A DNA stretch of 52,056 bases. Source: Betaproteobacteria bacterium. GTDB lineage: Bacteria; Pseudomonadota; Gammaproteobacteria; Burkholderiales; SG8-41. The notes under the pieces were generated by a model. The model did not search any database. It worked only from the letters and a program-made list of their open reading frames with translations, and was not told the DNA's origin. Position 1 is the stretch's first letter; each line of letters begins with the position of its first letter. The stretch covers positions 1-52,056 of the forward strand of contig CANJQI010000010.1 in NCBI GenBank assembly GCA_947476215.1, given 5' to 3'. This document shows, one piece after another, positions 1 to 52,056 of this stretch. The position numbers and the translations under genes were made by a program.

Positions 1-284
1 CCCCAATCCATGGCGTGGTTACTGGCCAGTGACACGATGTCTATGTTGGCGGCCTTGAACACATTGGCCATGTGCGTAGGCAGGCGCGTATGCTGGCCGC
101 TCGGTCCCATGTTGTATTGCGGGACCCAGCCTTTGTCGGAGTACGTTCTTTCGCATTGTCCCAGCCGCACATCAGCTTGCTGCAACACCGGTGCGATGAG
201 TTCGGCGAACTGTTCTGTGGGTTCGTAAACAGGGCCTATATCGCCGCCGGCCATGAGGGTAATCGTATTTTTCTGCTCGGACAT
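1..284 (-). CDS. CapA-like metallophosphoesterase-fold protein, C-terminal part outside window
   Basis: The reverse strand reads an open frame from ATG at 284 (MSEQKNTITLM) to the window edge, with a GGAGG ribosome site 7 nt upstream. Its start resembles the CapA-like protein at 34811: both have GGD/CGD-IGP near the N terminus, an LGQCERTYS or FAQCERLYS segment, and a SLASN-x-A-x-DWG motif. CapA/PgsA-family proteins share a calcineurin-like phosphoesterase fold and were named for polyglutamate capsule synthesis, but many members sit in catabolic clusters and have no assigned substrate. Here the conserved Asn-His of the SLASNH motif is kept. It is the last visible gene of a minus-strand run TauD-Bug-Bug-MmgE-CapA, 85 bp after the MmgE/PrpD gene. 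No signal peptide is seen. About 94 residues are visible, so function cannot be judged. Confidence 0.75.
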   Translation of the reverse strand, partial: MSEQKNTITLMAGGDIGPVYEPTEQFAELIAPVLQQADVRLGQCERTYSDKGWVPQYNMGPSGQHTRLPTHMANVFKAANIDIVSLASNHAMDW

Positions 285-369
285 TTCAAAATCCTCCCAT
301 TGTGATTCGTAAAATTACACGGCAACTGCCCCGCATGAATGTGAAATCAAATGCATTGGTTGTCTGTTT

Positions 370-1773
370 TCAGCATACGACAAAGTGGTGCGGGATGGTC
401 GCGGCGTTGTCGAGATCTTCGAGGTGCCAAAGGCGGGTCAGGATGGCATCAACCCGTTGCGTTCCCAGCAAATCCTCGGTGAGTCCCCGGAATTTGTCGT
501 CTATCTGTTTGTTGGTGTTGGGGGCGGAAAGGTCACCGTGCGCACCGCCAGTCGCACCGACGTATTGTTCACCGCTATTCGTCGTAACGGTCACGCGCGT
601 GTGATTCTCCTGCGGCATGCGCTCGTACGCACGCGTGAATTCCTCATTTTCGACCAGTTTTATCTTTTGCATCAGCGCACGCAGTTGCGGATTCCATAGA
701 TGGGCATCATTGTAAGAGTGCGGTGTTACCTGGCCATCCATCAGCGTTACCGCAACGAGGTACGGGATGCTGTGGTCGGCTGCCTCCTTGCATTGAGGAT
801 TCCACGGATCTTCGGAGATGCCGGTGCCTTCCTTGGACCACTTGCAGGTTTCTATGATGACTTGTGTCACGTCCGCTATATTGCCGATGGGCGCCACTTT
901 TTCGGCGGCTATCATGCTGGCGGTCGTGCCGCCGCTGCCCGATCTGGGCTTGATGCGCGTATCGAGAATTCGGAACGGCGTGCCGTTACCACCCATGATG
1001 TCCAGCGTGAAGCGCTCCTTGGCAACGTGCTCGCACCAGCCCGCCTTGCCTTCGAACGGCAGATGCGGACCTTCCATGCCGGCGCGCGCCAACATTGCGG
1101 CAAACACACCGGAGCGCCCGGCTTGTCCGGTCGCCATGGCTTTCCATGACGACCCGCCCAGCCTTGCCTGCCTGAGTACAACATTCGGGACCGCCGCCAT
1201 GGAAATGCAGTGCGCGAGTTGATCGGGTGTGAGGCCCAGAAGTTTACCCGCCGCAACCGATGTGCCCAGGGTACCCAGTATCGTGTGATCGATCGCAGGG
1301 TTGTGAAAGACATCGCTGATGCGCAGAAAGATTTCATAGGCCAGCACTATGCCGGTGATCAGTTCGCGTCCGGTGACCTGGGCATGCTCTGCCGCGGCGA
1401 GAACCGCCGTTACGACATCGCTCGGATGTCCGCCGAAACTGCCCGGCCAGTGGTAGGTATCCGTCAGCTCCGGATAGCGCGCGGTGGTGCCGTTGACGAA
1501 AGCCGCCATGTCAGGCGTAGTCTTAAGTCGCGTGCCGATAATGGTGGCGCCGGCGGGATTTGGCATCTGCGCGGCAACATTGCGCGCGATGCGGCAGGGT
1601 TCGGCAAAGAACCCACTCATCAAAGCGCCCAGCGTATCGATGACACGCGACTTGGCGATATTGATGGCTTCGGGCGTGAGGTCAGCGTAGCTAAGGTTGC
1701 ACGCGTAATGCGTCAGGCACTGCTGTATGCTGTCGATGGCTTTTTCCGCGCGCTGCGGTTCAGGTATAGTCAT
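370..1773 (-). CDS. MmgE/PrpD family protein
   Basis: This 467-residue protein has the size and layout of the MmgE/PrpD family (2-methylcitrate dehydratase, cis-aconitate decarboxylase and related enzymes). The all-helical N-terminal domain carries typical segments: SRVIDTLGALMSG near residue 45, a GTRLKTTPDMAAFVNG-like stretch near 85, and GGHPSDVVTAVLAAAEHA near 115. The C-terminal small domain contains DHSIPYLVAVTLMDG. Family members act in the cytoplasm on small polycarboxylates, adding or removing water, epimerising or decarboxylating. The substrate cannot be named here. It lies 67 bp downstream of a Bug binding protein gene and upstream of a CapA-like gene, all on the minus strand. No clear Shine-Dalgarno precedes the ATG, so translation may be coupled or the start uncertain. 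Confidence 0.9.
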   Translation of the reverse strand: MTIPEPQRAEKAIDSIQQCLTHYACNLSYADLTPEAINIAKSRVIDTLGALMSGFFAEPCRIARNVAAQMPNPAGATIIGTRLKTTPDMAAFVNGTTARYPELTDTYHWPGSFGGHPSDVVTAVLAAAEHAQVTGRELITGIVLAYEIFLRISDVFHNPAIDHTILGTLGTSVAAGKLLGLTPDQLAHCISMAAVPNVVLRQARLGGSSWKAMATGQAGRSGVFAAMLARAGMEGPHLPFEGKAGWCEHVAKERFTLDIMGGNGTPFRILDTRIKPRSGSGGTTASMIAAEKVAPIGNIADVTQVIIETCKWSKEGTGISEDPWNPQCKEAADHSIPYLVAVTLMDGQVTPHSYNDAHLWNPQLRALMQKIKLVENEEFTRAYERMPQENHTRVTVTTNSGEQYVGATGGAHGDLSAPNTNKQIDDKFRGLTEDLLGTQRVDAILTRLWHLEDLDNAATIPHHFVVC

Positions 1774-1840
1774 GCGAATTTTTTGAATTGCGATAAGTCA
1801 GTGCTTGAATTCGAGTGGAGATCATTCACAGTTTTCAGGA

Positions 1841-2803
1841 TCATTCCAGGCGCATACCCGCATCCTTGATCAACTTGCCCATGCGTTGCATCTCCGATTT
1901 GATCTTGGCGGCAGCCTCTTCCGGCGTGGTGCCGACAGGTTCCACACCGGAATTCATGAATTTTTCTTTCACGTCTGGCCGCTGAAGGGTGCGCACGATT
2001 TCCTGATTAAGGCGGCTTGTGAGCGCGGCGGGCGTAGCCGCCGGCGCGAACACGACAGTCATCGTGCTGGATTCGTAACCCGGCAATCCCGTCGCCGCTA
2101 CCGTTGGCATACCCGGAAATAGCGCAGACGGCTTGTCGCTCGTCACTGCAAGTGCACGCAGCCGTCCTGATTTGACGTGAGGGGCTATAGAGCCGGCCGT
2201 TCCGAAATTTAACTGCACCTCACCGCCGAGCAGAGCATTGGTGGCGGTGCCGCTGCTCTTGAACGGAATGCGCACAATGTCTACGCCTGCCATGTATTTA
2301 AACAGTTCCGCCGCCAGATGATTCGTGGAGCCAATCGCGGTGGACGCATAGTTGAGCTCCCGGGGCCTGGCTTTCGCCAATGTAATCAATTCCTTGACGG
2401 TCTTTACCGGCAGCGAGGGATGGACTATCAGCAGGTTGGGCGCCTGATTCGTCAATGAAATCGGTGCGAAATCCTTGACCGGGTCATACGGCATTTTCTG
2501 AAAATAGGGGCCCAGCCACAGGCTGCCCGTGCCAACGTATAACGTGTAACCATCCGGCGCCGCACGCGATACGGTTTCTGCCGCAATGATGCCGGTGGGC
2601 CGATTGTCGACCACGGTCTGCCAGCTCGCGTTGTCGGTCAGGCCCTGAGCAATCAGGCGTGACGCAAAATCAACGCCACCGCCTATGCCGGTGGTGACGA
2701 AGCGTATGGGTTTCGCCGGATAGGCCTGCGCGCATACGCCATTCACGCCGCATGCCGCAATGGTTGCCGACACGATCCCTGCGGCCGAACGTATCGTTAA
2801 CAT
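1841..2803 (-). CDS. Bug/TctC-family periplasmic solute-binding protein (DFxxRLIA subgroup)
   Basis: 320 residues with an N-terminal signal peptide (about residues 1-25, ending near GVCAQA) followed by the family entry AYPAKPIRFV. The ligand loop reads GIGGGVDFASRLIAQGL rather than the usual PFxPGGxTDxxAR, which places it with the proteins at 18380 (broken), 32747, 35941 and 44826. Middle motifs include MPYDPVKDFAPI, HPSLPVKTVKELI and IPFKSSG in place of VPYKGGG. It ends in GKLIKDAGMR, also typical of this subgroup. Expected role: capture of a small carboxylate in the periplasm for a tripartite tricarboxylate transporter. AGGAGG lies 4 nt before the ATG. The next gene upstream is a second, unlike Bug protein 51 bp away. 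Confidence 0.92.
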   Translation of the reverse strand: MLTIRSAAGIVSATIAACGVNGVCAQAYPAKPIRFVTTGIGGGVDFASRLIAQGLTDNASWQTVVDNRPTGIIAAETVSRAAPDGYTLYVGTGSLWLGPYFQKMPYDPVKDFAPISLTNQAPNLLIVHPSLPVKTVKELITLAKARPRELNYASTAIGSTNHLAAELFKYMAGVDIVRIPFKSSGTATNALLGGEVQLNFGTAGSIAPHVKSGRLRALAVTSDKPSALFPGMPTVAATGLPGYESSTMTVVFAPAATPAALTSRLNQEIVRTLQRPDVKEKFMNSGVEPVGTTPEEAAAKIKSEMQRMGKLIKDAGMRLE

Positions 2804-2854
2804 GCTGCCTCCTTATTGGTAGTAAATTGCAAATTTTGCTGCGGACGGCCTTGC

Positions 2855-3889
2855 CTAGTTTCCCTGTATATCAGACTCCTTGATCAGCCGCGACCATGTT
2901 TGCATTTCGCTGACCAGAAATGCCCGAAATTCCTGCGGTGTGCTGGTGACGATTTCAGCGCTCAGCGTGGCGAAGCGTTCGCGAGTTTCCTGGGTGGACA
3001 TGCCACGCACGATATCCTGATTGAGCCGATTCACGACGCGTTGTGGTGTGCTCGAAGGCGCGCAGATGCCGGACCAGGTGGCCATTTCGTATCCCGGCAG
3101 CCCCGACTCGCTGATGGTCGGCAGCTCCGGCAGTTGATCAAAACGTCGCACCGATGAGATGCCCAACGCCCTGACGCGATTGCCGCGCACCAGCGGCAGC
3201 GCCGTCGGCACCGGCTCAAAGACGAGCTGCAACTGACCACCGATGAGATCGGCCGCGGCAGGCGCGCCTCCTTTGTAAGGTACGTGTATGAGCTTGATTT
3301 TTGCCATCGAACGGAAGAGCTCGCTTGCCAGATGCGATGTACTTGCAATGCCGGCGGAGCCATAGCTGAATTCGCCGGGCCGGGCCTGCGCGGCGGCGAT
3401 CAGCTCCTTTATCGACTTGAACGGCGAGGCGGTTCCCACGATAAGTAAATACGGAATGCTGACGACCATGGTGACAGTCGCAATGTCCCGCAGCGTGTCA
3501 TAGGGTGTTTTCTGCAACATGAAAGGGCTGACCGCCAATGCACCGCGGCTGCACAGCAGCAGCGTGTAGCCGTCGCCGGCGCTCTTCGCCACGATATCGG
3601 TTCCTACCACGCCCCCGGCACCGGCACGGTTGTCCACGACCACGGGTTGCCCATAAGCCGCGGTGAGTTTCTGGCCGACCGTGCGCGCGACGAGATCGGT
3701 GGGCCCCCCCGGCGCAAATGGAACGACAACGCGAAACGGCTTGGACGGGAAATCCTGCGCGACGGCATGGCCACAAGCCAGCGCGGAAGAGAGCGCCAGC
3801 AGGGGCAACACGAAAAAGAGTCTCGAACCCCATGCTTTCAGGAGCGGCTTGCACGAGCCGTAGCCATGAGGTGCAAACGCAGCATTCAT
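2855..3889 (-). CDS. Bug/TctC-family periplasmic solute-binding protein
   Basis: The chosen ATG at 3889 gives 344 residues starting MNAAFAPHG; an in-frame start five codons earlier (3904) is also open. A long N-terminal region leads into a hydrophobic signal segment around residues 23-45 ending ACGHAVAQ, then DFPSKPFRVV. It has the canonical first loop VPFAPGGPTDLVAR, then TPYDTLRDI, KSIKELIAAAQ, HVPYKGGAPAA and a C terminus with SEMQTWSRLIKESDIQ. It is only distantly similar to the neighbouring Bug at 1841, so the pair looks like two specificities rather than a recent tandem duplication. It is transcribed between the TauD gene (74-bp gap) and that Bug gene. Confidence 0.92.
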   Translation of the reverse strand: MNAAFAPHGYGSCKPLLKAWGSRLFFVLPLLALSSALACGHAVAQDFPSKPFRVVVPFAPGGPTDLVARTVGQKLTAAYGQPVVVDNRAGAGGVVGTDIVAKSAGDGYTLLLCSRGALAVSPFMLQKTPYDTLRDIATVTMVVSIPYLLIVGTASPFKSIKELIAAAQARPGEFSYGSAGIASTSHLASELFRSMAKIKLIHVPYKGGAPAAADLIGGQLQLVFEPVPTALPLVRGNRVRALGISSVRRFDQLPELPTISESGLPGYEMATWSGICAPSSTPQRVVNRLNQDIVRGMSTQETRERFATLSAEIVTSTPQEFRAFLVSEMQTWSRLIKESDIQGN

Positions 3890-3963
3890 TCGGTTCTCCC
3901 ACACCCAAGAAGGATGAACTTTAACACGCGCACGCCGTCTGGTTTCACAGCGCCGTGGCTGAA

Positions 3964-4794
3964 CTACTCGGGCACTTCTCCTTTTACCAGAACGCGATGC
4001 AGCAAGCGGTGTTCGTCAGGGTCGTAGTCGAAGTTCGCGCGGTGCAGTGCCGCGCGGTTGTCCCACAACAGCACGTCGCCTTTTTTCCACCGGTGCGTGT
4101 AGATAAACTCGTCACGCACGGCGTGCGCTAACAGTTCATTGAGCAGAGCCTGGGTATCGTTGGGCGTCATGCCGACGATGCACTCCGTCTTTACAGGATG
4201 GAAATAGAGTGCCTTTTTGCCGTTTTCCGGATTGGTGCGTATGAGTGGCTGCTGCACGCCCACGGGTTTTTGATCGGCCTGCGCTTCGGCGCTGTGCGCT
4301 GAATGCGCCGATGCGCTGCCCTGAAGTACATTGACCGTTCTCATGCCCTGTATCTTCTGGCGCAGGTCTTCGGGCAGGGCCTCGTAACCCGCGCGCATGT
4401 TGACCACGGACGTGCCGCCTCCCTTGGAGGGCAGTGCCACCGCGAACAAACACGTATATTTCGGCGGGCGCACATGGTTGGTGTGGTCAGTGTGCCAGCC
4501 AGCCCCATGTTTCACGCGCTTCCCAGTCTTATCCGTGTGCCGATTGGACACCTCGCACACCAGTGGACAATCGGGTAGCTCGTACTGGGTGAAGTGCTGC
4601 GGCATGGGTTCACCAAAGTTAGCGATGGCCGCCAGGTATTGCCGCGGCGTGAACTCCTGATCGCGGATCACCAGCGCGATATGTTCGACCACGGCGGCGT
4701 TGAGGGCCTTGCGCGTTACATCATCAAGCGGTTGACGAAGGTCGATGCCGGTGACTTCGGCGCCGATGTGCTTGGATAGGGCTGTAATCTGCAT
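3964..4794 (-). CDS. TauD/TfdA-family Fe(II)/2-oxoglutarate dioxygenase
   Basis: The frame is open from 4959, but the family N terminus MQITALSKHIGAEVTGIDL begins at the ATG at 4794, giving 276 residues. The iron-binding triad is visible: H101 and D103 in GWHTDH, and H251 in the RAALHRANFDYD segment. The 2-oxoglutarate-binding arginine is probably R263. Enzymes of this family hydroxylate an unactivated carbon next to a sulfonate, ether or other leaving group, releasing succinate and CO2; taurine and 2,4-D are known substrates, but the substrate here is unknown. It is the promoter-proximal gene of the minus-strand run with two Bug proteins and MmgE/PrpD, which suggests oxidative attack on an imported carboxylate. 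A 5'-truncated gene of the same superfamily lies at 17838. Confidence 0.9.
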   Translation of the reverse strand: MQITALSKHIGAEVTGIDLRQPLDDVTRKALNAAVVEHIALVIRDQEFTPRQYLAAIANFGEPMPQHFTQYELPDCPLVCEVSNRHTDKTGKRVKHGAGWHTDHTNHVRPPKYTCLFAVALPSKGGGTSVVNMRAGYEALPEDLRQKIQGMRTVNVLQGSASAHSAHSAEAQADQKPVGVQQPLIRTNPENGKKALYFHPVKTECIVGMTPNDTQALLNELLAHAVRDEFIYTHRWKKGDVLLWDNRAALHRANFDYDPDEHRLLHRVLVKGEVPE

Positions 4795-4986
4795 GTGTCG
4801 ACCTTCGTAGTGGTTCTTCAGGCCCTTGCGGGGACGGGAGGGGAGTATCAATGTAGTCCAAGTGTCATCTCGGAAATGATACTCTTCCGGCGCCGTGTGT
4901 CGAGTATTGAGAATGAGGCGAAAGCGTCGCCAGCGTCCGCAGTTCTCAAAGCCAGGCATTGTGAAAGTCCAATCGACACGCCGGGC

Positions 4987-5871
4987 TCACGTCCGGGCGG
5001 CGTCGGCCGCAGAACCTTTGCGACTTTTCTCCGTTGCGGCTTTTCGCTCGCTCCATTCGTCGTCCAACGTATTGATATAGCGATCAAAGCGATACACGCG
5101 TCCACGCTTCTGGCCGGTGATTTCGCGCAGGATTCCCAGGTGCTCGAACTTTTGCAGCCAGGCGATCGCGGTGTCCAGGCTCACGTCGAGGTGCCTTCTC
5201 ACGCCCCGCGTGTCGATGATGGGATATTCATAAAGCAGCGGGAGCAACTGGTGTCCACTACGCTGCCCTTCCATGAGCTTGTTAATCTCCGATTGAAGCG
5301 TAACCAGTCTTTCCGACACGCCCGTCGCGTCTTTGGCCGTCAACTCGATTCCCAAGAGGAAGAACTTAACCCATCCCCACCAATCGCCGTTTGCACGAAC
5401 CTTGGTCAGTCGGTCGTAATACTCGCGTTGGTTCTGGAGCAAATAGAGACTGATGTAGAGAAGCGGCTGCTCCAGATTTTTCGTCTGGAAAAGCATCAGG
5501 GCGATGAGGAGCCGTCCGATGCGGCCATTGCCGTCGGTGAACGGATGAATCGTCCCGAACTGTGCGTGCGCGAGCGCACATCGGACGAGCGGCGCCATCG
5601 GACTCTGATGCTCATTGATGAAGTAATCGAGGTTGCCGAGTGACTGAAACATCTCCTGCACCGGCGGGGGCACAAAGTCAGCTTCCGTCGCGCTTGATCC
5701 TTTACGGCCTATTCAGTTTTGCTTTGGGAAAAATATCCCCGGATTTCCGTCTGCCTCGCCTTCAAGCAGGATTCCATGTAGCTCCTTGAGCAGCGCGGCG
5801 CTCAGCTTCCCCTGTGTTAAGCACTCTAGCAGCCTGTCGGACTTGATGGGGGTTTCCAAGAGCTGACGCGC
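4987..5871 (-). pseudogene. Fic-family AMP-transferase, broken by a nonsense codon and 5' truncated
   Basis: The Fic signature HPFTDGNGRIGR is intact (residues 43-54 counted from the GTG at 5673), followed by a C-terminal winged-helix region typical of Fic regulators. A gene caller would begin at that GTG, but homology continues upstream in the same frame: GSSATEADFVPPP directly precedes it, then an in-frame TGA at 5713-5715, then KELHGILLEG further up. In Fic proteins this segment normally reads S/KQNWIG, and here it is KQN-stop-IG, so the TGA most simply replaces a TGG tryptophan codon. The frame closes again at 5872-5874, so roughly the first 100 residues are missing, next to a transposase remnant. 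An intact protein would attach AMP to a target hydroxyl. A selenocysteine reading is unlikely because the position is tryptophan in the family. Confidence 0.75.
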
Positions 5872-5946
5872 TCATGGGAATCGATTTCGCCCATTCTATG
5901 CATATGGCATATTGGTTATCCGGATTTCCTTGCTTTTCGCTTCATT

Positions 5947-6318
5947 TCATCCGCTTCCGGCGCAATTGGGGCGCAGTACGGCCATGCGTTTCACGTTCCA
6001 CGCAAGGCAAACCAACGTCCACTCGCCGCTTACCTTTTTCAATCCGCGCAGAGAGAACTGCCGAAAGCCCATCACGGACTTGATGATCCCGAAGACCGGT
6101 TCGACCGTCTGCTTTCGTAAGGCGTACGCGGCACGCCCGGCCCTAGTCTTCAGTTTATGCGCCATGGCTTGCATTGGCGTGGCAGTCGCAGGCAACGGCG
6201 ATGGTTCGCTGTGGCGCTCGCGCCAGCCCGGATGGTGCTCATCTCTGGCCACCGCGATCAGCGGCTCAATGTCGACATCCTCATACGCCTTGATGTTCTC
6301 AGAGTCAGAGTTACCTTG
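5947..6318 (-). pseudogene. IS1182-like transposase, C-terminal remnant
   Basis: The reverse frame encodes the end of a DDE transposase. A segment IKAYEDVDIEPLIAVAR is followed by HHPGWRERH, then KLKTRAGRAAYALRKQTVEP, VFGIIKSVMGFRQF and LVCLAWNVKRM, ending at a stop at 5947. The glutamate in TVEPVFG is the expected third catalytic residue. The N-terminal two thirds are absent and the frame upstream of about 6318 loses similarity. No terminal inverted repeat was recognised. Its position directly beside the missing 5' end of the fic gene suggests that the original insertion, followed by deletion, caused that truncation. It cannot be active. Confidence 0.8.
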
Positions 6319-6396
6319 CGGATTGCCTGTCTCGCATGAGTAGCTCGTAATGATACGCCATGGTTAAACACCTGCAGTGACCGGAGGTGGAGCGCA

Positions 6397-6840
6397 TCAA
6401 TCCGGCGGCCCGATGCGCAGGGTCCGGGTGGCGAAGTATATTTCGCGCAGGAATGACGTGAGTCCGCCTATCAGTGCAATCATGGCCAGCACGAAGAGGC
6501 TACCGATGATCCACTTGAGGTTGGCACCCACGAAGGCTTCGACAAACAGCATGGCCACCACCGTGCAGACGAGCAGTGCGGCGCAGGTGCAGAAGTTTAT
6601 CGCCCAGTAGGCGAGGCGCGCGCGGCGCTTTAGTATTGCAAGTTCCTCGTGCGCGCGGGCACGTGCCTTGCCGTCGTATTCTTTCCACATGCCTTCAACG
6701 CGGCGGGCGCGGTCGATAACCCGAGCCAGCCGGCCGGACATGACGCCCAAAAACGCGCCTATACCGGTGAGCAGGAAAACCGGCGCGACCGCGAGTTGGA
6801 TAACGTGGGCGATTACACCGATATCCTGCTCGATTGGCAT
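6397..6840 (-). CDS. DUF2721 family membrane protein
   Basis: 147 residues starting MPIEQDIGVIAHVIQLAVAP, typical of DUF2721. Three hydrophobic segments are visible: about residues 10-33, 77-100 and 107-130. Between the first and second lies a charged helix rich in Arg, Glu and Lys (RLARVIDRARRVEG onwards), probably cytoplasmic and coiled. No biochemical role is established for the family. AAGGAG lies 5 nt upstream of the ATG. It stands alone between the transposase remnant and a divergent Bug gene and shows no sign of decay. Confidence 0.85.
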   Translation of the reverse strand: MPIEQDIGVIAHVIQLAVAPVFLLTGIGAFLGVMSGRLARVIDRARRVEGMWKEYDGKARARAHEELAILKRRARLAYWAINFCTCAALLVCTVVAMLFVEAFVGANLKWIIGSLFVLAMIALIGGLTSFLREIYFATRTLRIGPPD

Positions 6841-7026
6841 TCTTGCTCCTTTGTGTTGTTAAAGGCATCCGCAGGGCGGATTTCGCGCGTACGGGACTAC
6901 AACTGGTAATATGGCGTTCGGATGGTCAATATCAATTCCACAATTTGCCCATGTCGCAGAGTCATATTACGGTCAGGTGTCTGCGTCTGCCGGGCGCCGC
7001 GCATCCGTGTATAAGGAGAATACGAC

Positions 7027-8022
7027 ATGTCACGCTTAAAACGAAATATTCCGCTGTTCGCGGTGTCGTGCGCCGCCATGTGCGCGTCGCTGTCGACTTT
7101 TGCGGCGCAACCGGATCCCGCGCAGGCTTATCCCGAACGCTCGGTTCGATTCATCGTTCCGTTCGAGCCGGGGGCGGGCACGGACATTACCGCGCGCACG
7201 ATCGCCGCCAAGCTCTCGGATCGATGGAAGCAGCAGGTCATCGCGGATAACCGGACTGGCGGGGCCGGCGCGGTCGGTTTGGAGACCACGAAAAATGCGG
7301 TTCCAGACGGCTATACGATCTGCCTGATATCGGCGTCGAGTTCCGTCAATTCCGCGGTCAACACCAAGCTGCCGTATGATCTCACGCGAGATTTGCAGGG
7401 GATTACTCAAGCGACCTCTCTGTTTTACGCGCTCTATCTGCATCCATCGGTGCCTGCGACGAATATCAAGGAGTTGGTTGCTTACACCAAGGCCAATCCC
7501 CGTAAGCTCAACTACGGTTCTTCCGGCACGGGTGGGCTGCAGCATCTTTCCGGTGAACTGTTCGATTATCTGGCCGGCACGCGCTTGACTCACGTGCCGT
7601 ACAAAGGATCGGCGCCGGCGCTCATCGCGGCGATTGCCAACGAAACACAACTCGGATTTGGCACGTTGCTCGGATTGCGGCAATACATGCAAAGCGGCCG
7701 CCTGCGCGTATTGGGGATCACCGCCGCAAAGCGTTCAGCGGCAGCGCCGGAGTTGCCGACGATTGCTGAAGCCGGTGTTCCGGGCTATGCGGTGGACCAA
7801 TGGTACGGCGTGATCACCGGTGCCAAAGTTCCTGCTTCGATCGTCAGCAAGATCAACAATGCGATTATCGAATCGCTGAAGGCGCCGGACGTTGTTCAGC
7901 GCCTGACCTCCGATGGGTCGACGCCCATAGGCTCGACTCCGGAACAGTTCAACGTGCATATCAAGAGCGAAATATCGAAGTGGCGCAAGCTGGCCGCGGA
8001 CGCCAAACTGACATTGCAGTAG
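7027..8022 (+). CDS. Bug/TctC-family periplasmic solute-binding protein
   Basis: 331 residues with a signal peptide to about residue 26 (ends STFAAQP), then AYPERSVRFIVPF. The first ligand loop is VPFEPGAGTDITAR, and later motifs include LPYDLTRDLQGI, LHPSVPATNIKEL, HVPYKGSAPAL and SEISKWRKLAADAKL. A strong AAGGAG precedes the ATG by 7 nt and an inverted repeat with a T run follows 21 bp after the stop, so it is probably a single-gene transcript. No enzyme gene of an obvious pathway is directly linked on this strand, so it is one of the orphan binding proteins in the window. Confidence 0.92.
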   Translation: MSRLKRNIPLFAVSCAAMCASLSTFAAQPDPAQAYPERSVRFIVPFEPGAGTDITARTIAAKLSDRWKQQVIADNRTGGAGAVGLETTKNAVPDGYTICLISASSSVNSAVNTKLPYDLTRDLQGITQATSLFYALYLHPSVPATNIKELVAYTKANPRKLNYGSSGTGGLQHLSGELFDYLAGTRLTHVPYKGSAPALIAAIANETQLGFGTLLGLRQYMQSGRLRVLGITAAKRSAAAPELPTIAEAGVPGYAVDQWYGVITGAKVPASIVSKINNAIIESLKAPDVVQRLTSDGSTPIGSTPEQFNVHIKSEISKWRKLAADAKLTLQ

Positions 8023-8043
8023 TGATTCGTCGGATAGGGTCGT

Positions 8044-8072
8044 AAAAAGCCGGCACGTGTGCCGGCTTTTTT
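8044..8072. terminator. bidirectional intrinsic terminator
   Basis: A near-perfect dyad, GCCGGCAC-GT-GTGCCGGC at 8049-8066, is flanked by five A on the left and six T on the right. It lies between the stop of the plus-strand Bug gene (8022) and the stop of the minus-strand PIN gene (8087), so it can end transcription from both sides. Confidence 0.85.
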
Positions 8073-8086
8073 GGGCCGCGCCAACG

Positions 8087-8614
8087 CTAGGGTCGCTGGG
8101 GCACGGCTAGCAGGTCGTTGAACTGCAGAGGGGTAACGATCCGAAACGGTGTGGCCAGGGATTTGCGGCGCGCCAGCTCCAACAGCGCCTTGTCCCTGGT
8201 GACCAGATGCGTGGCTGCGCAGTCGCGTGCGAGTTCCAGAAATTTCTGGTCATCGGGATCACGGCAAACCGGCAGTCTGAGCGACCCGTCCTTGGACTTT
8301 ATTTGTTGAGAGACCCGCCGGCATTCCTCAAGATGCGTGGCTTGCTCGATCGGGGACAACGTTTCATTCCGTCTAGGGTATGCCAGAACCCTGGCGAGTT
8401 CCTGTTCGCATGGCTCGTCGATGAATATCCGCGCCTTGCCTGACTCAACCATCGTTTTGAGGACATCTATTTCCGCATTGTGAAATACCAGCCAGTCGAG
8501 CCAGATATTTGTGTCGAGGACGAGGCGTGACGTTGATTCGATGGACGCGGCGATTGTGGTTTTCGGATTATTTATTTTGAATATCTTTCCTGATTTGGGT
8601 TCGGCGATCGGCAT
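8087..8614 (-). CDS. PIN-domain protein, putative toxin-like RNase
   Basis: 175 residues. The PIN fold begins at RLVLDTNIWLDWLVF with the first catalytic aspartate at D34; further acidic clusters follow in CRDPDDQKFLELA and LVTRDKALLELA. This matches the COG1569-like PIN group, often toxins of type II toxin-antitoxin pairs that cleave RNA with bound metal. No small antitoxin gene is adjacent. Instead the first 47 bp overlap the end of the DUF3300 gene upstream on the same strand, so the two may be translationally coupled. About 30 residues precede the PIN fold. They could be a real N-terminal extension or an annotation artefact, as no ATG lies closer. Confidence 0.8.
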   Translation of the reverse strand: MPIAEPKSGKIFKINNPKTTIAASIESTSRLVLDTNIWLDWLVFHNAEIDVLKTMVESGKARIFIDEPCEQELARVLAYPRRNETLSPIEQATHLEECRRVSQQIKSKDGSLRLPVCRDPDDQKFLELARDCAATHLVTRDKALLELARRKSLATPFRIVTPLQFNDLLAVPQRP

Positions 8615-9860
8615 GGGGAACGGATGTCGGTGCAGGACTGGCTATCGCCGGGGTAGGGCTTGCGGTTGAGATACGCGGTGTGTTGCCGGCTCTGTCCGGG
8701 GTGCTTGCCATGACCGCATGATCGCGTACCTCGGACCTTGGTGCATCCGGACGAATAGTCGGCGCGACCGGGGGCTCACGCCTCGGCTCGTGACGCGGTG
8801 CGGCGAGCGGTGCATTCGGGCGCAGGGTGTTTTCCACGCGCACTGCTGTTTGCTGCTGATGGTTGGGTTCGAGCCGGACTTGAGCCGCGCGCATGTCGGG
8901 CCGGTTGATCGGGGCAGCCGGCGCGAGTATGGGCTCGGGTACGCGGTGGAATTGATGCCGTGCCGCGGGGTCAGGTGCGATGCGCGCGCGATCCACCTCG
9001 TGCCTGCGTGGTTCCGGGGTCACAGTGACAGTGCGTTGAACCGCGATAACCGGCGGCGGGGCAACGGGCCGATGGGCGTGGGCGGGGCGGCCATAATAAG
9101 CGGGGTTGATAGCGATTACACGCGTGCGGCGATGAGCCCAGTCCGGCACCCCAAAGAAATATCCGGTGGAAAACAGAACCGCATTGCCCGGCGCATAGCT
9201 GTAGGCGTTTCTCGGCCACGCGTAGTGTCCGTTCCACGGTGCCCAGTATACGGGGGGGTGACTCGACCAGCGCCACGTGCCGTAGACCCTGCGGGTGTCG
9301 TAGTATGGAATGTATACGATGCCCGGATACGCCGGTTCTATTTGTATGAACTGTCCCTGTGTCGTGACGCGGAGTTGCTCGTCTGATCGCAGATTGCCGG
9401 ATGCAGTGGCCTGTTGCCGCAAGTACTGTACGGCGTCCATGAGCGCGGCCTCCTGCATCAGGAATGCATCGCCCAGTCGCTCGGTCCATTCGATCTTTTC
9501 TTCCATCATCTGTAGTATCTGAGGGAATGCCGCCAGAGACTTCACGCTCGGATCCCAGCGCTGATACTGAACTGCGTGGATGGCGGCGTCGCCGCTCACG
9601 CCGGGATAAGTTCTCGACCAGCGTGCGGCTTCCCGAATTTCGGCCGGAAATGTCGCTGCCATGAGGATTTGCACCAGCAAGGCGTCCGGGTACAGGGCAA
9701 TCGGAGCGAGCATCTGGTCGAGGTCCTGCCGCGTATACGCGCTTTGGTCCAGTGTCGCTAAGTAGCTCTGGGCCGTGGCCGCAGGGACGAACGCGAATGG
9801 TGCGGCGACGATAGACAGCGCGAGTCGTTGAATCAGTAGGGCGCGTTTGCGTTTAATCAT
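8568..9860 (-). CDS. DUF3300 domain-containing exported protein
   Basis: The ATG at 9860 (MIKRKRALL) has AGGAG 6 nt upstream and is preferred over the in-frame ATG at 9875, giving 430 residues. A signal peptide ends near AATAQS (about residue 31). The DUF3300 domain follows: LDQMLAPIALYPDALLVQIL, then RWDPSVKSLAAFPQIL and EKIEWTERLGDAF, ending around VYIPYYD and the tryptophan-rich WRWSSHPPVYWAPW. The last 180 residues are low-complexity, rich in Pro, Arg and Ala, and probably disordered. The family is exported and of unknown function. The gene overlaps the PIN gene downstream. Confidence 0.88.
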   Translation of the reverse strand: MIKRKRALLIQRLALSIVAAPFAFVPAATAQSYLATLDQSAYTRQDLDQMLAPIALYPDALLVQILMAATFPAEIREAARWSRTYPGVSGDAAIHAVQYQRWDPSVKSLAAFPQILQMMEEKIEWTERLGDAFLMQEAALMDAVQYLRQQATASGNLRSDEQLRVTTQGQFIQIEPAYPGIVYIPYYDTRRVYGTWRWSSHPPVYWAPWNGHYAWPRNAYSYAPGNAVLFSTGYFFGVPDWAHRRTRVIAINPAYYGRPAHAHRPVAPPPVIAVQRTVTVTPEPRRHEVDRARIAPDPAARHQFHRVPEPILAPAAPINRPDMRAAQVRLEPNHQQQTAVRVENTLRPNAPLAAPRHEPRREPPVAPTIRPDAPRSEVRDHAVMASTPDRAGNTPRISTASPTPAIASPAPTSVPHADRRTQIRKDIQNK

Positions 9861-9960
9861 GGTGTGCTCCTGCATACGATTGCGGACTGCATCCGGGGCG
9901 TATAAAAATCAGTTCCGCTGCATCCACCTTGCTCCGGGCAGATCCTTGATGCTCAGACTG

Positions 9961-10007
9961 CGCCAATTGGCGGAAAATTGCACCGCAATAACGTAACAAG
10001 TTGTTAC
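9961..10007. promoter_or_regulatory. two perfect dyads in a divergent promoter region
   Basis: Between the divergent DUF3300 and amidase genes (9861-10071) there are two perfect palindromes: CGCCAATTGGCG at 9961-9972 and GTAACAA-G-TTGTTAC at 9993-10007. Spacing and symmetry fit operators for dimeric regulators, but no regulator gene is nearby and no promoter hexamers are convincing. The assignment is an inference from symmetry alone. Confidence 0.35.
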
Positions 10008-10071
10008 TGAATGTTTCGTGGCGATAAGTATAATCACTAAAAGATTGCAGGCGCCTGTTCCAGAGGGGTAA

Positions 10072-10815
10072 ATGGTCAGTCACTTCATGGGGCGCATCGT
10101 TGCCGGTCTCTGCCTGTTGACGGCGGTGGCGTGTGCGCCGCTTGCCGAGCGTTCCGGTTCGTCCATGGTGGGGTGGCCATCGCCCAACTTTGACGAACGA
10201 CGGCCGAATTTCGTGATACTGCATTTCACCAGCAACAAGTCCGTCGAGCCTGCATTGCACACATTGAGCAGCCCGGCGAGCGGCGTCAGTTCCCACTATC
10301 TGATCGCCCGCGACGGCACCACCTACGCGCTGGTGGATGAGCGCAAGCGCGCCTGGCACGCGGGCGTGTCATACTGGGGTGGTAGCCGCGATCTGAATTC
10401 CGCGTCGATCGGCATCGAACTCGACAACGACGGCGAAGAGCCTTATGCGGAGCCGCAGATTGTGGTCTTGCTCGCATTGCTCGGCGAGCTCAAGCGCAAG
10501 TATGCGATTCCAGCGGCGAATTTCCTCGGTCATAGCGATGTCGCGCCACGGCGCAAGGGTGATCCAGGGCGCTACTTTCCATGGCAAAGGCTGGCCGGGC
10601 AGGGCTACGGGCTGTGGTGCGAGCCACCGTACTCAGCGCAGCCGCAGAGCACTGCCGATGACGTGTTGTTGGCCGCTTTGGGGTACGACGTTGCCGACAT
10701 TGATGCGGCGATTGGCGCCTTTCGATTGCACTTCACGCCCCGCTCTGAAACTCGACGACTGACCACGGAAGATCATGCTTTGATCCATTGCTTACTGGAA
10801 AAACGCCGGAACTGA
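10072..10815 (+). CDS. N-acetylmuramoyl-L-alanine amidase, AmiD-like
   Basis: 247 residues. The N terminus has a short hydrophobic segment ending TAVAC at C21, a possible lipoprotein cysteine, though the -3 residue is Ala rather than Leu. The amidase_2 (AmpD/AmiD) domain follows, with zinc ligands expected at H51 (VILHFT) and H154 (LGHSDVAP). H96 in RAWHAGVS, E116 in IGIELDN and D164 in KGDPG are the other expected active-site positions. It should cleave the bond between N-acetylmuramic acid and the stem peptide, probably at the outer membrane for cell-wall recycling. A C-terminal helical domain of about 60 residues (ADDVLLAALGYD) resembles the peptidoglycan-binding tail of AmiD. GAGGGG lies 4 nt before the ATG. 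Confidence 0.88.
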   Translation: MVSHFMGRIVAGLCLLTAVACAPLAERSGSSMVGWPSPNFDERRPNFVILHFTSNKSVEPALHTLSSPASGVSSHYLIARDGTTYALVDERKRAWHAGVSYWGGSRDLNSASIGIELDNDGEEPYAEPQIVVLLALLGELKRKYAIPAANFLGHSDVAPRRKGDPGRYFPWQRLAGQGYGLWCEPPYSAQPQSTADDVLLAALGYDVADIDAAIGAFRLHFTPRSETRRLTTEDHALIHCLLEKRRN

Positions 10816-10945
10816 AATTGCGCCGGGCCCCCGGTGTGTATGGAGGCAAATCCGGATTTGCGGTCTTGCCCGGGATTTGTTACAAGCAGTATCGTCCGCG
10901 CGATGGTAGGTGGTCGCAATCCCGTCATTACACAAGTTCCGAAGC

Positions 10946-12112
10946 ATGTCGATCTATTTCACCTTTGTCCTGATCCTCTTCAACGTCTTTACCTATAGCG
11001 CGATACGCGTATTGACCACGCTGCTCGCGCTCAAATTGGGCGCGGAAGCAATGACCATCGGTTTGCTGGCCGCCGCGTTTTCGATTTTTCCCATGCTGTT
11101 GTCGTGGCACGCCGGCAAGATGACGGATCGCTTTGGCATGCGCTGGCCCATCATGATAGGAGCGAGCGCGAATACGCTGATATTGTTGATGGTATTCCTG
11201 GTGCCGACGATGCCGGTGGTATTTGTGTGCGCGGTGGTGTTCGGCGTGGGCTGCATGTTTTACAGCATTTCGATGCAGAGTCTGGTGGGCACGATCAGCA
11301 CGCTGGACAATCGCGCGCAGAATTTCAGCAATGCAGCCATTGTCGTGTCGATCGCCAACGCCACCGGACCGCTGTTTGCCGGATTTTCGATCGACAGTTA
11401 TGGTCATGCGCAGGCGTTTTTGTTTCTCGCCGGCCTGATGGTCGTGCCGGTGGTGCTGCTCGCGGTATGGGGACACCGATTGCCGGGTGCCACGACCGGG
11501 GCTGCGCCGGCACGTGGCATACGGCATACCTTGACCAATCCAAAGTTGTGGCCGGTGCTGGCGGCGAGCAGTCTGGCTCAGGGCGGCGTGGACATGTATC
11601 TGTCGTATCTGCCGGTGTACGCGGACAGTCACGGCTTGTCCGCGTCGGCGATCGGCGTGATCCTCGCGATATGCGCCGCCGGTGGCATGATTTCGCGGTT
11701 GGTGCTGAAGCATTTGATCGCATGGTTGAGCGAGGAAAAGTTGTTTGCCTATGCATTGTTCTTCGGCGCATTCGGATTCGTGGCGGTGCCGTTCTTCGAA
11801 TCGGCGATGGCGCTGGCGGTGATCTCGTTCATACTGGGGTTCGGCCTATATTGCACGCAACCGGTCGCGCTCACGCTGATCTACAACCGCGCCGCGCATG
11901 GGCGGGCGGGCGAGGCGCTGGGGTTGCGCTTCGCGCTGGATAACGCGGCCAAGCTTGCGGGGCCCCTGGCGTTCGGCGCCGCGGCTACCACGCTGGGTTT
12001 GAGCGTCATGTTCTGGATCAGCGGGTTTTTGCTGGGGAGCGGCGGCGCCATCGCGCGCTTTGACGCGGGGAAGAATAGTGGATCGCGAGAAACGGCGACG
12101 CACGGGAACTAG
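10946..12112 (+). CDS. MFS transporter (first of three paralogues)
   Basis: The start chosen is the ATG at 10946 (MSIYFTFVLIL), giving 388 residues; an in-frame GTG at 10910 is possible and neither has a good ribosome site. About twelve membrane segments are visible. The cytoplasmic loop between segments 2 and 3 carries the MFS signature form WHAGKMTDRFGMR. Two further family-specific motifs, GRAGEALGLRFALDN and SASAIGVIL, are shared with the MFS genes at 12646 and 15865, so the three are paralogues of one subfamily. The substrate is unknown. It is followed after 39 bp by a flavodoxin-like gene and then the second transporter, all on the plus strand. Confidence 0.88.
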   Translation: MSIYFTFVLILFNVFTYSAIRVLTTLLALKLGAEAMTIGLLAAAFSIFPMLLSWHAGKMTDRFGMRWPIMIGASANTLILLMVFLVPTMPVVFVCAVVFGVGCMFYSISMQSLVGTISTLDNRAQNFSNAAIVVSIANATGPLFAGFSIDSYGHAQAFLFLAGLMVVPVVLLAVWGHRLPGATTGAAPARGIRHTLTNPKLWPVLAASSLAQGGVDMYLSYLPVYADSHGLSASAIGVILAICAAGGMISRLVLKHLIAWLSEEKLFAYALFFGAFGFVAVPFFESAMALAVISFILGFGLYCTQPVALTLIYNRAAHGRAGEALGLRFALDNAAKLAGPLAFGAAATTLGLSVMFWISGFLLGSGGAIARFDAGKNSGSRETATHGN

Positions 12113-12151
12113 TGGGTCAGTCAGATTGCGTATTCGACGAACAGGCAAGCG

Positions 12152-12643
12152 ATGAAAGAGTTATTGATCGTTTTTCATACGATGACGGGCGGAGCGGAGC
12201 AGATGGCACGTGCCGCGGAACGCGGCGCGCGCCGCGAAGCGGATATGAACGTGCGTCTGTTGCGGGCGGCGGAGGCGCACGCCGCGGACATGCTGCGCGC
12301 GGACGGTTACCTGTTCGTGACACCGGAGAATCTTGCGGCCATGTCGGGCGTGATGAAGGATTTTTTCGATCGTACCTACTATCCAGTTCTGGACAAGGTC
12401 AACGGCCGGCCGTATGCGGCGATGATCTGCGCCGGCAGCGACGGCGAAAATGCCGCGCGGCAGATTGCGCGTATCTGCACCGGCTGGCGCCTCAAACCGG
12501 TTGCCGATCCGCTCATCGTCTGCACTCATGCCCAGACGCCGGAGAAGATACTGGCGCCCAAGACCATCACTGTCGATGATCTGACGCGCTGCGAAGAGAG
12601 CGGCGCCGCGCTCGCCGCGGGACTAGCGCTCGGCATATTCTGA
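12152..12643 (+). CDS. flavodoxin-fold protein / NAD(P)H-dependent oxidoreductase-like
   Basis: 163 residues beginning MKELLIVFHTMTGGAEQMA, where the loop after the first strand (HTMTGG) has the position and polarity of the flavodoxin FMN-phosphate site. A second conserved segment, VTPENLAAMSGVMKDFFDR, is typical of the NADPH-dependent FMN reductase and WrbA-like families. Cytoplasmic, no signal peptide. It sits between two MFS transporters, with two bases between its stop and the next ATG, so translation is likely coupled. A reductive role linked to a transported compound is possible but not shown. Confidence 0.8.
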   Translation: MKELLIVFHTMTGGAEQMARAAERGARREADMNVRLLRAAEAHAADMLRADGYLFVTPENLAAMSGVMKDFFDRTYYPVLDKVNGRPYAAMICAGSDGENAARQIARICTGWRLKPVADPLIVCTHAQTPEKILAPKTITVDDLTRCEESGAALAAGLALGIF

Positions 12644-12645
12644 TC

Positions 12646-13791
12646 ATGCCTATTCATCTTGTCTTCGCCCTTGTGCTGTTTCACACCTCGTGTTTGCGTG
12701 CAAGCCGCGTGCTGGTAACACTTTACGCGCTGAAGCTTGGCGCCGAGCCGCTGACCATAGGCATCTTGGCGGGCACGTTCGCGATTTTTCCCATGCTGAT
12801 ATCGTGGCATGCGGGCAAGGTCACGGATCGCTATCGTCCGCGCCTGATCATGTTGTGCGCGGCCATAACCAGCGCATGCGGCCTGGCGCTGCCGTTTTTC
12901 GTGCCGAACCTGACCGCCGTTTTCGTGTGTGCGGCCCTGGGCGGGCTGGCAGCGACCTTCTACAACCTGTCGCTGCAGAATCTGGTCGGGAGATTGAGTA
13001 CAGCCACCAACCGTGCGCGCAATTACAGCAATTACACCATGGCGATATCCGTGGCAAATGCCGTGGGTCCGCTGATGGCGGGACTATCGATCGACAGTCA
13101 TGGCCATGAGTTGACCTTTTTGTACGTGGCGGCGGTACTTGCGGTGCCTATCGCCTTGTTGTTGATCATGGGCAGGATACTGCCCGCCAATAAGATAGAG
13201 GCCAAGTCCAAGGGCGGATTCAAGGACATGCTTTTCAACCCCAAGATCTGGCCGGTAATCGCGGCGAGCAGCGTGGCGCAATCCGGGCTGGAATTGTTCC
13301 AGGTCTACATGCCGGTGTACGGTAATTCGCTGGGATTGTCGGCTTCCGCCATCGGGCTGATCATTGCACTGTCTGCTGCCGGCGGTTTCGCATCGCGCAT
13401 CATTTTGACGCGCCTTATCGCATGGGGCAGCGAGGAGAAAGTGTTGGCGTATGCGCTGCTGATCGGTGCGCTTGGATTTATGGTCATACCGTTCTGCCAC
13501 TCGCTGTTGCCGTTGAGCTTGATCGCGCTCGTATTTGGTTGCGGTCTCAACTGTACCCAGCCGATTGTGATGACGCTCATGTACTCGCGCTCGCCCGAGG
13601 GCCGCGCCGGCGAGGCACTGGGCCTGCGCTTTGCTCTGGACAATGGAATACGAGCCATAGGCCCCGTGATATTCGGGGCAATCGCATCCAGCATCGGCGT
13701 GAGCGCGATTTTCTGGATCAGTGCACTATTGCTGGGAACCGGCGGGGTGGTTGCGCATAGAGACGCGCAAAAGGGCGGCCGCGGCGCCTGA
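12646..13791 (+). CDS. MFS transporter (second paralogue)
   Basis: 381 residues with about twelve membrane spans. Motifs: SWHAGKVTDRYRPR after segment 2, QNLVGRLSTATNRARNYSN, LELFQVYMPVYGN and SPEGRAGEALGLRFALDNG. It is closer to the 15865 gene than to the 10946 gene, since both have the LELFQVYMPVYGN stretch. The last 200 bp reappear in diverged form at 15544-15744 as part of a fusion gene. The start follows the flavodoxin stop by two bases, which supports an operon. Substrate unknown. Confidence 0.9.
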   Translation: MPIHLVFALVLFHTSCLRASRVLVTLYALKLGAEPLTIGILAGTFAIFPMLISWHAGKVTDRYRPRLIMLCAAITSACGLALPFFVPNLTAVFVCAALGGLAATFYNLSLQNLVGRLSTATNRARNYSNYTMAISVANAVGPLMAGLSIDSHGHELTFLYVAAVLAVPIALLLIMGRILPANKIEAKSKGGFKDMLFNPKIWPVIAASSVAQSGLELFQVYMPVYGNSLGLSASAIGLIIALSAAGGFASRIILTRLIAWGSEEKVLAYALLIGALGFMVIPFCHSLLPLSLIALVFGCGLNCTQPIVMTLMYSRSPEGRAGEALGLRFALDNGIRAIGPVIFGAIASSIGVSAIFWISALLLGTGGVVAHRDAQKGGRGA

Positions 13792-13836
13792 TACTTAGAT
13801 CTCAGATCCTGACGGGTTACCCCGCGGGCTCCCGCT

Positions 13837-15126
13837 TCATGGTTGCCACATCGGCCGCGCGGGTAATGCCTGATCGAGCAGCGACTGGCTGAAAAAGAAG
13901 TAGGCGTCGAAATGGTCCGCGGGCGCGATCTCGATGCCGTTTTCGAGTCCCTCGGGCGCGTTACCGTTTTGCATCCACCAACGCGCGTATTCGGACAGGA
14001 ACGGCGCATGCGCGAGGAAAAACGAAAATCGGTGGCCGGCGTGGTGTAACTTTCTGTCCATGGAACTGGCGGCGGTGGGCGTCAACCATGCGCCCTGGGT
14101 TCCGCTGGCCTCGTACGCGGTCAACGCGATGTTGAAGACCTTTTTTTCGGTCATCGCCTGAAAGAAGAACACACCGGATTTCAGATCGCCGTAACCCCAC
14201 CAGTCCGCCTTCGAACGGTTGTGGGAAACATGACTGGTGTGAGCCGACAGTATTGCCCTCGCGGCGCCAAGCTGTTCCATGATCAGCATGGTATTTCGCG
14301 CCTGCGCCTGATCGCGTTCGTTCCAGCTCGACACGTCGTCGGACCAGAAATAGCGGTAAAACCCGAGCCAGCCCATGAGAGTAGAGGCGGAAATTGCCAA
14401 CTCGTATGCATCATCTGCAGTTACCGTTTTCGCCGACTTCAGATTCTTACCCAGCTGTTGCGACTGGTGCATGATCGTGGTCAGTGCAACACGGCAGCGA
14501 TCATACTCGCCGGGCGTACTCTGCAGAGGCGCAAGACGCGCCTCGATCTGCGGCCACGACGATAGCCGGGACACGGAACAACTTTGCCGGACGCGGTCGA
14601 CAGTCTCGTTATCCACGCCCACACGCACCGCAAGGGACTCGATCCGCGTATGGTGCTCCCACGGTCGGTCCCAAATATCCATGCCCCTGAATAATATCGG
14701 ATTAGACGGATGCTGCCGGTTGTAGTCACACACCCAGTCCCAAAGCGCCCGGTCTGCCGCGGTGGGCATATAAAGCACGTCGATAGGCGCAGGAGTCCGG
14801 GTGCCTGGCGTTGCGCATGACGACACCCAGCGCCCCAACTCAAGGCTGCGCAAGGTTGGATTTTCCCAGACCACCAGCCGGATACCGTGATTGACCACGA
14901 GGTAACGTATCAGCCGCTCTTGCACTCGCAGGAACGACGATGATCCATGGATCGATTCTCCGATCGCGATCACATCGCTCGAACCAACTCGTTCTCCGAG
15001 CAATACCGCAAGCTCGCGATCGGTAATCTGTTCGGGCGACTTGCCGAGCTCGGTGACGCCGGGAAGCGCACCGGCGACTGCGGTGCACCACCACAACCCG
15101 ATGCTGATCATCCACGCTTTCACCAC
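13837..15126 (-). CDS. erythromycin esterase-family protein, exported
   Basis: 429 residues from a GTG with AAGGAG 5 nt upstream. A signal peptide is evident (ISIGLWWCTAVAGA, cleavage near residue 20). The EreA-like fold is marked by IAIGESIHGSSSFL at about residues 53-66 (the GE-S-HG motif with catalytic His), LVVWENP, and ILSAHTSHVSHN in the second half. Characterised family members open macrolide lactone rings, but most relatives in environmental bacteria have other, unknown substrates and many are exported. The gene is convergent with the MFS gene upstream (45 bp apart) and alone on its strand. A resistance role should not be assumed. Confidence 0.85.
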   Translation of the reverse strand: MVKAWMISIGLWWCTAVAGALPGVTELGKSPEQITDRELAVLLGERVGSSDVIAIGESIHGSSSFLRVQERLIRYLVVNHGIRLVVWENPTLRSLELGRWVSSCATPGTRTPAPIDVLYMPTAADRALWDWVCDYNRQHPSNPILFRGMDIWDRPWEHHTRIESLAVRVGVDNETVDRVRQSCSVSRLSSWPQIEARLAPLQSTPGEYDRCRVALTTIMHQSQQLGKNLKSAKTVTADDAYELAISASTLMGWLGFYRYFWSDDVSSWNERDQAQARNTMLIMEQLGAARAILSAHTSHVSHNRSKADWWGYGDLKSGVFFFQAMTEKKVFNIALTAYEASGTQGAWLTPTAASSMDRKLHHAGHRFSFFLAHAPFLSEYARWWMQNGNAPEGLENGIEIAPADHFDAYFFFSQSLLDQALPARPMWQP

Positions 15127-15342
15127 GACGGCTCCTTTATCGAGGTCGCCTTCAAATCCGGATGTCCGCCACCACTGGACCGGTAATCGATGTTACATCT
15201 TCCATGCCGCAGAAGTCATCGCCCGCCACCTGGTTCGTGCCATCGTGGAGCAAAGGAATCCAGTGTAAACAAACCACGATCGTGGACGGCGTATCATCGC
15301 GCGTGCATGCGGTTGCGCGTAACGGGCATGGAAGGAGAATTC

Positions 15343-15744
15343 GTGGATACCATCATCGAACAGATCGTCGACTTTGCCGACCTGCCGGCAAGCGTGGTGC
15401 GCGATTGCAAGCGCTGCCTGATAGACACCGTGGGCTGCGCGCTTGTTGCACTTGATAGCGAACCGGCAGGCATTGCGCGCAAGCTTGCGCTGCGGGTCGG
15501 CATGGAAGGTGGTGCGCGCGTGCTCGGCACGCGACACCGCGCCTCTCCCGAGGGCCGTGGCGGTGAAGCGCTGGGCCTGCGTGTTGCGCTGGACTATGGA
15601 ATACGAGCCATAGGCCCGGTGATATTTGGAGCGATCGCATCCAGTATCGGTGTGAGCGCGATATTCTGGATCAGCGCGCTATTGCTGGGGACCGGTGGTG
15701 TGGTGTCACACAGAGACGCTCAAAAAGGTGGGCGCGGCACTTGA
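15343..15744 (+). pseudogene. MmgE/PrpD head fused in frame to an MFS transporter tail
   Basis: The frame starts at a GTG with AAGGAG 5 nt upstream (VDTIIEQIVDF). Residues 1-66 are the N terminus of an MmgE/PrpD protein, with the typical RCLIDTVGCALVALDSEP and a VLGTRHRA stretch. From residue 67 (SPEGRGGEALGLR) to the end it matches the last 67 residues of the MFS protein at 12646, including AIGPVIFGAIASSIGVSAI and RDAQKGGRG. The join falls at Ser-Pro-Glu, a motif occurring at about the right place in both families, so the deletion probably used short homology. The DNA of the tail differs from 13591-13791 at many third positions, so the source was a diverged fourth MFS gene. It is probably non-functional although the frame is open. 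Confidence 0.8.
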
Positions 15745-15864
15745 TCACGCTCCAGCTCGTAGATCCTGCATGCGATATAACACCATGATATTAAATGAAT
15801 ATTTAAATTATTTCCGCGTTCCGTGATTACCCTCTCCACTTTGTTGCCGTTGCCGGGATAGTCT

Positions 15865-17004
15865 ATGGGCACCTGGCTGGCATTCGCGCTGACGCTCATG
15901 AACATGATCAGCAACCGCGGCAGTCGCGTGTTGATCACGTTGTACGCGCTCAAGCTGGGAGCTGAACCGCTTACTGTCGGCTTGCTGGCCGCAACGTACG
16001 CGATATTCCCGGTTATGTTTTCGTGGCATTCGGGGCGCATGTCGGATCGTTACGGCCCGCGCGCGCCGATGACCCTTGCAGCGGTTGCCGGTGCGTTGAG
16101 CCTCTCCTTGCCGTATTTCGTGCCCACACTCGGCATTTTGTTCGTCGCATCCTTTCTCCATGGCACGAGCTCGACCTACTACAACGTCTCGACGCAGAAC
16201 CTGATAGGGATGTTGAGTGACGCCAGGAATCGCGGCCGCAATTTCGGCAATTACTCGATGGTCGTTTCGGTGGGCAATGCGATAGGACCGGTGTTCGCCG
16301 GGTTTTCGATCGACTATTTCGGTTATCAGGCAACGTTTCTCTATATGGCGGCTGTGCTTTTCGTGCCGGTAATTCTGCTCATGGTGTGGGGAGATGCGCT
16401 GCCCGGCAAGGTAACCGATGCCGCACCGGCGCACAGCGTGGGCCATATGCTGCGCAATCCCCTCCTGTGGCCGGTGTTGCTGGCGAGCGCAATCGCGCAG
16501 GCAGGTCTCGAACTGTTTCAGGTTTACATGCCTGTCTATGGCAATCAGCACGGCATGTCGGCTTCCGCCATCGGGGTGGTACTTTCCATGCTGGCGGTGG
16601 GGGCGGTCGCCGGGCGGGCGCTGGTCACGCAATGGGTTGCCAGATCCAGTGAAGAGAAAGTGCTGGCATATGCGCAGTTTGTTGCTTCGTTGTGTTTTGC
16701 GATCGTTCCTTTTTTTCAAGGTATCACCGCCTTGTCCATCATTGCCCTGGTATTCGGTTTCGGTCTCAATTGCAGCCAGCCGGTGTCCTTGACGCTAATC
16801 TACAGCCGTTCACCGGAGGGACGGGCCGGCGAAGCGTTGGGACTGCGCTTCACCATGGACAGCGTGGCCCGGCTGTTGGGTCCGGCCGCGTTCGGCATGA
16901 TTGCATCGGTATTGGGTGTGGGCGCAGTGTTCTGGCTCAGCGCGCTCATGATGGGGGCGGGGGGCGCGAATAGTCACAGGGATGCAACCAAAGTGGGTAA
17001 GTGA
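15865..17004 (+). CDS. MFS transporter (third paralogue)
   Basis: 379 residues starting MGTWLAFALTLMNMI. About twelve membrane segments; signature loop SWHSGRMSDRYGPR. It shares with its two neighbours the ALKLGAEPLTVGLLA stretch near residue 30 and SPEGRAGEALGLRF near residue 315. The upstream 120 bp are AT-rich compared with the surroundings (15780-15810 includes TTAAATGAATATTTAAA), a plausible promoter region. It is 120 bp after the fusion remnant at 15343, which suggests that an intact MmgE-MFS pair once stood before it. No partner gene follows. Confidence 0.9.
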   Translation: MGTWLAFALTLMNMISNRGSRVLITLYALKLGAEPLTVGLLAATYAIFPVMFSWHSGRMSDRYGPRAPMTLAAVAGALSLSLPYFVPTLGILFVASFLHGTSSTYYNVSTQNLIGMLSDARNRGRNFGNYSMVVSVGNAIGPVFAGFSIDYFGYQATFLYMAAVLFVPVILLMVWGDALPGKVTDAAPAHSVGHMLRNPLLWPVLLASAIAQAGLELFQVYMPVYGNQHGMSASAIGVVLSMLAVGAVAGRALVTQWVARSSEEKVLAYAQFVASLCFAIVPFFQGITALSIIALVFGFGLNCSQPVSLTLIYSRSPEGRAGEALGLRFTMDSVARLLGPAAFGMIASVLGVGAVFWLSALMMGAGGANSHRDATKVGK

Positions 17005-17085
17005 CGGCGGTTGGCGTGACCTGCCATCGGTGTTGGCGGCCGTGTAAATACGCGTAGATGGCGCAGTCCGGGCTTCGTTGTTCGC

Positions 17086-17357
17086 TTAAAAAACCGCGAC
17101 TCGACTAAATAATGCGACGCCTAATAAATGAGGCTCCGGCAATGTTTTTCTTGAAAACGCCAGGGGCGGGTTCCGACCCTGAGCGGACAAAGCGCCCGCT
17201 CTAAAGCGGCCGTTCAACGTTTGCGTTGAGCGGCGCGTTTCTTCATGACGCGTCCGTTTTCGAACGCGTGGTTGGACGAAGCCGCTACGCGGAGGAAATC
17301 GATTTGGCAGATTGCCATGAGGCCATGACCTCACCCCCTCAACCGAGGGGATTTTTT
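17086..17357. other. hairpin-rich non-coding segment at the edge of a mobile-element remnant
   Basis: This stretch before the integrase fragment has no convincing gene but three strong dyads. They are a stem at 17209-17234 (GCCGTTCAACG / CGTTGAGCGGC, loop TTTG), a stem at 17248-17269 (ACGCGTxCG / CGxACGCGT, loop TTTT), and a terminator-like CCCCTC-AACC-GAGGGG followed by A and six T at 17335-17357. Such a run next to a tyrosine recombinase of the type that accompanies IS91-like elements suggests the end of that element. No boundary repeat or target duplication was found, so this remains an inference. Confidence 0.4.
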
Positions 17358-17380
17358 ATGACATAAGACGAGGTTACTCC

Positions 17381-17850
17381 ATGTTGGAAACATCTGCCAA
17401 TTCACATTTCGAACAGAACTACCAGTCGCATCTGAAACATCTGAAACTCAAGGGCTTGCAACCCAAGACTATTGACGCTTATTCCCGCGCGGCGCGTCGA
17501 GTAGGAGATCGTTTTGATAAACAAATCGACAACCTGAGCGAATCACAACTGACTGACTATTTCAGCGAGTTGGTAGCCCCGCACTCCTGGAGCACCGTCA
17601 AGCTGGATCTGTATGGTTTGCAGTTCTACTACGCCCATGTCTTGCGTAAGCCCTGGGTGGCGTCTGGTTTCATCAAGCCGCCCAAGAGCCAGTGCTTGCC
17701 GGACATCGTCACGATCGCGCAAGTGCGGCGGATATTTGCCATCACCCGCGTGTTGAGTTACCGGGTGTTCTTCTTCACGTTCTTTAGCCTGGGACTGCGT
17801 CTGGGCGAAGGACTGCGACTGCAGGTGGGGGATATCGATGCCGCCCGAGG
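17381..17850 (+). pseudogene. tyrosine recombinase/integrase, N-terminal two thirds
   Basis: The frame starts MLETSANSHFEQNYQ and shows the SAM-like core-binding domain (LKGLQPKTIDAYSRAARRV) and then the start of the catalytic domain, TIAQVRRIFAITRV and SLGLRLGEGLRLQVGDID, which holds the first catalytic arginine. Similarity ends at about 17850, after DIDAARG. The frame runs on to a stop at 17926 over DNA that belongs, in another frame, to a TauD-type dioxygenase. Box II with the other catalytic residues is absent, so it cannot recombine DNA. Relatives of this protein are commonly found beside IS91-family transposases. Confidence 0.8.
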
Positions 17851-18314
17851 TAGGCGGCGACACGCAATTGGCCAACCTGCATCTTGCGTACGATACGTTG
17901 TCACCGGGCATGAAAAAAATGCTTGAAGGTGTTGAAGGCGTGCACATGGAGCAGGAAAGCGAGCTCGATCATTCCTCCCCCGAGCGGTTGGCGGCGCACC
18001 GCAAGGTCAAGACCACGGCGCACCGGATCATTGGCGTTCATCCGGAAACCGGACGCAAGCTGCTGTACATCGGTGACAAGGTGAGGCTCTTCGCGGGCAT
18101 GACTGTAGAAGAGAGCGAGCCGCTCTTGAATTACCTGCGTCTGCACGCCCGGCGCGCGCAATTCGTGTGCCGCCATGTGCCGCAAAAGGACGACATCGTC
18201 GTGTGGGACCAGCGCTCCACTGCTCACAATGCGCTCGGCGATTATGACCGGCGCAACGAGTTGCGGCATCTGGATAAAATCACGCTGCTCGCGCCGTGCA
18301 CCCACGGGCTATAA
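17838..18314 (+). pseudogene. TauD/TfdA-family dioxygenase, headless C-terminal part
   Basis: From 17838 the frame reads PPEVGGDTQLANLHLAYDTLS, the segment that in TauD proteins follows the HxD iron site. It continues to the distal histidine (STAHNALGDYD) and the 2-oxoglutarate arginine region (NELRHLDKITLL). The first half with HxD is missing. The join with the integrase fragment lies in 17838-17850, where both frames read through GCCGCCCGAGGT. It is not a copy of the intact gene at 3964: sequence and insert lengths differ. Without HxD it cannot bind iron. Confidence 0.8.
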
Positions 18315-18379
18315 CTATGATGATCCGACCCATGCCCGCAATACAACGGAGTCCTTCGCCTACCGCTTTTGACAGAGTC

Positions 18380-19363
18380 TCAACGGCCCTGTATTTTTGA
18401 AGCTTGGATAATTTTGTTTATTCGCGCCATCTCGCTCTTGACCGCGATGGCGATCTGCTCGGGAGTAATCCCCACCGTTTCTATGCCTGCGTTGGCCAGC
18501 CGGCTCTTCACCTCCGGACTGTTTTTAAGGATGCGCACGGTTTCCTGATTCAGGCGACTGATGATGGGTGCCGGGGTCTGAGCGGGCGCGAACATGCCGT
18601 AGTTCGTTGCCGATTCAAAACCGGCGAGTCCGGACGATGCGCCTGTAGGCAGGCCGGAAAACAGCGCTGAGGGTTGCGCGCTGGTCACGGCCAGCGCCCT
18701 GAGCCGGCCTGATTTGACATGTGCGGCCACCGTGGTTCGGTGCCAAAGGCGACCTGCACTTCGCCCGCTATCAGGGCACTGGTGGCCACTCCGCTACCTT
18801 TATATGGAATGTGCACGATATTGACGTTCGCCATCGACTTGAACAGTTCAGCGGCAAGATATCCCGTCGACGAGCCCGTTGAGCCCGAGCTGTAGTTGAG
18901 TTGGGCGGGTTTCGCTTTCGCCAGCGCAATCAGCTCCTTGACGGTCTTTACAGGCAGCGAGGGATGCACGACCAGCACGCTGGGCGATATCACGGCTATG
19001 GTTATCGGGGCGAAGTCCCGGGCAGCGTCGTAGGGCGTCTTGCCCTCATTCAGCAACTGTCCTATCCACATGCTCCCGCTGTTGATCAGCAACGATGTAA
19101 CCATCGGGCGCCGCCCTGGAAACGATTTCGCCCTGTATTACCCCTGTGGACCGATTGTCGATTACGATGGGCTGGCCGAGCGCCAGCGCCAGTCCGGGCG
19201 CGACCTGGCGTGCCACGAAATCACCGCCGTCACCCGGCTCTGAAGCTACGATGCGTATCGGCTTCGCCGGACACACCTGACCAAAGGTTGCTGGCGGGCT
19301 AAACATGAGCATACCGGCGATACCCAGACAAGCCCGTAGACGGACATTGTGCGAAGGTGGCAA
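18380..19363 (-). pseudogene. Bug/TctC-family binding protein with two frameshifts
   Basis: Three overlapping reverse frames together spell one complete Bug protein: 19363-19046 (signal segment, PAKPIRIVASEPGDGGDFVAR, AAPDGY), 19104-18685 (SLLINSGSMWIG, SVLVVHPSLPVKTVKELI, VHIPYKGSGVA) and 18730-18380 (VKSGRLRALAVTS to the end). The first shift is just after the DGY motif near 19100 and the second near 18725, after EVQVAFGTE. Each is explained by one gained or lost base. It belongs to the DFxAR subgroup. Two close sequencing errors are possible, but the neighbours are damaged too, so genuine decay is more likely. Its start is uncertain (TTG at 19363). Confidence 0.82.
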
Positions 19364-19530
19364 TCCACGTGTGCGTTCCTCTTCAGATAATGAATGTCTG
19401 TGTCAGATTGTCGGGGTTGTATCGTTGTACTTATAGCCCGCTGGCTATCGAACCGGATAGGACTCCGCGGCCACCTTTTTCTCATTCGTGACTATATCGA
19501 TGGTCTGACAAGCGGTCAATCGCGTGGGGA

Positions 19531-19784
19531 TCAGAGCACACTGCACATTCCACCATCGATATTGATAATGGTTCCGGTGATGTAGCTTGCAGCACCGGAG
19601 GCGAGAAACACGATTACTCTGCTACTTCATCAGCTTCGCCGTAGCGGCCAAGCGGTATGCCGGATTTGCTGGCTGCGTTGGCATAGTTTTGATTGATACT
19701 GTCAGTCGAGTGGACCCAGTGCCGCTCGTGTTGCGTCGACTTGATCTTGCCCAGACAGACTGTATTTACAAGTATGTAACTCCA
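19531..19784 (-). pseudogene. short-chain dehydrogenase/reductase (SDR), C-terminal remnant
   Basis: On the reverse strand, from about 19784, the frame reads ILVNTVCLGKIKSTQHE, then SGIPLGRYGEADEVA, typical of the last third of a classical SDR. One frameshift near 19615 follows, then VIVFLASGAASYITGT and IINIDGGMCSVL with a stop at 19531-19533. The Rossmann nucleotide-binding part and the catalytic YxxxK are missing, and an in-frame TGA lies at 19785-19787. The remnant accounts for most of the otherwise empty stretch 19364-19891. Confidence 0.7.
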
Positions 19785-19891
19785 TCAGTCAGGCAGCGTC
19801 AGAACTGCAAGGCGACGTCACACATTGTCGCGGGCGGCATGCGATGCGATAATGGCTTTCGTATCAGATGCGAATAGTCCGGGGAGAAATC

Positions 19892-20314
19892 ATGGCCACA
19901 CCTGCCAACGTTCAAGCGGTCAACATCAACGATCTGAAACGCTTCGCACCAGACGCACGTGTCAATCAACTCGTGCTGAATTCGAAGGATCTGGTTACGC
20001 GCATGAATTGCTACGAGCCGGGCCAGATCACTCCGCAACACCTTCATCCCGATGACGACGAGGTCGTATTCTGTGTCGAGGGCCGGGGCGCAGTGAAATT
20101 CGAGGGGCGCGACGACGTGCCGTTGACTCTTGGCACGATCGTGAACCTGCCGGCGGGGCTGGCGCACTGGATCGAAGCCGCGCCGGACAGTCGAATGGTT
20201 GTGGTTTACTGGGCGAGCGCGCGATACACCAGCGTTCGGATGCATAGCGAAGCCGGTTATAGCGACGTACGCCTGCCTGGCGAGCAACCACCTACTCCGC
20301 GCGGAACTGCTTAG
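19892..20314 (+). CDS. cupin-domain protein
   Basis: 140 residues from the ATG at 19892 (MATPANVQAVN), chosen because GGGGAG lies 6-7 nt upstream; an in-frame ATG eight codons earlier has none. The single cupin barrel shows motif 1 QHLHPDDDEVVFCVEGRG, with two His and a Glu as likely metal ligands, and motif 2 LGTIVNLPAGLAHWIEA with the final His. It is intact in the middle of decayed genes, which suggests continued selection. Possible roles are dioxygenase, isomerase or ligand sensor. Its stop overlaps by a few bases the end of the convergent pyruvyl transferase remnant. Confidence 0.85.
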   Translation: MATPANVQAVNINDLKRFAPDARVNQLVLNSKDLVTRMNCYEPGQITPQHLHPDDDEVVFCVEGRGAVKFEGRDDVPLTLGTIVNLPAGLAHWIEAAPDSRMVVVYWASARYTSVRMHSEAGYSDVRLPGEQPPTPRGTA

Positions 20315-21084
20315 TTCTTGCCTTCGTGGACCGGCATGGCGAGTTCCCGCGGATTCGCGCGCAAGGCCTGTTCGAGTCGCGCTGCGAGCTCATCAAGCCG
20401 CACGACGCCCGGCAGTCCTGCCATCTCCCAAGTTGCCACGTAGGCGTGCTGCTTGCACGGCTTGCCGCCCATTGCAACATCCGGGGACACGAAACTCACG
20501 CGTGGCAGCACAAACGCCTCGGCAACAATTCTCCCGTGCAGGCTGGTTCCGGCAAAGCCGCGGCTTCCCGCGATGAGTGCGCAGATGTCCAGTATGTGGG
20601 CCGATTCGAACACGTGGACACGGCTTGCATGTGTTGCGCCGCTCTGCGGTATGGGGCCGGCGCGTCGTGCCACGGCGCCGTGCCGGCGCGAAAGAAAACA
20701 ATCCCGCAGTCCGCGGCATGTGCGGCGGCGTCAAGCTCCAGCGTCGCGTCGCCCTCGCAGTCCGCGCTGAACTGGACGGCGAGATAACCACGCGGGAACG
20801 CGGCGCGCACCAGTGCCGGTTCGCCCTGCAGCAGACGCTGCCGGATACGATTGCCGAACAGCTTCGCCACGAGCACACCGCAGTCGGGCACGAGTGCGGC
20901 CGCGATACCCGCCACACGCCGTGAGATCGCGATTCGCGATGCCTGCGAAGGCTAGGTCTTTCCCATCCAGCAGCGCTGCGACGACGTGCGCGAACAGCAG
21001 GTCGCCCAGATTGTGGCGGTCAAAGGCGCCGAAGGTGACGGTCCGAGAGAGTCGGGAGTTCACTGAGTGCGGATGAGGTGGCAC
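20311..21084 (-). pseudogene. polysaccharide pyruvyl transferase-like gene with two frameshifts
   Basis: The reverse strand holds three overlapping pieces of one protein. Piece one (21084 down to about 20920) has VTFGAFDRHNLGDLLFAHVV, the nucleotide-binding start of CsaB/WcaK-type pyruvyl transferases. Piece two (about 20915-20640) has AGIAAALVPDCGVLVAK and AAHAADCGIVFFRAGTA. Piece three (about 20650-20311) has SAHILDICALIAGSRGF and AGTSLHGRIVAEAF, the conserved end. Shifts lie near 20920 and 20645. It begins directly after the DUF1415 stop at 21085, as in a two-gene operon. Such enzymes add pyruvate ketals to cell-surface sugars. Sequencing error cannot be excluded. Confidence 0.72.
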
Positions 21085-21705
21085 TCATTTCTTTTTCTCC
21101 CCGGCAAGCCAAAGCTGTTGCCAGCCTTGATGGCCGAGGCGGTGCAGAGTCTTGATATTTCTGGCGAAAATCTCGGCGGCGTCAGGGTAAGCCGCGACCG
21201 CGCGGTCCACGCTTGCCTCGCGCAGGAGATGCAGTGTCGGATAGGGAGAACGGTTGGTATAGTTGTCTATATCGTCCGTTGCAGTGCCGGAAAATTCATA
21301 ATCCGGATGCAGGCTGGCGATTTGAATGACGCCTTCGAGCCCGAGATTCTTTACCGTCGCAAGGGCTTCGCCTAGAAAGAAGTGGTAATCCATGAAATTG
21401 GTCATCGCAAGCGGATGGATGAGCAACGTGGTATCAAGTTCCGAGGGATCCGTTTGTTTCAAAATCTCCATTTCGTGCGCAAGTTCGGCGAGCAGTTCGT
21501 CGGCACTCCGCGCCGCGGTTATCGCATAGCGTATCTGCTCCTTGTTGTAAACCGCCTTGGCGAATGGACACAGGTTGAGTCCAATGACGGCTCGCTCCAG
21601 CCACAGCCTGGTGCCGGCAACGATTTCGTCGGCCGCCGCCGCAACGGCGTATGGCATCAAGACGTCGATCGAGGGGCGGAGTATTTTCAAAATGTCAGGT
21701 GGCAT
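21085..21705 (-). CDS. DUF1415 family protein
   Basis: 206 residues if started at the ATG at 21705 (MPPDILKIL); the frame is open from 21744 and a third start at 21657 (MPYAVAAAADE) is possible. The conserved core is clear: TRLWLERAVIGLNLCPFAKAVY, then TTLLIHPLAMTNFMDYHFFLG, QIASLHPDYEFSGT, and NRSPYPTLHLLREASVDRAV. This is DUF1415, a cytoplasmic family of unknown function with invariant Cys-Pro-Phe and Asn-Arg-Ser-Pro-Tyr-Pro motifs, both kept here. It is divergent from the LLM oxidoreductase gene and runs directly into the broken pyruvyl transferase gene. Confidence 0.85.
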   Translation of the reverse strand: MPPDILKILRPSIDVLMPYAVAAAADEIVAGTRLWLERAVIGLNLCPFAKAVYNKEQIRYAITAARSADELLAELAHEMEILKQTDPSELDTTLLIHPLAMTNFMDYHFFLGEALATVKNLGLEGVIQIASLHPDYEFSGTATDDIDNYTNRSPYPTLHLLREASVDRAVAAYPDAAEIFARNIKTLHRLGHQGWQQLWLAGEKKK

Positions 21706-21837
21706 GTGACTCAGAGCGTGGAAGTGAAATGTTTCGCGATGCAATCGATTTCGCCGACCGGATTAAATGTTGCTTGTTTACCTAAGGACTGTTTCTCTAC
21801 AATAACAACATAATCAAAGGATAAAAAGGATATTTCC

Positions 21838-22833
21838 ATGAAATTTGGCATTTTTGGCGGCGCACGAGTCGGCCGCGCGGACGCTCTTCATGACAGCCAT
21901 GGCTTCCGCGATTTCATCGACTATGTGCTGGCCGCCGAGAAAATCGGCTTTGAAGGCATCTTCCTGGTGGAGCACCACTTTACCGGGCAGGGGCAGCTTT
22001 CGGCGTCACTGAATCTGCTGTCCTACCTGGCGGCGCGCACCACGCGTATACGGCTGGGTACCGGCGTGATCGTGCTGCCTTGGCACAACCCGGTATTGGT
22101 CGCGGAACAGATAGCCACACTCGATGTGTTGTCGGGCGGGCGCGTCGATCTCGGCGTTGGTCGCGGTTACCGCAAGGAGGAGTTCGACGCGTTCTGCATT
22201 CCGATGAGCGAGGCGCAGGAACGTTTCACCGAGTGTTTCCAAGTCATGCTGAAATCGTGGGCCAGCGACGAGCGCTTCTCGCATCACGGCAAGCGCTGGA
22301 ACTACGAGAATATCGTGGTGGAGCCCGCGCCGTTGCAGCGCCCGCATCCGCCCATCTGGCTCGCCGGCGGCAGCCCCCCGGGCATCGCCTACATTGCGAG
22401 CCAGAACTATAACCTGCTGCTGGACCAGCTCGCCACGATAGATCAGGTACGGGAGCGTATCGCAGCTTATCTCGACGGCCTCGAAAAAATCGGCAAGCCG
22501 CGTGATGCGACGCGTATCGGCATCGCGCGTTCGATCACCATCGTCAAGAATGAAGCTGAACGCAGGCTGGCACTGGAGCGCCGCCGGGAAACCTTCAAGC
22601 GTATCGGCGCCATCGCCTACCGTCCGCCGGGTGCAGTGCTGTTGAGCCACGATCATCCGGACCTCGCGAGCGACGACAGTGCGCTGTTGGGCACGCCGCA
22701 GGAAATCGTCGATCGCATCAACGTGCTGGCCGAAGCCGGCGCGGGCTATATCCTGCTCACCATGGCTTCGATAGCACCGGAATCGGTGCAACAATTCGCC
22801 GAGGAAATCCTGCCGCACGTTAAGAGTGCCTAA
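21838..22833 (+). CDS. LLM-class flavin-dependent oxidoreductase
   Basis: 331 residues of the bacterial luciferase-like fold. Visible family segments are MKFGIFGGARVG, GFEGIFLVEHHF (residues about 40-51), TTRIRLGTGVIVLPWHNPVLVA with the typical cis-peptide region, and DVLSGGRVDLGVGRGYRKEEF. Such enzymes use reduced FMN or F420 and oxygen on small organic compounds; which one is not visible. AAAGGA lies about 9 nt before the ATG. The stop codon TAA at 22831-22833 lies inside the left arm of the long inverted-repeat element that follows, so the element has supplied or captured the end of this gene. Confidence 0.9.
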   Translation: MKFGIFGGARVGRADALHDSHGFRDFIDYVLAAEKIGFEGIFLVEHHFTGQGQLSASLNLLSYLAARTTRIRLGTGVIVLPWHNPVLVAEQIATLDVLSGGRVDLGVGRGYRKEEFDAFCIPMSEAQERFTECFQVMLKSWASDERFSHHGKRWNYENIVVEPAPLQRPHPPIWLAGGSPPGIAYIASQNYNLLLDQLATIDQVRERIAAYLDGLEKIGKPRDATRIGIARSITIVKNEAERRLALERRRETFKRIGAIAYRPPGAVLLSHDHPDLASDDSALLGTPQEIVDRINVLAEAGAGYILLTMASIAPESVQQFAEEILPHVKSA

Positions 22834-23088
22834 CATAATGAAACGCGAGTGCGCTGTCACGATTTTGGCTCAGAACGCGAAGCAAGGCACGCCGCTTAGT
22901 CATTCTAAGCAAGTGACTTGCGACAAAGTGCTGAGCCAAAACTCGTGCCAGCCCAAAGGGTTGCTGCCAGAATCGGCGCTGGCCGTGTTGCTCGCCTTGC
23001 CAATAGAATGACTATTACCTGCGTCGAGCGCCTTGCCATCACCAATTCTGGCAGCAACGCACTCGTGTTTCATTATGTTAGGCACTCT
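22823..23088. repeat. 266-bp element with 30-bp terminal inverted repeats and inner hairpins
   Basis: The arms at 22823-22852 and 23059-23088 are inverted copies of each other with a single mismatch (29 of 30). Inside are two further perfect inverted pairs: TTTTGGCTCAG at 22863-22873 with its complement at 22931-22941, and GTTGCTGCCAGAAT at 22960-22973 with its complement at 23045-23058. The latter abuts the right terminal arm. Small dyads CTTAG-TCATT-CTAAG and GCAAG-TGA-CTTGC fill the first inner loop. A single strand would fold as one long stem closing on two branches. No protein is encoded. It resembles a non-autonomous mobile or MITE-like sequence. Confidence 0.8.
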
Positions 23089-23190
23089 AAGGACGCGGGT
23101 CCGAAATTCATTGCGCCTGCGCCTGCGCCGGTGCATTGAGCATCGCCAGGACCTGTGTGTTGATCATGCGGCAACTCAAAGGGAATCAAT

Positions 23191-24567
23191 GTGGCTAATC
23201 CGGAACCCGTATCAGAAGTCACCAGGAAACTGAGCGCATATATTGCAGGAGCACTCAGGCAAAAATTGCCCGCGGAGGTGACCGAGCGGGCGAAACTGCA
23301 TCTGCTCGATACGCTGGCCGCCATGGTGTCCGGCTCGCGTCTGTTGCCAGGAAAGCGCGCGTTTCAATACATCAAGACGCTTGGGGGCACCAAAGAGGCG
23401 AGCGTTATTGGTACGCGCATAGAGACGACGGCGGTCAATGCTGCGCTGGCCAATGGCATGTTCGCTCACGCGGACGAAACCGACGATTCGCACCAGGGCT
23501 CAATTACGCACCCGGGCGCCAGCGTCGTATCGGCTGCAATGGCCGTGGCGCAGCGCAATCACGAGAGCGGACTTGCGCTGTTGCGCGCCGTGGTGGTGGG
23601 TTACGATGTTGGCACGCGTCTGACGATGTCGCTTGATCTTGAGCCCTTTTATTACGAGCGCGGCCATCACCCGCCCAGTTTTGGCGGGCTGTTCGGTGCT
23701 GCCGCAGCTGCCGGTGCGTTGGCCCGACTCGACGCGGCGTGCGTGCGCACCATGCTTTCTTACACAGCGCAGCAGGCAGCGGGCTTGTCGTGCCTGTTTC
23801 GTGATCCGGAACACGTCGAGAAAGCGTTTGACATGGGCGGCATGCCGGCGCACAACGGCGTGCAGGCGGCATTGTTCGCGGCGCACGGGTTTAGCGGCGT
23901 GGCGGACGTTTTTTCCGGGGACCGCAATTTCTATTGGGCTTTTTCTCCAGGCGCAAAACCGAGAAAACTGGCGCAGAATCTGGGCAGCCGTTTCGAGATA
24001 CTGAAAACGTCGATCAAGAAATGGCCGGTCGGTTCGCCGATCATGGCGCCCCTCGACGCTCTCGAAAACCTGATACGGGACAACACCTTCACCGCCGATG
24101 ATGTGCAGAAGGTGGTGGTCATGCTGGCGGCGGACAGGGCGCGGGTCGTGGACAACCGCGCCATGCCGGACATTTGCCTGCAGCATATGGTCGCGGTGAT
24201 GCTGCTCGACGGCTGCGTAACCACTCATTCGTCGCACGATTTCAAGCGCATGCATGATCCACGCGTGCTGCGTCTCAGGAAACGCATAGAGCTGATCGGC
24301 AGTCCCAAGTATGCGGATTCCCAGCGGCGCTGGCATGCCAACGTGGAGATTACGTTGAAAGATGGCCGCAAGCTCGAACATTACACGCGGGCCGCGCGCG
24401 GTTACTTCCTCAACCCCATGACGCGCAAGGAAGAAACAGAAAAAGCGCTGGATTTGCTGGCGCCGGTGACCGGCAAAAGCCGCGCCCAAAGGCTGATTGC
24501 CACGATCTGGAGCGTGGAAAAACTCAAGGATGCGCGCGCGATAGGATTATTGTGCCGTCCGGTATGA
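23191..24567 (+). CDS. MmgE/PrpD family protein
   Basis: 458 residues from a GTG (VANPEPVSEVTRK) preceded by AAAGGG. Family segments: AKLHLLDTLAAMVSGSRLLPG, SVIGTRIETTAVNAALANGMF near residue 80, HADETDDSHQGSITHPGASV near residue 100, and GHHPPSFGGLFGAAAAAGAL. The Asp-Asp and His cluster near residues 95-110 is the usual polar patch of the active site. It is the least similar of the window's MmgE/PrpD proteins to the pair at 36968 and 40394. It stands alone between the inverted-repeat element and a convergent Bug gene, with no obvious co-transcribed partner. Confidence 0.9.
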   Translation: MANPEPVSEVTRKLSAYIAGALRQKLPAEVTERAKLHLLDTLAAMVSGSRLLPGKRAFQYIKTLGGTKEASVIGTRIETTAVNAALANGMFAHADETDDSHQGSITHPGASVVSAAMAVAQRNHESGLALLRAVVVGYDVGTRLTMSLDLEPFYYERGHHPPSFGGLFGAAAAAGALARLDAACVRTMLSYTAQQAAGLSCLFRDPEHVEKAFDMGGMPAHNGVQAALFAAHGFSGVADVFSGDRNFYWAFSPGAKPRKLAQNLGSRFEILKTSIKKWPVGSPIMAPLDALENLIRDNTFTADDVQKVVVMLAADRARVVDNRAMPDICLQHMVAVMLLDGCVTTHSSHDFKRMHDPRVLRLRKRIELIGSPKYADSQRRWHANVEITLKDGRKLEHYTRAARGYFLNPMTRKEETEKALDLLAPVTGKSRAQRLIATIWSVEKLKDARAIGLLCRPV

Positions 24568-24603
24568 CTTCGTTTCCTGCATCGCATAGACGGTTGCCGA
24601 CCT

Positions 24604-25584
24604 TCAGCGCGTGCGAACGCCCGCTGTCTTCATAACCTTCGCCCACTTCGGAATTTCAGAATGAATATAGGCGGCAAATGCATCTGGCGTACTGCCGACG
24701 AGTTCCGCGCCGTCGTTTGTCAGTTGCGTTCGCAGTTCGTTTGTATTCAGCGCTTTGACGATTTCGGTGCGTAACTTTGCAATGATCGCCGTCGATGTCT
24801 TGGCGGGGGCGAGCACGCCATACCAGCTCGTGACTTCATATTCCGGCACACCGGCTTCAGCCACTGTCGGCAGATCCGGCAGCGCGGGTGCGCGTGATCT
24901 CCCGCTGACTGCGAGTGCCCTGACCTTGCCTGCTTTGACCTGCGGAATGGTCGAAGGCACACTGCTCAGCAGCATGGCGACTTCGCCGGACAGCAATGCA
25001 AGCAGGGCGGGTCCTCCTCCTTTGTAGGGCACTTGCATAATGTTGGTTGCGGTCAGGTGCTTGAATAACTCCCTACCCAGATGCGGTGCCCCGCCGTCGC
25101 CACCCGAGGCGTAGTTAAACTGTCCGGGTCTGGATTTTGCCAATGCGATCAACTCCTTGACGGAATTTGCCGCGACTGAAGGATGAACGCCGAGTACGTA
25201 CGGTTGCGACGTTGCCTGGGTAATCGGCGCAAAATCCTTATAGGGATCAAAAGGCAAGGTCGTGAAAAATCCAGGATTGGTGGCATACACGGAAGACGTA
25301 AAGAGCAGGGTATGTCCGTTAGGCGCGGCTTTCGCCACCATGTCGGTCGCGGGGATGCCGCTTCCGCCGCCGCGATTGTCGACGATGACCGGTTTGCCGA
25401 AAGCTTCGCTGAGTTTTTGTCCGACTGCGCGTGCGAGTATGTCTGCACCGCCGCCGGCAGAGAACGGCACGACGAGCCGCAGCGGTTTATCCGGATAAGG
25501 TGAAGCAACCTGTCCTGAGGCAGGAAGGGTTGCTGCGAAAAGAGCGGAAGTCAGAAACAGAAATGCCAATTTTGCATTGCTCAT
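24604..25584 (-). CDS. Bug/TctC-family periplasmic solute-binding protein
   Basis: 326 residues from the ATG at 25584 (MSNAKLAFLFLTSALFA), preferred because it starts a clean signal peptide ending PASGQ; an open frame continues to 25623. Motifs: VPFSAGGGADILARAVGQKL, LPFDPYKDFAPI, VHPSVAANSVKELIALAKS, QVPYKGGGPALLALLSGEV and SEIPKWAKVMKTAGV. It is divergent from the internally deleted Bug at 25652, with only 67 bp between the two starts, so both probably use one divergent promoter region. Confidence 0.92.
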   Translation of the reverse strand: MSNAKLAFLFLTSALFAATLPASGQVASPYPDKPLRLVVPFSAGGGADILARAVGQKLSEAFGKPVIVDNRGGGSGIPATDMVAKAAPNGHTLLFTSSVYATNPGFFTTLPFDPYKDFAPITQATSQPYVLGVHPSVAANSVKELIALAKSRPGQFNYASGGDGGAPHLGRELFKHLTATNIMQVPYKGGGPALLALLSGEVAMLLSSVPSTIPQVKAGKVRALAVSGRSRAPALPDLPTVAEAGVPEYEVTSWYGVLAPAKTSTAIIAKLRTEIVKALNTNELRTQLTNDGAELVGSTPDAFAAYIHSEIPKWAKVMKTAGVRTR

Positions 25585-25651
25585 GGCTTGCGGTATCCTC
25601 GATCGTGTCGCCAGGTACTCCACTAGGTTACCACCACTCGGGAGATCAATA

Positions 25652-26368
25652 ATGTTACTGTTTTTGAAGTGGCGCGATGCGATTAGATTGATGATGAGCT
25701 TCGCGATTTGGGGTGTGTTCGGGTTGGCAACTGCCGCAGACCCTGCGGCGGGTTATCCATCGCGTCCGATACGCTTTGTTGCATCGACTGCAGCTGGCGG
25801 AGGCAACGATATTCTGCCGCGCCTGCTGGGGATGCATATGGCCGCGAACTGGAATCAGCAGGTCATCGTGGATCTGCGCCCCGGTGCGGCGGCTATTGCC
25901 GGCACCCAGTTCGCCGCGCATGCGGTGCCGGATGGCTATACGTTGATTGTGATTTCGAATACGTATTCGTTAAATCTCTCACTCTACGAAAAATTGCCCT
26001 ACGATACGCTCAAGGATCTGGATCGTGTGTCGCTGTTTGCGGTTGCGCCGCTGGTGCTCGTGGCCCACCCGACAGTCCCGGCGCAATCGCTGCCTGAAGT
26101 GATCAGGTTGGTGCAGGAAAAACCCGCTCAGATCGACTATTTTGGTGTGCTGGTCACCGGTGGTACGCCGCGTTCCATCATTGCGAAACTCCACCATGAG
26201 ATCAGGCGCATCATCGCGCTGCCTGTCGTCAAGGCCCAGTTCGATGACCTCGGGGTCGAGCCCGTCGATTACGGTCCCGAGCAATTTACGGCTTTCGTGA
26301 AAGCCGACATCAGCAAGTGGGCAAAAATCTTTGCCGAGAGCGGAATCAAAACGACAAGTATTCAGTAG
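25652..26368 (+). pseudogene. Bug/TctC-family protein lacking about 95 central residues (in-frame deletion)
   Basis: From the ATG at 25652 (GGAG 8 nt upstream) the protein is 238 residues where intact paralogues have 320-345. The first half is normal: signal peptide, YPSRPIRFVASTAAGGGNDIL, LPYDTLKDLDRV, VLVAHPTVPAQSLPEVI. Then QEKPAQIDY is followed directly by FGVLVTGGTPRSIIAKLHHEI, which in relatives comes about 95 residues later. The missing part holds the VPYKGGGPA ligand loop and the second-domain core, so ligand binding as in relatives is unlikely. The frame is preserved and the gene is followed after 8 bp by an intact Bug, so it may still be translated. Confidence 0.75.
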
Positions 26369-26376
26369 GCGGCTTC

Positions 26377-27393
26377 ATGAAATTGGGACTTTATCTCTAT
26401 CAAGGCAGGCATGACAGCTTGACAGGCGTCTGTAGCCGGTTAACCGCGCTCGCTTGCGGGGCGATGTGCTTGTTCGCGAGCATCCTGTCGGGTGCTATCG
26501 ACTACCCCGTGAAGCCCGTGCGTTTTGTCGTTGCCTACCCTGCAGGGGCGCATGCGGACCAGGTCGCGAGATTGATCGGACAAAAACTGACGGAGTCGCT
26601 GGGACGACAATTCGTCGTGGATAACAAAGGCGGAGCGGGCGGCATCATTGCCGAAGAGATTGCATCGAGGGCGGCGCCCGATGGTTACACGATACTGTTG
26701 GTATCGATATCCCATGTGGTAAATCCAATCATGATCGAAAAACTGTCTTACCGGTCGATGAAGGACTTGATACCCGTTTCGCTGGCGGTGTCCGTACCCA
26801 ACGTGCTACTTGTCAATAATGCCGTAAATGTAAAGTCCGTTCCGGAACTGATAGCGCTTGCCAAAGCCAAACCAGGCGAACTCAGTTTCGCGTCGTCGCA
26901 GGGTACTTCGCTCTATCTGGCCGGAGAGCTTTTTAAATCCATGGCTGGCGTTAATCTATTGAGGGTTACTTACAAGAGCGGCGGTCAGGCGTACCCGGAC
27001 ATCGAGGCGGGTCGCGTAAACATGGCTTTCTCCGTCATCACCGGGGCGTTGACCTCAATAAAGGGTGGCCGCACACGCATACTGGCCGTGACCAGCGCCA
27101 GGCGGTCTCCCGTTGCCCCCGAACTGCCCGCCATAGCCGAATTTGTGCCGGGGTATGAATTGACCGGGTGGCAGGGCATACTCGCGCCTGCAGGCACGCC
27201 GCGCGAAATAGTTGTTAAACTCAGCACTGAAATCAGCAGGATCATGCGCATGCCGGACATAAGGGAAAGACTGATCAGCAGCGGCGCAGATCCGGTGGGC
27301 ACCACGCCGGAGCAGTTTGGGGCGTTCCGGCAGGCCGAGTTCGAGAAATTTTCGAAGCTCCTGCCCAAAGCAGGTATCAGCGCCGAATACTGA
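26377..27393 (+). CDS. Bug/TctC-family periplasmic solute-binding protein
   Basis: 338 residues from the ATG at 26377 (MKLGLYLYQGRH), which lies 8 bp after the preceding stop; a frame open from 26317 would overlap the previous gene. The signal peptide is long, with the hydrophobic part at about residues 22-40, then DYPVKPVRFVVAYPAG. The first loop, YPAGAHADQVARLIGQ, has Ala-His-Ala where relatives have Gly-Gly-x-Thr, an unusual change in the ligand loop. Later motifs: SVPELIALAKAKPGEL, RVTYKSGGQAY in place of VPYKGGGPA, and PAGTPREIVVKLSTEI. Both ligand loops depart from consensus, so its ligand may be atypical. Likely co-transcribed with the thiolase-like gene 64 bp downstream. Confidence 0.9.
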   Translation: MKLGLYLYQGRHDSLTGVCSRLTALACGAMCLFASILSGAIDYPVKPVRFVVAYPAGAHADQVARLIGQKLTESLGRQFVVDNKGGAGGIIAEEIASRAAPDGYTILLVSISHVVNPIMIEKLSYRSMKDLIPVSLAVSVPNVLLVNNAVNVKSVPELIALAKAKPGELSFASSQGTSLYLAGELFKSMAGVNLLRVTYKSGGQAYPDIEAGRVNMAFSVITGALTSIKGGRTRILAVTSARRSPVAPELPAIAEFVPGYELTGWQGILAPAGTPREIVVKLSTEISRIMRMPDIRERLISSGADPVGTTPEQFGAFRQAEFEKFSKLLPKAGISAEY

Positions 27394-27457
27394 GACGCGC
27401 CGTAGCGGCACAGTGCCGCAGTGACTGCGTGTTTGTTTTGAAACATCGGGAGAAGAA

Positions 27458-28618
27458 ATGACGGAATTGGCACGGGCATTCAGGGATAAGACGGCGGTTT
27501 GCGGCGTCAGCAATTTTGTCGGCAGCTATCCGGATCGAACTGCGCTTTCGCTGGCCGGCGAAGCCTTCAAGCTGGCGCTGGACGACTGCGGTATGCACAA
27601 GGACGAGATCGACGGTGTGATATGCCTGTCGTTCGGTTCCGATTACGACCGTCTGCTTGAGGCGCTGGGATTGAATGTCAGGTATGCGCATCAGGGCTGG
27701 ACGCATGGCCGCTTTATTTCGCCCACGGTTCAGCAGGCCGCGATGGTTGTCGGCATGGGCATGGCGAAAAACGTCGCGATAATTCACGGCAAGCGGCGCA
27801 AACCCTACGGCCAGCCTACGGACCTCGAGATGTGGCGACAAGGCCTGGGGCCGCACGGAGAAAGTCCCGCTTATGGTGCTTTGCGGCCTGCGTTCGGCGC
27901 GGCGATCGCCGCCAAGCGTTACTTTCACATGTATGGCGGCGGCAACGAAGACCTGGCACCGATCGCGGTTGCCTTCCGCAAACATGCCCGCCTCAATCCG
28001 ATTGCCGTTCGCAAGGAGCCCATGACCCTTGCTGATCACCAGAAGTCGCCGTGGATAGTCGACCCATTGCGGCTGTTCGACTGTTGCCAGATCAACGATG
28101 GCGGTTCATGTCTGATCGTGACTTCGGCCGAACGCGCGCGTGATTGCAAGAAACCGCCGGTATACATTTCTGGCATGCAGGGTGTACATGCGGGTCCGGA
28201 GTATCACAATCTCGCCATGCCGGGCCTGGGCGTGGCCCAGCAGACCGTTCTGAAATATGTGCCCAAACCCGAAGACCTGTATGCATACGAAATGGCCGGG
28301 GTCACGCAGAAAGATATCGATTTTCTGGTGACGTATGATGCGTTTACGCCGCTGATTTTGTTCGCGCTCGAACGATTCGGATTCTGCGGCCCGGGCGAGG
28401 CGCGCGAGTTCGTCCACAACGGACGCATAGAATTGGGTGGCGAACTGCCGATCAATACGTCAGGCGGACTGCTGTCGGAGGGGCATGTGACCGGCTGGAA
28501 CTTGCTCGTCGAAGTGGTGCGACAGTTACGGCACGAATGCGGTGAACGCCAGGTCAAGAACGCCGAGATTGGGCAGTATGCCTGTTTCCTCGGCGAATCC
28601 ATCATCTTCCGGAGATAG
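27458..28618 (+). CDS. thiolase-fold protein of the Ltp/SCP-2 type, likely acyl-CoA lyase or aldolase partner
   Basis: 386 residues with thiolase-superfamily layout: LAGEAFKLALDDCGMHKDEIDGVI near the N terminus, and GGELPINTSGGLLSEGHVTG with LLVEVVRQLRHE near the end. The canonical nucleophilic cysteine is not found: the equivalent turn is GRFISPTVQQAA near residue 88. Together with the adjacent DUF35 gene this matches Ltp-type proteins, some of which (steroid side-chain Ltp2 with a DUF35 partner) are retro-aldolases rather than thiolases. GGGAGAAG precedes the ATG closely. The DUF35 gene starts 3 bp after its stop, a conserved pairing, so a two-subunit complex is expected. The acyl-CoA substrate is unknown. 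Confidence 0.87.
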   Translation: MTELARAFRDKTAVCGVSNFVGSYPDRTALSLAGEAFKLALDDCGMHKDEIDGVICLSFGSDYDRLLEALGLNVRYAHQGWTHGRFISPTVQQAAMVVGMGMAKNVAIIHGKRRKPYGQPTDLEMWRQGLGPHGESPAYGALRPAFGAAIAAKRYFHMYGGGNEDLAPIAVAFRKHARLNPIAVRKEPMTLADHQKSPWIVDPLRLFDCCQINDGGSCLIVTSAERARDCKKPPVYISGMQGVHAGPEYHNLAMPGLGVAQQTVLKYVPKPEDLYAYEMAGVTQKDIDFLVTYDAFTPLILFALERFGFCGPGEAREFVHNGRIELGGELPINTSGGLLSEGHVTGWNLLVEVVRQLRHECGERQVKNAEIGQYACFLGESIIFRR

Positions 28619-28621
28619 TCC

Positions 28622-29059
28622 ATGAAGCCATCCCAACTGCGTATCGATGAAAAAACGGGCCGCTATCTGCCCATGATCTATCCCGAGGAAATCCCGTTCT
28701 GGGAAGGCCTCAAGGCGCGCAAGCTGCTTTTGCAACGCTGCAATGCCTGCAGCAAGGTGTGGTTTCCCATCGGTCCGATGTGTCCCAAGTGTCTGTCGAT
28801 GGAATTCACGTGGGTGCCTATGAGCGGACGCGGTGTGGTGCACAACTTTGTCGTGTATCACAAGGCGTGGATGCCTTATCTGCAGCAAAAGGTGCCGTAC
28901 GCCGTTGTGCAGGTTGAGCTTGAGGAAGGCCCGCGCATGACGACTAACATGATGGACACGCCTCTCGAAGATATCAAGATCGGCATGCAGGTCGAAGCTC
29001 TCTATGAAGATGTCACCGACGAAATTACGCTTTTGCAATTCAGGGCTGCGAAGACTTAG
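28622..29059 (+). CDS. DUF35 OB-fold zinc-ribbon protein, partner of the Ltp/thiolase-like protein
   Basis: 145 residues. A rubredoxin-like zinc ribbon is formed by C40, C43, C54 and C57 (RCNACSK ... MCPKC), followed by an OB-fold with GRGVVHNFVVYHKAW and PYAVVQVELEEGPR. DUF35 proteins bind acyl-CoA ligands and activate thiolase-like or hydratase partners. GGAGATAG lies 6 nt before the ATG, within the end of the upstream gene. Length and all four cysteines are normal for the family. The neighbouring double CoA-transferase could supply the CoA ester that this pair would process. Confidence 0.9.
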   Translation: MKPSQLRIDEKTGRYLPMIYPEEIPFWEGLKARKLLLQRCNACSKVWFPIGPMCPKCLSMEFTWVPMSGRGVVHNFVVYHKAWMPYLQQKVPYAVVQVELEEGPRMTTNMMDTPLEDIKIGMQVEALYEDVTDEITLLQFRAAKT

Positions 29060-29097
29060 CCCAATGCGTTCGCCGGACTTACCCTTCGGTTCTGGTG

Positions 29098-29265
29098 CAT
29101 GGGTATCTACACATCTTTCTCCTCCCCTGCACACGCAGTCACGGCGTAGGATGGGTCGGGCGCAGCGACACCCATCGAACAGCCGCCGTAGCAACATGCC
29201 GCGTCTGATGGGTTTCGTGCCACAACCCATCCTACAGGGGAAAAGATGTATTGATACGCATGGTT
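29098..29265. repeat. nested palindromic repeat between DUF35 and CoA-transferase genes
   Basis: Outer arms at 29098-29131 and 29235-29264 pair with a few mismatches (left arm contains GTATC...ACATCTTT, right arm AAAGATGT...GATAC). Inside, GTAGGATGGGT at 29146-29156 pairs perfectly with ACCCATCCTAC at 29225-29235, and CCCATC/GATGGG pairs occur further in. The GTAGGATGGGT-type core is common in intergenic repeats of many proteobacteria (from general knowledge). There is no gene here. The element could act as a terminator or attenuator before the CoA-transferase. Confidence 0.7.
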
Positions 29266-29290
29266 CTGCCTGGGTAAGCCCCACGCTCCA

Positions 29291-31654
29291 ATGAGCCAGC
29301 ATCAGTCAGCGGCAGGCCCGCTTGCGGGCTTGCGGGTCATCGATTTCAGCATACAGGCAGCGGGGCCGTGGGCCGGCTCGTTGTTTGGCATGTTGGGCGC
29401 GGAAGTCATCAAGGTCGAGCGGCCGACGGGTGATGGAACGCGTTTCGCGATGCCGCGACAGCGCGGCATGGGCACTAACTACATCGCGCTGAACGTCAAC
29501 AAGAAGAACATCATTGTTGATCTCAAGACCCCGGAAGGACGGCAGACCGCGCTTGATCTCGCGCGCACGAGCGACATCCTGATCGAGAACCTGCGCGTGG
29601 GTGTCATGGATCGCCTGGGCTTGGGGTACACTGAGGTTAACGCGCTTAATAATCGTATAATCTATTGTTCTGTAACGGGTTTTGGGCGAACCGGGCCACT
29701 GGCCAAGGCTGGTTGCGGCGATGGCGTTATGCAGGCATTTTCGGGATTTGCGCGTGCCAACGGCGCGCCGGGACAGGCCATGGAGGCATTCCGCTTTACC
29801 GGTCTGCTGGATTTTGTCAGTGCCGCAGTTGCGATGCGCGCCATGCTGGCAGCGCTGCTGGAACGCGATGCGACCGGCGCAGGACAGTACGTATCGGTTT
29901 CCATGCTGGAGGCGGCACTCGAAGCACAGTGCACGCGGGTCGCTGATCTGCTCTATGCCGATCTGGATGCGGTGCCGCGCGGCAGTGAATCCTACGGTTT
30001 CGTGCCGGACCGTGCGATAGCGAGTCTGGACCGCGAAATTTTTGTGACGGTTCGAACCGCCGCGGAATGGCGCGGGTTTTGCGCCGCCATCGAACAACCC
30101 GAACTCGCCGGTGACCCGCGGTTCTCAAGCAACCGCGAGCGCGTTGCGCATCGCGACGAATTGCATGCACTCATCGAACCGGTGTTCAAGACGCGGCCTG
30201 CGATCTGGTGGTTGCGCGTCTTTCAGCGTCATGGCGTACCGGCGAGCGTGGCGCATGACTTCGAGTCGTTCAGGTATCACGAGCAGGTGCTCGCGAACCG
30301 GATGATAGTACCGCTGCATACCCGGGCGTGGGGCACCCTGACCGTGGGTGGCGCACCATGGCACTTCGCCGCCACGCCCGAATCGGTTTGCGAACCGGCG
30401 CAACCGGGCGAACATACCGAAGCGCTGCTGGGAGAGCTGCGCAACGGAGGTCATGTAGGAACGGCTGGTGAGCGATATGATGAACGTTACAGCGGATTGC
30501 GCGTCGTTGAGCTTGCGGACGGCATCGCCGGTCCGCTTGCTGGATTGCGTCTGGCCGAGCTGGGTGCCGACGTGGTCAAGGTCGAAACGGCGCCGGGTGA
30601 CTGGCTGCGCGATCAGGAACCATTTCTTTGCGCTGAAGACACGAGCGCAGCGCATTACGATCTCAATCGCGGAAAGCGTTATGTGTGGCTCGATTCCGAT
30701 CGGAAAGTGGCTGCCGACACGTTGCGTACATTGCTGCTTACCGCGGATATACTGATTACCGACCATCGCGCCGATGAACTGAATGCGCTGGGGATCAATG
30801 GTTCCGCGGATATCGTTTTTCCGGAGAATCCGCGGCTGATCGCGGTGTGTATCAGCGACTGGGGACGGCACGGTCCCCTCGCCCGGCATGGTGGATCCGA
30901 ACTCACGACGCAGGCCATGTCGGGTTACACGCGTTACCTGGGCACCTATGGCGAACCGGCGGTGCGCATAGGCGCCGATATCGCATCCGCGTCGACGGGA
31001 ATCTTTGCCGGTCAGGCGGTGTTGACGGCGCTCTACTCGCGCAAAAGAACGGGCGTCGGACAGCGCGTCGATGTGTCGCTGTTGAATTCGCTGCTGGCGA
31101 TGAAAGGCGTGCATCTCGCCGCGCAGTCGGATGCGGACGCCTATGACCGCATGCGAGTGGGCGCGGCCAATCATCCGCCGCATCGCGGCTGGCGCACGGC
31201 GGATGCTCCCGTACTGGTCAAGTTCGGCGGTTCGGTGGGCTCCGAGGGTCGTTACGGGTGGGTCGATTTTGTGAAAGAGATCGGTCTGGAGCGATTGCTT
31301 GACGATCCGCGCTGTGACCGGGAAGGCCGCCTGACCACGGGCGCGGGCATCAATGCACTCGATTTGCGTCCCGTTTACGAAGCGGTTTTCAGTCGCTACA
31401 CCGCCGAGCAATTGTTCGAGATGATCACTCGGCACGGTGGAGATGCCTCGGTGTACATCAGCCTGCGCCAGGCGCTGGACCATCCGCAGACGAAGATACT
31501 GGGCGTGATCCACGAAGTGCAGGATGCAACCGGGAGGACGCGTGCCGTGCGCAGGTTTCCATCCCAGTTCTCATCACTGAAGCTTGACGAAAGTATCAGT
31601 GCGATGCAGTCAGACGGGAAAGGCGAAACCGGTGTGCAGCACCACACTAATTAG
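29291..31654 (+). CDS. tandem fusion of two class III CoA-transferase (CaiB/BaiF) domains
   Basis: 787 residues, about twice the usual 380-410. Domain 1 (about 10-385) begins LAGLRVIDFSIQAAGPWAG and carries the catalytic aspartate at D174 in TGLLDFVSAAVAM. Domain 2 (about 400-770) begins SGLRVVELADGIAGPLAGLRLAELGADVVKVE and has its aspartate at D563 in RIGADIASASTG. Both GxGQxVxVS stretches follow (TGAGQYVSVSMLEA and TGVGQRVDVSLLNS). Class III enzymes work as interlocked dimers, so the fusion could fold as a pseudo-dimer with two active sites. It should transfer CoA between carboxylates. There is no clear ribosome site. The stop shares the palindrome CTAATTAG with the convergent Bug gene. Confidence 0.9.
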   Translation: MSQHQSAAGPLAGLRVIDFSIQAAGPWAGSLFGMLGAEVIKVERPTGDGTRFAMPRQRGMGTNYIALNVNKKNIIVDLKTPEGRQTALDLARTSDILIENLRVGVMDRLGLGYTEVNALNNRIIYCSVTGFGRTGPLAKAGCGDGVMQAFSGFARANGAPGQAMEAFRFTGLLDFVSAAVAMRAMLAALLERDATGAGQYVSVSMLEAALEAQCTRVADLLYADLDAVPRGSESYGFVPDRAIASLDREIFVTVRTAAEWRGFCAAIEQPELAGDPRFSSNRERVAHRDELHALIEPVFKTRPAIWWLRVFQRHGVPASVAHDFESFRYHEQVLANRMIVPLHTRAWGTLTVGGAPWHFAATPESVCEPAQPGEHTEALLGELRNGGHVGTAGERYDERYSGLRVVELADGIAGPLAGLRLAELGADVVKVETAPGDWLRDQEPFLCAEDTSAAHYDLNRGKRYVWLDSDRKVAADTLRTLLLTADILITDHRADELNALGINGSADIVFPENPRLIAVCISDWGRHGPLARHGGSELTTQAMSGYTRYLGTYGEPAVRIGADIASASTGIFAGQAVLTALYSRKRTGVGQRVDVSLLNSLLAMKGVHLAAQSDADAYDRMRVGAANHPPHRGWRTADAPVLVKFGGSVGSEGRYGWVDFVKEIGLERLLDDPRCDREGRLTTGAGINALDLRPVYEAVFSRYTAEQLFEMITRHGGDASVYISLRQALDHPQTKILGVIHEVQDATGRTRAVRRFPSQFSSLKLDESISAMQSDGKGETGVQHHTN

Positions 31655-32618
31655 GTTTGACACCTGTAAGCTGTATCACTTTTGTCCATCTCTCGGTATC
31701 TGTGCGCAGAAATTGCGTGAATTCCTGTGGCGTGCTCTCGACCGCTTCAGCACCCAATCTGGCAAAGCTTTCACGCACCGACGTCGTTCGCAGCACTTTT
31801 ACAATGGCGTCGCGCAATTTTCCCACGATCGCGGCGGGCGTTCTGGCGGGCGCCAATAGGCCGCTCGTGATGCCGGATTCGCATCCCGCCACGCCCGCCT
31901 CCTCCATTGTGGGCACATCCGGGATTTCAGCGCTGCGCGAACGCGTCAGAACTGCGAGGACGCGCAATCTTTCGGCGCGGATCAAGCTCATCGCGGACGA
32001 CAACTGGTCGAAATACACGTCGACCTGGCCGCTGAGCACATCGAGGTGCGCCTGTCCTGCACCTTTGTAGGAGACATGAGTGAGTTTGGTGCCCGTCAGC
32101 GTCTGGAACAATACGCCCGTCAAATGACCGGCAGAGCCGGTGCCGACCGACGCCATGATGAATTTCTCGGGCTGTGACTTTGCGAGAGTGATGAACTCCT
32201 TGACGTTCCTGGCCGGCAGCCCCAGGCGCACCACCATGATGATGGGTACACGCGTAACCATGGTTATGGGTGAGAAGTGCTTCATCGCATCGTAATCGAA
32301 TTGACCTGAAAGCGCAGGGGTGGTGACCAGAGCGGAGATCGACGTCAGCACCAGCGTATATCCGTCGGCAGGCGCATTCGAAACCAGAGCCTGTCCTACG
32401 GAGCCGTTCGCTCCGCCACGATTGTCTATGACGACTTGTTGACCCAGTTCAGCGGACATGCCCGGCGCAATCGTGCGCGCGGTGATGTCGATATTGCCGC
32501 CGGGTACATAGGGAACCACCACCCGGATCGGACGCTCAGGGTAAGCGCCATGCGCATATTGGAACGATGAAGCTCCCAGGCACGCAAACAAGATCACGCT
32601 TTTTCCGGCATGCCTCAT
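31647..32618 (-). CDS. Bug/TctC-family periplasmic solute-binding protein
   Basis: 323 residues from the ATG at 32618 (MRHAGKSVILFACLG), which has GGAGG 8 nt upstream; the frame also stays open to 32654. Signal peptide to about residue 24 (QYAHGA), then YPERPIRVVVPYVPGGNIDITARTI. Loop 1 is VPYVPGGNID. Later: FDYDAMKHFSPI, GLPARNVKEFITLAKS, HVSYKGAGQAHLDVL and RTDTERWTKVIQLTGV. It converges on the CoA-transferase gene with an 8-bp overlap of the two ends, and is divergent from the Bug at 32747 with 128 bp between the starts. Confidence 0.92.
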   Translation of the reverse strand: MRHAGKSVILFACLGASSFQYAHGAYPERPIRVVVPYVPGGNIDITARTIAPGMSAELGQQVVIDNRGGANGSVGQALVSNAPADGYTLVLTSISALVTTPALSGQFDYDAMKHFSPITMVTRVPIIMVVRLGLPARNVKEFITLAKSQPEKFIMASVGTGSAGHLTGVLFQTLTGTKLTHVSYKGAGQAHLDVLSGQVDVYFDQLSSAMSLIRAERLRVLAVLTRSRSAEIPDVPTMEEAGVAGCESGITSGLLAPARTPAAIVGKLRDAIVKVLRTTSVRESFARLGAEAVESTPQEFTQFLRTDTERWTKVIQLTGVKPN

Positions 32619-32746
32619 TTTTTTTCCTCCGTGGATTATCGCTGTGTTCCGCAACGGCTCTGTCAGGATTATGGCATGATAAGCGCATGACGAGACGCCG
32701 CTCCCGGGTGCCCGGTCCGGCGCAGTAAAGGGTGGCGCAATAGGGG

Positions 32747-33742
32747 ATGATTATGTCGTTGCTGCATTTTGTTTCGTGGACTGTGAGTGCTGGCATGCTG
32801 GTTGTGGGTGCGACGCCGGCATCTGGCCAGTCCGCTTCGACGGGCCCAGGCCAGGCTTATCCGCACAAGCCGATACGCATCGTCGCGCCCGAGGCCGGCG
32901 GCAACGGCGACTTCAACGCGCGCCTTATCGCTTTGGGGCTCGCCGGCAGCTTCGGTCAGTCGGTAATCGTCGACAATCGCGCGGGTAACGTGCTTATTCC
33001 CGTGCAGGCCGTGCTTAACGCATCACGCGATGGATATACGCTGCTGATGCTGGGCACCAACTTCTGGATCGTGCCTCTGCTGCAGAAAATGGACTACGAT
33101 CCGGTACGGGATTTCCTGCCGATTACTTTGGTGAGCATCGCACCCGGCGTCCTCGTGGCGCATCCCGCGGTTCCGGCGAAGTCGGTCAGGGATCTGATCG
33201 CTCTGGCCAAAGCCAAACCGGCAGAGCTTAACTACGCGTCGTCCGGAACAGGCACGCCACAGCATATGGCCGCGGAGCTGTTCAAATCCATGGCCGGCGT
33301 CGATCTGGTTCATGTGCCGTTCAAAGGCGGTGGACCGGCGATACTGGCGCTGCTGGGTGGTCAGGTTCAGTTGATGTTTGCCAGTGCGTCTTCAGTGGCG
33401 CCACAATTAAAAACCGGGAAGCTGGGTGCACTGGCGGTGACCAGCGCTGATCCGTCGCCGCTGCTGCCCGGGGTGCCAACGATTGCTGCATCGGGATTGC
33501 CCGGTTATGTATCAGTGTCCATGATTGCGGCGTTTGCGCCTGCACAAACGCCGCTGCCCATCGTCCAGCGTCTGAACCGGGAAATGCAGGCTGTGGTACG
33601 CCATCCTGACTTCAAGCAGAAGTTTCTGGACTCCGGCGTCGAGCCGGTGGGCAATTCAGCGGATCAGCTTGCCGCGGTGATGAAATCCGAAATCGGCCGG
33701 CTCGGCAAGGTAATCAAGGATGCCGGTATACGTGCGGATTGA
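32747..33742 (+). CDS. Bug/TctC-family periplasmic solute-binding protein (DFxxRLIA subgroup)
   Basis: 331 residues; a second ATG two codons in (32753) is equally possible, both just after AGGGG. Signal peptide to about residue 26, then AYPHKPIRIVAPEAGGNGD, with the subgroup loop FNARLIALGLAGSFG. Other motifs: MDYDPVRDFLPI, HPAVPAKSVRDLIALAKA, HVPFKGGGPAILALLGGQV, and the ending GKVIKDAGIRAD. The next gene (the deleted hydroxy-acid oxidase) begins 37 bp after the stop on the same strand, then CapA. A 2-hydroxy acid is therefore a reasonable guess for the original ligand, but nothing shows it directly. Confidence 0.92.
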   Translation: MIMSLLHFVSWTVSAGMLVVGATPASGQSASTGPGQAYPHKPIRIVAPEAGGNGDFNARLIALGLAGSFGQSVIVDNRAGNVLIPVQAVLNASRDGYTLLMLGTNFWIVPLLQKMDYDPVRDFLPITLVSIAPGVLVAHPAVPAKSVRDLIALAKAKPAELNYASSGTGTPQHMAAELFKSMAGVDLVHVPFKGGGPAILALLGGQVQLMFASASSVAPQLKTGKLGALAVTSADPSPLLPGVPTIAASGLPGYVSVSMIAAFAPAQTPLPIVQRLNREMQAVVRHPDFKQKFLDSGVEPVGNSADQLAAVMKSEIGRLGKVIKDAGIRAD

Positions 33743-33779
33743 TGACACGCATCTATCTGTTATCCATCCGGAGCCCGAC

Positions 33780-34622
33780 ATGCCCAGTGCCGCTGTCACG
33801 ACTTTGAACGACGATCAGACGAGTACATGGCGTGCGCCGACTACCGGTGGCCCGCGTATTCTGCGCCGGATCCTGTCCCTGGATGACTTTGAAGCGCCGG
33901 CACGCCGTTACATACCACGCCCGATATTCGGGTATGTCGTCAGCGGCGCCGATACCAATGCGTCGATACGCGCCAATCGTGCCGCCTATGACGAGCTGGC
34001 TTTTCTGCCCAAGGTGCTGGTGGGCACTGCGCAGCGTACGCAGAAAACGACACTGTTCGGTCGCACCTATGATGCACCGTTTGGATTTTCACCCATGGGC
34101 GGCGTCAGTCTCGCGGCGTATCAGGGCGACCTGGTGTTGGCACGCGCGGCAGCGCAAGCCAACATTCCCATGATACTGAGCGGCGCCGCGCTGACGACGC
34201 TGGAAGCGGTGCGCGAAGCAGGATCAACCGCCTGGTTTCAGGCGTATTTACCCGGGGAGACGGAGCCGATCCGGCAGCTGATAGATCGTGTAACGCGAGC
34301 CGGTTACGACACGCTGGTCGTGACGGTCGATGTGCCCGTGGCTTCCAATCTTGAAATCGGTGTGCGTAGCGGAACCGACGTGCTGAAGGCGTTGGGATTG
34401 GGTGCGAAGTTCGTGTTTGTCGGCCGGCCTGTCCTTTACGCGGCTGCGATTGCCGGCGCGGCCGGCGTGCAGCACGCGATCAAACTGCTGCGCGACGAAA
34501 TACATCGCGACATGGCATTGCTGGGGATAAACACACTCGATGAAATGACGCAGGAAAGACTGATGGAAGTGCGTGGTTATAATGGTGCGCCGCTGCAGTC
34601 TCGTAACAGCGGTGCGGAGTAA
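33780..34622 (+). pseudogene. FMN-dependent alpha-hydroxy-acid oxidase lacking its catalytic middle (in-frame deletion)
   Basis: From the ATG at 33780 (GGAG 8 nt upstream) the frame gives 280 residues; relatives have roughly 380-400. The first two thirds are normal: LDDFEAPARRYIPRPIFGYV, PFGFSPMGGVSLAAYQGDL, TAWFQAYLPGE, YDTLVVTVDVPVASN. Then NLE is followed directly by IGVRSGTDVLKALGLGAKFV, which normally lies over 100 residues later. The missing stretch holds the conserved Lys (VVKGI) and the His-Arg of the SNHGGRQLD motif, so oxidation of a hydroxy acid is not possible. The ending GINTLDEMTQERL is intact and the frame is preserved. It may be non-functional or a regulatory remnant. It lies between a Bug and a CapA-like gene. 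Confidence 0.78.
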
Positions 34623-34664
34623 GTATCAATGATTTATTTCTCCAAAGTTTATGACATGCACCCG

Positions 34665-34791
34665 TCATTCCGGTGAAGACCGGAATCCAGTATGGTTGAC
34701 GAGGTTCCCTTCAGTGTTTCTGGGCCCCGGCGTCCGCCGGGACGACGATCACTTTATGCGGAAGTGTCTCGAATTATGGCAAGCACGATAA
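34665..34791 (+). repeat. dispersed 127-bp repeat, copy 1
   Basis: Near-identical in layout to 48080-48207. Both begin GTCATTCCGGTGAA-x-ACCGG, where TTCCGGT-GAAG-ACCGGAA forms a perfect hairpin. Both continue through CGAGGTTCCC, GGGCCCCGG and CGACGACGAT to AAGCAC-x-ATAA, in the same orientation. The copy fills the gap between the hydroxy-acid oxidase remnant and the CapA gene, ending 19 bp before the ATG at 34811. It contains no gene. Confidence 0.82.
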
Positions 34792-34810
34792 ACTGAAAGT
34801 GAGTTTCCCC

Positions 34811-35917
34811 ATGATAGAAAAAGAAATCACCCTGTTGGGATGTGGCGACGTGGGCCCCATGCATGGCGACATGGAGCCTTACAGCACGCTGGTGCGCCCC
34901 GTGCTGGCGACCGGCGATATCCGGTTCGCGCAATGCGAGCGCCTCTACTCGCTAAGAGGTTCGCGCCAGGTGAGCGCGCCTGACGGTGGGCGCGGAACGC
35001 CGGATATGGCGCGCATTTTCACCGACTGCGGATTCAATGTGGTCTCGTTGGCCAGTAATCTCGCGCTCGATTGGGGCGAAGATGCATTGCTCGATACGAT
35101 AGATCTCCTGCGCGACAAAGGCATACAGGTGATAGGCGCAGGCCGCAATCTTAATGAGGCGCGAAAACCCGCGGTGATCGAGAAGGACGGCGTGCGTGTC
35201 GCCATTCTTGCCTATTGTTCCGTGCCCAAGGAAGGTTATTCGGCAGGGCCGAACAAGATCGGCGTCGCCCCCATGCGCGCGCATACGTCTTACGAGCAGG
35301 TCGAGTATCAGGCTGGCATGCCGCCGCGTATCGTTACCGTTCCCGACAGCGAGGACCTGGCGCGCATGGTGGAGGATATTGCTGACGCGAAAAAGACCGC
35401 CCATGCCGTGATCGTGTCGCTGCACTGGGGCATACACTTTATCCCGCGCATCATTGCCGACTATCAACCGCTGGTGGCGAAGGCTGCATACGCAGCGGGC
35501 GCCGATCTGATACTCGGACACCATGCTCATGTTCCAAAAGCGATAGCCACTTATGGTGGCAAGGTCTGCTTTTACAGCCTCAGCAATTTTATTTTTTCGA
35601 GCGCCGTGTCGGGTCTGACACCGGAGCGCATTGAACTCTTTGCCCAGCGTTACGGCGTCACACTGGACCCTGAGTTTCCGAACTTTCCGCTCGGTAATGA
35701 CGCCAGGCGCAGCCTTATCGCCAAGGCGGTTATCTCGCGTGCCGGTATCCGCAAGGTTTCATTCCTGCCTGCGCTGATCGATAAACAGATCCGGCCCGAG
35801 GTGCTGCTGCGCAATGATCCCCGGTTTGACGACGCCGTGAACTTCATGAAGTGGGTGTCCGAGGGTTTTGATCCCACGTTCATGATCGAAGGGAACGAAG
35901 TAATCGTCAGCGGCTGA
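34811..35917 (+). CDS. CapA-like metallophosphoesterase-fold protein
   Basis: 368 residues from the ATG at 34811 (MIEKEITLLGCGDVGP); a GTG four codons earlier (34799) is in frame. Family motifs: CGDVGPMHGD, ARIFTDCGFNVVSLASN, HWGIHFIPR near residue 200, and ADLILGHHAHVPKA with SLSNFIFSS near residues 235-265. In CapA/PgsA proteins the early motif normally reads N-H (SLANNH or SLASNH). Here it is SLASNLALDWG, Leu for His by a single base, while the partial paralogue at the window start keeps His. Loss of this His may reduce or change activity. No signal peptide. The location after a Bug gene and an oxidase suggests a role in carboxylate catabolism rather than capsule synthesis. Confidence 0.85.
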   Translation: MIEKEITLLGCGDVGPMHGDMEPYSTLVRPVLATGDIRFAQCERLYSLRGSRQVSAPDGGRGTPDMARIFTDCGFNVVSLASNLALDWGEDALLDTIDLLRDKGIQVIGAGRNLNEARKPAVIEKDGVRVAILAYCSVPKEGYSAGPNKIGVAPMRAHTSYEQVEYQAGMPPRIVTVPDSEDLARMVEDIADAKKTAHAVIVSLHWGIHFIPRIIADYQPLVAKAAYAAGADLILGHHAHVPKAIATYGGKVCFYSLSNFIFSSAVSGLTPERIELFAQRYGVTLDPEFPNFPLGNDARRSLIAKAVISRAGIRKVSFLPALIDKQIRPEVLLRNDPRFDDAVNFMKWVSEGFDPTFMIEGNEVIVSG

Positions 35918-35940
35918 TCGCGCAACGTTGATGAGCAGAG

Positions 35941-36897
35941 CTACTCCGCCTGTATTCCGGCGTCCTTGATGAGCTTGCCCATGCGAATCATTTCAGTCCT
36001 GATGGATGCCGAAAACTGTTCGGGTGTAACCGGATCGGCCTCGGCGCCGGTGTTGAGCAATTTCTCGCGCACATCGGCGCGGTTCAGATAGCGCACGATT
36101 TCCTGATTCAGGCGATTGATAATGGCGGCTGGTGTGCCCGCCGGCGCCCATGAACCCTGCTTCTCCTTGAATTCGAACCCTGGTATCGTAGTGGCGACGG
36201 TAGGAAGGCCGGGGAACAGGGCCGAGGGTTCGGTACTGCTGACGGCAAGGGCTCTCAGTCTGGCCGATTTGAGATGCGGCATCACGATGGTCGCACCGCC
36301 GAAGCTCAGATGTACTTCCCCGCTCAGCAATGCGGTGTGCGCCGACGCCGGGCCTTTGTAGGATATGCCCACCATGTTGACGCGCGTCAGTGACTTGAAC
36401 AACTCGGCGCAGAGATGGGACGATGTGCCCGCGATGCTGGTGCTGTAATTGAGCGCGCCCGGACGGGATTTCGCCAGCGCAATCAATTCCGCGACGGATT
36501 TGACCGGTACTGACGGATGCAAAACCAGCACGTTGGGTGATTTGGTGGTCGACGTAATAGGCGCAAAATCGGTAACAGGATCGTAAGGCATCTTGCGCGT
36601 CAGTGGCGCTAGCCACAGGCTGCTGCCCAGTGCCAGCAGGCTGTAGCCGTCGGGCGGCGCTTTGGCGGCCGCGACCGCTGCGGCTATCGTGCCGCGGTTA
36701 TCCACGACGACCGACTGCCCGAGGGCGCTGCTGAGGCCTTGCGCGATCAGACGCGCGTTGAAGTCAGAGTTGCCTCCGGGTTCGCTCGCGTACACGCGTA
36801 TAACACGATTCGGATAGTCCTGTGCCGAGACCCCGTTTGTTGCCGTAAACGCGAGGCCGGCCGACCCCAAGAACGCAATCAGATTACCAAACTGCAT
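35941..36897 (-). CDS. Bug/TctC-family periplasmic solute-binding protein (DFxxRLIA subgroup)
   Basis: 318 residues. Signal peptide to about residue 25 (TNGVSAQ), then DYPNRVIRVYASEPGGNSD, with loop FNARLIAQGLSSALG. Later: MPYDPVTDFAPI, HPSVPVKSVAELIALAKS, GISYKGPASAHTALLSGEV in place of VPYKGGGPA, and the ending GKLIKDAGIQAE. It is closest in loop and tail to the genes at 1841 and 32747. It faces the CapA gene convergently (24 bp) and the MmgE gene at 36968 divergently (70 bp between starts), so it is probably transcribed alone. Confidence 0.92.
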   Translation of the reverse strand: MQFGNLIAFLGSAGLAFTATNGVSAQDYPNRVIRVYASEPGGNSDFNARLIAQGLSSALGQSVVVDNRGTIAAAVAAAKAPPDGYSLLALGSSLWLAPLTRKMPYDPVTDFAPITSTTKSPNVLVLHPSVPVKSVAELIALAKSRPGALNYSTSIAGTSSHLCAELFKSLTRVNMVGISYKGPASAHTALLSGEVHLSFGGATIVMPHLKSARLRALAVSSTEPSALFPGLPTVATTIPGFEFKEKQGSWAPAGTPAAIINRLNQEIVRYLNRADVREKLLNTGAEADPVTPEQFSASIRTEMIRMGKLIKDAGIQAE

Positions 36898-36967
36898 TTC
36901 GTTTCCTCCTGGACGTTTATTATCACGCTTTGCGCACCTTTTGTGAGATCATTTTGCCATTCATCAG

Positions 36968-38350
36968 ATGCAGAATCAGGACATGATAACTGACACACTT
37001 GCCCGTCACGCTTCCTCGCTGGCGTATAGCGATATTCCCGCAGCGACTTTAGAAACTGCCAAAAGGCTATTGCTTGATGGCATAGGCTGCCTGCTCGCAG
37101 GCACGCGCGCGACGCCGGGACGCCTGGCGGCGCGGACCATTGCGCGTTTCAAGTTCGGCGGCGCCGGGCATTCAACCATCCTGATCAACGGCAGCCGGGG
37201 ATCGGCACGCGATGCGGCATTCGTTAACGGCATTACGCTATACGGGGTGGGTATAAACGACATACACCAGCCGTCGGGGTCTCATCCGGGCGGATGCATT
37301 ATTCCGGTACTGCTCGCGGTGGGTGAATGGCAAGGCTCGTCGGGGAAAGACATGATCGCCGCGATGACGGCGGGATACGATGTGCAGGGCCGCCTCGGTC
37401 GGGGCGTCATCCCCAGCCACCGCGAACGGGGATTCCATCCGACCGGTACATTGGGTACCTTCGGTGCAACGGCTGCGGCCGGGCGATTGCTGAACCTGAG
37501 TAGCGACCTGATGGTTTCCGCGATGGGTTTGGCTGGCAGCCAGGCGGCGGGGCTCAAGGCTTACCAGACTGATGGCTCCATGACTCTGATTTATCATGCT
37601 GGGCGCGCAGCGCAGAATGGCGTTGAGGCTGCGGTGCTGGCGCAGGACGGTTTTGTCGGCCCGCGCACCGTAATCGAAGATCCCATGGGTTTTGTCGCGG
37701 CGACCTCGGATCGCAACGATCTTCAAGCCATTACCCGCGGACTGGGAGAGCAATTCGAAGTCGACGCCACCAGCTTTCGTCCTTACTTCGGATGCGCGCT
37801 CACAATTCCGGGGTCGGGCGCTACAGCAAGAATCATGAAAACCGAGCCCAGGCATCGTCCGGAAGATGTCGTGGCGATAAAAGTGCGGTGCAGTCCGTTG
37901 ATGGTGGAGGAGGTCAGCAAGGCTGATCCGACGACCCTCCTCGCAGCCCGCCTCAGTCTGCAATTCAATATCGGCCTGGTGATGATGCATGGCGATGTAT
38001 TGATTGGTGATATTGACGAAGACGATTTGAACAATCCGGCGATACGCCGTTTCCTGCCGCTCGTCGAATTTGAGACAGACCCGGGCATAGCGCGTTATCA
38101 CTGCACCGTTACCGTTCGGTTCCAGGATGGCGGCGAGATCAGCGCGGAGGCGTCCAAGCTCAAAGGCGGACCGGACAATCCCATGGGGTGGGACGACGTG
38201 GAGCATAAGTTTCTGGAGTTGGTTAAGCCGCTGGGTTTCGGGGAACAGGCTGCATGCATCGTCCAGATGGTACGCGGCGTGGAAGAAACAAACGGCGTTG
38301 ACCTCGTCAATGCCATCAATGTTCTGGTTCGTCACTCCGAAGTGCAATAG
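36968..38350 (+). CDS. MmgE/PrpD family protein
   Basis: 460 residues; an in-frame ATG at 36983 (MITDTLARHASSLAY) aligns better with the start of the paralogue at 40394 and may be the true start. Segments: ETAKRLLLDGIGCLLAGTRA, RGSARDAAFVNGITLYGVG, NDIHQPSGSHPGGCIIPVLLA, GFHPTGTLGTFGATAAAGRL. It opens a four-gene plus-strand set, MmgE-Bug-Bug-MmgE, with gaps of 13, 31 and 43 bp. Two MmgE/PrpD enzymes with two binding proteins suggest one pathway for a polycarboxylate, with the two enzymes acting on related intermediates. Confidence 0.9.
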   Translation: MQNQDMITDTLARHASSLAYSDIPAATLETAKRLLLDGIGCLLAGTRATPGRLAARTIARFKFGGAGHSTILINGSRGSARDAAFVNGITLYGVGINDIHQPSGSHPGGCIIPVLLAVGEWQGSSGKDMIAAMTAGYDVQGRLGRGVIPSHRERGFHPTGTLGTFGATAAAGRLLNLSSDLMVSAMGLAGSQAAGLKAYQTDGSMTLIYHAGRAAQNGVEAAVLAQDGFVGPRTVIEDPMGFVAATSDRNDLQAITRGLGEQFEVDATSFRPYFGCALTIPGSGATARIMKTEPRHRPEDVVAIKVRCSPLMVEEVSKADPTTLLAARLSLQFNIGLVMMHGDVLIGDIDEDDLNNPAIRRFLPLVEFETDPGIARYHCTVTVRFQDGGEISAEASKLKGGPDNPMGWDDVEHKFLELVKPLGFGEQAACIVQMVRGVEETNGVDLVNAINVLVRHSEVQ

Positions 38351-38363
38351 TAAAGGGGCGACC

Positions 38364-39359
38364 ATGAAGTTGAGGATATTCCGGCAGTTCCTTGGAGCGA
38401 TTGCAGGTGTGATCCTGATGTCTTGCACCACCGCGCCCGTCGCGGAAGACTATCCATCCAGGCCGATCCGGTTGCTCGTTCCGTTCGCGCCGGGCGGCGG
38501 CACGGATGTCGTCACGCGCATAGTCGGGCAGCGGCTCAGCGAGTCCTGGGCGAAGGCTGTGGTCATTGACAATCGTCCTGGCGCCGCGGGTATCGCGGCA
38601 TTTGAAATTGTCGCGCGCGCGCCCGCTGACGGCTACACGCTGGCCACCACGTCGACGAGTCAGGCTATTTTTCCAAGCTTGTACCCAAAATTACCCTATG
38701 ATCCGGTCAAGGATTTTGCGCCGGTTGCGCTGATGACACGATTGCAGGGCATAGTCGTGTCAGGTCCGTCGTTTCCACCCAATTCAGTGAAGGAACTGAT
38801 CGCCTATGCCAGGACAAGGCCGGGCGAGGTCAATTTTGCGTCAACGGGTACCGGCGGTATCGGGCATCTCACACTTGAACTCATCAAGAAAATGGCGGGT
38901 ATCAGCATGACGCATGTCCCGTACAAGGGCAGTGCGCCGGCGTACAACGATCTGATGAGCGGACAAGTGCAGTTGTTGTCGAATAACATCATTTCGACGA
39001 TGCCGCTGATCAGGTCAGGAAAGCTCAAGCCACTGGCCGTAACGGGCGCGGCGCGTTCGGCGATCGCACCCAGCGTTCCAACCGTGGCTGAATCCGGTTT
39101 GCCAGGGTTCGAGGGCAGCTCGTGGTTCGGGATAGTCGCGCCGGCAAGAACGCCGAAAGCCGTGGTGGACAAGCTCAATCGGGAAATCGTGCGCATTGTG
39201 CAAACGGCGGATGTACGTGAGCGTCTGCAGGCGCAAGGGGCGGAAGTCGCCGAGGATTACAGTCCTGATGCATTCGGTCGGATGTTGCAGATGGAGCGTG
39301 ACAAGTGGGCGGATGTCATTAAATCTGTCGGTATCAAACTTGAAGGACTGCCGCAGTAA
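38364..39359 (+). CDS. Bug/TctC-family solute-binding protein with possible lipobox
   Basis: 331 residues from the ATG at 38364, with AGGGG 5 nt upstream; a frame open from 38127 is spurious overlap with the previous gene. The signal segment GAIAGVILMSCTTAPVAED has Leu-Met-Ser-Cys, an acceptable lipoprotein box with Cys at residue 21. That is unusual for this normally soluble family and could tether the protein to a membrane. The rest is canonical: YPSRPIRLLVPFAPGGGTDVVTRIV, LPYDPVKDFAPVALM, SVKELIAYARTRPGEV, HVPYKGSAPAYNDLMSGQV, and EGLPQ at the end. Second gene of the MmgE-Bug-Bug-MmgE set. Confidence 0.92.
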   Translation: MKLRIFRQFLGAIAGVILMSCTTAPVAEDYPSRPIRLLVPFAPGGGTDVVTRIVGQRLSESWAKAVVIDNRPGAAGIAAFEIVARAPADGYTLATTSTSQAIFPSLYPKLPYDPVKDFAPVALMTRLQGIVVSGPSFPPNSVKELIAYARTRPGEVNFASTGTGGIGHLTLELIKKMAGISMTHVPYKGSAPAYNDLMSGQVQLLSNNIISTMPLIRSGKLKPLAVTGAARSAIAPSVPTVAESGLPGFEGSSWFGIVAPARTPKAVVDKLNREIVRIVQTADVRERLQAQGAEVAEDYSPDAFGRMLQMERDKWADVIKSVGIKLEGLPQ

Positions 39360-39390
39360 GCGGTGAGGAGCGCTCGACGATGAACACACC

Positions 39391-40350
39391 ATGCGATTTT
39401 TGATTTATCTAACCGGCCTGCTTGCGGCATGCTTGCATGCAGTGTCCGCGCAGGCCTTCCCTGACAAACCCATCCGGTTTATCCTGCCTTATCCCCCTGG
39501 CGGGGCCACTGACATCATTGCGCGGATATTTACAACCAAACTCGCCGAAGCGTGGGGCCAGCAGGTGATCATAGATCATCGCGGCGGCGGTGCGAGTATC
39601 GTGGGCACCGAACTTGCCGCAAAGGCCGCGCCTGACGGATATACGATGTTGATGGGCACCTTCGGATTCGCAATTACCCCCATCCTTCACAAGAAGTTGC
39701 CTTACGACATCGTACGGGATTTCACGCCAGTCGGGTTGATGGCTAATGGTTTGCTGGTATTGGTAGTCCATCCGGGTTTGCCGGTGCAGTCGGTCAAAGA
39801 TCTGATTGCTTATGCGAAGTCCAGGCCCGGACAACTTAACTATGGTTCAACCGGCGGCGGCAGCGGCAGCAACATGGCTGCGCTGCTGTTCCAGTCCATG
39901 ACCGTTGTTCGTATGACGGGTGTTCCATACAACGGGGCGGGGCCCAGTCTGGTTGCGTTGCTGGGAGGTGAACTGAATCTGATATTCAGCAACATCCTGC
40001 CCACCACGCCACACGTCAAGGCGGGGAAACTTCGTGCCCTGGGCGTCAGCAGCATAAAGCGTTCCATTGCTTTACCCGATATCCCGACCATTGCTGAAGC
40101 GGGTGTCGCGGGATTCGAAACCCTCAACTGGTATAGCGTGCTCGTTCCGCGAGGCACTCCCCAGTCCATCGTGTCTCAACTCAATGGCGGTATCGTGCGT
40201 GCCGCGCAAAGTCCTGAAGTGCGGGAGCAGTTGGTTGCGCAGGGACTGGAGCCCGCATCCAGCTCGCCGCAGGATCTCGCGCGGTATATCGCCGCTGAAG
40301 TTGCCAAATGGTCGAGGGTGGTCAGGGAAACTGGTGCGCTTCATGACTGA
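39391..40350 (+). CDS. Bug/TctC-family periplasmic solute-binding protein
   Basis: 319 residues with a short signal peptide ending VSAQA (about residue 22), then FPDKPIRFILPYPPGGATDIIARIF. Motifs: LPYDIVRDFTPVGLM, HPGLPVQSVKDLIAYAKS, GVPYNGAGPSLVALLGGEL and PRGTPQSIVSQLNGGI. VPYNG replaces VPYKG, a Lys-to-Asn change in the second ligand loop that may alter charge recognition. It differs clearly from the Bug just upstream, so the operon carries two binding specificities. The ribosome site before the ATG at 39391 is poor. Confidence 0.91.
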   Translation: MRFLIYLTGLLAACLHAVSAQAFPDKPIRFILPYPPGGATDIIARIFTTKLAEAWGQQVIIDHRGGGASIVGTELAAKAAPDGYTMLMGTFGFAITPILHKKLPYDIVRDFTPVGLMANGLLVLVVHPGLPVQSVKDLIAYAKSRPGQLNYGSTGGGSGSNMAALLFQSMTVVRMTGVPYNGAGPSLVALLGGELNLIFSNILPTTPHVKAGKLRALGVSSIKRSIALPDIPTIAEAGVAGFETLNWYSVLVPRGTPQSIVSQLNGGIVRAAQSPEVREQLVAQGLEPASSSPQDLARYIAAEVAKWSRVVRETGALHD

Positions 40351-40393
40351 CCGGGGCGCGGGAAACGGCCGATAACTATGGAATGCAACTAGC

Positions 40394-41764
40394 ATGGCGA
40401 CTATAGCGGAACGATTATCCGAATTTGCTCATGATCTAGCCTATGAGGCGATTCCTGAAGAGGTAAAGCGCAGAGCCCGCTACCTGATACTGGACGCGAC
40501 GGGCATCGCGCTGGCAGCGAGTACCTATGACTTCGCGCACAAGACCGTCAATTCGCTGGCCAGTTTCGGAGTCGGCGACAGCGACGTGATCGGCATGCCG
40601 GTCAAACTGCACTTGCGCGATGCGGTGCTGGCCAATGGTTCCCTGATACATGGCCTGGATTACGACGACACGCATTTGATGGGGCCCATACACGTGACCT
40701 CTAGCTGTTTTTCGACAGCGCTGGGCGTCGCGGCTCATGCGAGGAAATCCGGCAAGGAATTGCTCGCGGCATACATAGTGGGTGTGGAAACCGCAACACG
40801 CGTCGCCGCGGTTGCCAAGGGCAGACTGACGCGGATCGGATTCCACCCCACGGGTCTGGCCGCGGCGTTCGGCTGCAGCCTTATTACGGGCAAGGCATAC
40901 GACCTTTCCCTGGAGCAACTTACCATGGCGCAGGGGATAGTCCTCAGCATGGCATCCGGCGCACGCGAATACAGCTCCAATTCTTCCGGATCAAAGCGCT
41001 TGCACCCGGGCTGGGGCGGTGTTGCGGGTATCACTGCGGCAGTACTGGCCCGCGGCGGCGTCACCGGGCCGCGAACCACCTACGAAGGGCGCTATGGATT
41101 ATATGCGTCGCATCTGGGAGCCGATGTTACCCCTGAGGATCTGGCGCGGGCGACCGCCGAACTCGGCAGCCGCTGGGAAACCCTGCACGTGGCTATTAAA
41201 CCGTTTCCCGTGGGTCAGCACAATATTCCGTTCATAGATGCGGCTATCGCCATTGCCCGGCAGGGCAAGATTCGTAGCGAGGACATACAGTCCGTCGAGG
41301 CTCTGGTGGGGCAGCGTCTGGTGGGCGTCGTGTGCGAGCCGCTGGCGATGAGAAGGCGGCCCGTCGACAGTTACGCAGCGCAGTTCAGTATTTATTTTGC
41401 GATCGCGTGCGCGCTGTCGCGTCAGAGATTCACGCTTGCGGACCTTGAGTGCCATGCGGATGCTGATTTGCTGTCACTCGCCGACAAAGTGAGCTACAGC
41501 CTGGATCCCAACGCAGGTCATCCCTACCATTCGACCGCGGAAGTGATCGTAACGCTCAAGAACGGACAGGTGTTGCGCCACCGTGAGGAGGATGCCCGGG
41601 GTTCCACCGACAAGCCGCTCTCCGAGGACGACATTGTCGACAAATACATGGCCAATGCGCAGATGGCTGCGTCGTGCCGTCGTGCCGAGGCGATCAAGAA
41701 CCTGATACTGGCCGTGGAGATGACTGACGCACAATACTTGGGTCAGCAACTCGCGGCTGTATAG
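40394..41764 (+). CDS. MmgE/PrpD family protein
   Basis: 456 residues starting MATIAERLSEFAHDLAYEAIP. Segments: RARYLILDATGIALAASTYDF, LRDAVLANGSLIHGLDYDDTH near residue 85 with the Asp-Asp-Thr-His cluster, HVTSSCFSTALGVAAHARKSG, and GFHPTGLAAAFGCSLITGKAY. The GFHPTG segment and N-terminal helices are shared with the protein at 36968. It closes the MmgE-Bug-Bug-MmgE set and ends 40 bp before the convergent GMC oxidoreductase gene. Confidence 0.9.
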   Translation: MATIAERLSEFAHDLAYEAIPEEVKRRARYLILDATGIALAASTYDFAHKTVNSLASFGVGDSDVIGMPVKLHLRDAVLANGSLIHGLDYDDTHLMGPIHVTSSCFSTALGVAAHARKSGKELLAAYIVGVETATRVAAVAKGRLTRIGFHPTGLAAAFGCSLITGKAYDLSLEQLTMAQGIVLSMASGAREYSSNSSGSKRLHPGWGGVAGITAAVLARGGVTGPRTTYEGRYGLYASHLGADVTPEDLARATAELGSRWETLHVAIKPFPVGQHNIPFIDAAIAIARQGKIRSEDIQSVEALVGQRLVGVVCEPLAMRRRPVDSYAAQFSIYFAIACALSRQRFTLADLECHADADLLSLADKVSYSLDPNAGHPYHSTAEVIVTLKNGQVLRHREEDARGSTDKPLSEDDIVDKYMANAQMAASCRRAEAIKNLILAVEMTDAQYLGQQLAAV

Positions 41765-41804
41765 AAGACGGTTAATTCCAACGATCGTTTGCGGAATCCA
41801 CGGA

Positions 41805-43427
41805 TTAACTGGCCTGCGCATCCTCCAACATCATCGCCGCGCATTTTTCCCCTATCATAATGGCTGGTGCGTTGGTGTTGCCGGCAACGATACGCGGCAT
41901 GATGGAGCAGTCCGCGACTCTGAGCCGGCCGACACCGCGTACTCGCAGACGCGGGTCAACCACCGCCATGTCGTCGACGCCCATTTTGCAGGTGCTGGTG
42001 GGGTGATGATTCGATCGCCCATGCTGGTGGCAGAAATCGATCCAGTCGGTATCGCTGCTGCACGACGGTCCAGGTGTATGCTCCTCGACCACATACTTTG
42101 AGATCGCCGGCTGCGACATGACTTTACGCGCGGCACGCAGTCCCGCCACGGCGGTGTTGCGATCACGTTCCGAGGCAAAAAAGTTGAACAGCATTTCGGG
42201 TGCTGTGGCGGGATCGGGGCTCTTGATGCGCACATGTCCGCGATTGTCGGGATGCCAGATATTCATGCACACGCCGAAACTGGAGAATGGATAGAGTCCG
42301 AATCCGTCCCGGGAACGCATACCGGCGCTGCGGCTCCACAATTGCAGTACCAGTCTCACATCCGGCGCATCCAGAGCAGTGTCGGTGCGTATGCAGCCGC
42401 CGCTCGTCGTTGCGGTGCATGCCATCATACCTGTGCGTAGCAGCAGATATTGCGCACCCATCACGTAGCGTTTGAAGAGATTGTTGTATTCATCATTGAC
42501 GGTGACGGGCCGCGAACACTTGTAAGTAATGGCGGCGGCGAAATGGTCCTGCAGATTTTCCCCTACGCCCTTCAGATCGGACAGCACGGGAATGCCGTGC
42601 TGCTGCAGCAAGGCGCCGGGTCCAAGTCCGGACAGTTGCAGCAACTGCGGCGAATTGAACGTGCCGCCGGAGGATATGACCTCACGCCTTGCCGTCACCG
42701 TTTCAAGTTTGCCGGCGCGACGAATCTCGACACCCGTGGCCTGGCCGTCCTTGAACAGGATACGGGTCGCGAGCGCGTTGGTGATGATGCTCAGATTGCC
42801 GCGCGCACGTGCCGGCTTCAGATAGGCCATCGCGGTGCTGCATCGTTCGCCGTTGCGTATGGTCGCCTGGTTGTAACCAAAGCCCTCCTGCCGCGCGCCG
42901 TTGAAGTCGTCGTTGCGGGGATAACCGGCCTGTTCGGCGGCGGAGATGAAGGCGTCGGCCAATTCATGCCGCGGGCAGGTCGACACGGTGAGCGGACCGC
43001 CGACGTTGTGAAATTCGCTGGCACCGCGATCGTTGTCTTCGGCTTTCTTAAAGTATGGCAGCACGTCCTCATAGTCCCAGCCGACACAACCGAGCTGGCG
43101 CCAATGTTCGTAGTCTTCGCGTTGTCCGCGCATGTAGAGCATGCCGTTGATGGAGCTGGTTCCGCCCAGTACCTTGCCGCGTGGCTGCGTGGTGCGGGCG
43201 CCGGAAAGATGGGGTTCGGACTCGCCCTCGTAGCCCCAGTTGTATTGTTTATGGTCATAGAGTTTGCCGAATCCCAGCGGTGCCCTGAACCAGAAACTGT
43301 CGTCCTTGCCGCCGGCTTCGATCAGGGCAACGGAATACTTGCCGGATTCGCTGAGGCGCGTCGCAACCACGCATCCCGACGATCCGGCGCCCACCACTAC
43401 ATAGTCAAATTCACCCGCTGATTGCAT
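41805..43427 (-). CDS. GMC-family FAD oxidoreductase (choline dehydrogenase-like)
   Basis: 540 residues. The FAD-binding Rossmann motif is at the start, VVVGAGSSGCVVATRLSESG (about 10-30), followed by the GMC signature RGKVLGGTSSINGMLYMRG near residues 78-96 and GGTFNSPQLLQLSGLGP near 250. The C terminus shows HHPTSTCKMG with the catalytic His region and VAGNTNAPAIMIGEKCA. It would oxidise an alcohol to an aldehyde with FAD. It is the last gene of the minus-strand run CoA-transferase, Nudix, Bug, enolase-superfamily protein, but with a 251-bp gap before it, so it may have its own promoter. Confidence 0.92.
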   Translation of the reverse strand: MQSAGEFDYVVVGAGSSGCVVATRLSESGKYSVALIEAGGKDDSFWFRAPLGFGKLYDHKQYNWGYEGESEPHLSGARTTQPRGKVLGGTSSINGMLYMRGQREDYEHWRQLGCVGWDYEDVLPYFKKAEDNDRGASEFHNVGGPLTVSTCPRHELADAFISAAEQAGYPRNDDFNGARQEGFGYNQATIRNGERCSTAMAYLKPARARGNLSIITNALATRILFKDGQATGVEIRRAGKLETVTARREVISSGGTFNSPQLLQLSGLGPGALLQQHGIPVLSDLKGVGENLQDHFAAAITYKCSRPVTVNDEYNNLFKRYVMGAQYLLLRTGMMACTATTSGGCIRTDTALDAPDVRLVLQLWSRSAGMRSRDGFGLYPFSSFGVCMNIWHPDNRGHVRIKSPDPATAPEMLFNFFASERDRNTAVAGLRAARKVMSQPAISKYVVEEHTPGPSCSSDTDWIDFCHQHGRSNHHPTSTCKMGVDDMAVVDPRLRVRGVGRLRVADCSIMPRIVAGNTNAPAIMIGEKCAAMMLEDAQAS

Positions 43428-43678
43428 TTCACACTCCTGTTATTGAGTCTGGTTGCCATGGCACTACCTTAAGGTTCTCTGGCGCTATGCGCAAGAGTAG
43501 GGGCGACGCGATTACTGGTTCAATTCAAACTCTCGACGCAGAGGACGCGGTGGACGCAGAGGAAACCCCTTATTTTGGCTCGGCCCAAGCTCTTACCCCG
43601 CGCACCACTGCGCCCTCGGCGGCCACCGCGATGAGCGGTTGAGCTTCTTAATGTGACGGAGGAAAACTTGGCTATACA
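43428..43678. other. 251-bp intergenic stretch without a recognised gene
   Basis: Between the GMC and enolase-superfamily genes no frame resembles a protein. The segment holds a CGCAGAGGACGCGGTGGACG stretch at 43537-43556, of the kind seen in dispersed intergenic repeats of proteobacteria. CGCGGTGG at 43546-43553 is inverted at 43623-43630. The symmetry is short and no second copy was noticed in the window. Confidence 0.4.
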
Positions 43679-44776
43679 TCAAGCGATCCGGTATTTCTCG
43701 ATGACATCCAAATCGGGATCAACCCCGAGTCCCGGACCCTGCGGTATCGCAAAGCGGCCGTTCTTGTCCGGATGGATCGCGTCGTGCAGTGGATTGACCG
43801 CGAAATCGATATCGTAACGTTCCACCAGTCCCTCGCTCGGCATGGCGGCGATGCAGTGTATGGACGCCAGCAGACCGGGACCGAAGTAAGCAGAATGCGG
43901 CACTACGTCTACCCCGTAGGCCTCAGCCAGCACCATGACTTTGCGCAGTTGCGTAACGCCGCCGACCTTGGCGACGCTGGGCTGCGCGTAGGCAAGCGCA
44001 CCGGCCTCAAACATGCTTTTAAAATCAAAGAACATGGCATTCTCACCGGCGGCGGTGGGCACTCCGCCGCGCGTGCGCACTCTGGCTATGCCGGCATGCT
44101 GCTCGGGCGGCCACACCGGTTCTTCCAGCCATTTCAGGTTGAATGGCTGGAGTTTGCGCGCCATTTCGACCGCCTGGTTGACCGGCCACGCGCAGTTCAC
44201 ATCGACCATGATCTGCGTGTCCGGTCCGGCGGCGTCACGTCCAACCTTGATCGCGGCGACGGTGGTCTCATGCAGTTTGATGTGGCCGAAGCCACGCTTT
44301 AGCGCACGCTCGACGTGGTGCGTCATCGCGCCCGCGTCTTCATAGCGCAACAGGCTCGCATAGCCGGGAAGATCCTTGCGTGGCGAGCCTCCCATCAACC
44401 GGTATAGCGGTAGTCTGGCCAGTTTGCCGGCGATATCCCAGAGCGCGATGTCGATGGCCGACAATGCATACATCGCCGGGCCATTGCGCCCGGCGCTGCC
44501 CAGGCTGTGCTGCAAATGATCGGTAAGTTCGTTGATCGCAGTGGGGTCGCGTCCCACGCACAGTGGACCGAGAATGGAGTCGATCACCGACTTGGTCGCG
44601 CCATAAATGCGGCTGCCGAAGCCCTCGCCCCAACCGGTCACGCCCTCGTCGGTGTCCACGCGCACGAGCAGCGTGTTGACGCTGGTGCGTGGTGTGCCGC
44701 CGGGCTTGGGCACGACACTGCCTTCGATCAGCATCGGCAGGTTGAAGACGATGGTTTCGACCTTGGTAATCTTCAT
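43679..44776 (-). CDS. mandelate racemase/muconate lactonizing enzyme family (enolase superfamily)
   Basis: 365 residues from the ATG at 44776 (MKITKVETIVFNLP), preferred over the open start at 44824. Catalytic elements of the mandelate racemase subgroup are present: K167 in GHIKLHE (a K-x-H form), metal ligands D192 (MVDVN), E218 (WLEEP) and E245 (AGEN), and the general base H294 in VPHSAYFGPG. The enzyme should abstract a proton next to a carboxylate and either dehydrate or epimerise it; sugar-acid dehydratases are common with this set. It follows a Bug binding-protein gene by 49 bp, which could import its acid substrate. Confidence 0.9.
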   Translation of the reverse strand: MKITKVETIVFNLPMLIEGSVVPKPGGTPRTSVNTLLVRVDTDEGVTGWGEGFGSRIYGATKSVIDSILGPLCVGRDPTAINELTDHLQHSLGSAGRNGPAMYALSAIDIALWDIAGKLARLPLYRLMGGSPRKDLPGYASLLRYEDAGAMTHHVERALKRGFGHIKLHETTVAAIKVGRDAAGPDTQIMVDVNCAWPVNQAVEMARKLQPFNLKWLEEPVWPPEQHAGIARVRTRGGVPTAAGENAMFFDFKSMFEAGALAYAQPSVAKVGGVTQLRKVMVLAEAYGVDVVPHSAYFGPGLLASIHCIAAMPSEGLVERYDIDFAVNPLHDAIHPDKNGRFAIPQGPGLGVDPDLDVIEKYRIA

Positions 44777-44825
44777 GGAAGTTGCAGCCTTTCCGGGGAG
44801 TGCGACGCCTGATGCCAGGCGCATC

Positions 44826-45788
44826 TTATTGCGCGCGTATGCCGCTGTCCTTGATGACCTTGCCCATACGCGCGATGTCCGACTTCATGGCCGCGACGAA
44901 TTGATCGGGCGAACTGGCGACAGCCTCGGATCCGGTGTTGAGTAAACGCTCCTGAATATCGGGTTGACCCAGAATGCGCACAAGATCGCGGTTCAGACGG
45001 TCTACGATGGGCGAGGGCGTCTTTGCTGGCGCAAAAAAACCAAACATCACCGACGATTCATAGCCGGGCACCGTTGCCGCCACCGTCGGCAGTCCTGGAT
45101 AGAGGGGGGATGGTTCGGCGCTGGTGACGGCCAGTGCTCTCAGACGCCCGGACTGCAGATGTGCTTTGACCGGGGTACTGGTAATGATCAATTGCACTTC
45201 GCCGCCGATCAGTCCGGTCACTGCCGGTCCCGCGCCTTTGTAGGGCACTCGTACTATATCAATGCCCGCCATGGACTTGAGCAGCTCCGGCCCGAGATGC
45301 GTGGATGAGCCGGTTCCGCCCGAACCGTAATTCAGAACGCCCGGCTTGGCTTTCGCCAGCGCGATCAGTTCGCCTACGGATTTCGCCGGCATCGTGGGAT
45401 GAACCAGCAACAGGTTGGTGGTGCGAAATGCCAGCGTGATCGGGGCAAAGTTGCGCAGCGGATCATAGGGGGCGTCAGCGAGCAGCAAAGGAATGATCCA
45501 CATCGGGCTGCCGTAGAACAGCACCGTATAGCCGTCGGGCGGCGCCTTGGCGACGATCTCGGCGGGGATGGTAACGGTGCCGCCCCGGTTGTCCACGATC
45601 ACGCCCTGGCCTAGCCGTTCGACGAGTCCCGGCACGAAGAACCGCAACGGCAGATCGGCACCGCCGCCCTGTTCCGCGGTAACGACACGCACGGGTTTGC
45701 TGGGGTAATTCTGCGCGACCGTCGATAACGGTGCCGCGAACGTGCCAATCAGCATGGCAGGCCAGGCGATGAGCATGGGAAACTTCAT
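44826..45788 (-). CDS. Bug/TctC-family periplasmic solute-binding protein (divergent first loop)
   Basis: 320 residues, signal peptide to about residue 25 (STVAQ), then NYPSKPVRVVTAEQGGGAD followed by LPLRFFVPGLVERLG. The loop EQGGGADLPLRFF is a variant of the DFxxRLIA subgroup, with Leu-Pro-Leu in place of Phe-x-Ala. Other motifs: APYDPLRNFAPI, HPTMPAKSVGELIALAKA, RVPYKGAGPAVTGLIGGEV, and GKVIKDSGIRAQ at the end, again of that subgroup. The upstream gene on the strand is Nudix (127-bp gap) and the downstream gene is the enolase-superfamily enzyme. Confidence 0.92.
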   Translation of the reverse strand: MKFPMLIAWPAMLIGTFAAPLSTVAQNYPSKPVRVVTAEQGGGADLPLRFFVPGLVERLGQGVIVDNRGGTVTIPAEIVAKAPPDGYTVLFYGSPMWIIPLLLADAPYDPLRNFAPITLAFRTTNLLLVHPTMPAKSVGELIALAKAKPGVLNYGSGGTGSSTHLGPELLKSMAGIDIVRVPYKGAGPAVTGLIGGEVQLIITSTPVKAHLQSGRLRALAVTSAEPSPLYPGLPTVAATVPGYESSVMFGFFAPAKTPSPIVDRLNRDLVRILGQPDIQERLLNTGSEAVASSPDQFVAAMKSDIARMGKVIKDSGIRAQ

Positions 45789-45915
45789 ACGGCTGGACCT
45801 TTTCCGTTAAACGCACATGACGCAAGGGTAATCATCATGCGAATTTTACTGGAATCCACGCCGGGTCGAGTGGACTGCCTGGAGCGTGGTCGCGCAAGGC
45901 AGGATGCGCGTTGAG

Positions 45916-46542
45916 CTACTTCCAGGCCCACACCGGTTGCTCCAGATGCGCGACCCGCGTATCGCGTCCGCCTATGGCAACTTCCATGAACTGGTAAATC
46001 AGCGCGGCGGTAGGCGCGTGGACTCGGGAATTGACGATCGGATACTGTATGACCGGACGGTCGCTTTCGGGTATGGAGTAGAACACCGGCGTGCCCGAAC
46101 GGGCAAGATCCGAGACAGGGATGTGGTAGATGCGTGAGACCTCGTCCGGGCTTGCGGACATTTCGGCATCTTGCGGCGCCCAGACTACGATCGGAGTGAT
46201 GAGATAGCCTGAGCGCGTCGGGTAGTCGTCGAGCGTGCCGAGAACCGTATCGGGATCCAGCGCAAGATTGATCTCCTCGCGTGCTTCCCGTAGCGCAGCC
46301 TCTATTGTGCTTTCGCCCTCGTTCACGCGGCCGCCCGGCAGCGCGAACTGACCGGCATGGGTGTTCAGACTACGTGCGCGGCGCGTCAGCACCAGGGCAC
46401 ATCCCCCTGCGCCATCGTCGGTCACGATCAGGCATACGGAGGCGCGTTTCAGGGAGCCGGCGGGCAAGGGAGCGACGGTGAAACGGGCGAGATTCCGTCT
46501 AACGTCAGCGCGACCCGCATCGTCGTATAGCGGATGGCTCAT
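45916..46542 (-). CDS. Nudix hydrolase, CoA pyrophosphatase-like
   Basis: 208 residues. The Nudix box is complete: GGRVNEGESTIEAALREARE plus EINL, with the expected Gly, Glu, Arg-Glu and Glu-Glu positions at about residues 75-97. Upstream lies LVLTRRARSLNTHAGQFALP, the LLTKR-to-HxGQIxFPGG signature of the NudL/CoA diphosphatase group. It should hydrolyse CoA or acyl-CoA to 4'-phosphopantetheine and 3',5'-ADP, in the cytoplasm. Its position 58 bp after a CoA-transferase gene fits CoA-ester turnover, though such genes are also common in isolation. Confidence 0.9.
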   Translation of the reverse strand: MSHPLYDDAGRADVRRNLARFTVAPLPAGSLKRASVCLIVTDDGAGGCALVLTRRARSLNTHAGQFALPGGRVNEGESTIEAALREAREEINLALDPDTVLGTLDDYPTRSGYLITPIVVWAPQDAEMSASPDEVSRIYHIPVSDLARSGTPVFYSIPESDRPVIQYPIVNSRVHAPTAALIYQFMEVAIGGRDTRVAHLEQPVWAWK

Positions 46543-46600
46543 GGCCCGATTGCGCCGCGGCGCGCAGACTTACATATGGCCATCGCGAGCAGCAATGGTG

Positions 46601-48010
46601 TTACGCCGGTCTTGGAGGCCACACCGGTTTGCTGTGGCCGAGCGGTACCGAGGGCCGCGCCCAGTAGGGTTGGGTTTCGGACAGGCGCAACACCGGCCGC
46701 AGATGGCGTAACTGCGCGAACGGCGATTCCGTGGTCATGGACCAGCGTTCGAGTTCCTCGGGTGTGAATTCCTTGGGGATGTTCTTGAGTTGGTCCTCTG
46801 GCACTTGGCCGCGTTCAACCAGCCAGCGCCCGACTTGCGCCAGTGAGATGCGCACCAGCCAGCTGCCGCCCTCGCGCGTGCGGCGTGCAAGGGCGATCAG
46901 TGCGCCGAACGCCATCAGATAGCCCGCCAGTATGTCGATCGCCGCCGACGGATAGAACTGCGGGCCCGGCGTGGCGCCGGGAAACAGCTCACCCTGACGG
47001 TTGGTGAGGCCGGTGACCGTTTGCACTACGGTATCGAAGCCGCGACGCGATGCCCACGGCCCGACGTGGCTGAACGCGGACAGCGAAACGTAGACGATGC
47101 CAGGGCGCAGTTTTGCGAGTTCCTCGGGCGACAGACCGCGCGAGCCCAGTGTGCCCGGACGGTAGCCCTGCGAGAACACGTCGGACTCGCGGATCAAGCC
47201 GCGTATCGTCTCCATGTCACTTGGATCGCGCAGATCGAGATGAGCATTCAGCTTGCCATGGCCGGTTTCATATTCCTGCTGGCCCAGGCTCGGCAGGTGC
47301 GGTGCAGTGATCTTCATCACGTCCGCGCCGTGTTCGGCGAGCGTGCGCGCCCCGATGGGACCGGCGACTACGCGCGTCAGATCGAGTACGCGTATGCCGG
47401 ACAACGGCCGATCGCCGGCGGGAAGTTTTTCCGGCGCACTGTCTCCGATCTTGATCACTTCCATCAGCGGCAACGAAGCCACCGCAGCCGCTTGTGGATG
47501 CAGCGCCCATTCGGCCATGGTGCGAACCATGCCGCCTGCACCGTTGGCGGCGAGGATGGCTTCTTCAAGTTCGAGCGCGTCCCATTGCGATACGGCCTTG
47601 CGCACCGCTTCGCGGTCTTCCGGTACGCCGAGCACGCGCAGCGCGGCGGCGCGATGATTGGGAAAGTTGCAGTGCAGATAGCTCCAGCGACCGTTCTTCG
47701 CCGGATAGACACCCATGATCGTATGGTGTTCGAACCCCAGGTTTCCGTTGACGCGTATGTAGTTCATGGTACGCAACGAGGCGGTTGCCTGCCGGGTATC
47801 GACCGCGACCGTCTGTTGCCTTCCGGTACGGATTTCCCACAGGTCGGAAACGGCGAGCCCTATGGCGGCGTGTACGGCGGAGCCCGTTTCACCGATGCGA
47901 AACGGCGTAGGCAAAATCGGATCGGTGCCGCCGGAAATATCAACGCCGCGGAGCCGGTCTTCCTTCCATCCGGCGATCGGTAGCAATGTGCGCAAGGCAT
48001 CTATGGACAT
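46601..48010 (-). CDS. class III CoA-transferase with duplicated half-domain at the N terminus
   Basis: 469 residues from the ATG at 48010 (MSIDALRTLLPIAGW); a frame open from 48061 has no better signal. The first 200 residues resemble the later part of a CaiB/BaiF domain (SAVHAAIGLAVSDLWEIRTG then RQQTVAVDTRQATASLR) but without the catalytic Asp. The canonical N-terminal Rossmann part then starts at about residue 202, LSGIRVLDLTRVVAGPIGAR, with the catalytic aspartate at D359 in SAAIDILAGYLMAF. The protein is thus a degenerate tail plus a full head, and could form one active site per chain. It is the first gene of the minus-strand run that includes Nudix, Bug and the enolase-superfamily enzyme. 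Confidence 0.88.
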   Translation of the reverse strand: MSIDALRTLLPIAGWKEDRLRGVDISGGTDPILPTPFRIGETGSAVHAAIGLAVSDLWEIRTGRQQTVAVDTRQATASLRTMNYIRVNGNLGFEHHTIMGVYPAKNGRWSYLHCNFPNHRAAALRVLGVPEDREAVRKAVSQWDALELEEAILAANGAGGMVRTMAEWALHPQAAAVASLPLMEVIKIGDSAPEKLPAGDRPLSGIRVLDLTRVVAGPIGARTLAEHGADVMKITAPHLPSLGQQEYETGHGKLNAHLDLRDPSDMETIRGLIRESDVFSQGYRPGTLGSRGLSPEELAKLRPGIVYVSLSAFSHVGPWASRRGFDTVVQTVTGLTNRQGELFPGATPGPQFYPSAAIDILAGYLMAFGALIALARRTREGGSWLVRISLAQVGRWLVERGQVPEDQLKNIPKEFTPEELERWSMTTESPFAQLRHLRPVLRLSETQPYWARPSVPLGHSKPVWPPRPA

Positions 48011-48079
48011 GGTGAACTTCTCAACGTTGTATGAAGGTTGATGAATTATTGAACTTTCCAATATTCATAATATTCAGCG

Positions 48080-48207
48080 GTCATTCCGGTGAAAACCGGA
48101 ATCCAGAATGGTTAGCGAGGTTCCCAACAGTGTTACCGGGCCCCGGTGTCCACCGCGACGACGATAGCTTTATACGGGCGTGTCGCGAGATATGGAAAGC
48201 ACAATAA
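48080..48207 (+). repeat. dispersed 127-bp repeat, copy 2
   Basis: Matches the copy at 34665-34791 in order and orientation, from GTCATTCCGGTGAA to AAGCAC-x-ATAA, with scattered substitutions and one extra base. It fills the 320-bp gap between the CoA-transferase start and the Bug gene at 48331. The 123 bp after it contain no recognised promoter or gene. The hairpin TTCCGGT-GAAA-ACCGGAA is kept. Confidence 0.82.
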
Positions 48208-48330
48208 GGATAACACGGGAAAGGTAGCTCAGCGCACTCATGGACACTTCAGTTTTCCGGTCAGAGGAGTAACATCCGACCGATGGCGCACGATGCAGAA
48301 TGCAATTGCAAGAATAATGTGGAGACTGTC

Positions 48331-49317
48331 ATGCAAATGTCCAGGCACTGGAAATTGATTTCGATATTGTTTGCTGGAGTCACCGTTCAGGGATATGCAC
48401 CTGCGTCCTTGTCGCAAAGTTATCCGGCCAAACCCGTCCACATCGTCATCGGATACCCGCCCGGCGGTGGCACCGACGCGACTGCGCGCCTGATTTCGCA
48501 GAAGCTGTCGGAAAGCTTCGGTCAACCGGTCGTGGTCGAGAATCGACCGGGCGCGAGCGGCTTGATCGCGATCGAAAAAGTCGCCCAGTCGGCTCCCGAC
48601 GGTTATACGCTCGTACTGATTGCATCGTCCAGCATACTCGCCCATGCATTGTCACCCGCGCCCAGCTTCGATTTCGAGCGCGATCTGGCACCGATATCGC
48701 TGGCGACCGTGCAGCCTTTTGTGTTGCTCGTGAATCCTGTGCTGCCGGTACGAACCGTCAAGGACCTGGTCGCGCTTGCTCACAGGCAACCGGGCAAGTT
48801 GAATTACGGCTCGTCAGGCGTAGGCGGCGCATCGCATCTGGCAGGTGAATTATTCCATTTGCTGGCCAAGGTGAAGCTGGTGCATGTCCCTTATAAAGGT
48901 GGCGGCGAAAGTGTCGTCGCGGTTGCGGCCGGTCAGATTGAATTGACTTTCGCCAGTTCCACATCGGCCCTGCCTTTGCTCACGTCCGGCAAGCTCAGGG
49001 CCTTGGGGGTGACCACCCCCAAGCGCACTTCGCTGTTGCCGGCGGACGTGCCCACGCTCGCCGAGTCGGGTGTTCCTGGATACGACCACGTCGTTTGGTA
49101 CGCGATACTGGGGCGCACGGGTATGCCCGGTGACATGGTCACGCGGCTCAATTCGACGCTAGCGAAAATCGTCAATACCAGCGAAATGAAGGAGTCGTTC
49201 AGACGGCAGGGGCTGGAGGCTCAAACCAATACGCCGCCGCAGCTGGCAGCGCTGGTCAGAGAGGAGTTCGTTAAAAATGCGAATCTGATCAAAGCCGCCA
49301 ACCTGAAGAGCGAATAG
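48331..49317 (+). CDS. Bug/TctC-family periplasmic solute-binding protein
   Basis: 328 residues from the ATG at 48331 (MQMSRHWKLISILFAG), with GGAG 7 nt upstream; the frame is open from 48283 but earlier residues are not signal-like. Signal peptide ends near PASLSQ, then SYPAKPVHIVIGYPPGGGTDATARLI. Motifs: FDFERDLAPISLA, NPVLPVRTVKDLVALAHRQ, HVPYKGGGESVVAVAAGQI, TGMPGDMVTRLNSTL. The selenoprotein gene follows 18 bp after its stop on the same strand, and a second Bug gene follows that. The three form the tightest cluster in the right part of the window. Confidence 0.92.
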   Translation: MQMSRHWKLISILFAGVTVQGYAPASLSQSYPAKPVHIVIGYPPGGGTDATARLISQKLSESFGQPVVVENRPGASGLIAIEKVAQSAPDGYTLVLIASSSILAHALSPAPSFDFERDLAPISLATVQPFVLLVNPVLPVRTVKDLVALAHRQPGKLNYGSSGVGGASHLAGELFHLLAKVKLVHVPYKGGGESVVAVAAGQIELTFASSTSALPLLTSGKLRALGVTTPKRTSLLPADVPTLAESGVPGYDHVVWYAILGRTGMPGDMVTRLNSTLAKIVNTSEMKESFRRQGLEAQTNTPPQLAALVREEFVKNANLIKAANLKSE

Positions 49318-49335
49318 CAAGGAAGGAGCCCGGCA

Positions 49336-50961
49336 ATGCCTGAAACGGTAAGAGTCTACAATCCGACGCCGACACGTCGCTCGCAGCTGCAGCGGACCAG
49401 CCTTCCGACTGTAACGTTCAAGGGTCTGATGGTCGGCTTCATCGACAATGCGAAACCGAACTTCGACCATCTCGTCGAGGATCTGACGGGATTGTTGGCC
49501 AGCCGGCACGGTATCGCGGGCGCCATCACGCGCAGAAAACGTATCGCCGGTATTCCATCGCCGCAGGATATTCTGCGCGAACTCACCCGTCAGTGCGGGT
49601 TGGTGATCATAGGCTCGGGCGATTGAGGGTCCTGCACGTCGTGGAGTATCCACGACTGCATAGAGGTGCGTAAACTGGGCGTGCCGTCGCTGGCCATAGT
49701 CACTGCCGAGTTCATCACGCTCGCACGCGCTCAGGCCACCGCGTTGGGGCATTCTGATCTTCCGATCGCGGTGATTCCGCATCCGCTGGGCTCGCGTGCA
49801 CGAGAGGAGGTGCGTGACATCGCCGAACAGCATGTCGATGCCATCGTCGCGCTTGCTGTCGCGGGCGCAGGCGGCGAGGCGCAAATCTCATCAAACAAAA
49901 CAAATGGTTATCGTGTAGGTCACGAGGCAGCTTTTGACTTGGCCGATGACGATAGCGCGATCAACAAGCGCTTCCGCGAGCGAGGATGGGGCGACGGCCT
50001 GCCGGTATTTGCGCCCACCGCAGCACGCGTGGACGAAATGTTGGGTTGTGTGCGGCGCGACAGACACGATGTCATCGCCCGCATTGCGCCGGGTTTCGGA
50101 GAGGCGACGGTCGAACTCATCGCGGTTAATGCGGTGATGGCGGGATGCGATCCCGAGTATCTGCCCATCGTGATCGCAGCGGTCGAAGCGGTTGCGGCGC
50201 CTGAATTCAATTTGCAGGCGGTGCAGTCCACAACCAACGCCGCGACCGCGTGGCTGATCGTGAATGGCCCTGCGGTCGAACAGCTCGGTATCAATGCCGG
50301 CAGCAATTGCCTGGGGCAGGGTAGCTGGGCCAATGCAACGCTGGGGCGTGCATTGCATCTGATCATGCAGAATGTGGGAGGGGCACGTCCGGGCGAGATG
50401 GACCAGGCGACTCAGGGCCAACCGGGCAAGTTCACTTTCTGTTGTGGCGAGCAAACCGCCGGGCACCCGTGGCAACCACTGCACGTTGAACGCGGCTATG
50501 CCGAAGATACCAGTACCGTAACCGTGGTGGGTGCATCGGGAACCTTGAATATGTTGAGCAGCGAGAAAGACGCGCGGCAGTTGTTGCGCGTGTTTGCGGA
50601 CAGCATGCGCTATCCGACCAGCAATGATTACTGGTGCGGCGGCGCGCCATGGATCGTCATTGGTCCGGAACACGCGGCCATATTGGGCGGCGCCGGCATC
50701 AGCAAGGCCGAAATTAAACGCGAGCTCTGGGAACAATCGAAAATGGCGGCGAACCGCCGCGCGCCCGGCGACATCGCACGCACGCAGGATGCGCGTCGTG
50801 AAGAGTTGGGCAAGATTACGCCGGAAACCTTGCTGCCGATATCGCCTTGCGCCGAGGACATCGGCATCATCGTCGCGGGCGGGTCGGGTTTGCATTCCGT
50901 GTACGTGCCGACGTTCGGGAATACGCGATCGGTGACACGCAAGGTTGATGGTTTCCGCTAA
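49336..50961 (+). CDS. UGSC-family selenoprotein (in-frame UGA read as selenocysteine), fused to a C-terminal domain
   Basis: One frame of 541 codons: 96 sense codons, TGA at 49624-49626, then 444 more to the stop at 50961. The TGA is flanked by VIIGSGD and GSCTSWSIHDC, so reading it as selenocysteine gives U97-G98-S99-C100, the UGSC redox motif that names a selenoprotein family of thioredoxin-like CxxC type. The first domain (about 1-185) ends with HVDAIVALAVAGAGGE. A second, larger domain (about 200-541) begins RFRERGWGDGLPVFAPT and contains VNAVMAGCDPEYLPIV, FTFCCGEQTAGHPW and YWCGGAPWIVIGPEHA; no function is known to me. Conventional calling would give a 96-residue protein plus a gene from GTG at 49666. 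Gaps of 18 and 20 bp join it to two Bug genes. GGAAGGAG lies 7-8 nt before the ATG. Confidence 0.85.
49624..49660 (+). promoter_or_regulatory. UGA selenocysteine codon with bacterial SECIS-like hairpin
   Basis: Right after TGA (49624-49626) the RNA can form a stem: TGCA at 49633-49636 pairs with TGCA at 49657-49660, C at 49637 is bulged, and GTCGTGGA at 49638-49645 pairs perfectly with TCCACGAC at 49649-49656. This leaves a GTA apical loop (AGTAU if the last A-U pair opens). The loop begins 20 nt after the UGA and its first base is G. Bacterial SECIS elements lie within the coding region just after UGA, with an apical loop roughly 16-37 nt away and an early G, so the fit is good. SelB would bind here to deliver selenocysteyl-tRNA. 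Confidence 0.8.
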
Positions 50962-50981
50962 GCCCTTCAAGGAGTTCGCCT

Positions 50982-51950
50982 ATGAAGAACAGGGAAGTTG
51001 CACGCGCTACGGTATTTTTGAGCCTGACACTATGCTCCAGCATCGTACACGCTGCCGAATATCCGGAACGCCAGATTACCGCCATCGTTCCGTATGCGGC
51101 GGGGAGCACGACCGACATCATTGCGCGCATTATCAGCCCGCCGCTTTCCAAAGCGCTTGGACAACAGGTGATCGTGGTCAATCGCGCGGGCGCGGACGGA
51201 CGGATAGGTGCGGAAGCGATGGCCAAAGCCGCGCCCGATGGATACACGATCGCATTCAACGGCGGGGCCATGTCGTTGACGCCCGCGGTGCGCAAGAATG
51301 TGCCGTGGGATCCGGTAACCCAGGTTCAGCCGGTAGCGCAACTGGGCGGCAGCCCGTACATCATCGCGGTCAATCCCAGCGTACCAGCCAACAATCTGGC
51401 CGCTTTCCTGAATATCGCGAAAAAGTTTCCGGGGAAACTAAACGCTTCAATCGGAGGCGACGCAACGGGTATGGCGCTTGCGCTGTTTCAGATCCGCAGC
51501 GGAGTGCGTGCGGAAGCCATTGCGTATAAGGGTACCGGTCTCGCAGGCGTCGCGGTTGCCAGCGGTGAAGTCGACTTCGCCATCCTGAATGTCCCGGCCT
51601 GGGTGCCGTTTATTCCGTCGCGTCGCGTGCGCGCGCTGGCCGTGTCCAGCGAAAAGCGGTTGCCTGCGTTTCCAGACATTCCAACCACCGAGGAAGCCGG
51701 GCTTCGGGATTTCAAGGAGGGCGCGATGTTCGGCATCTATATGACAGGCGGGTCGCCGATCGGCGCCGCACGCCGCATCAATGCCGAGGTCAACAAGCTA
51801 CTCGCCATGCCGGAGATCATCAAGAGCCTGACACAAGCGGAACTGGAGCCCAACCCGAAAAGTGTCGAGCAGTTCACTCGCATCTATCTCGATGATCTTG
51901 CCAAGTGGAAGGAAGTGGTGTCGCGAGCGAAGATTCCGTTAATGGATTAA
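50982..51950 (+). CDS. Bug/TctC-family periplasmic solute-binding protein
   Basis: 322 residues; AAGGAG lies 8 nt before the ATG and overlaps the region after the selenoprotein stop. Signal peptide ends IVHAAE (about residue 25), then YPERQITAIVPYAAGSTTDIIARII. Loop 1 is VPYAAGSTTD, with Ser in place of the second Gly. Other motifs: VPWDPVTQVQPVAQL, NPSVPANNLAAFLNIAKK, AIAYKGTGLAGVAVASGEV, TGGSPIGAARRINAEV. It is clearly different from the Bug at 48331, so the selenoprotein gene lies between two distinct binding proteins. Confidence 0.92.
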   Translation: MKNREVARATVFLSLTLCSSIVHAAEYPERQITAIVPYAAGSTTDIIARIISPPLSKALGQQVIVVNRAGADGRIGAEAMAKAAPDGYTIAFNGGAMSLTPAVRKNVPWDPVTQVQPVAQLGGSPYIIAVNPSVPANNLAAFLNIAKKFPGKLNASIGGDATGMALALFQIRSGVRAEAIAYKGTGLAGVAVASGEVDFAILNVPAWVPFIPSRRVRALAVSSEKRLPAFPDIPTTEEAGLRDFKEGAMFGIYMTGGSPIGAARRINAEVNKLLAMPEIIKSLTQAELEPNPKSVEQFTRIYLDDLAKWKEVVSRAKIPLMD

Positions 51951-52048
51951 CGTTAACAATTGTGCGCTTGCAAGGACTGGAAAATTATCGGCAAAATTCA
52001 CGGCATTCATTTATTATAGCCAGACTAGACAGAATAAAAAGGGCGACA

Positions 52049-52056
52049 ATGAAGGC
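52049..52056 (+). CDS. start of a gene running off the window
   Basis: ATG at 52049 followed by AAG GC, with AAAGGG 6-7 nt upstream. The 98 bp before it (51951-52048) are AT-rich compared with the window and could hold a promoter. Only two codons are visible, so the product is unknown, and the start rests on the ribosome site alone. Confidence 0.35.

Follow-up and report, generated by a model that had tools for sequence, protein, structure and literature searches.

The question raised by this locus is whether a TGA inside an otherwise open frame ends a small gene or is read as an amino acid. In the window, i.e. the whole 52,056-nucleotide stretch of DNA that was analysed, translation table 11 gives two open reading frames in one shared frame, 49336-49626 (96 aa) and 49666-50961 (431 aa). 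When TGA is read as selenocysteine (U), a single 541-aa frame appears at 49336-50961 on the forward strand, with ATG at 49336, the stop TAA at 50959-50961, and the TGA of codon 97 (49624-49626) as the sole interruption; AGGAAGGAG, spotted by eye, lies 7 bases 5' of the ATG. Around Sec97 the translated protein reads VIIGSGDUGSCTSWSIHDC. The original prediction had pointed to two open stretches in one frame, parted by TGA and followed by Gly-Ser-Cys, and to the consequence that standard calling would report a stop and two small proteins; both statements agree with what was found here. As judged from the sequence, this TGA almost certainly codes for selenocysteine, and the two small predicted genes are one enzyme. 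That the gene encodes a selenoprotein and that this protein has a two-domain anatomy is, as a joint claim, highly probable. The following features were assigned to the locus and its neighbours:

48283-49317, + strand: TctC receptor gene, upstream (PF03401, 215.6 bits)
49336-50961, + strand: predicted gene of a two-domain UGSC selenoprotein, 541 aa, Sec at codon 97 (frame, Pfam, conservation in paralogues and relatives)
49354-49854, + strand: UGSC domain (residues 7-173), predicted flavodoxin-like fold (PF24696, 154 bits; model; structural matches)
49624-49626, + strand: TGA, predicted Sec97 (translation, paralogue alignment, TGA in the best relatives)
49633-49635, + strand: codon of Cys100
49633-49660, + strand: predicted SECIS-type hairpin (synonymous freezing, pair counts, fold of the window copy)
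49930-50958, + strand: C-terminal domain (residues 199-541), without a Pfam model, putative substrate domain (paralogue alignment; profile, sequence and structure searches)
50982-51950, + strand: TctC receptor gene, downstream (PF03401, 186.4 bits)

Assignment to the UGSC family, also a part of the prediction, was confirmed by the Pfam model PF24696, which scores the window protein far above its curated cut-off of 25 bits (U scored as C), and residues 97-100, UGSC, present the Sec-Gly-x-Cys motif of this family. The cut-off of the UGSC_fam equivalog model NF041046 was just missed (123.7 vs 125 bits, with C substituted for U), so the protein was not filed under that model. The family was described in 2008 in the GOS survey, the available parts of which report 255 Sec against 21 Cys forms and already contain a fusion of UGSC to a second conserved domain, Unknown_1 (PMC2398784). 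The window gene shares with the GOS family the domain match, the U-G-S-C motif, the great excess of Sec over Cys and the fusion to a second domain. The window gene is therefore a new member of the UGSC family in a most unusual genome, while the family itself, its motif, the rarity of Cys and the fused form were known before.

Conservation around the TGA was examined in paralogues and in relatives. Fourteen more fused paralogues from this genome, which share 32-56% identity with the window protein, keep the residues flanking the TGA, and D96, U97, G98, C100, S102, W103, H106 and D107 are invariant in the alignment of all 15 fused proteins. When one genome was scanned for each species, the site codon was TGA in 80/80 of the best 80 of 231 relatives, to which the Sec/Cys state refers, and the frame continues past it. 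Thus, homologues of the joined protein do carry U at position 97, as had been expected, and the contrary outcome, with homologues all ending there or bearing an unrelated residue, did not occur among these 80. The TGA form of the pattern D-x-G-x-C-T-S-W occurs in 27 of the 399 genomes of the order, with 23 occurrences in the genome studied here; exact matching of its Cys form alone gave none in the same 399 genomes, and the TGA pattern read backwards, used as a control, gave none either. One relative (L102) has two further stops besides the site TGA. The source titles of the relatives name mostly Betaproteobacteria or Burkholderiales. Fourteen relative records are titled Bordetella parapertussis and three Chitinophaga pinensis (L103, L107, L111, L115, L117 and others), and these look like mislabelled environmental bins.

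The genome also possesses the machinery for selenocysteine insertion. It was predicted that selA, selB, selC and selD should be present, and all four were found: selC (74.1 bits; called by ARAGORN as tRNA-SeC with anticodon tca), selB (446 bits, with SelB domains) and selA (SelA, 536 bits) lie together on a single 8.1-kb contig, and selD (424 bits), which has an in-frame TGA of its own, lies on a separate one. The interval between selC and selB holds a TrxR-like pyridine nucleotide-disulphide oxidoreductase gene (L055, 434-1351, contig C221), whose product is a possible reductase for the selenoproteins.

A bacterial SECIS is a hairpin placed right after the UGA, with a guanosine in a small apical loop (PMC1088965). 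On sequence evidence alone, the window gene shows both features. The upper stem, 49638-49645 with 49649-49656, starts 12 bases past the UGA and consists of 8 bp closed by a three-base loop (49646-49648) whose first base is G; the lower stem pairs 49633-49636 with 49657-49660. To assess selection on this stretch, 143 distinct TGA contexts (52 from this genome and 91 from the loci of relatives) were divided by the residues after the motif into classes of 112 and 31. In the window class (n=112), the ratio of synonymous variety used to that allowed was 0 at codons +5, +7 and +8, 0.07 at +9, 0.20 at +4, and 0.37 at +3 and +10, codon +6 being Trp, which cannot vary; the remaining variable codons from -18 to +23 gave 0.50 to 0.97. 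By these counts, codons +3 to +10 are frozen more than the amino acids require.

Pairing in the window class amounted to 99.3% of cells, with changes on both sides in 6 cells, all at one pair; five of the eight pairs are invariant and hence uninformative on covariation, and a register slid by +3 beats the proposed stem on that measure (0.068 vs 0.031). In the second class, a different stem sequence occupies this position, with 96.7% of cells paired and both-side changes in 5 cells at two pairs, in counts (A3) that refer to 20 of the 31 sites, picked for a common residue pattern, the other 11 having other stems. The window hairpin taken alone is not exceptional against shuffles (z -1.87; 12/200 fold equally well), two more hairpins are likewise unremarkable, and some copies (e.g. 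C25, C121, C104, C136) take other minimum-free-energy folds. Our covariance model R1 gives 64.4 bits at the window site, which belongs to its training set, a weak match at a GrdB-like TGA (11 bits, E 0.21), and no match at E 1 at selD and at the two U-P-N-C sites described below. A search with Rfam at E 10 over 48000-52056 yielded five matches, all under the gathering scores and none of them a SECIS. It is the frozen synonymous sites, together with two unlike stems at one position, from which we conclude that the codons after the TGA form a predicted hairpin of the bacterial SECIS type.

The reading of the TGA as a true stop, parting a 96-aa gene from a separate 431-aa gene that begins with GTG at 49666 in the same frame, agrees with the table-11 calling of exactly this pair but is hardly credible, in view of the conserved GSCTSWSIHDC between the TGA and 49666, a stop that is always TGA and no other in 80/80 (best 80 of 231 relatives), the frozen synonymous sites behind it and the full sel gene set. 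Gene fission at the TGA was rejected on the conserved flanks, the same 80/80 in the best 80 of 231, and the frozen codons; genome-wide recoding of TGA was rejected as well, as TGA also serves as the terminator in 28 of the 52 UGSC frames that contain a single inner TGA.

With the TGA taken as a selenocysteine codon, the number of such genes in this genome (5.75 Mb in 326 contigs, 98.46% complete, 1.17% contamination) becomes the next problem. The window protein has 80 matches in it, many with one inner TGA, and Pfam UGSC has 58. Fifty UGSC genes, including C104, which continues past its contig end, are open save for one TGA; four further TGA-bearing genes, in five rows, are broken (C307, C37, C45, C7), and one fragment lacks the Sec region (C158). 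Two fused UGSC-type paralogues (L080 and L081, on C76 and C80) carry Ala at the Sec position and Thr at the Cys position; as read from their sequences, the redox pair was lost there and not swapped for Cys. The motif in the 52 frames is UGSC in 30, UGGC in 12, UGAC in 7 and UGTC in 3. Their closest pair is only 73% identical (median best match 62%), which indicates that these genes are paralogues and not copies from different strains. All 15 genomes examined from the genus contained UGSC matches, with 7 to 58 per genome (our genome has the most, the next 31), and so did 74/74 genomes of the family, with from 1 to at least 40 in each.

The fifty copies might also arise as an artefact of mixed assembly, several strains or species having been placed in one bin. 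The division into 326 contigs would allow this, and co-assembly is named as a risk in the available part of a 2026 review, with regard to another MAG rich in selenoproteins (PMC13188914). We regard this explanation as very improbable, because no UGSC pair exceeds 73% identity, TGA-bearing copies share contigs (six on C27, four on C11, three on C14), the contamination estimate is only 1.17%, and UGSC occurs throughout the family; on the first three of these grounds, strain mixture was rejected as the main cause of the copy number.

The paralogues also inform on the second domain. In 33 of the 50 genes the frame runs beyond 450 aa into it, and the 17 others are stand-alone UGSC genes, each of which (17/17, coordinates compared by hand) adjoins a C-domain ORF on the same strand; for C25, the C-domain match continues in-frame after the TAA. 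The fusions and the adjacent pairs argue that the two domains belong together. At E 10, UGSC was the only Pfam family to match more than 1/15 fused members, and NCBIfam gave weak matches to the C-domain set (best E 0.005, 3/66; sample A5, made of 53 of the best 80 relatives, 12 C-domains of this genome and the window). Sequence searches of solved structures found no credible relative, the best E being 0.43 for the fused protein and 0.06 for the C-domain. The C-domain model is confident (pLDDT 91.7); its top Foldseek match was 7xky_A, a chain of class I fumarase, at E 2e-4, with a TM of 0.27 relative to the query and an rmsd of 15.7. VIA gave Z of at most 5.6, and with matches so poor we claim no fold for it.

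For the N-terminal domain, the AlphaFold2 model (mean pLDDT 79) shows a flavodoxin/CheY-like arrangement of five strands, with U97 immediately ahead of the helix after strand 3. The best VIA match was 8s7v_H (Z 12.8, rmsd 3.2, 135 aligned), the next being response-regulator receivers, and Foldseek gave a single match below E 0.001. The matches of this modelled domain are matches to a common fold. Chains of thioredoxin fold were absent among the 50 VIA matches listed, an absence that excludes nothing.

GrdB and PrdB (PF07355) are the selenocysteine-containing subunits of glycine reductase and D-proline reductase, respectively. They resemble UGSC proteins in having UxxC followed by a conserved helix, and differ from the window protein in the order of domains, its Sec being near the N-terminus. 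A TGA-bearing gene of the GrdB family occurs in the same genome (L165, 1501-2553, contig C148; 364 bits): its PF07355 match stops one residue before the in-frame TGA, which GTCTRCG follows, and the Pfam GRDB model seems to end at the Sec site. Weak matches to this model with U-P-N-C are found in the same genome (L166 and L167, on C52 and C99, where the match is shorter than in L165) and in other genomes of the order (L168-L171, with U-P-V-C in L171); judging from their sequences, L166-L171 are probable further selenoproteins. Pfam GRDB itself matches neither the window protein at E 0.001 nor any of the 15 fused members at E 10.

With Sec aligned on Sec, hhalign probability reached 95.3 for the second (B) class of UGSC against the GrdB family, 90.9 for both classes against that family, and 93.2 for class B against a single GrdB; the window's class alone gave 34.7, and its comparison with the UPNC set 0.2. 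The UGSC profiles contained 49/52 domains of this genome (the slices from C23, C307 and C37 held a stop, in C23 at the natural end), and the GrdB-family profile seven sequences. Reversed and TctC profiles, used as controls, stayed below 0.5, and shuffling the columns 100 times while keeping the motif gave 54.2 at best, with a median of 2.0. When the motif was masked the three scores fell to 79.5, 22.6 and 19.2, so much of the GrdB profile signal comes from the motif. Remote homology between the UGSC Sec domain and the GrdB family is thus plausible from sequence profiles, not proved.

A separate problem is the relation of UGSC genes to TctC-type receptors, between two of which the window gene lies. 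Fifteen receptor stretches of this type occur in the 52-kb window (1844-51941), and the genome holds at least 150, an extreme expansion by sequence count. Near the UGSC genes of relatives, TctC density is 0.50-0.57 per kb in the first kilobase vs 0.16-0.29 further out, a TctC gene just downstream is on the same strand in 39/43 cases, and a TctC-like ORF lies no more than 3 kb away from 74 of the 91 UGSC sites. The idea of TctC as a dedicated partner is weakened by the 15 stretches in the window and by the background of 0.16-0.29 per kb past the first kilobase, and the pairing may be incidental. Among 74 other co-directional neighbour ORFs, the top families were alpha/beta hydrolases (7), MmgE/PrpD (5), aldo-keto reductases (4) and HpcH/HpaI (3); from their annotation, the UGSC neighbours belong to varied carboxylate and ester catabolism, with no single pathway.

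What the enzyme might do can be outlined as follows. Judged from the sequence, the ribosome almost certainly decodes the UGA of codon 97 as Sec, guided by the predicted in-gene SECIS hairpin and using the SelB and tRNA-Sec that this genome encodes. Sec97 and Cys100 would make a pair of selenolate and resolving thiol at a helix N-terminus in the flavodoxin-like domain, the substrate being bound by the C-terminal domain. As was proposed for GrdB and PrdB, the selenolate could attack an activated carbon, the C-X bond of an imported carboxylate would be cleaved reductively, and the Se-S bridge would be re-reduced by a thiol system, perhaps with the TrxR-like gene by selB. On this view, the roughly fifty paralogues would act on many different substrates. 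In the accessible part of a 2023 review, the glycine and D-proline reductases are presented as rupturing selenium-carbon bonds (PMC10298544). A GrdB-like operon was proposed to reduce fluoroacetate in Cloacibacillus, and its Sec protein FarB, in the text available, to cut the C-X bond of this small carboxylate (PMC10838667); kinship of UGSC to FarB runs through the GrdB family only, and a substrate of the FarB kind is conjectural for UGSC. Owing to the weak motif-masked profile controls, substrate-specific reductive cleavage of imported carboxylates by UGSC proteins is put forward tentatively, as a possibility short of a probable reading.

The main rival is a selenoprotein with a general thiol or peroxide redox role, of thioredoxin type, instead of a substrate-cleaving reductase, and its chance is somewhat less than even. 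Thioredoxin-type selenoproteins have, like UGSC, UxxC at the start of a helix, the TrxR-like gene adjoins selB, and the 2008 survey, in the parts available, guessed at a Trx-like fold and a redox role (PMC2398784). However, the modelled N-terminal domain is a five-stranded flavodoxin-like sheet with a strand order unlike that of thioredoxin, and specialisation for substrates accounts more readily than a general redox duty for about fifty diverged paralogues that carry a large second domain.

Returning to the reductase reading in its widest form, UGSC might represent another branch of chemistry of the GrdB/PrdB type, in which a Sec domain is joined to an undescribed substrate domain. Duplication would have led to about fifty substrate-specific selenoreductases that work alongside at least 150 TctC receptors, and the selenoproteome, drawn almost wholly from one family, would rank among the largest recorded; taken as a whole, this is doubtful. 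Four families counted give 54 probable selenoprotein genes (50 UGSC, SelD, one GrdB-like, two UPNC). The largest bacterial selenoproteomes named in the available part of the 2026 review have 57 and 63 genes (PMC13188914). A survey of more than 5200 bacterial genomes lists UGSC, in its accessible portion, with 26 and 33, read here as organisms and sequences (PMC5029168), against about fifty UGSC genes in one genome here. Among open-licence PMC papers (listings and passages), none was found on fifty UGSC genes per genome or on the GrdB link, and a term search of the available text of the deep-Sep paper gave no occurrence of UGSC.

The scale of copying matters most in these findings, and the UGSC genes themselves are split at the Sec codon by gene callers. 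The GrdB link, if true, would give the UGSC family, whose function has so far had no assignment, a testable chemistry. If its members act as reductases specific for their substrates, much of the carboxylate metabolism of an uncultured betaproteobacterial family would be selenium-dependent and hidden by standard annotation.
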